32,987 nucleotides of DNA from Nitrospira sp. Lineage in GTDB: Bacteria > Nitrospirota > Nitrospiria > Nitrospirales > Nitrospiraceae. This document shows positions 1-32,987 of this stretch, in pieces. The stretch spans positions 1 through 32,987 of the forward strand of contig JAEURX010000058.1 of the NCBI GenBank assembly GCA_016788885.1, read 5' to 3'. The number at the start of each line of letters is the position of its first letter. Positions within the stretch are counted from its first letter, which is position 1. The translations under genes were made by a program, and so were the position numbers. Below the pieces are notes generated by a model, which had not been told where the DNA came from, ran no database searches, and saw nothing but the letters and a program-made list of their open reading frames with translations.

Positions 1-112
1 TGGAGATGATGGCATCGTCAGAGGATTCGACGATGGCGGCAAGGCGCGCCGACATGAGATCGACGGCGAGAGGGTCGGGTATCGGTGCTACGGAATCGTC
101 GTGTGGTTGCAT
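1..112 (-). CDS. PAS-domain sensor protein, N-terminal fragment
   Basis: Only the first 37 codons are inside the window; the gene continues past the left edge. The start is the ATG ending at 112, with an alternative ATG at 55. Residues 20-37 read MSARLAAIVESSDDAIIS, which is the classic opening of a PAS domain in sensor kinases and diguanylate cyclases (family knowledge: these usually continue with a phrase about what happens next in the PAS core). The output domain cannot be seen. No clear Shine-Dalgarno is visible. A palindromic promoter site (196-213) with a -10-like box (167-172) lies upstream, giving an expected leader of about 50 nt and favouring the ATG at 112. It is probably part of the same signalling locus as the hybrid kinase at 775-5505. 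Confidence 0.7.
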   Translation of the reverse strand, partial: MQPHDDSVAPIPDPLAVDLMSARLAAIVESSDDAIIS

Positions 113-166
113 GGTGATGGGCGCGTGGCGACCTGTTCATCCACGTCGCGCAGGCAATCCAGCTGT

Positions 167-213
167 ATGATAATCGGCTCGACGGGTATTCGCCAACTAG
201 GCATAACGCTAGC
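167..213 (-). promoter_or_regulatory. Palindromic activator-type promoter, site 1
   Basis: The operator is ACTAGGCATAACGCTAGC at 196-213, a variant of ACTAGG-N6-CCTAGT. On the minus strand it is followed after 23 bp by TATCAT (167-172), a good -10 box. The predicted start of transcription is near 160, about 48 nt before the PAS gene ATG. One of nine such promoters in the window. Confidence 0.6.
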
Positions 214-364
214 GTAAGGACGGTGTCTGCCGCAACATGGCGTTCGTGGTCTCTTGCGGGCATACCCGATGTCCGTACTGGCCACGCATCTGTCGGGACA
301 GTTTATGTTCAGGGGCGAGTGCGGGCCGTGTACGATCTATGCCATGGGTGCGCCGCACGTGGAA

Positions 365-778
365 CGAGCGGGTTGTGAGGACGGCCATGGTGCCGGTTCC
401 CGGTAAAGAGGTGCTGTCCAGCCGTCCGCCCATCGCCGCTGTTCGTTCCCGGATACCGAAGCGTCCGACTTGGGAAGGCGCCGTGCCTCGTTGTCGCGGC
501 GGACTTGGCGCGAACCCGCAATCGTTGTCTTCCATGAGGATCTAACGCCGGTCCTCGTCCGTGAAGGCGAAGGCGATCCGTGTTTCTGCGGCCGCAGCAT
601 GGTCCACCACATTGAACAGCAGTTCCCGCACGGACTGAAACAGCAGCACTGTTTGGTCTTCGGGAAGCGTCGGCTCGTCGCTGTCTTCCTGCACGGTCAT
701 CGTGAGCCCGTGACGCTGCCTCTGGATTCCACGCGCGCCGGTGATCGGCGGATTCGGCCGGGGTTGAACGCGCGTCAT
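365..778 (-). pseudogene. Decayed tail of a histidine kinase (HATPase_c), internal stop
   Basis: The minus-strand frame gives LPEDQTVLLFQSVRELLFNVV, then after a TAG at 542-544 continues in the same frame as GRFGIRERTAAMGGRLDSTSLPGTGT. Both pieces align with the second ATPase domain of the neighbouring hybrid kinase (LPEDQAVLLFQSIRELLMNVV and GLFSIRERMHALGGRLDLCSRPGHGT). The conserved DxGxGF box is degraded and the part between PPI and the LPEDQ motif is shortened. This is a remnant of a paralogous NarL-class kinase C-terminus, broken by one in-frame stop plus sequence decay. Its upstream end abuts the stop codon of the intact kinase. It is not expected to be functional. Confidence 0.7.
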
Positions 779-3700
779 CGAGTACCCAGCTGGGCAGTCC
801 GGGCGGTGAGGATGGTATGGTAGAGGTCTTCAACGGCGGCTTCCTTGTTGAGAAACGCAATGGCGCCGGCTTCACGCATGGCCATGCTGACATGGGCGGC
901 GTTTTGCACGGACAGGGCGATCACGATCGTGTTGGGGAGGACCTCTTTGATCAGCCTCGTCGCTTCGAGGCCGTCCATCCCTGGCATGTTCACATCCATA
1001 AGGACGACGTCTGGCCGAAGTTGGGTGGCGAGGGCTACGGCTTCCTGCCCATTGGCCGCTTCCCCTGCGACCGCGATGTCTTGGTACCCGGCCAGGAGTC
1101 CGCAGAGCCCCTGCCGTACCATGGCATGGTCGTCGGCAATAAGGACTCGAACAGCAGGACTCTGGACGTGAGGATGGCCATTGAGTGGAGGCGGTGAGGC
1201 CGGATGTCCTTTCTGTGAGCGGAGGGCAGCGCGTCCTGCAGGTTCGATCGTGTTCGGCAGCGACGCGGACGATTCACGCGTGGCGAGGAGCGGCATGACC
1301 AGCGTGGCAGTGGTGCCGTGACCGGGTCGGGAGCAGAGGTCCAACCGTCCCCCCAACGCGTGCATCCGCTCCCGGATGCTGAAGAGACCGAATCCGGGGG
1401 CAGTGCCATGTGTGGGAAGGGTGGATGACTCCGTATGCAGAAAGCCGACACCACCGTCCGTCACAGTGATCTCCAGCTGTCCCTCATCCACCGTAATGGT
1501 GATCCCTGCGTGCTTCGTGCCGGCATGTTTCACCACATTCATCAGCAGCTCGCGGATTGATTGGAAGAGCAGCACGGCCTGGTCTTCCGGGAGGGAAAGG
1601 TGGGCCGGTGAAAAGTCCAGGGACACGTGCAGGTCCCGGTGAAGCATCTGTTCCGCCAACCATCGCAATGCCATCGGCAGGCCGAATTCCTTGAGAATCG
1701 GTGGGCTGAGTTGGGCGACTAATGTTCTGGTATAGGTCAAGGCCTGATCCGTGACCTCCTGCAAATCATGCAAGGTCCGGTTCAGCGCGGGAGTCATCGG
1801 GTGCCGCATAGCTTGCGCCAGACGAATCCGGCTCAAGGCCAACAACTGGGCCAGATAATCGTGCAACTCCGTGGCGACATGTTGCCGCTCGCGTTGACCG
1901 GCCAGATTCAATTCGGTCGCCAGGGCGCGTAAGTGCTCACGCGACTGTGTCAGTTCGAGCGTGCGTGCGGCCACGCGATGTTCCAGTTCTGCGGTCACGC
2001 GCTGCAACGCGTCTTCTGCCCGTTTCCGTTCCGTGATGTCATAATTGATGCCGATCATGCGGACGGGATGCCCCTGTTCATTTCTCACGGTCTCGCCCTG
2101 TCCGCAGAGCCAATGGATGGTGCCGTCTGGGTGGACGACGCGAAATTCCGACGCGAAGAGGCCGGTCCTATAGGCGCGTCTCGCGGCTTCTTGCACCTGC
2201 TCCACATCGTCGGGATGGAGCGCGTTGTAGAATTCCTCCGCACGACGCAGCGGACGGTCCATCGTCCGTCCGAAGAGTTCGCATTGCCGTGCGTCCCACG
2301 TCGTGTCGCCGGTGTGAAGGTTCAGATCCCAGGCGCCCATCCGGCCGGCGGACATGGCCAATCGCAGGCGTTCCTCGCTGGTGCGCAGGACCTCATCCGC
2401 CTGGGCTCGCGCGATGGCCAAGGCCAATGTCGTGGCCAGGGCCTGCGACCATTCGGTCTCCTCGTCGCTCAATCGTCTGGGCCGGTCGAAGCACAACATG
2501 AACATGCCGAGCAATCGGCCGCCATCGGTGAGGGGGATGAATACCAAGGCCTCTATGCCTTCCCCTCGGACCGTAGCCTGCAATTCCGGGCTCAGGTTGC
2601 AGCGGGCAACATTTTCAATGACGAGTGGGGGCGGGTCCTTCTGATCCGTTGGCCAGGGGGAATGGCCCTCAACCGCCTGCTGATGGGCCTCGGACAAGCC
2701 CTGCGAGGCTGTGAAGCGCATCACTCCCTCACAGTCGAGGAGCAGGATCGCGGCTCGGTTGACCGAGATGGCTTCCGTCATGGCCTGCAAGGCCAGTTCG
2801 TAAAGGCGCGCCGTCGGTTCGGCGCGATTCACTGCGTCGGCCAATTCGTAGAGCCATTGTTGGCGGCGATTGACGATTCGTAACAGCGCCTCCTGCCGTT
2901 TGCGATCGCTGATGTCGAACCCGACGGCCAACAGGGAGCGCAGTTCCCCGCGTTCTCTCACGCCACCGACACTGACACTCATCCAGAGGGTGGTACCGTC
3001 CTTCCGCCGGTAGCGTTTCTCGATGACGAAATCCGGGCCGCCTTCCACGAGTTGTTGGAGCTGTTCGAGATCCCGTGGAAGGTCTTCGGGATCCGTCACC
3101 TCCTGCATGCGCATGCCGAGCAAGTCGTGTTCCTGATACCCCAAGAGTTCGCACAATCGTTGGTTGACGAATTGGAATCGGCCGCTCAGGTCGGTCTGGG
3201 ACACTGTCGCCGTGGCTTGGTTGACGATCGCCCGCAGCCGCGCTTCGCTGGCGGCGATTTGTCCTTCGGCTTCCCGGCGAATACGGCTCAGATTCACATG
3301 GGCGGCCACGCGCGCCAACAATTCACGGCCGCTGAACGGTTTGACCAGATAATCATCCGCACCCTGCTCGAGGCCCTTGATGCAAGGCTCCTCGCCGGCG
3401 CGGGCGGAAAGCAGAATGATGGGAATGGTGTGCAGGGCAGGATCGGCCCGCAGCGTCTTGGCCAAGCCGATGCCGTCAAGCTGCGGCATCATAATGTCGC
3501 TCAGTAGAACATCCGGGCGACGGCGTTGAATCTCGGACAAGGCGGCGAGTCCGTCGCCGACGGTCACGACGTCATAGTGTTCACGCAGGAGGCGCATCAT
3601 GTAGCGACGCATGTCGGCATTGTCGTCGGCAACGAGAATGTGCGCCCGCGCGTGTGTCGATTGGGGCGGGACAGGAATCTCGGGCTGCAAGACCTCCGAC

Positions 3701-5505
3701 TCGTGGTCGGGCAACCACTGCAACGCTTCTTCGAGATACGGTGAGGCGTCCGGCGCATGGGGGAATGCGGAGGCATCTTGGGTGACCTGTTCCGGAGGCA
3801 GATGCTTTGTGCCCCAAGGAAGCGTGATGAAGAAGCTGCTGCCTTCGTCGAGGCGGCTCTCCACGCGTACCGTCCCTCCATGCAACTGCACGACCTCCTG
3901 CACGAGCGCGAGCCCGATTCCACTGCCTTCATGTGTTCGGCTTTGACGGTTCTGCACTCGATAGAATCGTTGAAACAGCCGCGGGAGGGCCTCAGGGGGA
4001 ATACCGACGCCCGTATCACGAACCACCAGCATCACGCCATCCTGGTCGTGCCGAATCGACAGTGCAATGTGACCGTGAAACGTATGTTTAAATGCGTTGC
4101 TGAGCAGGTTGAGGACCACCTTTTCCCACAGCGTTCGATCGACATAGACCGGTTCCGGCAGGGGGGGGCAGTCGATGTGGAAGGTCAGGCCGGCCCGTTC
4201 GAGAGCGGAGCGAAACCCGCTGGCCAGGTCTGCGCTATAGGCGGCCAGATCGGTCGGCTGATACCGGGCTTCCGTGCGCCCGGCCTCGATGCGTGAGAAG
4301 TCCAGTAGGATATTGACCAGCTTCAGCAGGCGCACACTATTCCGGTGGGCCACATCCAGGTTGGTATTGTGAGGCCGTTCACGACGCTCCTCCTCCAGGG
4401 GGCCCAGCATGAGCGTCAGTGGAGTGCGAAACTCGTGGCTGACGTTGTTGAAGAACTCCGTCTTCGCCCGGTCTAACTCCGCCAAGGCCTCTGCCCGTCG
4501 AGCTTCTGATCGATAGGCTCGAGCGTTCGTGAGGGCAATGGCGATCTGAGACGCGACCATCCCGAAAAAGTGCCGGTAGTCCCCGTCTAGCTGCCGACGC
4601 GGGCTGACACCTACGATGAGAAAGACTCCTCCGTCCTCGTCGTGAGATTGGGTGACCGGCAGGATGAGGGCCTGTCTGGTGGGTTCAGGCCAGGCTCCTC
4701 CGGGGAGCAGGCCGAACCGGTCGACCAGGTCGTCCACGACGAGGGGGGTACTGTGTCGACACGCGGATCCGAACGGCCAGTCCCGCGCCGTTTCAGCGTC
4801 ATGGAGCTCCGCGGTGTCTTGCGCGGCGGGATGGTCGTGTCCCAGCCCGACGGCTCCGGCGAGTGTGGCCCGCTGACTGTGCCGATCCAGGCGATACAGC
4901 AAGGCGAAGGGAAGATCGGCGGGGTCAGTGGCCAGTGATTCCATGGCGAACGCACACGCGTCCTCTTCATGTTGGGCAGAGCCTGACAGGGAGGCGAGTT
5001 CGCGTAACAGGCGGGTGCGTCGATCGTTCAAGACGCGGTAGGTGGTCTCCTGGACGATATTCAAAATCCCTTCGACCTGTCCGTTCTGACCCCGGATGGG
5101 ATTCAGGCTGTAGTCGAAGTAACATTCCTCCGTATAGCCGAACCGTTGCATGGGTAACAGTTCGTCGCTTCTCCAGTTGGCTTCTCCTGTGGTGAGGACA
5201 CTGCGAAAATAGTCTTGAATCGTCGGCCACAATTCCGGCCAGACGTCTCTGGCCGGCTTGCCGAACGCCCAGGGATGTTTTCCGCCGACGATCGGGCGCC
5301 AGGCGTCGTTATAGAGGAGCCAGGAGTCGGCACCCCAATAGATGGCCATCGGAGTTTGGGCGGTGAGACAGACGCTCAAGGTTGAGACGAGTGCGGCAGG
5401 CCATTGTTCGATCGCACCGAGTGAAGTTGTGGACCAATCGAAGGCCCGGATACGTTCTCCCATTTCGCTTCCGGTCAGCCAACTGGACTGGTGGGGTGCA
5501 TTCAT
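775..5505 (-). CDS. Double hybrid sensor histidine kinase / response regulator
   Basis: A 1576-residue cytoplasmic-looking signalling protein with no obvious membrane segments. Domain order: N-terminal PAS (about 15-155), GAF (165-325), HisKA with H-box SHEFRTP (His357), HATPase with DTGVGIP and GSGIGLAL, a receiver with LLSDIMMP (Asp670), PAS (about 755-865), GAF (880-1040), PAS/PAC (1050-1170), a HisKA_3 dimerisation segment with ELHDYLAQ (His1215), a second HATPase (NVVKHAG, GGVGF, GFGLFSIRER), and a C-terminal NarL-like receiver with LMDVNMP (Asp1504) but no DNA-binding domain. Thus one OmpR/EnvZ-class kinase and one NarL-class kinase are fused, each followed by its own receiver. The frame extends to a GTG at 5628, but that codon lies inside the palindromic operator (5627-5644) and upstream of the predicted transcription start, so the ATG at 5505 was chosen. 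No output domain is present; phosphate presumably passes to another regulator. Confidence 0.93.
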   Translation of the reverse strand: MNAPHQSSWLTGSEMGERIRAFDWSTTSLGAIEQWPAALVSTLSVCLTAQTPMAIYWGADSWLLYNDAWRPIVGGKHPWAFGKPARDVWPELWPTIQDYFRSVLTTGEANWRSDELLPMQRFGYTEECYFDYSLNPIRGQNGQVEGILNIVQETTYRVLNDRRTRLLRELASLSGSAQHEEDACAFAMESLATDPADLPFALLYRLDRHSQRATLAGAVGLGHDHPAAQDTAELHDAETARDWPFGSACRHSTPLVVDDLVDRFGLLPGGAWPEPTRQALILPVTQSHDEDGGVFLIVGVSPRRQLDGDYRHFFGMVASQIAIALTNARAYRSEARRAEALAELDRAKTEFFNNVSHEFRTPLTLMLGPLEEERRERPHNTNLDVAHRNSVRLLKLVNILLDFSRIEAGRTEARYQPTDLAAYSADLASGFRSALERAGLTFHIDCPPLPEPVYVDRTLWEKVVLNLLSNAFKHTFHGHIALSIRHDQDGVMLVVRDTGVGIPPEALPRLFQRFYRVQNRQSRTHEGSGIGLALVQEVVQLHGGTVRVESRLDEGSSFFITLPWGTKHLPPEQVTQDASAFPHAPDASPYLEEALQWLPDHESEVLQPEIPVPPQSTHARAHILVADDNADMRRYMMRLLREHYDVVTVGDGLAALSEIQRRRPDVLLSDIMMPQLDGIGLAKTLRADPALHTIPIILLSARAGEEPCIKGLEQGADDYLVKPFSGRELLARVAAHVNLSRIRREAEGQIAASEARLRAIVNQATATVSQTDLSGRFQFVNQRLCELLGYQEHDLLGMRMQEVTDPEDLPRDLEQLQQLVEGGPDFVIEKRYRRKDGTTLWMSVSVGGVRERGELRSLLAVGFDISDRKRQEALLRIVNRRQQWLYELADAVNRAEPTARLYELALQAMTEAISVNRAAILLLDCEGVMRFTASQGLSEAHQQAVEGHSPWPTDQKDPPPLVIENVARCNLSPELQATVRGEGIEALVFIPLTDGGRLLGMFMLCFDRPRRLSDEETEWSQALATTLALAIARAQADEVLRTSEERLRLAMSAGRMGAWDLNLHTGDTTWDARQCELFGRTMDRPLRRAEEFYNALHPDDVEQVQEAARRAYRTGLFASEFRVVHPDGTIHWLCGQGETVRNEQGHPVRMIGINYDITERKRAEDALQRVTAELEHRVAARTLELTQSREHLRALATELNLAGQRERQHVATELHDYLAQLLALSRIRLAQAMRHPMTPALNRTLHDLQEVTDQALTYTRTLVAQLSPPILKEFGLPMALRWLAEQMLHRDLHVSLDFSPAHLSLPEDQAVLLFQSIRELLMNVVKHAGTKHAGITITVDEGQLEITVTDGGVGFLHTESSTLPTHGTAPGFGLFSIRERMHALGGRLDLCSRPGHGTTATLVMPLLATRESSASLPNTIEPAGRAALRSQKGHPASPPPLNGHPHVQSPAVRVLIADDHAMVRQGLCGLLAGYQDIAVAGEAANGQEAVALATQLRPDVVLMDVNMPGMDGLEATRLIKEVLPNTIVIALSVQNAAHVSMAMREAGAIAFLNKEAAVEDLYHTILTARTAQLGTR

Positions 5506-5597
5506 CGTAGGGCTCGGGACAACGGATTGATGACTGCCGGTGTCGGTCGGCAAAAGGGGAATGGACAGCTGCCGCGCATGTGCAGGAATCGTTGAAA

Positions 5598-5644
5598 GTT
5601 GTAGCACCGTGGGTGGTCTTCGCCCCACTAGTGAAATCCCTAGT
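5598..5644 (-). promoter_or_regulatory. Palindromic activator-type promoter, site 2
   Basis: Operator ACTAGTGAAATCCCTAGT at 5627-5644, then 23 bp, then TACAAC (5598-5603) on the minus strand. Transcription is predicted to begin near 5591 and reach the hybrid kinase ATG at 5505. The site fills the short gap after the proline-rich protein gene. Confidence 0.6.
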
Positions 5645-5672
5645 CAAGACAACGCAGGGGCACTTGGGCATC

Positions 5673-6149
5673 TCAATGTGAGGGGAGGTGATTCCGAGGG
5701 CCTGGGGCGGGCAGTTCCGGACCGGCTTCCTCCAGCACACCGATTGCGCGTTGGGCCGAGTCCAGTCTGAGTGTGAGACGTTCCCCGATCGACAGATTTC
5801 GAAAGAGGTCAGGATTTGGAATGGTAAACGACACCGTTGTGCCCAGGTCGGTGGTGAGCCGACCCGTCCGCTGCTCGAGATTCATGGTCACCAGCAAGCC
5901 GGATACTGTCTCCGATGCACGTCCATCCCGATCGGCGGTCAGATGAAGAACGAACGATTGGAGCCCCCCGTCGCGCGGGATGGACGGCGGTCTCGTGGGA
6001 GGAAGGGGAACCGGGTCCGATGGTTTCGGCGGGACGGTCGGACCTGGGCCCGGTTGCGGAACGGGTACCGGCACCTCCGACGCGCCGGCGGTCCATCCTC
6101 CGAGCAATGCGGTGCCCAAGACGAGTATTGCGAGGTCATGGCGTCGCAT
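5673..6149 (-). CDS. Secreted proline-rich hypothetical protein
   Basis: 158 residues. The ATG at 6149 is preceded by a strong GGGAGG ribosome-binding site; longer forms of the frame run into the upstream gene and are rejected. Residues 1-24 (MRRHDLAILVLGTALLGGWT) form a signal peptide with a likely AGA-S cleavage area, followed by a Pro-rich linker (about 27-60, PVPVPQPGPGP type) and a compact region (about 65-145) of likely beta structure (LTTDLGTTVSFTIPNPDLF). The family was not recognised. It lies 35 bp downstream of the Cys-rich copper-storage gene in the same direction and is probably cotranscribed from the promoter at 6621-6666, so an envelope role in metal or stress response is a reasonable guess only. 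Confidence 0.75.
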   Translation of the reverse strand: MRRHDLAILVLGTALLGGWTAGASEVPVPVPQPGPGPTVPPKPSDPVPLPPTRPPSIPRDGGLQSFVLHLTADRDGRASETVSGLLVTMNLEQRTGRLTTDLGTTVSFTIPNPDLFRNLSIGERLTLRLDSAQRAIGVLEEAGPELPAPGPRNHLPSH

Positions 6150-6184
6150 GATAGGCCTCCCTTCAATGGTCACTGCGAGGCTGC

Positions 6185-6580
6185 TCAGGCATTGCCGGTA
6201 GACGCCGCGGGGATGGTTTCCGCAACCATTTGGTGACAGAGCGCCGCGCATTGACGACATTCTTTCGCGCATTCTCCACACGGTGCATGCTGAGGGGTCT
6301 GCTGCTCGCAGAGTCCGGCACAGAGCTCACAGACTTCGGCACAGAGCGCGCACAGACGGATGGAAAACGCCGAATTCCGCCCCATCCATTGCGCCGCCAA
6401 CAGACAGATGTCTGCACAGTCGCGACACAGTCTGATGCAGCGGATGATCGAGTCATTCGCCTCGTCATGAGGCATCCCGACCATCTCGTCCGCACAGGCA
6501 TTGCAGAAGTGTGCGCAGTCCATGCACGTTTGGATGCATTCGATGGTGTGTTGCTCCAAGGAATGAGTCACGGATGCCAT
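6185..6580 (-). CDS. Four-helix-bundle copper-binding protein (Csp3/DUF326 type)
   Basis: 131 residues with 19 cysteines, mostly in CxxxC and CxxC spacings along predicted helices (for example CIQTCMDCAHFCNAC near the N-terminus and CGECAKECRQCAALC near the C-terminus). This is the hallmark of the DUF326/Csp family, whose members store many Cu(I) ions inside a four-helix bundle. No signal peptide is present, so it is the cytosolic type. The ATG at 6580 follows an AGGGAGG ribosome-binding site. The gene is first in a two-gene unit with the secreted proline-rich protein and carries palindromic promoter site 3. Confidence 0.9.
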   Translation of the reverse strand: MASVTHSLEQHTIECIQTCMDCAHFCNACADEMVGMPHDEANDSIIRCIRLCRDCADICLLAAQWMGRNSAFSIRLCALCAEVCELCAGLCEQQTPQHAPCGECAKECRQCAALCHQMVAETIPAASTGNA

Positions 6581-6620
6581 GCTCGCCTCCCTTGCGTGAA
6601 TCGATCCTGCTCTTTCTGTG

Positions 6621-6666
6621 ACGATACGCTCCGGTGCGTGGAAGGCCTACTAGGAAAACCGCTCGT
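6621..6666 (-). promoter_or_regulatory. Palindromic activator-type promoter, site 3
   Basis: Operator ACTAGGAAAACCGCTCGT at 6649-6666, then 22 bp, then TATCGT (6621-6626) on the minus strand. The predicted start is near 6614, about 34 nt before the copper-storage ATG. It stands 32 bp (about three helical turns) from site 4, which faces the other way. Confidence 0.55.
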
Positions 6667-6680
6667 TCGTTCTCGTCCCG

Positions 6681-6727
6681 ACTAGGGGTCTCACTAGCTC
6701 AGGAGGCACTCGAGATCCGTGTACTGT
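6681..6727 (+). promoter_or_regulatory. Palindromic activator-type promoter, site 4
   Basis: Operator ACTAGGGGTCTCACTAGC at 6681-6698, then 23 bp, then TACTGT (6722-6727) on the plus strand. The predicted start of transcription lies only a few bases before the PLD gene ATG at 6738, which has no Shine-Dalgarno, so a leaderless or nearly leaderless message is likely. Confidence 0.55.
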
Positions 6728-6737
6728 AGCGGACATC

Positions 6738-8987
6738 ATGGACGCTCAGACATCGCAGAGAGATCCGGTCATCGCATCTGGTTCTGTGATCGGGCCAACG
6801 GGAGGCTTCGAACCCGAAGGTGACGAATCGTCCTCGCCGATTCTCCAGTGCGGACAGACCTGCTGGCGAATTGAGCCGGCTGAGCAGGCCGCGTTTCTTA
6901 TTGACGGAGACGCGTACTTCCGGGCGTTCCGGGAGGTGGCCGTACAGGCCAATGAGACTCTCTATATCGCAGGCTGGGACCTCGACACGCAGGTGGACCT
7001 CGTGCGTGGATTTGAGGAGACGCCGCAGTTACCCGCCAAACTCGGCGAATTCCTGGCCGCGCTCTTGCGGCGCAAGCGGCGCTTGAAAATTTATGTGCTT
7101 AACTGGGACTTCGCGATGATTTATGCCCTTGAGCGTGAATGGATGCCGACGGCGCAAGCCGGATGGAATGACCATCGCCGGTTATCGTATCGGGTGGACG
7201 GCCAGCATCCGCTCGGCGCGTCCCACCATCAAAAGATCGTCGTCGTCGATGATACGATGGCATTCGTCGGCGGGTTGGATCTCACGAAATCGCGATGGGA
7301 TACCAGCGCCCACGCAGCCCAGGATCCGCGCCGTGTCGATGCCGACGGCCAGGCGTATCCTCCATTTCATGACGTGCAGATGATGGTCGCAGGCCAGGCT
7401 GCCTCCGCCCTCGGAGATCTGTTCCGTCGCCGCTGGCAGGTTGTGACGCGGCGCCGTCTGCCAATTCCGGCTCGCCGTTCCGTTGAGGATCTCTGGCCCA
7501 GGACGGTTGAGCCAGATCTGCAACAATGCTCCGTGGGGCTGATGCGAACCCAGCCAGGCTTTGCCGGGCAGGCGGAGGTCCGCGAGATTGAGCAGGCCTA
7601 CCTGGAGGCCATCAAACGCGCGCGGCACTCGATTTATATCGAATCGCAGTATTTCACCTCCCACACGCTCGGACGCGCCCTGGCCGCTCGACTGTCGGAA
7701 CACGAGGGACCGGAAGTGGTCCTCGTCTTGCGCCACAATTGTGATGGATGGTTGGAGCAGCAGACGATGGACAGTTTGCGAGCCAAGGTGCTGCATGACC
7801 TCGAGCTTGCCGACCACTATGGTCGGTTGTCCGTCTATGCCCCGACTGTTCCGGGGAGTCAGGGTACCGCGTGGGTGGCGATCCACAGCAAACTTGTGAT
7901 CGTGGATGACGAGTTTCTCTGCCTGGGGTCGGCCAACTGTTCCAATCGGTCGATGGGATTCGACACCGAGTGCAACCTCGCCATCGAGGCAGGGAATCAG
8001 CCGCAGCGTCATACCGTCATTGCCGGCTTGCGGAATCGACTGATCGGCGAACATCTCGGCGTCGAGCCGAGCCGGCTTGCGGAGGAGGTGCAGCGGTGTG
8101 GCTCCTTGATACAAGCCATCAATGCCTTACGCGGAGGGGTGCGCAGTCTGGAGAGCGGCTGTTTCATCGGTCAGGACATCCCGGCGTTGATTCCGGAGCA
8201 ACGACTCGTCGATCCGGAGCGTCCCATGGGAATGGAAGAAGTGCTCGGCACGATCGCGCCCGTGCCGGAACGACATCGGTTGGGCCGCAGACTATTCGCT
8301 GGATATGTGTTGGTGGGAACGGTCGGGCTGCTGGCCCTTCTCTGGCGATGGATGCCATTGGATGACTGGATCCATACGAGCGGAGTGATGACGCAACTCC
8401 AGGCGATGAGCCGCAGTCCCGCGGGGCTCATCGCGGTGCTGGGCGGATATGTGCTGGGAGGGTTGGTCGCATTGCCCATCACGCTGTTGATCGTCCTCAC
8501 GCTGCTGGCCTGTGGACCATGGTTGGGAATGAGCTCAGCCCTGCTCGGGTCGCTGTTGAGCGCGGCCACGCTCTTTGGCGTGGGACGAGCCGTGGGACGC
8601 TATCACGTTCAACGATTTGCCGGTCGCCGCGTTGCGTACCTGAGTCGGCGATTGGCGCAGCGGGGGACCTGGGCGGTGTTCCTGGTGCGGATGATTCCGA
8701 TCGCTCCATTCTCGATCGTGAACCTGGTTGCGGGATCGACGCAGATCTCTTTCCGCCAGTTTTTGTTGGGCACCGCGTTAGGAATGACTCCGGGCATTCT
8801 CTTCCTTTCGGCCATTCTGAATGGCTTGGAAGAGACGCTACGAGGCCCGACTCTGTTTTCCTTCGTCGGCCTGGGGTTATTCGTCGGGTTGACGTGGATC
8901 GTGATTCGATCTGTGCTGCGCCATGTGCCGGTTCTGCGGCCGATCGCACCGGCGGGGAGCGACGGCATGACGAACCCTGCTTCATGA
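6738..8987 (+). CDS. Phospholipase D-like / VTT (DedA-type) membrane fusion protein
   Basis: 749 residues. The N-terminal two thirds carry two PLD/cardiolipin-synthase HKD motifs: HQKIVVVDD (His164, Lys166, Asp171) and HSKLVIVDD (His383, Lys385). The C-terminal third (from about 515) has about five to six hydrophobic segments with the TVP38/VTT family phrase RMIPIAPFSIVNLVAG. The HKD part would perform phosphatidyl transfer or hydrolysis at the inner membrane, and the VTT part resembles DedA lipid-handling proteins. A PLD-VTT fusion is known in several bacterial phyla, usually with unknown substrate. The next gene, 21 bp downstream, is an EEP-family hydrolase; the E. coli ybhP-clsB pair has the same two activities side by side. 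Expression is probably from promoter site 4. Confidence 0.9.
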   Translation: MDAQTSQRDPVIASGSVIGPTGGFEPEGDESSSPILQCGQTCWRIEPAEQAAFLIDGDAYFRAFREVAVQANETLYIAGWDLDTQVDLVRGFEETPQLPAKLGEFLAALLRRKRRLKIYVLNWDFAMIYALEREWMPTAQAGWNDHRRLSYRVDGQHPLGASHHQKIVVVDDTMAFVGGLDLTKSRWDTSAHAAQDPRRVDADGQAYPPFHDVQMMVAGQAASALGDLFRRRWQVVTRRRLPIPARRSVEDLWPRTVEPDLQQCSVGLMRTQPGFAGQAEVREIEQAYLEAIKRARHSIYIESQYFTSHTLGRALAARLSEHEGPEVVLVLRHNCDGWLEQQTMDSLRAKVLHDLELADHYGRLSVYAPTVPGSQGTAWVAIHSKLVIVDDEFLCLGSANCSNRSMGFDTECNLAIEAGNQPQRHTVIAGLRNRLIGEHLGVEPSRLAEEVQRCGSLIQAINALRGGVRSLESGCFIGQDIPALIPEQRLVDPERPMGMEEVLGTIAPVPERHRLGRRLFAGYVLVGTVGLLALLWRWMPLDDWIHTSGVMTQLQAMSRSPAGLIAVLGGYVLGGLVALPITLLIVLTLLACGPWLGMSSALLGSLLSAATLFGVGRAVGRYHVQRFAGRRVAYLSRRLAQRGTWAVFLVRMIPIAPFSIVNLVAGSTQISFRQFLLGTALGMTPGILFLSAILNGLEETLRGPTLFSFVGLGLFVGLTWIVIRSVLRHVPVLRPIAPAGSDGMTNPAS

Positions 8988-9008
8988 GATGCGGAGAACC
9001 GTCCAACG

Positions 9009-9734
9009 ATGCAGCTGCGAGTGGCGTCCTATAACATCCATCGGGCGATCGGGAACGATGGAGTGTACGAGCCAGGCCGGATTCTCCGCATATTGTGTGA
9101 GATGAATGCGGACATCGTCGCATTGCAGGAGATCGATCTCCTTGAGCCCGGTGATCTCCAGCTACTTCCGTGGCTGGCTGCACGGACATGCATGATGGCG
9201 ATCCCGGGTCCGGTTCGGTCACGCGGCCCCTGCGAGTATGGGAATGCCTTACTGACTCGATTCCCGGTGATGGCCGTGCGCCGATGGGATCTCTCCGTGG
9301 GGCTCCACGAAGCTCGTGGCGCGCTGGATGTGGATCTGCGCGTGCCCGGTCATTCGATGCAGGTGGTCACCACGCATCTGGGCTTGTGGCCGCGCGAACG
9401 CCCCGTGCAAACGGAGCGATTATTGAAATTGTTCGTGGCGAACCGACATGACGTGACCATTCTCATGGGGGATTTGAATGAATGGCAGGTGCGAGGAAAA
9501 GCGTTGCAGGGGTTGAGTCGCGTGTTCGGCGCGACATCCGCTCCAGCCACTTTCCCCGCACGATGTCCCTTGCTCCCACTGGATCGGATCTGGATGACTC
9601 CCGCTCGGGCACTCCACCGCGTGGCGGTGCATGACACGCCGCTCAGCCGTGTGGCGTCCGATCACCTGCCCATCAAAGCCGATATTTATTTGCTGCAGGG
9701 GTCGGCTCCAATGACTCGGTCACCGATGGTGTAA
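9009..9734 (+). CDS. Endonuclease/exonuclease/phosphatase (EEP) family protein
   Basis: 241 residues. EEP-fold motifs are visible: SYNIH near residue 8, ALQEID (metal-ligand Glu, about 40), TTHLGL (about 120), MGDLNEW (about 154) and a C-terminal SDHLPI (about 217). These proteins cleave phosphodiesters in DNA, RNA, inositol phosphates or lipids. No signal peptide is seen. Its position directly after the PLD-VTT gene, like YbhP next to ClsB, suggests a role in phospholipid metabolism rather than DNA repair (inference). The last 62 bases overlap the convergent small gene at 9673-9942. Confidence 0.88.
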   Translation: MQLRVASYNIHRAIGNDGVYEPGRILRILCEMNADIVALQEIDLLEPGDLQLLPWLAARTCMMAIPGPVRSRGPCEYGNALLTRFPVMAVRRWDLSVGLHEARGALDVDLRVPGHSMQVVTTHLGLWPRERPVQTERLLKLFVANRHDVTILMGDLNEWQVRGKALQGLSRVFGATSAPATFPARCPLLPLDRIWMTPARALHRVAVHDTPLSRVASDHLPIKADIYLLQGSAPMTRSPMV

Positions 9735-9942
9735 GCGCCACGGGGCTGTTCTCGCGCCGCGAAAACGTGTGTGAACAGCTCGGACAGTAGGCGTGAGTTA
9801 GGCGATACTCGCCGCTGTGAAGCCGGTGCCTCTCAAGATAGGCCGGCAGCGGCCCCCACTCGTGATCCACGTGTGCGGTTGAGGAATCATCCCGGACGTT
9901 GTTGCAGACACAACAGATGGCGATGAATCGTTCGGTGCTCAT
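9673..9942 (-). CDS. Small stand-alone zinc-site (CxxC...RDD...CPxC) protein
   Basis: 89 residues; the ATG at 9942 follows a GGGAGGG ribosome-binding site. Residues 7-60 read CCVCNNVRDD, a Trp-containing helix region, then HAYCPSCSHTF. This matches the layout of a C-terminal module found on many PAS and response-regulator proteins (CxxCKKIRDD...W...SHGxCPxC), here as an independent protein. Two CxxC pairs probably bind a metal. The gene converges on and overlaps the end of the EEP gene by 62 bases. It may be read through from the cupredoxin gene upstream, though a hairpin stands between them. Function unknown; a partner of sensor proteins is an inference. Confidence 0.75.
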   Translation of the reverse strand: MSTERFIAICCVCNNVRDDSSTAHVDHEWGPLPAYLERHRLHSGEYRLTHAYCPSCSHTFSRRENSPVALTPSVTESLEPTPAANKYRL

Positions 9943-10001
9943 CGTACGCCCTCCCGTCAGCCGTCGTTGGATGGGTGTTCCCACATGAACATCGGAGATC
10001 C

Positions 10002-10032
10002 CTCCCGCCGCCCACTCCGCCCACGGCGGGAG
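10002..10032 (-). terminator. Perfect 9-bp hairpin after the cupredoxin gene
   Basis: CTCCCGCCG (10002-10010) and CGGCGGGAG (10024-10032) pair perfectly around a 13-nt loop, 18 bases after the cupredoxin stop. No U-run follows, so it may terminate, protect the 3' end or attenuate transcription into the next gene. Confidence 0.5.
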
Positions 10033-10050
10033 CTGTAGCCCTGTCGAGAC

Positions 10051-10488
10051 TTACTGCACGGTCACTGAGCCGTGGCTATTAGCCAAGTTGCGTGTGGCAT
10101 CGGATGACGCCTGTACTGAATATTTGAATGTGCCGATTCGCGTAAAGCAGAGACCAGCCGTTTCGTTGCTGGCCAGTGTGGTGCTGTTGTCGAATCCCAT
10201 GCCCATGGACTTGGAAAATCCATTCCGACAGGACACGGCGTGAGCCTGGGCCTGATCGATGGTGATCGTCACGGTATCCTGCCGCTGATTGATCCACCGG
10301 ATTTCGTCGCCTGCTCGAACGGTGAGCGCCTCGGGGTGAATGGTCTCGTTGATGACGATATTCCTGACCATCCCGGTCTTCGTGCCGACTTCGGTTTCTG
10401 CGGTCGTATGTGTCGCCGTAGGGGAATGAGAGCAGGCGCTCAGAGAGAGCAAAGCCAGGGCTGCCGCTACATGTGCGATGGTTTTCAT
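10051..10488 (-). CDS. Cupredoxin-like lipoprotein
   Basis: 145 residues. The ATG at 10488 is preceded by GGGAGG. A lipoprotein signal ends in LSAC (Cys19). The mature part has the beta-sandwich pattern of plastocyanin-like domains (IHPEALTVRAGDEIRWINQ, then a C-terminal GLCFTRIGTFKYSV). In typical blue copper proteins the C-terminal loop supplies Cys, His and Met ligands; here the Cys is present but the His that normally follows the aromatic strand is absent, so classical type 1 copper binding is doubtful. It is probably anchored to a membrane facing the periplasm. It sits divergently from the 48-aa lipoprotein gene; palindromic site 5 lies between them but has a good -10 box only in the other direction. 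Confidence 0.8.
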   Translation of the reverse strand: MKTIAHVAAALALLSLSACSHSPTATHTTAETEVGTKTGMVRNIVINETIHPEALTVRAGDEIRWINQRQDTVTITIDQAQAHAVSCRNGFSKSMGMGFDNSTTLASNETAGLCFTRIGTFKYSVQASSDATRNLANSHGSVTVQ

Positions 10489-10579
10489 TGTGAGTCCTCC
10501 CAGCAAAAATGATGGTGCCCGATTTCCTCGTGAGCACGATGTGAGGGGTTCACCTTCTCACACTCGCAACGTCCCACAT

Positions 10580-10625
10580 ACTCGGGAGACCCCCAGTGGT
10601 TGTCGTGTGAGGACCTCGGTATTGC
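10580..10625 (+). promoter_or_regulatory. Palindromic activator-type promoter, site 5
   Basis: Operator ACTCGGGAGACCCCCAGT at 10580-10597 matches 10 of the 12 consensus arm positions. After 22 bp comes TATTGC (10620-10625) on the plus strand, reading toward the 48-aa lipoprotein at 10699. On the minus strand no convincing -10 is seen, though the site could still influence the cupredoxin gene. Confidence 0.5.
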
Positions 10626-10698
10626 TGAATCAAACGGCGTGGTTGACGCTTGATATGCCTGCTCAGGCTAGAGCGGTGCGCGAGGTCGTGAGGTGAAC

Positions 10699-10845
10699 AT
10701 GAGGCTGTTGGAACGGGGGCGAACTCGTTGCAATGCTGCCGGGGTGCTCCTGGCGGCCTGTCTCTTGAGCGGCTGTGCCCTGAACCTGACCTATACGCCT
10801 GCAGATTGGATCCTTGCGTGGCAGGTGGATCGGCACAGCGAGTAG
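10699..10845 (+). CDS. Small lipoprotein, 48 residues (DUF6279-like start)
   Basis: ATG at 10699 with a GAGGTG ribosome-binding site 4 bases upstream. The product has an Arg-rich N-terminus, a hydrophobic stretch and a lipobox LLSGC (Cys25), then LNLTYTPADWILAWQVDRHSE and a stop. The motif after the Cys resembles the opening of DUF6279 lipoproteins (YNxADWLLLWWID), which are normally several times longer, so this could be a naturally short form or a truncated gene. The promoter upstream (site 5), good ribosome-binding site and intact lipobox argue for expression. Confidence 0.6.
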   Translation: MRLLERGRTRCNAAGVLLAACLLSGCALNLTYTPADWILAWQVDRHSE

Positions 10846-11415
10846 TCACAAGATGATCGGCCTGGTCGTCTCCGCTCGCGAGGTCTCTCGAGAGTGGGTT
10901 GGGAGGAACAGACGCCGGGTCTCCACGCGACGTGTCTTCTTCCGCGGCAGAGCCGGCCTGTTCAATCGGGACGGGAAAAGACTTGCGTGTTCTTGAGGTT
11001 ACCATGGAGCAACAACCGCCATTTCTCTATGCGGTACCTCCCTGGATGCGTCAAGGCTGTCGGCCTGTGGGGGAGGCGATGGAGACGTCGCCGACCTGAT
11101 TCGGTGTGGGGGCATGAGAGCAAAACTCAAACTGGGGATAGTCCGAGTGGGCAGTGATGACGTCCTGGTGCATCATTGCCTCGAACTCGCGTGCCTGGGA
11201 GAAGATGTCTCGATCTCTCTGGGAAGGGACCGTCAGCTTCGGGTTGGTCAAGATTGAGACATTCGTCAAGCCGGAGCCTCTGACACCTGCGTCTGGTGGG
11301 AGAAGCTATCTTCTGCCGAACCGGGTCTCCCCCGCCTATCAGCGGCAGGCGCGGCGGAGCAGTCTCTGAATAGTGAAGGAGGGTTGCTCTGGAAGGCAAT
11401 AATCACAAGGATGTG
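10846..11415. other. Gene-poor stretch with decayed coding fragments
   Basis: About 570 bases between the small lipoprotein and treZ. No intact gene is supported. A short frame at 11004-11099 lacks a recognisable product, and 11205-11369 holds a Ku N-terminus remnant. No strong terminator or palindromic promoter site was found here. Confidence 0.5.
11205..11369 (+). pseudogene. Remnant of Ku (NHEJ) protein N-terminus
   Basis: From the ATG at 11205 the product begins MSRSLWEGTVSFGLVKI, which matches the opening of bacterial Ku (typically MARxLWxGxISFGLVNIPV), the DNA-end-binding protein of non-homologous end joining. After about 18 residues the similarity stops and the frame ends at 11369, against roughly 260-300 residues for a real Ku. 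A GGGAG sequence lies just before the ATG. The rest of Ku and any ligD partner are absent here, so this is a truncated remnant rather than a gene. Confidence 0.6.
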
Positions 11416-13314
11416 ATGCCGGAAGCCATTTCTAGGAGTGTCTCGAGGCCACCGCGTTGGCGTGGGATATCGCTGGGGGCCACCGTGGTGCCCGACGGCG
11501 TGCGCTTCTGTTGTTGGGCCCCGGAACGGACTCAGGTGGAAGTCCTGTTCGGTGCGGGGCCTACGTCCCATCCGATGACACAGGACCACAACGGGTATTG
11601 GTCTGCGGACGTGTTCGGCGCAAGGGCAGGAATGACCTACCGGTATCGGCTGGATGGAGGAGACGTCTATCCTGATCCCTGTTCCCGTTATCAGCCCAGT
11701 GGTCCCCACGGGCCGTCGCTGATCGTCGATCCTGCCGCCTATCGCTGGCAGGACGAAGAGTGGGTCGGTGTAACCATGCATGGTCAGGTGATCTATGAAC
11801 TTCACGTGGGCACGTTCACCCCGGAAGGCACCTTCGACGCCGCCGCCGCGCAAGTCGCGGCGTTGAAAGACCTCGGGATCACCGTCATTGAGGTGATGCC
11901 GGTGGCTGAATGTCCCGGTCGATGGAATTGGGGCTATGACGGGGTGGGGCTGTATGCGCCGTCCCACGTCTATGGCGACCCGGAAGCGTTCAAACGGTTC
12001 GTGGATACGGCGCATCGGCTGGGGCTCGGCGTCATTCTGGACGTGGTCTATAACCATCTGGGGCCGGACGGGAATTACCTGCCGGCATTCACGTCCTGCT
12101 ACTTCACCGATCGATATTCGAATGAGTGGGGCCAGGCCATGAACTTCGATGGGGCTGGTTCGCACGGTGTCCGCGACTTTGTCATCCAGAATGCCTGCTA
12201 TTGGGTAGATGAATTCCATCTCGACGGATTGCGCTTGGACGCTGTGCACGCCGTGCATGATGCCAGCCCGCGGCATGTGTTGGCGGAATTGTCTCTTGCG
12301 GCAAGGGCGGCCGCCGGCGAGAGAGCAATTATCTTGGTGGCAGAATGCGAGGCCCAATGGATCCATTCCATCCAGCCGATCGAGCAGGGCGGGTGGGGAT
12401 TGGACGCGGTCTGGAGCGAGGACTTTCACCATACGACCCGCGTGGCGGCGACCGGTCGCCGTGAAGGGTACTATTCCGACTACCTGGGTACACCACAGGA
12501 ACTTCTTTCCTGTGTGAAACGCTCGTTTCTCTTTCAAGGGCAGCGGGATCAGTGGCAGGGGAAATCCCGAGGGAGCGTGGTGGGACGGGAGCCGGCCAGC
12601 GGGTTTGTGTTTTTTCTCCAGAATCATGACCAGGTCGCCAATCAATTGCGCGGTGGTCGATTGCATGACAAGACAAGCCCGGGACTCGTCCGCGTCCTCA
12701 CGGCCTTCTTGCTTCTTTCCCCGCAGACTCCGCTCCTGTTTATGGGGCAAGAGTTCGGTGCCTCCTCGCCGTTTCTCTTTTTTGCCGATTTTCCGCCGGG
12801 TGAGTTGGCGCAGGCGATTCATCGAGGCAGGAAGGCGCTCTTAGCGCGATTTCTCAGCGCATCGTCCTTCGAGGCTCAGGCGAGCATTCCGGATCCTTGC
12901 GACCCGCGTGTCTTCGAGGATTCGAAGCTGGACTTGTCGGAGCGGGATCGCCACCGGCACGTCTATGTGCTGCATCGCGAGCTTCTCAGGCTACGGCGCG
13001 AAGATCCGGTGATTGCCCGGCAGGCCAGAGACCAACTCGATGGGGCGGTACTCGGACCGCATGCGTTTGTTGTCCGCTATGCGGGGAGCGACGGAGATGA
13101 CCGGCTGCTGCTCCTGAACCTCGGACCTGATTATGACTATCGGCCTGCGCCTGAGCCTCTGCTCGCGCCTCCGGTGGGGCGAAGGTGGTCGTTGTTCTGG
13201 TCCAGCGATGAACCTCGGTACGGAGGCCCCGGCGTCATCAGTCCTTTGAGCCCAGAGGGCTGGCGTCTCCCGGCCGAATCAGCCGTACTGTACCAGACCG
13301 AACCGGAAGGATAG
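11416..13314 (+). CDS. treZ: Malto-oligosyltrehalose trehalohydrolase
   Basis: About 632 residues, typical for TreZ (EC 3.2.1.141), a GH13 enzyme that releases trehalose from the reducing end of maltooligosyltrehalose. An N-terminal early-set domain (about 15-100, VRFCCWAPERTQVEVLF) precedes the TIM barrel. Catalytic features: DVVYNHLGPDGNYL, nucleophile Asp in DGLRLDAVHA (about 275), acid/base Glu in VAECEA (about 310) and transition-state Asp in QNHDQVAN (about 405). A frame start at GTG 11413 is possible, but the AAGGA box fits the ATG at 11416 better. The expected partner TreY is not adjacent; glgC lies 15 kb away. Remnants of other genes flank it on both sides. Confidence 0.93.
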   Translation: MPEAISRSVSRPPRWRGISLGATVVPDGVRFCCWAPERTQVEVLFGAGPTSHPMTQDHNGYWSADVFGARAGMTYRYRLDGGDVYPDPCSRYQPSGPHGPSLIVDPAAYRWQDEEWVGVTMHGQVIYELHVGTFTPEGTFDAAAAQVAALKDLGITVIEVMPVAECPGRWNWGYDGVGLYAPSHVYGDPEAFKRFVDTAHRLGLGVILDVVYNHLGPDGNYLPAFTSCYFTDRYSNEWGQAMNFDGAGSHGVRDFVIQNACYWVDEFHLDGLRLDAVHAVHDASPRHVLAELSLAARAAAGERAIILVAECEAQWIHSIQPIEQGGWGLDAVWSEDFHHTTRVAATGRREGYYSDYLGTPQELLSCVKRSFLFQGQRDQWQGKSRGSVVGREPASGFVFFLQNHDQVANQLRGGRLHDKTSPGLVRVLTAFLLLSPQTPLLFMGQEFGASSPFLFFADFPPGELAQAIHRGRKALLARFLSASSFEAQASIPDPCDPRVFEDSKLDLSERDRHRHVYVLHRELLRLRREDPVIARQARDQLDGAVLGPHAFVVRYAGSDGDDRLLLLNLGPDYDYRPAPEPLLAPPVGRRWSLFWSSDEPRYGGPGVISPLSPEGWRLPAESAVLYQTEPEG

Positions 13315-13374
13315 CGCGCCGCGGCTGTGAGGTACCCCAGCCAGGTTGTGACTATTGTTCCCGCAGGTGACTGT

Positions 13375-13399
13375 GCATAGGAGGAAATCCTCCTTATGC
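13375..13399. terminator. Hairpin downstream of treZ
   Basis: GGAGGA (13380-13385) pairs with TCCTCC (13388-13393), extended by GCATA/TATGC with one extra T; the loop is only two bases. No U-run follows. It is placed 60 bases after the treZ stop and could end its transcript. Confidence 0.4.
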
Positions 13400-13442
13400 G
13401 AGAATGGTTCGTGACGAACGGACTCGCGTAGATGATGCGTAA

Positions 13443-13660
13443 CCACCGACTCTGCGCACCAACCAATGGGCGGCACTTGCGGAGGAGGCGAAGCACTCAT
13501 TCAATGATCGGTTTTGGTCAGCGAAATGTGTGATGCCGAACCTCCCTATCATCCGCGGGCCTGTGTCGCACAGGCGTGGAGTGCGACCGAGGTGTTGCGA
13601 GCGTGGCAGAAGACACCCGGGTCGCCTCCTGACCTGCTACAGGGAAGCGTCACTTCGTAG
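13443..13660 (+). pseudogene. Collapsed remnant of a glycogen debranching enzyme
   Basis: Two pieces in different frames resemble amylo-alpha-1,6-glucosidase (GDE_C). From 13443 the frame reads NQWAALAEEAKHSFNDRFWS, like the family phrase W..LAE....SFN.RFW. From about 13544, shifted by one frame, it reads YHPRACVAQAWSATEVLRAW and ends at TAG 13660, like the C-terminal CxAQAWSxxExLRA segment. In an intact enzyme roughly 150-200 residues separate these, so a large deletion and a frameshift have joined them. Location just after treZ fits an old glycogen/trehalose gene cluster that has lost this member. Confidence 0.65.
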
Positions 13661-13695
13661 GCCCTGCGCGCGTCCTAGGGTGCATTGTGAGGCCA

Positions 13696-13741
13696 CCTGG
13701 GGGCAGCGCTAGTGTCTCAGGGATTGCTGGACTGGTATCAG
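13696..13741 (+). promoter_or_regulatory. Palindromic activator-type promoter, site 6
   Basis: Operator CCTGGGGGCAGCGCTAGT at 13696-13713 (9 of 12 arm positions), then 22 bp, then TATCAG (13736-13741). The predicted start near 13748 puts the hairpin at 13752-13770 at the very 5' end of the message for the zinc-ribbon gene. Confidence 0.5.
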
Positions 13742-13751
13742 TGAGCATGAC

Positions 13752-13770
13752 CGGTTGAACGTCTCAACCG
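13752..13770 (+). other. 5'-leader hairpin of the zinc-ribbon gene
   Basis: CGGTTGA (13752-13758) and TCAACCG (13764-13770) pair perfectly around a 5-nt loop. It ends 22 bases before the ATG and just ahead of the GAAGGGAG ribosome-binding site. It could stabilise the transcript or be an operator. Confidence 0.5.
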
Positions 13771-13792
13771 AGTAATCTGAAGGGAGCACGTC

Positions 13793-14074
13793 ATGCAGGC
13801 CACGATGACCATCGTTGTAAGCACGACCAACGGGGGCCCGACTCACCAATCGATGCCGTGCACGCGCTGCGGCGGCTGGATGGTGGACGAACGGTGCATG
13901 GATATCGGCGAAAGCCTGGGCGGCTATTGGTTCTGGGGGCAGCGGTGCATTCAATGCGGGGATATCGTCGATGAAGTGATCTTGCGCAATCGTCGCCTCC
14001 CGATTCCATCTTCGGTGCTGGGGGATGGCCTCCACCGTATGTCTGCGTCAGAAGCAATGGTTCATGCTGCCTGA
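13793..14074 (+). CDS. Small zinc-ribbon hypothetical protein
   Basis: 93 residues; ATG at 13793 after GAAGGGAG. Residues 22-27 (PCTRCGG) and 52-55 (CIQC) provide two CxxC knuckles separated by an acidic/aromatic stretch (YWFWGQRC), a treble-clef or zinc-ribbon layout. No signal peptide or membrane segment. The family was not named from sequence. It is monocistronic, with promoter site 6 and a leader hairpin upstream, and a large inverted repeat (14127-14205) downstream. Membership in the palindrome regulon suggests a stress-related role (inference). Confidence 0.75.
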   Translation: MQATMTIVVSTTNGGPTHQSMPCTRCGGWMVDERCMDIGESLGGYWFWGQRCIQCGDIVDEVILRNRRLPIPSSVLGDGLHRMSASEAMVHAA

Positions 14075-14126
14075 TCGTCAAGTGATGGGGGGGAGCGTTC
14101 GAAGATGAATACGGCAGCGGCGTGGA

Positions 14127-14205
14127 GCGCAGCAGCAGGAAGGTGCCGACCGAGTCGTGGGGGTGGAGGGCATCACCACGTGAACCAGGGCACCTTCCTG
14201 CGCGC
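14127..14205. repeat. 13-bp perfect inverted repeat with nested inner stem
   Basis: GCAGGAAGGTGCC (14135-14147) and GGCACCTTCCTGC (14189-14201) are exact reverse complements. Inside, after a symmetrical 8/8 unpaired loop, CGTGG (14156-14160) pairs with CCACG (14176-14180). Outside, GCGC at 14127-14130 can pair with GCGC at 14202-14205. It sits between convergent genes and may be a bidirectional terminator without U-runs or a small mobile or REP-like unit. Confidence 0.6.
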
Positions 14206-14292
14206 GATGGCAGGCGTGTCATTCTCCAACTGCGGTGAATGCGCGTCCGGCTGGAAGAGGTGTCCCATGTAGCGCTGCGCTTCGCCTTGCCG

Positions 14293-16041
14293 TCACACCA
14301 CTTCACGAATCTTGTTGGCCATAAGGGTTTTCATCAAGTCCCACCGGTCTTCCTGTCCCCGTGCCACCGCTTTGGCGAATTGCCACGCCTGCTCCATCGT
14401 GATCTTGCCGGGGAGCGGGGCCTCCATGGGATCGATGACTGCCTCCACCACAACGGGGCCGGGATGGGCAAAGGCCTGCCGATAGACATCGTGCAATTGA
14501 GCCGGATCATCCACGCTGAAGCCGGTGGCTCCGCAGGACCGAGCGCAGGCGGCGAAATCGATGGGCTGCAGTTCCACGCCGAACTGTGGATTGCCTTCGA
14601 AGGCGAGTTGTTCCCATTTGATCATGCCGAGCAGATTGTTCTTCAAGACGATGATCTTCACGGGCAGGGCATACTTGACCAGCGTCGCCAGCTCACTCAT
14701 CAACATGGAGAACCCCCCGTCGCCGGCGATACACACGATCTGTCGTCCCGGATGGGCGATGGCTGCGCCGAGGCTGTAGGGGAGTCCATTCGCCATGGTT
14801 GCGAGGGTGCCGGAGGCGGAAAACTCCATGTTCCCTTTCATGGCGATGTGGCGAGCCACCCATGTCGTGACCGTTCCGGTGTCGCAACAAATGATGGCGT
14901 CGTCCGTCAGAAATTCATTCAAGGCTCTCACCGCGACTTGCGGTTTCATGGGTACGTCGGTTCTGGTGCCTCGGGCCTCGATCAGGGTATTCCATTGAAC
15001 CATGCTGGCCTGGGTCTGCTCGAGAAAACGTCGGTCGGCATGCGGTCGAATCAGGGGCGACAGGGCACGGAGGACATCCCAGCAATGGCCCACCAATCCG
15101 ACCTCGACGGGATACCGCAAACCGATACGGCTCGCATCCAAATCGATCTGGATGGCTCGGGCCTGCCCGGGTTTGGGGTAGAACTCCAGATACGGAAAAC
15201 TGCTGCCGGCAATCAGCAAGGTGTCGCAGGCTTCGAGTGCTTCCTGGGAAGGGACGGTACCGAGCAGACCGATACCTCCCGTGGTCAAGGGATGGTCGTC
15301 CGGCACGACGCCTTTGCCTAACAGCGGTTTGACGATCGGTGCAGCCAGCGTTTCGGCCAGCTGTACGATCTCATCCCTGGCGCCCAGACAGCCACGTCCG
15401 GCGAGAATAGCGATCTTTGTGCCGTCATTCAGCACGGCGGCCGCTTTCTCCAGCAGCGTTTGTGATGGGAGCGGCAGCGGGTCGCTATAGAGGCCGCCGC
15501 TATGGCCGGGCACATTGGCCTTGGAGCCGTGCCCGTCGGCCGACCAGTCTTGTACGTCCTTCGGGATAGTGAGGTGTGCGACCGTGCGGCGGGAGATTGC
15601 CGCTTTGATGGCTTCATCCACCACGTTGCCGACATGGGCCGGTCCCATGACCCGCTCACTGTACGCGGCCACGTCACTGAACAGTTTGTCCAGATTCACA
15701 TCCTGTTGGTAATGTGTGCCGATGAGATCGTGAAACGTGTGCCCCGTGATCGCCAAGACCGGCTGGCCGTCGCACTTGGCATCGTATAACCCGTTCAAAA
15801 GATGGATGCCGCCCGGACCAGACGTGGCGAGGCAGACTCCCAATCGCCTGGTGAATTTGGCGTAGCCGCAGGCGGCGAGCGCTGCGGATTCTTCATGTCG
15901 CACCAGGACCAGCTTGATGCGGTCGCGCCGCGTGCGCAGGGCCTCGTAAATGCCGTTGATGCCATCCCCGGGAAGACTGAAGATCGTGTCCACCTTCCAA
16001 GCGAGCAGGCGATCGATCAAGAGATCCGCCACAGTCGTCAT
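14293..16041 (-). CDS. poxB: Thiamine-diphosphate pyruvate oxidase (PoxB-like)
   Basis: 582 residues, close to the 572 of E. coli PoxB, which oxidatively decarboxylates pyruvate to acetate and CO2 with electrons passed to quinone. Visible: catalytic Glu50 in VRHEESAA, the N-terminal pyrimidine-binding domain, the central FAD-type domain (ILAGRGCLGARDE; IDLDASRIGLRYPVEVGLVG) and the C-terminal diphosphate-binding GDGGFSMLMSELATL...NN motif. The frame extends upstream to 16452 but the ATG at 16041 is correct: it overlaps the stop of the upstream permease as ATGA and has an AAGGAG box. Acetolactate synthase or a related decarboxylase is the main alternative, but overall order favours pyruvate oxidase. 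Third gene of the yihY-like/permease/poxB operon. Confidence 0.88.
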   Translation of the reverse strand: MTTVADLLIDRLLAWKVDTIFSLPGDGINGIYEALRTRRDRIKLVLVRHEESAALAACGYAKFTRRLGVCLATSGPGGIHLLNGLYDAKCDGQPVLAITGHTFHDLIGTHYQQDVNLDKLFSDVAAYSERVMGPAHVGNVVDEAIKAAISRRTVAHLTIPKDVQDWSADGHGSKANVPGHSGGLYSDPLPLPSQTLLEKAAAVLNDGTKIAILAGRGCLGARDEIVQLAETLAAPIVKPLLGKGVVPDDHPLTTGGIGLLGTVPSQEALEACDTLLIAGSSFPYLEFYPKPGQARAIQIDLDASRIGLRYPVEVGLVGHCWDVLRALSPLIRPHADRRFLEQTQASMVQWNTLIEARGTRTDVPMKPQVAVRALNEFLTDDAIICCDTGTVTTWVARHIAMKGNMEFSASGTLATMANGLPYSLGAAIAHPGRQIVCIAGDGGFSMLMSELATLVKYALPVKIIVLKNNLLGMIKWEQLAFEGNPQFGVELQPIDFAACARSCGATGFSVDDPAQLHDVYRQAFAHPGPVVVEAVIDPMEAPLPGKITMEQAWQFAKAVARGQEDRWDLMKTLMANKIREVV

Positions 16042-17240
16042 GGAGTCTCCTTCCGTTGGGAATCGGACAGGGTGGGGCCTGTCGCTTGGCGTGCCAGTTG
16101 TGGAAGAAGCAATTCTGCGCCAAGGATCTTGGCGCAGGCGGAGAGGGGAATGGCGAGCAAGAGACCGTAGAACCCGCCCAATGCGCCGCCGACGAAGAGC
16201 ACGATCAGCACGGTGACGGCGTTCATATCCATGGATTGGCTTTGCACCCACGGCGTCAGCAGCCAGCTCTCGATGAATTGGACCAGGAGGTAGGCCAGAG
16301 AAGGCCAGACCAGGATGGTCATCGGGTCGAGCCCTACGCCATTTGCAGACAGGACGTCGAGATATTTCAACAGCACGGCCAGGGGCCAGCCGATCAAGGA
16401 TGCGTAGGGAATGATCGTCAGGATACCGGTGATCAATCCAAGCAGAAACCAATAGCGGATGCCGGCCATGGCCCAGCCGAGGGAATAGAGCACGACCGAG
16501 CCGAAGGCAATCGTGAGCCGACCGCGAAAGAACCCACTCACGGCATGGTCCATACGTGTGACGATATGGCGGACGCGGTCGCGATACTCGGCCGGAATAT
16601 AGCGTTTCATGTGCTCGAGACTCTCATCGAACCGCCAGGCGAAGAAAAAGAAGTAAATGGGAATCAGGATACAGGCGATCACGACGTCGGCGGTGGTGCC
16701 GATCACGGTTCCCAGCACGCCGAATGCCTGGCCTGTGCCGGAGAATACAGGCCGTAACATCGAAAGCGGATCGTCTCTCAAACTGATCGCGATGGCGGAG
16801 AGATGATCCGACACGTCTCCGAATTGCAAATGGTATCGTTGCGCGAGGCGTTGAAGATAGCCCGGTACGCGCTCTGCGAATGACTGCACCTGCTCTGCCA
16901 GTAATGGACCCAGCCAGGTCATGAGCCCCAGCAGCAGCAGCGCCGATCCACAGAGGATGAGAGCGATCGTCGTGGGTCTGGGGATACGCCACCGAGCTTC
17001 CGCTCGCCGAATCACGGGATTGAACAAATAGGCCATCAACAGCGCAATCAGGACCGGCGTGAAGACCCCGCGCAGGTAATAGCCGAACCAGAGAATCGCC
17101 AGAATCCCGCCGCCCCATAGCAAATCCCGGACAGGGGTGATCTGCCAGAGGTGTCGATCTGCCGGAGACGGCACGGCATGGCTGGCCGCCTGCTGCGGTA
17201 GGAGCCGTTTGGTGAGGAGATGAGACGTGTCCGGTGTCAT
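16038..17240 (-). CDS. AI-2E family (PerM/TqsA-type) membrane transporter
   Basis: 400 residues with a hydrophobic pattern of about eight membrane segments: an N-terminal pair (LLWGGGILAILWFGYYLRGVF start), a long periplasmic or cytoplasmic helix region, then the family block WAMAGIRYWFLLGLITGILT and the closing FVGGALGGFYGLLLAIPLSA, characteristic of PF01594. Members export autoinducer-2 or act in Na+/H+ exchange and osmotic adaptation; the substrate here is unknown. Its start overlaps the upstream YihY-family stop (ATGA at 17237-17240) and its stop overlaps poxB's start, showing translational coupling of all three. Confidence 0.9.
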   Translation of the reverse strand: MTPDTSHLLTKRLLPQQAASHAVPSPADRHLWQITPVRDLLWGGGILAILWFGYYLRGVFTPVLIALLMAYLFNPVIRRAEARWRIPRPTTIALILCGSALLLLGLMTWLGPLLAEQVQSFAERVPGYLQRLAQRYHLQFGDVSDHLSAIAISLRDDPLSMLRPVFSGTGQAFGVLGTVIGTTADVVIACILIPIYFFFFAWRFDESLEHMKRYIPAEYRDRVRHIVTRMDHAVSGFFRGRLTIAFGSVVLYSLGWAMAGIRYWFLLGLITGILTIIPYASLIGWPLAVLLKYLDVLSANGVGLDPMTILVWPSLAYLLVQFIESWLLTPWVQSQSMDMNAVTVLIVLFVGGALGGFYGLLLAIPLSACAKILGAELLLPQLARQATGPTLSDSQRKETP

Positions 17241-18211
17241 GACGAGGTCCGCTGCTCCTTGTGAGGCGTCTGCAAGCTGGATGGCGCAATCGGTGAGGCA
17301 AGCTGTTCGTCTCGACGAAGCGCGGCTGCAGCTTGCTCGATCTGCGCATTAATTTCTCCGCCCAGCAGGATTACGATACCCGTCAGGTAGAGCCACAGCA
17401 TCAGTACGATGACGCCGGCGATGGATCCATAGGCAGCATTGTAGGTGCCGAAATGTTCGACGTAGGCTTTGAAGCCCAATGAGAGCACGAGCCACAGCGC
17501 GACGGCGCAGACGGAGCCGGGTGTGACCCATCGCCAGTCGTGTGTAATGTTCGGACAGACGTAATAGATCACGGCGAGTGCGAACAACATCAGCAGGACG
17601 GCCACGGGCCACTGCAGCATGTTCCAGCTGAGGAGAAACAGCCAACCCAAGCCGACCAGATCGGCGATCCATTCACCGATGTGCGCGCCATAGAGAATCA
17701 ACGTGATCGATAGAATAATGAATCCTGCCAGGCCGACGGTCAGTAGTGAGGCGAGCACGCGCACCTTCCAGTAGGGTCGTGTCTCCGTCGCGCCATAGAC
17801 GACATTCAGTGCTTCCATGATGGCCGTCACGCCGCTCGACGATGCCCAGAGCGCGCCCAATAAACCGAGTGAGAGCATGTCGCCACTACTGCCTTGGACG
17901 ACGTTCTCCAGATAGCGCTCCAACAGTGACAGGGCATCGGCGGGGAGCACCGTCCGTAGATACTGCATCAACTCAGGAAGGGTTTCCTTCAAGGGAAAGA
18001 GGCCGATAAGTGCCGTGAGAAAAAGGAGTGCCGGAAAGAGGGCTAAGAGAAAATAGTACGCCAATTGTGCAGCACGGCCGAGGATCTCATCGCGCTGGCT
18101 CTCCTTCCATAGGCGTATTCCGAATGTTGTCCAGTCTAGGCCACCTCGCTTCCATGGATTCCAGCGGGGCGATGGACTCGTCAATGAGGCTGACACGCGA
18201 TGCGCTCCCAT
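17237..18211 (-). CDS. YihY/BrkB family inner-membrane protein
   Basis: 324 residues with six hydrophobic segments and the family landmarks LGRAAQLAYYFLLALFPALLF (about 43-63), LWASSSGVTAIMEALNVVYG (about 125-144) and a C-terminal YGSIAGVIVLMLWLYLTGIVILLGGEINA-type block; the tail is charged. These proteins were once called ribonuclease BN in error and their true role (possibly transport) is unresolved. The ATG at 18211 has no good ribosome-binding site, so the true start may be slightly different. First gene of the operon with the AI-2E family permease and pyruvate oxidase. No palindromic promoter site is seen upstream. Confidence 0.9.
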   Translation of the reverse strand: MGAHRVSASLTSPSPRWNPWKRGGLDWTTFGIRLWKESQRDEILGRAAQLAYYFLLALFPALLFLTALIGLFPLKETLPELMQYLRTVLPADALSLLERYLENVVQGSSGDMLSLGLLGALWASSSGVTAIMEALNVVYGATETRPYWKVRVLASLLTVGLAGFIILSITLILYGAHIGEWIADLVGLGWLFLLSWNMLQWPVAVLLMLFALAVIYYVCPNITHDWRWVTPGSVCAVALWLVLSLGFKAYVEHFGTYNAAYGSIAGVIVLMLWLYLTGIVILLGGEINAQIEQAAAALRRDEQLASPIAPSSLQTPHKEQRTSS

Positions 18212-18277
18212 TTCACACAGCGGAGGAGGTCCAGAATTATCAACGGCGGCCGGTCACGACAACGGTCGCTCACCCTT

Positions 18278-18961
18278 CTATTGCCGCGCCGATGGTGTCG
18301 TGTGTGCATCAGGTGACCGTGACGCTTCGGCTGAATGTTCGACTGATGCGACCGCTGGCAACGTCACGCCGAGCGATCGTGCAATGTCGGGCACTATTCG
18401 ACGTGTCAGTTCGACGATCATACCTCGTCCGAGCTGAAAGAGCATCTGCTTGGTCTCCTCCGTCTCCTGGCCGAATTCCTGAGAGAGTGTGTGCCAGAGG
18501 CTTCGGTCTTTCCGCTTACCCTGCTGCTGATGGACGGATGATGGCTCAGGATAATAATCATAGATGCCTGTGTGGTTCGTTCTCCTGCCTTTCTGTGAGG
18601 AGTCCGGCATGACAGGTGATGCATTGGCCCCCGCCGGGTAATAGGGATAGACGCCGTTGCGTTGACGTCGCGTTCCACGTTCGAGGACGCCGAGCGCGTA
18701 GCCTGCGCAGACCGCCCCTCCCACGATTAGCCACGGATGTTCCTGGATTCGACGAGCCGGATCGATGGTGTTCGTGGCGTGCTCTATGAATGTGTTGACG
18801 CGGGATGTGGTTCGATTGACGATCTGGGTCAGCTGCATCGTAGTCTCCTCCGCGTGATGACGAACACACTGCTCCAACTCATTCAGTTTGTGTGCGATAG
18901 CCATTCGCGTGTGTAGAATGTCTTTCAGATCTTGATCGACAGCACTTGCTCTTTGATCCAT
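18278..18961 (-). CDS. DUF883/ElaB-like membrane-anchored protein
   Basis: 227 residues. The ATG at 18961 is preceded by AAAGGAAG. The N-terminal 70 residues are helical and charged (coiled-coil-like), followed by one hydrophobic segment HPWLIVGGAVCAGYALGVLE (about 73-92), the typical anchor of DUF883 proteins that sit in the inner membrane and associate with ribosomes or stress states in E. coli (ElaB, YqjD). The C-terminal 130 residues are polar (Tyr/Pro-rich then a long amphipathic helix) and longer than in ordinary family members. Last gene of a three-gene unit; its start lies 37 bases inside the preceding holin-like gene. Confidence 0.75.
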   Translation of the reverse strand: MDQRASAVDQDLKDILHTRMAIAHKLNELEQCVRHHAEETTMQLTQIVNRTTSRVNTFIEHATNTIDPARRIQEHPWLIVGGAVCAGYALGVLERGTRRQRNGVYPYYPAGANASPVMPDSSQKGRRTNHTGIYDYYPEPSSVHQQQGKRKDRSLWHTLSQEFGQETEETKQMLFQLGRGMIVELTRRIVPDIARSLGVTLPAVASVEHSAEASRSPDAHTTPSARQ

Positions 18962-19332
18962 CGGACGTCTTCCTTTATCGAGTGAAGGGTGCGTCTCGGC
19001 CACACACGCAGCGTGGGGCCGAGGGAGACGGCGCTCGAGACGAGCAGGCCTGCCATGAGTGCACAGCAGAGCCCCACCAGCCCATAACTCGCCCACAGCG
19101 GGAGGCCCAGGGGACCATGCAGTACGTGCACCACCATCAGGAGCAGCAGCAGGCTAGTCATAAGCGCCATGGCCAGGCCGATGCTGGCTCGCATGATCAT
19201 GGTAATCACCTTCTGCCGTTCGAGCTGGATTTCGTCACGGGCCAGGCGGACTGTCTGGCCGATCAGTGCCCGCACATCGTCGAGGAGACCCTGCAGCAAT
19301 GCGGCGACCGATGTCGGGTGGGGATTCTCCAT
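18925..19332 (-). CDS. Putative holin-X family / YqjE-like membrane protein
   Basis: 135 residues. The ATG at 19332 follows AGGAAGGA. An N-terminal amphipathic helix (LLQGLLDDVRALIGQTVRLARDEIQLER) leads to two hydrophobic segments (about 50-70 and 80-102), the PF07332 or YqjE pattern. In E. coli, yqjD-yqjE-yqjK place a DUF883 protein beside YqjE, the same combination as here. The name holin is historical and no lysis role is implied. Middle gene of the ElaB-like / holin-X-like / DUF883 unit. Confidence 0.82.
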   Translation of the reverse strand: MENPHPTSVAALLQGLLDDVRALIGQTVRLARDEIQLERQKVITMIMRASIGLAMALMTSLLLLLMVVHVLHGPLGLPLWASYGLVGLCCALMAGLLVSSAVSLGPTLRVWPRRTLHSIKEDVRWIKEQVLSIKI

Positions 19333-19344
19333 GTGGTGTCCTTC

Positions 19345-19575
19345 CTAATTCGGTCTGGCGCGGGAGAGGAGATATCCGCAACCGAGCCCAAGCAGGAGGG
19401 CCTGCAGCGGATATCGCCGGATGAGCATCTCCACGTCCTCCACGACTCCGCCGAGTCCCTGCTGTCGAATATCGTGTGTGGTATGGGCGTCAGCGTCGAC
19501 CGGCTTGCTTGCGACGCCTTCGATCGAGTCGCCCGATTGCTTCGCGGCTTGCCCCATGTCGGAGTCTGCGTTCAT
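19345..19575 (-). CDS. Small ElaB/YqjD-like tail-anchored protein
   Basis: 76 residues. The ATG at 19575 follows AAGGAG. A polar acidic N-terminal half leads to a C-terminal hydrophobic anchor (IRRYPLQALLLGLGCGYLLS, about 52-71) ending in a few basic residues, the design of ElaB/YqjD tail-anchored proteins. First gene of the unit, 12 bases from the next. Promoter site 7 is upstream, so the whole unit probably belongs to the palindrome regulon. Confidence 0.8.
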   Translation of the reverse strand: MNADSDMGQAAKQSGDSIEGVASKPVDADAHTTHDIRQQGLGGVVEDVEMLIRRYPLQALLLGLGCGYLLSRARPN

Positions 19576-19633
19576 CCTGCTCTCCTTCTCACACTTCGTG
19601 AAAATGGTTATAGTCCGCCCGTGCTAGCTTCAG

Positions 19634-19679
19634 AGCCTACCGGCGGCTACACCATTGCTGTACTGGGCAAAGCCCTAGT
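19634..19679 (-). promoter_or_regulatory. Palindromic activator-type promoter, site 7
   Basis: Operator ACTGGGCAAAGCCCTAGT at 19662-19679 (11 of 12 arm positions), then 22 bp, then TAGGCT (19634-19639) on the minus strand, driving the ElaB-like / holin-X-like / DUF883 unit. A GCTAGC half-site sequence also overlaps the expected transcription start (19623-19628). Confidence 0.6.
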
Positions 19680-20086
19680 CGTGAGTAGTCTCCGGTTTTC
19701 CGTTGCACGGTCAGTGATCGCGTGTGGACCTCTATGCCTTTCGGCACCAGCGGATAGCGCGTTGTGAGACGAAGATCCGGTCTCGTGCGTTTGCTCGGAC
19801 AGCGAAGGGTGACCAGCTCGCGAGCGTGAGGGAATCGCGTCTGGGAAGGAGCCGCTGCTGCGACTATTTGAAAGCGGCAGTCGCCTCCGCTGAGGAAGGC
19901 AGGTATTATATTCACGATAGGCATAGGTGTGGCCGACTGTGTACGCGCACAGTCGGGTAGTACCGCGACCTGTGTGATATGTCCGAGACCGCCGACGGCA
20001 CACCGTACCGGATCGTGCGGCATACGATGCGACTCCTCTTCACTCTGAGCAGGGTGGTGAAAGGAAGAACCATTGCGGAGCCACTC
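19680..20086. other. Intergenic stretch with a perfect hairpin
   Basis: About 400 bases without a supported gene. It holds CCGACTGTG (19933-19941) and CACAGTCGG (19948-19956), a perfect 9-bp stem with a 6-nt loop, downstream of the hemerythrin gene; no U-run follows on either strand. Nothing else recognised. Confidence 0.5.
19933..19956 (-). terminator. Perfect 9-bp hairpin downstream of the hemerythrin gene
   Basis: Stem CCGACTGTG/CACAGTCGG with loop TACGCG. It lies 131 bases after the hemerythrin stop. It may end or protect the 3' end of that transcript; no U-run is present. Confidence 0.4.
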
Positions 20087-20497
20087 TTACCCGGGTGGTG
20101 GTTGAAGGTGTGGGAAGAGGTCTCGCTCCTCTGTCAGAAAGTGCACGTGGACCGTCTGCATCATGTCTTCGAAGAATTCGTCCAGCGCCTGGTCGTCGTC
20201 AGTTTCTGATCCGCGAAGTTCCTCCATCATAGCTCTCACCTCGTCATGCTCCCGCAAGACGTGTGCGACCAGCTCATGCTTCCGGTCGGCGTGCGGTGGG
20301 ACACGAGCAGTCAAGAGGGCCTCTTCTTTGCGAAAGTGCTCTTCCAGCAACTCGAGGATCTGATCCACCGTGGCTCGACGAGAATCCTGGCTGATTGCGA
20401 GATACAGTTGAAACAGCGCGAGAATCTTCCGATGGTCATCGCGCAACGTGCGGATGCCGGTCTCGTTGGTACCTGGTTTCAACTGTGTGTTTGCCAT
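20087..20497 (-). CDS. Hemerythrin HHE domain protein
   Basis: 136 residues. The ATG at 20497 follows AGGGAGG. The four-helix HHE pattern is complete: DDHRKI (about 20), EEHFRKEE (about 53), HELVAHVLREHDEV (about 73-86) and HVHFLTEERDLFPHL (about 117-131) provide the His, Glu and Asp ligands of a di-iron site. Such proteins bind O2, NO or iron and act in oxidative or nitrosative stress. Cytoplasmic, single gene, with promoter site 8 upstream. Confidence 0.9.
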   Translation of the reverse strand: MANTQLKPGTNETGIRTLRDDHRKILALFQLYLAISQDSRRATVDQILELLEEHFRKEEALLTARVPPHADRKHELVAHVLREHDEVRAMMEELRGSETDDDQALDEFFEDMMQTVHVHFLTEERDLFPHLQPPPG

Positions 20498-20545
20498 AGG
20501 TCAGCCTCCCTGCCGACTCGGTTCAATGCCGGACGTCTGTGTACG

Positions 20546-20591
20546 AACCTAGCAGGGAGCTGGCGTGACGCAAACTGGGAAGGTCCCTGAT
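20546..20591 (-). promoter_or_regulatory. Palindromic activator-type promoter, site 8
   Basis: Operator ACTGGGAAGGTCCCTGAT at 20574-20591 (9 of 12 arm positions), then 22 bp, then TAGGTT (20546-20551) on the minus strand, leading to the hemerythrin gene. Confidence 0.5.
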
Positions 20592-20607
20592 CTATGATTC
20601 CGTAAAG

Positions 20608-20639
20608 CCGGGGTACCCGGGGATGAGGTAATACCCCGG
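20608..20639. repeat. 8-bp inverted repeat around a 16-bp spacer
   Basis: CCGGGGTA (20608-20615) and TACCCCGG (20632-20639) are exact reverse complements. The element stands just upstream of promoter site 8 (on the minus strand) and could be a second operator or a hairpin ending transcription from the BON remnant. Confidence 0.4.
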
Positions 20640-20911
20640 AGGCCTGATCGTCGGAGGTCAGCGGATGTGCTGTATCACACGTGGTGCCGAATCAGGACAA
20701 GTCACCTGGTAGGTCACAACGGCATCTGTCCGGCGGTGCCGGCAATCACCGTATCCCACAGGGGCCTGTCTGTTGACTGCTGAGCATGTCCCGCGGGTTG
20801 CCGTACCGGCACGCTCGCGTATTCAGCGCCGCGACGGGTATCGAGAACGGGCCTTCGAGGCTGTCCCAGATTTGCGGAAACGGAATGTGGAAGGTATCGG
20901 GATGCACCGCT

Positions 20912-21110
20912 TCAGCCATGGCGGTGAAGAACGGGGCCGCACTGCTGATAGGTGGTGGCGATGGTTTGGTTGCGCTCTTGGGACTGGGCGGCGGTGGTGA
21001 TGGAGGTATCATCAAGAGTCTGCCCGGCGGTCTTGCCAGTCGTGGATTGGCAGCCGACGAAGCGCCAGAAGAGTTGCGTCAGTTGCAAGGCAGATCATCG
21101 GTCTCATCAT
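20912..21110 (-). pseudogene. Frameshifted BON-type lipoprotein remnant
   Basis: The ATG at 21110 has a GAGGAGA box, but its frame (MMRPMICLA...) ends after 32 residues. In the neighbouring frame (20912-21091) the minus strand reads ALQLTQLFWRFVGCQSTTGK then TAGQTLDDTSITTAAQSQ, which matches the lipobox and first residues of BON-domain osmotic-stress lipoproteins (GCQSxTGxTAGxxIDDxxITTxV). A frameshift in the signal peptide separates start and body, and the BON domain itself is missing or unrecognisable. It lies 49 bases downstream of the YtxH-like gene. Confidence 0.6.
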
Positions 21111-21159
21111 GCCTGTCTCCTCGTCTGAGGTAGAAGATGTTGACGCGTCGGCAAAAACC

Positions 21160-21486
21160 TTACCCCCGTCTGGAGGTGGTCTCTTCCACGGACTGTTTGG
21201 CGGTTTCGACTGTGTCGTCGACAACGTCACGTGCTGTGCGGCCGGCCTGACGCAATGTCTGTTTCCCGCTCGCCACATACTCCTGACCACGTTCCACTGC
21301 ATGGTCCCACGCAGCTCGGCCTTGTTCGGCTGCCTCATCCAGTTCATCTTTGGCTTTTGATGCGTAGTCGCGAAGCGTCGAACGCAATTCTGGCCCGGAT
21401 TGAGGTGCAAGCAGCAGTGCGACCCCGGCGCCGATGAGCGCTCCTGCCATGAATGCCGACCAGTTGGATGAATCATCATGGTGCAT
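21160..21486 (-). CDS. YtxH domain-containing stress protein
   Basis: 108 residues. The ATG at 21486 follows AAAGGAGGG; an upstream extension to 21555 lacks support. One N-terminal hydrophobic segment (FMAGALIGAGVALLLAPQSG, about 12-31) is the YtxH signature, followed by a long charged helix with repeats like those of LEA or apolipoprotein-type proteins (AKDELDEAAEQGRAAWDHAV). Members are general-stress proteins in Bacillus; here the gene has promoter site 9, the only perfect copy of the palindrome. Confidence 0.82.
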   Translation of the reverse strand: MHHDDSSNWSAFMAGALIGAGVALLLAPQSGPELRSTLRDYASKAKDELDEAAEQGRAAWDHAVERGQEYVASGKQTLRQAGRTARDVVDDTVETAKQSVEETTSRRG

Positions 21487-21569
21487 GAGATGCCCTCCTT
21501 TGACTATCTCGGTGGCTGAGATCAATTGCGGCGTGAGCGAGTTCCTGACTCCCAACGACGCGTGGGTCC

Positions 21570-21614
21570 AGGATAACAGGGGAACGCGAATCTTCCACTA
21601 GGCATGACCCTAGT
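21570..21614 (-). promoter_or_regulatory. Palindromic activator-type promoter, site 9 (perfect palindrome)
   Basis: Operator ACTAGGCATGACCCTAGT at 21597-21614 has exact inverted arms ACTAGG/CCTAGT. After 21 bp on the minus strand comes TATCCT (21570-21575), then about 80 nt of leader before the YtxH ATG. Confidence 0.65.
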
Positions 21615-21651
21615 CTGTGACTAAAACGGGAAACGCGTGCTGCGTGAAGCC

Positions 21652-21670
21652 CTATGTAGGCATGACATAG
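21652..21670. repeat. Second palindrome near site 9
   Basis: CTATGT (21652-21657) and ACATAG (21665-21670) are exact inverted arms around AGGCATG. The ten bases TAGGCATGAC occur both here (21657-21666) and in site 9 (21599-21608), 58 bp apart. It may be an auxiliary operator. Confidence 0.45.
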
Positions 21671-21789
21671 TGATGGTGGGTTAGAGAGCGAAGCGCTAAG
21701 AACAAGTGCGAGGTAAAGGGAGACAACATGGTGGGTGACGAATTGCGGAGGTGGATAGAACGACGATGCAGTGTAGCCCATGGCTCCAT

Positions 21790-21820
21790 CGACATTGATC
21801 AGACCGCATGATCGATGTCG
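21790..21820. terminator. 12-bp hairpin downstream of tRNA-Arg
   Basis: CGACATTGATCA (21790-21801) and TGATCGATGTCG (21809-21820) pair at 11 of 12 positions, with a wobble-capable mismatch and a 7-nt loop. On the minus strand it is about 90 bases after the tRNA 3' end. No U-run. Confidence 0.4.
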
Positions 21821-21912
21821 GCACTATGGCAACGCGAGGGGCGGACTATGATAGTCCGAGAAACCGGATTGGTAAACGGGCGACTGTGGAGAAAAGAGCG
21901 AGGATGATACGG

Positions 21913-21988
21913 TGGTGCGCCCGACAGGACTTGAACCTGTAACCTTCTGATCCGTAGTCAGATGCTCTATCCATTGAGCTACGGGCGC
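21913..21988 (-). tRNA. tRNA-Arg (anticodon ACG)
   Basis: The minus strand folds as a full cloverleaf of 76 nt including an encoded CCA: acceptor GCGCCCG/CGGGCGC, D arm with GCTC/GAGC, anticodon stem TCTGA/TCAGA around loop CTACGGA (anticodon ACG, normally edited to ICG to read CGN codons), and T arm ACAGG/CCTGT with loop TTCAAGT. No intron or disrupted pairing. It stands alone between the YtxH region and the BACON/FN3 gene. Confidence 0.95.
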
Positions 21989-22001
21989 CCATGACACTTA
22001 C

Positions 22002-22038
22002 GAGCCCGCTCGAAGGGGTGTGCCTTCTGAGCGGGCTC
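22002..22038 (-). terminator. Strong 10+5-bp hairpin after the BACON/FN3 gene
   Basis: GAGCCCGCTC (22002-22011) pairs perfectly with GAGCGGGCTC (22029-22038); inside, GAAGG pairs with CCTTC with a single bulged T. It lies 66 bases after the stop of the gene at 22105 and 13 bases before the tRNA. No U-run follows. Confidence 0.6.
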
Positions 22039-22104
22039 ACAAGTACAGCGCCGTTATACAGGCTTGAAGGAAGAGCGGTCAAGTCTGTCGAGCAGAGTTA
22101 TTTG

Positions 22105-23310
22105 TCAAAACAGACTTCTGCTGATTTCCCCGGACGGCGAACTCTCGTTCCCGCTGTTGTCGTAGGCGGTGACGGAGAACCAATAGGTCGAGCCGAGCGG
22201 CAATGTCAGTCGTGTTGAGGTGACATTGCCGACGTCGAACGCCTGGGATCGGACGCCTGAGGCGGTGCCGACGTAGACGCGATACCCTCTAAGATCCGCT
22301 TCGGTATTGGCATTCCACGTCACCGTGACTGTACCGGTCGCCGTCCCGGATGGCGGGGGCGGTGGTGGCGTGGTGCTTCCGGTCGGCGAAGGGGGCGGTG
22401 GTGGCGGCGGAGTTGTGGTGCCGCCGGCCAAGACGGAGAGGGAGACCGGGATGCGCAAGGTTTGAGAGCCGTTGGGCCCGCTCTCCACAATATAGACGAC
22501 GCCGGAATAGCTGCCGACATTCATGCTCGCGGTGTTGACGGAGACGGTAATGGGGTCAAGCTCCGTGGTGATGGTCTGGGTGCTGCCGTAGGGTGGGTTC
22601 AGGCCAACCCACGATTGGTTGGTACTGATGTAATAGCTGCTCTGCTGCGTGCTGGACTTCTGCAGATTGAACACCCCGGTGGCCGTGTTGCCTTTTGCCG
22701 CTGTGAGCGATAGCCCCGCAGGAAACGCTTGCAGCAAGGGCGTCAGTGATCCGGTTGGTGCCGGCGGGGGCGGCGTGGTCGAAGGCGGCGGGGGTGGCGT
22801 GGCTGCGGGGGGCGGCGGCGGTGGGGGCGGGGGTGGCGTCGAACCGGCCGCGGTGACTGTGGCCGTGACCGGAATACGCCAGGTCGTCGAGACGCCTGGC
22901 CCGGATTGACCGATATAGATCGTGCCGGAATAGGTTCCGGCGGAGAGCCCCATGGTTGCGGTATTGACGGTGACGGTCAGGGTATCCGTCTCCGTGGAAA
23001 TCGTTTGCGTACTCCCGTACGGCGGATTCAGCCAGATCCAGGACTGATTGGCGCTGATGAAATAGGTGTGCTGCGCCGTGTCCGATTTTTTCAAACTGAG
23101 AGTGCCGGTTGCCGTGCCTCCTTGTGCAACGGTGAGGGAGACTGCACTCGGGCTGAATTGAATATTCTGCGCGAGGGCCTGAGACCCTCCGGCGATCAGG
23201 TCACAGAACCACAACATCACGATCAGCATCACGATCACGAAATGACCCGACGCATGTCGCCGCACGATGCGTGGTGGATGCTGATTGGGTGTGGTGCGCT
23301 GTGACGTCAT
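22105..23310 (-). CDS. Secreted protein with two BACON-like repeats and an FN3 domain
   Basis: 401 residues. The ATG at 23310 is preceded by AGGGAG. Residues 20-48 form a signal or anchor (FVIVMLIVMLWFCDLIAGG, then ALAQ). Two similar domains (about 49-155 and 188-290) share FSPSAVSLTVAQGGTATGTL / FPAGLSLTAAKGNTATGVF and WLNPPYGSTQTI / GLNPPYGSTQTI, a BACON-like beta-sandwich pattern. Pro-rich linkers (runs of about 10 prolines) separate them from a C-terminal fibronectin type III domain (VTVTWNANTEADLRGYRVYV, about 320-400). It probably works at the cell surface or periplasm in binding. The proline codons make a G-rich plus strand at about 22755-22850. Followed by the hairpin at 22002-22038. 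Confidence 0.85.
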   Translation of the reverse strand: MTSQRTTPNQHPPRIVRRHASGHFVIVMLIVMLWFCDLIAGGSQALAQNIQFSPSAVSLTVAQGGTATGTLSLKKSDTAQHTYFISANQSWIWLNPPYGSTQTISTETDTLTVTVNTATMGLSAGTYSGTIYIGQSGPGVSTTWRIPVTATVTAAGSTPPPPPPPPPPAATPPPPPSTTPPPPAPTGSLTPLLQAFPAGLSLTAAKGNTATGVFNLQKSSTQQSSYYISTNQSWVGLNPPYGSTQTITTELDPITVSVNTASMNVGSYSGVVYIVESGPNGSQTLRIPVSLSVLAGGTTTPPPPPPPSPTGSTTPPPPPPSGTATGTVTVTWNANTEADLRGYRVYVGTASGVRSQAFDVGNVTSTRLTLPLGSTYWFSVTAYDNSGNESSPSGEISRSLF

Positions 23311-23822
23311 AATCGATTCTCCCTTAGGTGATCGTCCTGAAATGAAAAAGCCAGTCGCTTGTCTGTGAGCAACAGGTGTGCCACAAAGCGATGATCCGGC
23401 GTTCTTCTTAGTTGATTGTCGGGACTGACTCAGCGGAGTTCGGTGAGAATCCCGTCAGGATATTTATCAGAGCCGACCCTAACGGAACACAAGCGAATAG
23501 GCAAGTAAAAATTTCACTGAGTGCCCGTACATTACAGAGCCGGATACTTCGTAAAACAGGATCGGTTGGTCGTGATGACTGTATGGTCTCGGCACCTGCG
23601 CGCACAAAAGCGAATGTTCATCCGATTCAAAGCAGGAGATTTCCCTAGGGAGTCTCGTGCCAGGTCGGCGGAGCAGTATCTGAAGCGCTCCACGAGCGGA
23701 GAAAGTAGTTGACCGGCCTCGACAGGTACGGTATCAGTGGGCGCGCTGTTCCGGCTGTGATACGTAGTCTCGCGCTCATGCGGGGAGCGTATCGGCCCGG
23801 ACAGGAAGGGAGTGCTGCCGAT
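23311..23822. other. Intergenic stretch between divergent secreted-protein genes
   Basis: About 510 bases with no convincing gene. It is more AT-rich around 23450-23540 than its surroundings and should hold the promoters of the BACON/FN3 gene and the outer-membrane gene. No full palindromic regulon site was found; a single CCTAGG at 23644 has no partner arm. Confidence 0.5.
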
Positions 23823-24854
23823 ATGATGCCGTTGCGTATTGTTCTCCTGGCAGTATGTGCATGCCTGTTGGGCTCAGGGCTTGATTCAGCCTGGGCCGAA
23901 GTCCCCGTCGCACAGTCTTCTTCCATTTCTCGTATCGATCTGAAGATCACCGAATGGTTCAGCCAGGGGGAAACCATCTGGAGCCACAACGCGTCGGGAC
24001 TAGATCCGAACCTGGGAAATCCGAGTTCGAAACTCAAATACAAAGACACCGGCACCAATGTAACTGAGATTAACGGGCAGGTGTCCCTCAAGAACAAGAT
24101 GTTCGTCCGTGGCGCATTCGGGTATGGAGCCATCGGGGGCGGGCGCCTCACCGATGACGATTTTCTCAGCGCGCAAGGGGCAGCATCCCAAGGGGCCACG
24201 GTGAGCGGTGAGCACCGGTTCTCCCGAACCTACAGCGACATCGGCGGGGACAACCTCTGGTACTTGAAAGGTGATATCGGCGCGATCGCGCATACGTTTC
24301 AGGACAACAGGGGTACTCTGGGGTTGTTTGCTGGATTGCAGTATTGGCGGGAACGTCATGTAGCCACGGGTGTGACGCAGGCGGAATGTACCACGGCTTC
24401 GGCGCCGAGTTCGGAGTTCCGCTGTTCCCCTGTCGGCACGGTCGGGTTTCGCAACCAGGCGGTGATCACGAACACGGTCACCTGGGTCTCCGGACGTCTC
24501 GGCGGAGAATTGGAATACAAGGTCGATCCGAGGGTGAGTATCGAGGCCAAGGTTGCGGTGCTCCTCTCATATCTGAACAACGAAGATGTGCATCACCTTC
24601 GAACAGACCTGGCCCAGGACCCAAGTTTCAGGATGACCGGTTTCGGCGTAGGGACGGATACGGACCTCAACCTGCGAGTCAGGGTTTGGAATCGCCTCTA
24701 CCTGACCGGTGGGTATCGCGTCTGGTGGAACAGGGTCGTGGCAGGAGATCAGTGGAAGCTCTATGGCTCTGACGGTTCCACCAGCACCGCATCGCTGACG
24801 CAATTCCAGACGCTGAGGCATGGACCGACGGTGGGACTCACCTACACCTTCTAA
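23823..24854 (+). CDS. Outer-membrane beta-barrel protein (omptin/POMP-like)
   Basis: 343 residues. The frame is open from 23709, but the ATG at 23823 fits a signal peptide (MMPLRIVLLAVCACLLGSG ... AWA|EV) and has GGGAG upstream. The mature chain is rich in alternating amphipathic strands (LKITEWFSQGETIW, SKLKYKDTGTNV, VSLKNKMFVRGAFGYG) and ends in TVGLTYTF with a terminal Phe, the outer-membrane assembly signal. The early SKLxYKD phrase resembles the omptin-like Protochlamydia outer-membrane protein family, but protease residues were not identified. Function unknown; structural porin-like or adhesion roles are possible. Confidence 0.82.
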   Translation: MMPLRIVLLAVCACLLGSGLDSAWAEVPVAQSSSISRIDLKITEWFSQGETIWSHNASGLDPNLGNPSSKLKYKDTGTNVTEINGQVSLKNKMFVRGAFGYGAIGGGRLTDDDFLSAQGAASQGATVSGEHRFSRTYSDIGGDNLWYLKGDIGAIAHTFQDNRGTLGLFAGLQYWRERHVATGVTQAECTTASAPSSEFRCSPVGTVGFRNQAVITNTVTWVSGRLGGELEYKVDPRVSIEAKVAVLLSYLNNEDVHHLRTDLAQDPSFRMTGFGVGTDTDLNLRVRVWNRLYLTGGYRVWWNRVVAGDQWKLYGSDGSTSTASLTQFQTLRHGPTVGLTYTF

Positions 24855-25022
24855 TCGCTGTCCGGCATAATCTGCGTTTTACTCTGGCCTACACCTCCGT
24901 CGACATGGCTTACAGGCACATCGTTCGTCTCTTGGTCGGACCGACGAGGTGATGGCTGAGAGCCGGAGACCCCTCGGACGAGCGTTTGGGGCCACGTATG
25001 CCTTCGCGCTCACCTCTCTCCG

Positions 25023-25056
25023 CTCCCGCATCCGTGCGCTTCAGCGTGAGCGGGAG
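25023..25056. terminator. Stem-loop at the helicase gene end
   Basis: CTCCCGC (25023-25029) pairs with GCGGGAG (25050-25056), with CGCT/AGCG as an inner stem. The structure spans the stop codon of the gene at 25041 and lies in the gap between convergent genes. No U-run. Confidence 0.35.
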
Positions 25057-26111
25057 GAGCCGGTTTCTTCCTCGTATTCCGCAAAGAGGCGTTTGGCCTC
25101 CGGGTGCAGCAGGTAGGGTTGTCCGTAGGGGATACCGGCCGTGCGAAACAGCGGCGTGAGTTTTTCATTCGGATGCAGATACCCGGCGCGCAGAGGCACC
25201 GACCGTTTGGTATGACGGATGAGGGAACAGGGCGTCGGACGAATGGCCGTCAGCCAATCTGCGATGTCCTGGGGGTTCCCGATCGAGGCGGAAAGCAGCA
25301 GCAGTCGAGCTTGTCCCGGACAGAAGATCAACGTCTCCTCCCAGACTACACCGCGCTCAGGATCCGCCAGGTATTGCGATTCATCCATGATCACCAGGCC
25401 CAGGGTGTCCAAGCGCACGTCGATTTCGCCTCCCGCTGCATCGTACAGGAGGTTTCTCAGGATCTCCGTGGTCATGATGAGCAGGGGGGCCTGGGCATGT
25501 TCCCGTCGATCGCCGGTGAGGATTCCCACCTGCCCAGGACCGAACAGGCGTGAGAATTCGGTGAATTTCGTATTGGAGAGTGCCTTGAGCGGCGACGTGT
25601 AGATCACGGTGCGGTTGTCCTGCATCGCTCGTTTGGTGGCCTCAATGGCCACATAGGTTTTTCCGCTGCCGGTCGGGACGCTCACGACGACATCGGTTTC
25701 TGCTAAGCGGGCCAAGGCTTCAACCTGCCATGCGTCCGGCACGAAGGGCTGCGGTGAGGGAACGCCGAGGCCCGACAACCACTCGTGGAGCGAAACCGGT
25801 GGCTCATGGTGGCCGTGCTCCTCGGCCTTGTGCGGGCGCTGGGTAGCTTGAGGCGTCACCGGTCGTGTGTGGGATGTAGCCGGTTTGGGCTTCGGGGCCG
25901 GCGCAGCCTGTTCGCGAGTCGTTCGTTCTTCAATGAGCGCCAGGAGATCTGACTCCAGTCCGGGGCGATTCTCTGCCGAGGCTTGAAGCAGTAGATCGAT
26001 GAGCTTTCGTTTGCCGGAGCGGAAATGTCGGCTGATCCGTCCCCGCGCTAGGCGGTGGAGCAGCGCGACCGGTTGCTGCAGCAGCAGTGCTTCAAGTTCG
26101 TGCGTCGTCAT
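25041..26111 (-). CDS. Ski2-like helicase, N-terminal (RecA1/DEAD) half as a separate gene
   Basis: 356 residues. After a polar N-terminal region and a Lys/Pro/His-rich linker (about 65-105), helicase domain 1 is complete: motif I VPTGSGKT (145-152), Ia TSPLKALSN (172-180), TGDRR (199-203), TTEILRN (214-220), motif II as DESQ (243-246) where Ski2/Mtr4 proteins have DEVH, and motif III SAS (274-276). It stops shortly after YLHPNEKLTPLF, exactly before the second RecA domain. That second half is encoded by the gene immediately upstream (26206-28068), so the order of the two halves is the reverse of a normal helicase. The two products probably assemble into one RNA helicase. The start at 26111 has only a weak ribosome-binding site. 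Confidence 0.85.
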   Translation of the reverse strand: MTTHELEALLLQQPVALLHRLARGRISRHFRSGKRKLIDLLLQASAENRPGLESDLLALIEERTTREQAAPAPKPKPATSHTRPVTPQATQRPHKAEEHGHHEPPVSLHEWLSGLGVPSPQPFVPDAWQVEALARLAETDVVVSVPTGSGKTYVAIEATKRAMQDNRTVIYTSPLKALSNTKFTEFSRLFGPGQVGILTGDRREHAQAPLLIMTTEILRNLLYDAAGGEIDVRLDTLGLVIMDESQYLADPERGVVWEETLIFCPGQARLLLLSASIGNPQDIADWLTAIRPTPCSLIRHTKRSVPLRAGYLHPNEKLTPLFRTAGIPYGQPYLLHPEAKRLFAEYEEETGSSRSR

Positions 26112-26205
26112 GAGAACCCCGTGACGCGTGAAACGCGAAGGGGAAGGCGCATGAACCGTCGCGAACAGATGTGCGGGAACGACGTTTCAGGAACGACGAA
26201 CGACC

Positions 26206-28068
26206 TCATGGCAGTTCCTCCAGCACGCCCCGACGCATCGCGGCAATGGCCTTCTCGGCTGACTCCGCCAGCGAAGGGTGGGTGCTTTTCAGCGTTTTGA
26301 GTTGGGACAAAAATTCGATCGTGCGAGCGAACAGTCGGAACATGTCGCCTTCCGCCATGGTAGTCAATCGAGCGAGACCGATCCAGGTGAGTGTCTGATC
26401 CGCGACCCAGCGTTCCGTCAGCGCGGCCACATCAGCGCGCAACATGGGGGGGGATTCATGCGGGGCGAGGCTTTCCGCCAGCTTGCGGACTTGGAACAGC
26501 AGGGTGACCAGTCCCGCGCTGCCGCGAGGGAAGGAGCCGGGGCGATCGTCGTCATGCGCAATACTGGCCATCACGGCAGCCAGCAAGGCTGGTTCAATGG
26601 CGCCGAAGGCCTCTGCACGGATCAGCTCGGTAATGAGCAGTGAGTGATCGATGCGGATCAGCCGCGCCCACTCTCCGTCCGCTGTGAGTTGCGCCTGGGC
26701 GTTGAGGTACCCGAACCGTTCCAGGACATCGATCCGTTCCTGGAAACGATGCCACAAGCTGGTTTGCAGCGCCTGAATCGATTTCATATGTCGTTGGATG
26801 TCCTGTCGCACCCGCGAGGCGCGCGGAAAATCGCGTTGGCAGGCTTGACGCGAGGGGCAGGTGGGGCAAGCGAAGTCGCCGAGGGTTTGCACGATGGAAC
26901 TATCGAGCGGCGTTTCTTCATTCTGGTGCGTCAGGATGGGGAGGATCGGCAGCCTCGGCGGAAGATCGGCGAGGTGATGCGTCAACTGGTCCAGGGACGG
27001 CGGGGTACACCAGGGATACGCCGAGGTTTCTTCACACTCGAACGTGCGATCGAAGACTTGGGTGACGATAGAGGCAGGGCATTCGTTCAGTGAGCCGCCT
27101 TCCCGTAGGAGGGTGACCATCGGTGCATGTTGTCCCTTGCTGCGATATTGACGAAGGATGATGCCGCGTCCTCGCACCAGCCCCACCACGCGCCCCGGGG
27201 TAAGAAAGTGCATTCGGGCTGCGACCTCGGGCGATTCCTGCCTGGCGAACGGGCTGCGGGGTTTTTTCCGTTTACGCGCCTGTTCGAACACGTGCCATTG
27301 CGTAATCCAGTCTGAGCAGACGCGCGGGCCGAACGGTTCCATTTCCGCTCGCAGGCCGTCAAGCTTGGTTTCGAGCACCGCTGTGCGTTGATTCAGCTGA
27401 AATTGGGCGAAGCTCTTCGCGAGGATCGATTGAATCTGTTCGCGCGGGTGCGCCTTGAGCAGATTCAAGACCATCGGATAGGTGATCACGAATTGACTGT
27501 GAATCGCTTCCGGCTGTCCGGTGAGCCCCTTGGTCAGGACCGTGAGATCGATATAGGGAGACGGGGTGATGACCGCGAATCCCACGAGGTCTTTTCCACG
27601 GCGGCCGGCGCGGCCGGCCAGCTGTTGAATTTCACTCGCGGTGAGGTCGGTAAAATCGCGCGCTTTGCGGATGCTGGATTGCGTCACAACGACGGTGCGG
27701 GCGGGAAAATCCACGCCGGCTGCCAGGGTGGTGGTGGCGAAGACCGCATCGAGCGATCCGGTACGCATCAATTCTTCCACGGCGATTTTCCAAGACGGCA
27801 AGTGCCCAGCATGGTGCGCGGCCACGCCGATGCGTTGCACCGTGTCGATCAACGGATGTTCCGCAATGCTGGGATATTGTTCGACGACCTGTGCCAGGAC
27901 GCGGGCGATCTGTTCTTGTTGGGATTTCGGCAGCGTGACCTGGCTACGCTCGAACGATTGCATCGCTTCGTCGCAGGCCCGTCTCGAGGTGAGAAAGATG
28001 ATCGCAGGAGTGAGGTGTCGTTGGCGGAGGGTCGCGACGAGATCAACCGGATGGATCGACGGCGGCAT
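26206..28068 (-). CDS. Ski2-like helicase, C-terminal (RecA2 + accessory) half as a separate gene
   Basis: 620 residues. It begins directly in helicase domain 2: AIIFLTSRRACDEA (motif IV area, about 23-36), RIGVAAHHAGHLPSWK (79-94), motif V ATTTLAAGVDFPA (111-123) and motif VI QLAGRAGRRG (149-158). It continues through the winged-helix and accessory regions of Ski2/HelY proteins, including CPTCPSRQAC (about 430), and ends with a helical domain typical of the family C-terminus. No ATP-binding motif I or II is present, so alone it cannot hydrolyse ATP. Its start lies 26 bases inside the end of glgC, implying cotranscription, and the gene for the ATP-binding half follows after 94 bases. Confidence 0.87.
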   Translation of the reverse strand: MPPSIHPVDLVATLRQRHLTPAIIFLTSRRACDEAMQSFERSQVTLPKSQQEQIARVLAQVVEQYPSIAEHPLIDTVQRIGVAAHHAGHLPSWKIAVEELMRTGSLDAVFATTTLAAGVDFPARTVVVTQSSIRKARDFTDLTASEIQQLAGRAGRRGKDLVGFAVITPSPYIDLTVLTKGLTGQPEAIHSQFVITYPMVLNLLKAHPREQIQSILAKSFAQFQLNQRTAVLETKLDGLRAEMEPFGPRVCSDWITQWHVFEQARKRKKPRSPFARQESPEVAARMHFLTPGRVVGLVRGRGIILRQYRSKGQHAPMVTLLREGGSLNECPASIVTQVFDRTFECEETSAYPWCTPPSLDQLTHHLADLPPRLPILPILTHQNEETPLDSSIVQTLGDFACPTCPSRQACQRDFPRASRVRQDIQRHMKSIQALQTSLWHRFQERIDVLERFGYLNAQAQLTADGEWARLIRIDHSLLITELIRAEAFGAIEPALLAAVMASIAHDDDRPGSFPRGSAGLVTLLFQVRKLAESLAPHESPPMLRADVAALTERWVADQTLTWIGLARLTTMAEGDMFRLFARTIEFLSQLKTLKSTHPSLAESAEKAIAAMRRGVLEELP

Positions 28069-29281
28069 GCAGTTTCATTCCCTTTGAAATGACCACCAAT
28101 CCGGAATCGGTGACTTTGAAACGTTGACGATCCGCGACCCGGTCGAATCCGATCACGGTTTTGGGCGGGATGATGACATCTTTATCGATGATCGCGCGGC
28201 GGATCCGGGCGTGTTCACCGATGACCACGTTTTCCATCACGACCGACTCGCGGACGTCGGCATGATCATGGACCCGGACATGGGGCGACAACACGGAGTT
28301 TTGGACGCGCCCGCCGGAAATGATGCAGCCTCCGCACACGATCGAGTCCAGGGCCACGCCCATGCGGCCGCCCTGAAAATCCTGGGCGAAGACGAACTTG
28401 GCGGGGGGGAATTGTCCCTGGTAGGTGCGGATGGGCCAATGCTGGTCGTACAAATTGAACTGCGGGTCGACCGACACGAGGTCCATATTGGCTTCCCAAT
28501 ACGCGTCGAGCGTGCCGATGTCCCGCCAATAGTTCACGGCTTTTTTGTTCTCGTCCTGAAATTTGTAGGCGTAGACCCGGCATTCGTTGATCATGCGCGG
28601 AATAATGTTTTTGCCGAAATCGTGCTTCGTGCCTTCCTTGGCGTCGCGGATCAATTGTTCGCGGACGACATCGGTGCGGAACAAATAGATGCCCATGGAG
28701 ACGAAGGCCTGAGTCGGATCGCCGGGAATGTGCATCGGATGCTCGGGCTTTTCGTCGAAGCTCAAAATGCGCCGATCTTCGTCCACCGCGATCACGCCGA
28801 ACCGGTGGGCGTCTGCCAGCGGGGTTTCGATTGCGCCGACGATGGCATCCGCCTGTTTTTCGATCAGGAGGTTGTACATGTCGGCGTAGTTCATCTTGTA
28901 GATGTGATCGCCGGCCAGCACCAGAAGAAACTCGGGGTGGTCGTTGTCGAGCAGGAACAGGTTCTGATAGACCGCATCCGCCGTGCCGCGATACCACTCT
29001 TCGCTGATGCGCTGTTGGGGCGGAACCGAGACGATGTATTCGCCGAGCTCGGGATTGAGAATATTCCATCCCGTCCGGATATGGCGGTCGAGGGAATGTG
29101 ATTTGTACTGAATCAGCACGGCCATCTGTCGCAGGCCGGAGTTCAGACAATTACTCAGGGTGAAATCGATGATGCGATATTTTCCGCCGAAGGGAACGGC
29201 AGGCTTTGCGCGTTGGTCTGTGAGCGGCTGGAGGCGTTCGCCCTTTCCGCCTGCCAGGACCATCGTGAAGATTTTCGCCAT
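28043..29281 (-). CDS. glgC: Glucose-1-phosphate adenylyltransferase
   Basis: 412 residues, usual for GlgC (EC 2.7.7.27), which makes ADP-glucose from glucose-1-phosphate and ATP for glycogen synthesis. Visible: nucleotide-binding signature MVLAGGKGERLQPLTDQRAKP (starting near residue 7), YRIIDFTLSNCLNSG, the catalytic-region WYRGTADAV, GDHIYKMNYADM, glucose-1-phosphate-site SMGIYLF, and a C-terminal left-handed beta-helix (VVMENVVIGEHARIRRAIID). The open frame reaches 29371 but the ATG at 29281 places the signature at the normal distance; its ribosome-binding site is weak. First gene of a unit with the two helicase halves. Its product would feed the same glycogen pool used by TreZ through maltooligosaccharides. 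Confidence 0.93.
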   Translation of the reverse strand: MAKIFTMVLAGGKGERLQPLTDQRAKPAVPFGGKYRIIDFTLSNCLNSGLRQMAVLIQYKSHSLDRHIRTGWNILNPELGEYIVSVPPQQRISEEWYRGTADAVYQNLFLLDNDHPEFLLVLAGDHIYKMNYADMYNLLIEKQADAIVGAIETPLADAHRFGVIAVDEDRRILSFDEKPEHPMHIPGDPTQAFVSMGIYLFRTDVVREQLIRDAKEGTKHDFGKNIIPRMINECRVYAYKFQDENKKAVNYWRDIGTLDAYWEANMDLVSVDPQFNLYDQHWPIRTYQGQFPPAKFVFAQDFQGGRMGVALDSIVCGGCIISGGRVQNSVLSPHVRVHDHADVRESVVMENVVIGEHARIRRAIIDKDVIIPPKTVIGFDRVADRQRFKVTDSGLVVISKGMKLHAAVDPSG

Positions 29282-29379
29282 AGCGTGGCCGATTGTAGCA
29301 GGACGAACGAGGAATAGAAAGGATGCAGAATGATTGACTTCAACTCGATCTCGGTCGATACTACGATTCAACGCGCAAC

Positions 29380-29396
29380 CCCGACTTCAGGTCGGG
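29380..29396 (+). other. Leader hairpin upstream of the coiled-coil gene
   Basis: CCCGAC (29380-29385) pairs with GTCGGG (29391-29396) around TTCAG, 20 bases before the ATG at 29417 and next to its AAGGAG box. It lies in the divergent gap between glgC and the coiled-coil gene. Confidence 0.4.
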
Positions 29397-29416
29397 CTCA
29401 CGATGAAGGAGCGGAC

Positions 29417-29695
29417 ATGAAGAAGCAAAATGCCCGTCCGGTGGTCATGAAACCTGCGATCGAGGCGGCCAATCCGATGATGGAAATGGTGTGGCGACTC
29501 GAGCGATTGGAGCGACAGGTGCAGCGCCTGTCGGAACTCGTCAGAAATCATGCCGAGGACAACGACCGGCTCGTGCGGATCGTGGCGGAAGACCGCGACG
29601 TGATCCGGCGCGAACTCTTGCGGAAACACGAACATCGCGTGCGGGTGCGAAAACACCTGCGCGACGTGAGTTCCAAAGTCGGCGTTGAGCAGTAA
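29417..29695 (+). CDS. Small coiled-coil hypothetical protein
   Basis: 92 residues from the ATG at 29417, which has AAGGAG 6 bases upstream; an earlier ATG at 29330 with AAAGGA would add 29 residues. Residues about 25-85 form one long charged helix with heptad character (WRLERLERQVQRLSELVRNH, then RDVIRRELLRKHEHRVRVRK), Arg/Glu-rich, no signal peptide or membrane segment. Family not recognised. It lies 39 bases upstream of potA in the same direction and may be transcribed with the transporter, but its role there is unknown. Confidence 0.65.
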   Translation: MKKQNARPVVMKPAIEAANPMMEMVWRLERLERQVQRLSELVRNHAEDNDRLVRIVAEDRDVIRRELLRKHEHRVRVRKHLRDVSSKVGVEQ

Positions 29696-29734
29696 GCCGT
29701 GACCGTCGACGCGACGGTGTGAATTCTGCCTTCG

Positions 29735-30871
29735 ATGGCCAACTTTTCCATCCCTCCCGTCATCGCGCCCACTCCAGCGAGTGTTTCCGTACCGCCGACG
29801 ATCGAGATTCACGGGATCGTGCGCCGCCACGGGGCGGTCACGGCCGTGGACCGGGTCAGTTTCGAAGTGCGCCGAGGCGAATTCTTTTCCATCCTGGGCC
29901 CCAGCGGCGCGGGGAAAACGTCGATACTGCGCATGTTGGCTGGGTTCGAAGACCCCGACGAAGGCGACCTGCGGATCGAGGGACGGTCCATAGTAGGGGT
30001 CCCGCCTAACCGCCGGCCGGTCAACCTCGTGTTTCAGTCCTACGCGCTGTTTCCTCATCTCACCGTCATCGACAATGTGGCGTTCGGTTTGAAGATGCGA
30101 CGGATGCCCGTGAAGCAGATTGAGGAACAGGTCCGGCAGGCGCTTACCATGGTTAAGCTGCTCGGTAAGGAAGCGCGCATGCCCGGGCAATTGTCGGGAG
30201 GTGAACAACAGCGGGTAGCGCTCGCCAGGGCGCTGGTCAACAAACCGGCGGTCGTGTTGCTCGACGAGCCGCTGGCGGCGTTGGATCAGCAGCTCCGCCA
30301 GGCGATGCAAGTCGAGCTGAAATCCATCCAGGAACAGGCCGGGCTGACCTGCATCTGCGTCACACATCATCAGGAGGAAGCCATGATGATGTCGGATCGT
30401 ATCGCGGTCATGCATCAAGGGCGCATGTGGCAGGTGGGTAGTCCGCGCGAGGTGTATGCGAAGCCCAAGAGCCTGTTTGTCTCGCGTTTTCTGGGGGTGT
30501 CGAACGAGTTGCCCGGCCGATTGGGAGCGCGCGTGGGTGAAGAGCGGCTCTTTCATCCCTCCGAGACCGAACTGCCCTCGTTTGTGTTGTGTGTTCAGGA
30601 TGGGGAACCGGTGGGTCGCCCCGCCACGTTGTCGCTTCGCCCCGAAGTCCTCCGCATGTCCGCTGAGCGGCCGGCTTCTCCCGGTCCCATGCTACCCGGT
30701 CGCGTTGAAAAGATTCTCTTTGCGGGAAGTGATACGAAGTATCTGGTGCGAGTCGGCCGCGAGAGCCTCTGGGAGGCGAGGACGAGCGGAACGGCGACAC
30801 CCTCCTTCACGTTGGGGGAAGGCATTTTCCTCCAGTGGCACTCCTCCGACGGGCAATTGTTCTTCGAGTGA
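29735..30871 (+). CDS. potA: Polyamine ABC transporter ATP-binding protein
   Basis: 378 residues. All ABC ATPase motifs are present: Walker A GPSGAGKT (about 57), Q-loop NLVFQSYALFPHLT, signature LSGGEQQRVALARA (about 152), Walker B VVLLDEPLAALD, and the switch His in VTHHQEEAMMMSD. The C-terminal 130 residues form the TOBE regulatory domain of the PotA/MalK group. It energises import of spermidine/putrescine or a related cation across the inner membrane. The start at 29735 has no good ribosome-binding site. The genes for two permeases and a binding lipoprotein follow directly. Confidence 0.92.
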   Translation: MANFSIPPVIAPTPASVSVPPTIEIHGIVRRHGAVTAVDRVSFEVRRGEFFSILGPSGAGKTSILRMLAGFEDPDEGDLRIEGRSIVGVPPNRRPVNLVFQSYALFPHLTVIDNVAFGLKMRRMPVKQIEEQVRQALTMVKLLGKEARMPGQLSGGEQQRVALARALVNKPAVVLLDEPLAALDQQLRQAMQVELKSIQEQAGLTCICVTHHQEEAMMMSDRIAVMHQGRMWQVGSPREVYAKPKSLFVSRFLGVSNELPGRLGARVGEERLFHPSETELPSFVLCVQDGEPVGRPATLSLRPEVLRMSAERPASPGPMLPGRVEKILFAGSDTKYLVRVGRESLWEARTSGTATPSFTLGEGIFLQWHSSDGQLFFE

Positions 30872-30873
30872 GC

Positions 30874-31761
30874 ATGCAGACACACGACGCTCGAATGCCT
30901 TCCTCGAAGCCGCGAAGTTCATGCCTTTCCTGTTGGCTGGCCGCTCCAGGTTTGGTCTGGATGGCCCTGTTTTTTCTCGTTCCGCTCGGGTTGGTCTTTG
31001 CCATCAGTTTTGCGTCGCGCGGCACGTATGGCGGCATCGTGTGGGAGTTCACCACGGCGAATTATGGCGATCTCCTGCATCCGCTCTACGGCAAGATTGT
31101 GGCGCAGTCGCTCTGGTATGCGTCGCTCACCACGGCTGGCTGTTTCGTGCTGGGGTTTCCACTAGCCTACGTGATTGCCAGGAGTCCGGCCCGCTGGCAA
31201 CCGCTGCTGCTGCTCCTGGTGATGTTGCCGTTCTGGACGAACTTTCTCGTGCGCACCTATGCCTGGATGATCCTCCTGCGGCATGACGGTTTGATCAATA
31301 GCGTCTTGCTGTCTCTGGGGCTTGTTACGGCTCCGCTGGAGTTGCTCTATACGCCGACGGCAGTCGTGATCGGACTGGTCTATGGGTACCTGCCGTTTAT
31401 GGTGCTACCCCTGTATGTGGCGGTCGAGAGATTGGATCCGGTTCTGGTGGAAGCTGCGTGGGATCTCTATGCGTCCCGCTGGGCCGTGTTCTCACGAGTG
31501 GTGGTGCCGTTGACGATGCCCGGCATCGTCGGGGGATGCGTGCTGGTGTTCATTCCGTCCATCGGTTCGTTTATCACGCCGGACCTGCTGGGCGGGGCGC
31601 GCAGCATGATGATCGGCAATCTCATTCAACACGAGTATCTCGTGGTGCGCGACTGGCCGTTGGGCTCCGCCGTGTCGTTTGTTTTGATGGCGGTCGTCAT
31701 GGCTGCGGTCCTGTTGTACTACCGCTACTCCGACCGATCGGCCGGTCCGGTGGAGGGGTGA
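30874..31761 (+). CDS. potB: Polyamine ABC transporter permease 1
   Basis: 295 residues from the ATG at 30874, two bases after the potA stop; ATG 30895 is an alternative. Six hydrophobic segments, with the EAA-loop phrase LVEAAWDLYASRWAVFSRVVVPLTMPGIV (about 190-220) that contacts the ATPase, and the FLVRTYAWMILLRHDGLIN block typical of PotB/PotH. Inner membrane. Its stop overlaps the potC start (TGATG), so translation is coupled. Confidence 0.92.
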   Translation: MQTHDARMPSSKPRSSCLSCWLAAPGLVWMALFFLVPLGLVFAISFASRGTYGGIVWEFTTANYGDLLHPLYGKIVAQSLWYASLTTAGCFVLGFPLAYVIARSPARWQPLLLLLVMLPFWTNFLVRTYAWMILLRHDGLINSVLLSLGLVTAPLELLYTPTAVVIGLVYGYLPFMVLPLYVAVERLDPVLVEAAWDLYASRWAVFSRVVVPLTMPGIVGGCVLVFIPSIGSFITPDLLGGARSMMIGNLIQHEYLVVRDWPLGSAVSFVLMAVVMAAVLLYYRYSDRSAGPVEG

Positions 31762-32534
31762 TGAGGCGCAACGCGATGGGATTACATGCGGTTGGCCTGC
31801 TGGCCATCCTTTTTCTGTACGGACCCATCCTGATCCTCGTGCTTTACTCATTTAATGCCGCCCATCTTTCCATGGCCTGGCGGGGAACGACGCTGAAGTG
31901 GTATGCCGCCCTTCTGCACGATGAGGCGCTGCTTGAAGCGACGGCCAACAGTCTGGTGATCGCCGTGGTGTCGACCATCGGCGCGACCGGCTTGGGCGGT
32001 CTGTTGGCAGTCGGGATGGAGGGCATGCCGCGCCGTCGTCAACAGCTCCTCGAGGGCTCTCTGGTGTTGCCCCTCGTGATTCCTGAGGTGATGATGGGTG
32101 TGGCGTTGATGTTGCTTTTCGTGATGGTCAAGATGCCCCTCGGGATCACCACCGTTATTCTTGGGCACATCGTGTTCAACATTCCGCTGGTGACGATCAT
32201 GATCCGGACGCGGTTGCGCAAACTCGATCCGGCCTTGCGCGAGGCCGCGGCAGATCTGGGCGCCGATGCCTGGCAGATTTTCCGATACGTCACGTTTCCG
32301 CTCCTGCGCCCGGCCATCTGGGGGGCAGTTCTGGTGGCCTTCACCGTGTCACTCGATGACTTTCTCGTCACCTTTTTTACGGCGGGGCCCGGCGCGACCA
32401 CCTTGCCCCTGAAGGTCTATTCGATGATCAAGTCCGGCGTGACGCCTGAAATCAACGCGTTGTCGGCGTTGTTGTTGCTGGTCTCGATGGGATGCGTGGC
32501 TCTCTCGCTCCATCTGCAGCGCCGCGAGGTGTGA
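31761..32534 (+). CDS. potC: Polyamine ABC transporter permease 2
   Basis: 257 residues. The ATG at 31761 shares one base with the potB stop and follows GGAGGGG. Six membrane segments; hallmarks are YGPILILVLYSFNAAHLSMAW near the N-terminus, the EAA loop LREAAADLGADAWQIFRYVTFPLL (about 160-183), and FTVSLDDFLVTFFTAGPGATTLP, which is diagnostic of PotC/PotI. Forms the translocation pore with PotB. Confidence 0.93.
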   Translation: MRRNAMGLHAVGLLAILFLYGPILILVLYSFNAAHLSMAWRGTTLKWYAALLHDEALLEATANSLVIAVVSTIGATGLGGLLAVGMEGMPRRRQQLLEGSLVLPLVIPEVMMGVALMLLFVMVKMPLGITTVILGHIVFNIPLVTIMIRTRLRKLDPALREAAADLGADAWQIFRYVTFPLLRPAIWGAVLVAFTVSLDDFLVTFFTAGPGATTLPLKVYSMIKSGVTPEINALSALLLLVSMGCVALSLHLQRREV

Positions 32535-32540
32535 GTGGTG

Positions 32541-32987
32541 ATGTGGCTCCGGCGTGTCTTCAGCGGCGTGGGACTCCTGGTCCTGGTCGGTCAGCTGTTG
32601 GGCTGTGGCCAAGGTGTGGGGGGCGAGTCCGGCGAAGCGAGACCGGTCCTGCACTACTTTACCTGGTCGGACTATGTCGGGCCTGACCTCATCGCGGAGT
32701 TTGAACGACGGGAGCAGGTGAAGGTCGTCATCGACACCTTCAGCAGCAATGAAGAGTTGTTGGCCAAGCTTCAAAGCGGCGCCACCGGCTACGATGTGGC
32801 GGTCCCATCGGATTTCATGGTGGCGATCATGATTCAACAGGGGCTGCTGCAGGAGTTGGACACCACGGGCATGCCCAACGCCTCGCTGCTGGAGCCACAT
32901 CTCCAGGCGTTGCCGTTTGATCCGGAGCGGCGGTTTTCAGTGCCGTATCTATGGGGCACGGTGGGGATCGGCTACGATTCCGCCGTG
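32541..32987 (+). CDS. potD: Polyamine-binding lipoprotein, N-terminal part
   Basis: 149 codons visible from the ATG at 32541 (a GTG at 32538 is possible); the gene runs off the right edge. The signal ends in QLLGC (Cys22), a lipobox, so unlike the soluble E. coli PotD it is a lipid-anchored receptor. The mature part begins LHYFTWSDYVGPDLIAEFE and includes SNEELLAKLQSGATGYDVAVPSD and VPYLWGTVGIGYDS, the standard PotD/PotF pattern. It would capture polyamines in the periplasm for PotABC. Lies 6 bases after potC. Confidence 0.9.
   Translation, partial: MWLRRVFSGVGLLVLVGQLLGCGQGVGGESGEARPVLHYFTWSDYVGPDLIAEFERREQVKVVIDTFSSNEELLAKLQSGATGYDVAVPSDFMVAIMIQQGLLQELDTTGMPNASLLEPHLQALPFDPERRFSVPYLWGTVGIGYDSAV

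Follow-up and report, generated by a model that had tools for sequence, protein, structure and literature searches.

Why would a bacterium join two histidine kinases of different classes in a single chain, and what would such a protein control? The question is raised by a gene (hereafter gene A) in a 32,987-nucleotide stretch of DNA (the window; contig JAEURX010000058.1, positions 1 to 32,987, of assembly GCA_016788885.1) from Nitrospira, a genus with a major part in nitrite oxidation and in complete ammonia oxidation. The first-pass annotation described two complete kinases with independent phosphorelays and proposed their protein as a candidate input to a regulon marked by a DNA palindrome.

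Gene A lies at 775–5505 on the minus strand; the plus strand of this interval, read in frame, contains many stops. The longest open reading frame extends from 775 to 5628 (minus strand, 1617 residues, GTG start), but because an ATG matching the one at 5505 is present in all 11 genomes in an alignment of the upstream regions, we consider 1576 residues the better length and the stretch to 5628 an open GTG extension. The domain order is PAS-GAF-HisKA-HATPase-REC followed by PAS-GAF-PAS-HisKA_3-HATPase-REC, and Pfam, with whole-protein family scores above curated cut-offs, marks two HATPase_c and two Response_reg stretches. In the first module (coordinates all on the minus strand), a HisKA domain (residues 347–409, 4279–4467, PF00512) carrying the phospho-acceptor His357 precedes an HATPase_c domain (residues 457–563, 3817–4137, PF02518) and a receiver, REC1 (residues 623–733, 3307–3639, PF00072), with Asp670. 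The second consists of a HisKA_3 domain (residues 1206–1269, 1699–1890, PF07730), in which His1215 sits within an HDxxxQ motif invariant in 10 of 10 orthologues, an ATPase (residues 1305–1384, 1354–1593, PF13581 plus the second PF02518 stretch), and a receiver without an HTH domain, REC2 (about residues 1449–1565, 811–1161, the second PF00072 stretch), with Asp1504.

Pfam thus confirms that a single chain holds two complete kinases belonging to different classes, and reading the translation places the expected histidine or aspartate at all four positions. Gene A has the HK1RR1HK2RR2 (TRTR) layout, a receiver standing after each of two DHp-plus-ATPase units within a single frame. Its sensory part holds up less exactly as annotated: PAS and GAF domains are present, but they number five rather than four, three PAS and two GAF (three PAS_4 and two GAF_2 stretches in Pfam, plus BLAST segments), the N-terminal PAS being the least certain. 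In contrast to the neighbouring kinase B, no 19-residue stretch of gene A exceeds 1.5 on the Kyte-Doolittle scale, and its product looks like a cytosolic multi-input sensor kinase. The annotation had also read the final receiver as having lost a DNA-binding domain. The chain does terminate 11 residues past REC2, but the scanned single HisKA_3 kinases of the locus (E, F and G) likewise stop 5–15 residues from their receivers, so this ending is normal for the locus and we reject the loss as a special event.

An artificial join of two neighbouring kinase genes by a sequencing or assembly mistake might be suspected from the contig end only 775 bases from gene A. Comparison with other genomes refutes this explanation: gene A is a single open frame in nine other Nitrospira genomes, paralogues of similar architecture exist, and the catalytic positions (the His, N/G-box, Asp and Lys residues of both modules) are identical at 23 of 23 sites in 10 of 10 full-length orthologues. 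Both linkers, by comparison, are poorly conserved (invariant fractions of 0.16 and 0.00). Between this genome and its relative G003, the dN/dS values are 0.12 (first half) and 0.14 (second half). The second half carries 62 residues unique to this genome and 23 unique to G003 (61 and 25 on a second alignment), against 45 and 35 for the first half. In another relative, G012, the second half is likewise faster (71 unique residues versus 27), and there an in-frame deletion has removed the first kinase module but spared the palindrome, the start codon and the second module.

Gene A heads a conserved run of genes encoding the dual kinase, a triple-receiver hybrid kinase (B), CheR, CheB, a REC-HisKA_3-REC kinase (E) and a PAS-HisKA_3-REC kinase (F). 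CheR and CheB were found by tblastn in the operon of 9 of the 11 regions and by Pfam in L013, where the five operon proteins scanned include no CheA, CheW or MCP. In the window's genome, the second to fifth genes are reduced to scraps of about 0.35 kb in total, all on the minus strand: about 14 codons of B (736–778), whose start codon overlaps the stop of gene A (ATGA), and an ATPase-region piece of E, a REC-PAS-HisKA_3-REC kinase, with an in-frame stop (415–725). The start of F (1–136, minus strand) is truncated by the contig end, the remainder lying at the end of contig C15, and kinases F and G are still present. B to E are scraps in G012 as well, and the operon's CheR and CheB are absent from both genomes. 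This genome and G012 group as sisters with support of 0.905 in FastTree and a bootstrap of 78 in IQ-TREE; the second-half tree instead groups this genome with G003 (85), and the pieces of B–E retained differ between this genome and G012. Their losses may therefore reflect a shared first deletion or two independent events. Upstream, a small protein in which inspection by eye suggests a secretion signal and a Pro-rich segment (U4, 5673–6149, minus strand) neighbours gene A in 10 of 11 regions; it had no NCBIfam match, and a longer U4 frame had none in Pfam. A Cys-rich protein of 131 residues (U3, 6185–6580, minus strand), with weak likeness to Csp1 four-helix copper-storage proteins (21.2 bits, cut-off 100), neighbours it in all 11.

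A search of the window for exact inverted repeats and direct-repeat families yielded nothing plainly regulatory, and a signal emerged only from CTAG. Gene A's promoter contains a palindrome of the form ACTAG-N8-CTAGT (5627–5644), 121 bp before the ATG, and 20 nucleotides after the palindrome comes a −10-like TGCTACA (5600–5606, minus strand). All 11 of the 11 genomes have the palindrome ACTAGGGGTTTCACTAGTGGGG ahead of gene A, with a constant spacing to the −10-like box, which reads TGSTACA, beginning 19–20 nucleotides on, in nine of them and TGCTACT in the other two. Footprinting across the 11 genomes, controlled by base-composition shuffles only, found the surrounding sequence otherwise poorly alignable. 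The distance between palindrome and box is what would be expected of an activator that binds over the −35 region. Similar sites precede neighbouring kinase and stress-type genes, one of them gene F (196–213); two more lie between U3 and a PLD/VTT gene (6649–6666 and 6681–6698), and all three have one mismatch.

The motif is not enriched genome-wide over a reversed-pattern control (control versus motif counts of 322/58, 309/22 and 1026/36), an excess of the control that we ascribe to depletion of CTAG (23 in the window, against 117 expected from base composition). We therefore relied on spacing controls and footprinting instead. CTAG-N8-CTAG occurs 22 times in this genome, compared with 3, 4, 4 and 3 occurrences at spacings of N6, N7, N9 and N10, and the N8 spacing is genuine here. 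Allowing up to one mismatch, ACTAGG-N6-CCTAGT has 11 sites genome-wide, seven of them on contigs C15 and C58 (1.8% of the genome), although this clustering test is post hoc, the contigs having been inspected because the sites were there; at up to two mismatches, numerous sites are expected by chance. Its conserved palindrome makes gene A a probable target of the palindrome regulon. The link that the annotation drew thus stands with its weight moved to the target role; that the product is also an input is likely from gene neighbourhood and co-occurrence.

NarL/LuxR regulators are the usual partners of HisKA_3 kinases. Two REC-GerE proteins, RR1 and RR2, are encoded at the same locus on contig C15, next to superoxide dismutase and glucan-enzyme genes and to ferritin-like and CsbD-like genes (the last two assigned by eye). 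The exact palindrome occurs in 9 of 11 genomes with RR2 and in 1 of 107 without it. Within the family the counts are 9/11 and 1/12 (8/11 and 5/12 for the reversed-pattern control), a correlation confounded by common descent, every positive belonging to one family. The exceptions are two RR2-containing genomes without an exact palindrome and one genome that has four but no RR2. The annotation had suggested looking for stand-alone regulators that co-occur with this architecture; across the genus, gene A is found in 12 of 20 genomes with the NarL-type RR2 and in none of the nine without, three of which are less than 90% complete. Neighbourhood and co-occurrence together make RR1 and RR2 candidates for the likeliest partners of the gene A kinase.

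We propose that output comes from the HisKA_3 module, a kinase that would act on a NarL/LuxR-type response regulator, most likely RR1 or RR2. The regulator would bind ACTAG-N8-CTAGT beside the −10 box and turn on gene A, kinases F and G, and stress-type genes, its activation of gene A closing a positive feedback loop. The HisKA module and REC1 would form an upstream control stage that works either allosterically or through TodS-like phosphotransfer onto His1215 and gathers signals from the PAS and GAF domains and, in most genomes examined, from the downstream B-CheR-CheB-E cassette; REC2 may be a phosphate sink or feedback receiver. We assign this explanation as a whole a probability of about 0.45, and gene A would probably be one sensor of a local stress-response circuit. 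The faster change of the second half in this genome and G012 fits awkwardly with a constant output module.

Several other readings of the same features deserve weight. A strict linear relay of the TodS type, running from His357 through Asp670 and His1215 to a NarL-type regulator (or Asp1504) with the second kinase mainly a phosphotransfer domain, is a serious though less probable competitor. TodS shares the transmitter-receiver-transmitter order, and its His1-Asp1-His2-Asp2 relay feeds TodT (in the portion of PMC4321377 consulted); the consulted portion of PMC3018481 also suggests that second transmitters may stand in for Hpt domains. Yet the second module retains a complete ATPase and the checked catalytic residues and survives without the first in G012, and TodS has no final receiver (TRT-R in that same portion of PMC3018481). 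The second module's survival in G012, the completeness of each module and the unconserved linkers would also suit the annotation's own view, two independent kinases sharing a chain, each with its own receiver and outside partner, as would the fusion of A-like first halves to other second kinases elsewhere. In the first-half tree gene A groups with Brevifollis, which has HisKA in its second kinase; labelling all rows of that kind (ten rows, five Pfam-confirmed and the rest from BLAST segments) requires at least three changes of the label on this tree. The second-half tree, built after removing three duplicate rows, has long branches and does not discriminate between one and several origins of the fusion. 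We hold the view of two independent kinases somewhat less probable still, since the fusion is kept in 10 genomes with low dN/dS for both halves in the tested pairs, which suggests that coupling matters. That gene A is here an orphan on its way out, after losing its operon partners, could be argued from the disappearance of B, the operon's CheR and CheB and most of E, and from a second half evolving faster than in G003; the full open frame, retained catalytic residues, dN/dS of 0.12–0.14, and persistence of the palindrome promoter and of F and G make it improbable.

Extending the proposal of a HisKA_3 output module, the locus might be the hub of a Nitrospira-specific general-stress response, an idea that we advance tentatively. 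Up to five hybrid kinases (A, B, E, F and G), with the dual kinase at their head, would feed two NarL-type regulators acting through ACTAG-N8-CTAGT over the −35 of superoxide dismutase, ferritin-like, CsbD-like, glucan/trehalose, envelope and kinase genes, while the CheR/CheB cassette, losable as a unit, would tune the kinases without a chemoreceptor. A full-text literature search found no report of such a circuit in Nitrospira. If true, the proposal names the sensors, candidate regulators and DNA site of a Nitrospira stress circuit, and natural deletions (the first module in G012, the CheR/CheB cassette in two genomes) make the purpose of tandem fusion a testable question.

Parts of this arrangement have counterparts elsewhere. 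A hybrid kinase - CheR - CheB - REC-kinase cassette in Alphaproteobacteria (Novosphingobium L183, Agrobacterium L184) matches the B-C-D-E order by annotation, but no dual kinase gene is annotated directly upstream in these two, where the plasmid gene tables are incomplete; we know of no functional study of it. In the Che3 pathway of Rhodospirillum centenum (CheS3/CheA3), hybrid kinases are, as here, wired to CheR and CheB in a non-motility system, as far as the consulted portion of PMC3868531 describes it, although Che3 has the CheA, CheW and MCP not seen among the scanned operon proteins of L013. DhkD of Dictyostelium, unlike gene A, is eukaryotic and membrane-bound, with a RegA-dependent mutant phenotype. 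TodS of Pseudomonas putida, in which two kinases run as one relay, resembles gene A in layout: both proteins have the kinase-receiver-kinase order, PAS domains and no transmembrane region (for TodS, according to the portion of PMC4321377 consulted), and a separate DNA-binding response regulator is the output, TodT for TodS and presumed for gene A. Unlike TodS, gene A has GAF domains and, after its second kinase, a second receiver with Asp1504; the relay order is established for TodS and hypothetical for gene A. Two kinases in one protein, which the annotation called uncommon, are rare but known: the consulted portions of the two surveys give hybrid kinases with two transmitters as 51 of 4650 (PMC3018481) and HK1RR1HK2RR2 proteins as 90 in 60 organisms (PMC4558063), the latter, like gene A, alternating two transmitters with two receivers. 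The design is thus not new; the locus context is, for compared with the TRTR kinases described in those portions, gene A mixes HisKA and HisKA_3 classes and, preceded by a palindrome, is the first gene of a kinase cluster that includes CheR and CheB.

Gene A, the dual hybrid histidine kinase, is a conserved fusion of two intact kinases with a palindrome in its promoter region; in this genome the CheR/CheB cassette downstream has decayed. The gene lies on the minus strand at 775–5505, within a longer open frame that begins at a GTG (775–5628, minus strand). An alignment of upstream regions places an ATG at the position matching 5505 in 11 of 11 genomes, and we therefore accept the 1576-residue chain. 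Pfam recovered both of the kinase classes that the first-pass annotation had assigned to this one chain: HisKA (residues 347–409), HATPase (457–563) and a first receiver, REC1 (623–733), then HisKA_3 (1206–1269), a second HATPase and a second receiver, REC2, all encoded on the minus strand. The four residues it had named (His357, Asp670, His1215 and Asp1504) have the claimed identities in the translated chain. Its sensory blocks are correctly placed before the first kinase and between the two, but they number three PAS and two GAF domains by Pfam stretch counts rather than four in all. No stretch of 19 residues has a Kyte-Doolittle mean above 1.5, so a membrane span is not expected.

Matches to gene A at E≤1e-200 were found in 14 of 29 genomes of the genus, 12 of which carry gene A proper: ten full-length (the window's genome G000, and G003, G004, G005, G007, G011, G015, G017, G023 and G027), one truncated where its contig ends (G024) and one reduced to half (G012). 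In G022 and G026 the sole match at this threshold is a paralogous dual kinase. The ten full-length orthologues agree at every one of the 23 catalytic positions checked, and dN/dS is 0.12–0.19 in pairs with G000. An assembly error joining two neighboring kinase genes, the risk raised by the first-pass annotation, is ruled out by these invariant positions and by full-length gene A in nine other genomes. Paralogous HisKA/HisKA_3 dual kinases occur in G012, G022, G026 and G027 (three of the five examined with Pfam), with first halves 47–53% identical. Loci L125–L129 represent a second family of such dual kinases in Nitrospira, with open reading frames of 1669–1973 codons.

Among 80 public loci kept for a wider comparison, segment BLAST found both DHp types in one frame in Nitrospira loci L009–L013, which correspond to G005, G007, G017, G027 and G015 of the genus sample, and in the Nitrospirales locus L076. 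Of six proteins scanned with Pfam, five from Bacteroidota or Verrucomicrobiota carry a gene A-type first half followed by a second HisKA kinase, and the sixth, L076, has HisKA_3 as its second kinase; further Bacteroidota and Verrucomicrobiota proteins with a second HisKA kinase were assigned by BLAST alone. The first-half tree places gene A beside the Verrucomicrobium Brevifollis (support 99/97), whose protein has HisKA as its second kinase. Since gene A has HisKA_3 where Brevifollis and others have HisKA, the first module has been paired with different second kinases in evolution. The two-kinase, two-receiver design is rare, yet already known. Published counts of 51 hybrid kinases with two transmitters among 4650 (PMC3018481) and of 90 HK1RR1HK2RR2 proteins spread over 60 organisms (PMC4558063) uphold the rarity claimed at first pass, and single two-kinase cases are reported in myxobacteria (PMC4603909) and for DhkD (PMC3783435). 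The matches listed in our literature searches included no account of this locus or palindrome.

The palindrome ACTAG-N8-CTAGT precedes gene A in all 11 genomes, perfectly in 8 and with one mismatch in 3; among 5500 base-shuffled upstream regions, 28 contained such a site. It forms a conserved island, ACTAGGGRTTTCACYAGTGGGG, within upstream sequence that aligns poorly. A TGSTACA box begins 19–20 nt past it in 9 of 11 genomes (TGCTACT in the other two), and by eye -10-like boxes lie at similar distances behind sites at the HisKA_3 kinase genes F and G, the small upstream gene U3, a ferritin-like gene and the paralogous dual kinases. Activator sites that lie over the -35 region commonly have this layout. 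Upstream of the second-family dual kinases, the palindrome has at most one mismatch at L128 and L129 (within ~250 bp) and two at L125, with none within ~250 bp at L126 and L127.

CTAG is rare in the window (23 observed versus 117 expected), yet N8-spaced pairs recur before genes. Genome-wide in G000, CTAG-N8-CTAG occurs 22 times, and spacing controls gave 3 (N6), 4 (N7), 4 (N9) and 3 (N10). The motif was not enriched over the reversed pattern (22 versus 309, 58 versus 322 and 36 versus 1026). The longer form ACTAGG-N6-CCTAGT, with at most one mismatch, occupies 11 places in G000, seven of them on the window contig C58 and another contig, C15 (binomial 2e-10, an after-the-fact test). Further palindromes at 19662–19679 and 21597–21614 (the latter a perfect longer form) lie near genes for a hemerythrin (20087–20497) and a proline-rich protein (22105–23310; weak BACON match below cut-off).

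C15 encodes two convergent REC-GerE regulators, RR1 and RR2, whose counterparts in G003 and G012 are 93–95% identical. RR2 was found at E≤1e-60 in 11 of 118 genomes of a phylum sample; in the genus, 20 of 29 genomes have it. In co-occurrence tests that are confounded by common descent, the exact palindrome was present in 9 of 11 RR2-positive genomes versus 1 of 107 others across the phylum sample and 1 of 12 RR2-negative genomes within the family (Fisher 6e-4; reversed-pattern control, 8/11 versus 5/12, Fisher 0.21), and gene A in 12 of 20 RR2-positive versus 0 of 9 RR2-negative genomes of the genus (Fisher 0.003). The regulators neighbor an Fe/Mn superoxide dismutase and a CBM48/alpha-amylase protein and, read by eye, ferritin-like, CsbD-like, trehalose-synthase-like and PRC-barrel-like proteins; because of these neighbors, we would guess at a stress function for the locus. 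Together with the C15 genes, an alpha-amylase-type gene in the window (CBM48 and DUF3459; 11413–13314, plus strand) suggests that this island also contains a trehalose or glycogen branch.

The operon A-B-C-D-E is complete in 9 of 11 regions examined. U3 precedes gene A in all 11 and a second small gene, U4, in 10; F lies downstream in all except G017, where it was not found within the fetched stretch. B, whose start overlaps the stop of A by four bases (listed frames, L009–L013), encodes a GAF-HisKA hybrid kinase that carries three receivers as well as hydrophobic stretches. Pfam scans of L013 and L009 identify C as CheR, D by its CheB methylesterase domain, E as a REC-PAS-HisKA_3-REC kinase and F as a PAS-HisKA_3-REC kinase, and found no CheA, CheW or chemoreceptor among the five L013 operon proteins scanned. 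The B-C-D-E order is likewise annotated on Novosphingobium and Agrobacterium plasmid sequence. U3 (6185–6580, minus strand) is a Cys-rich protein of 131 residues weakly matching the Csp1 four-helix copper-storage family (21.2 bits versus a cut-off of 100); this resemblance and its constant place upstream of gene A make a metal link possible.

In the window, B is truncated after ~14 codons and fused to a piece of the E ATPase region that contains a stop codon; compared with G003, ~5.7 kb is absent at this joint, and most of the end of E is also gone. F is split by the assembly, with its start at window positions 1–136 and residues 58–668 at the end of C15. As G003 holds the entire gene order on one contig, C58 very probably adjoins C15. 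A B query that recovers the gene in G003, G005 and G023 gave no hit at E≤1e-60 in either G000 or G012. The operon CheR, 81–83% identical in those three genomes, is absent from G000 and G012, where only other CheR proteins at 25–35% identity were found; CheB in G000 is represented by just two distant proteins (36% and 28%). In G012, B–E are reduced to scraps, and gene A (12247–15062 of its region, L119) has lost residues ~57–730 in frame, making the dual kinase a single HisKA_3 kinase that keeps the original start and promoter palindrome. Unique changes in the second half of gene A number 62 in G000 (window 778–2865) versus 23 in G003, with a repeat count of 61 versus 25, and 71 in G012 versus 27 in G003. 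The first half in G000, at 45 versus 35, does not evolve faster. The faster second half is seen in both genomes without the CheR/CheB cassette.

In the arrangement we propose, the HisKA_3 module would act as output kinase, serving RR1 or RR2; the HisKA module and REC1 would control it, and REC2 may act as a buffer. TodS, which like gene A has two kinases in one chain, illustrates that such a pair can work as one relay (PMC4321377). Che3 (PMC3868531) resembles the gene A operon in combining hybrid kinases with CheB and CheR, there wired together outside motility.
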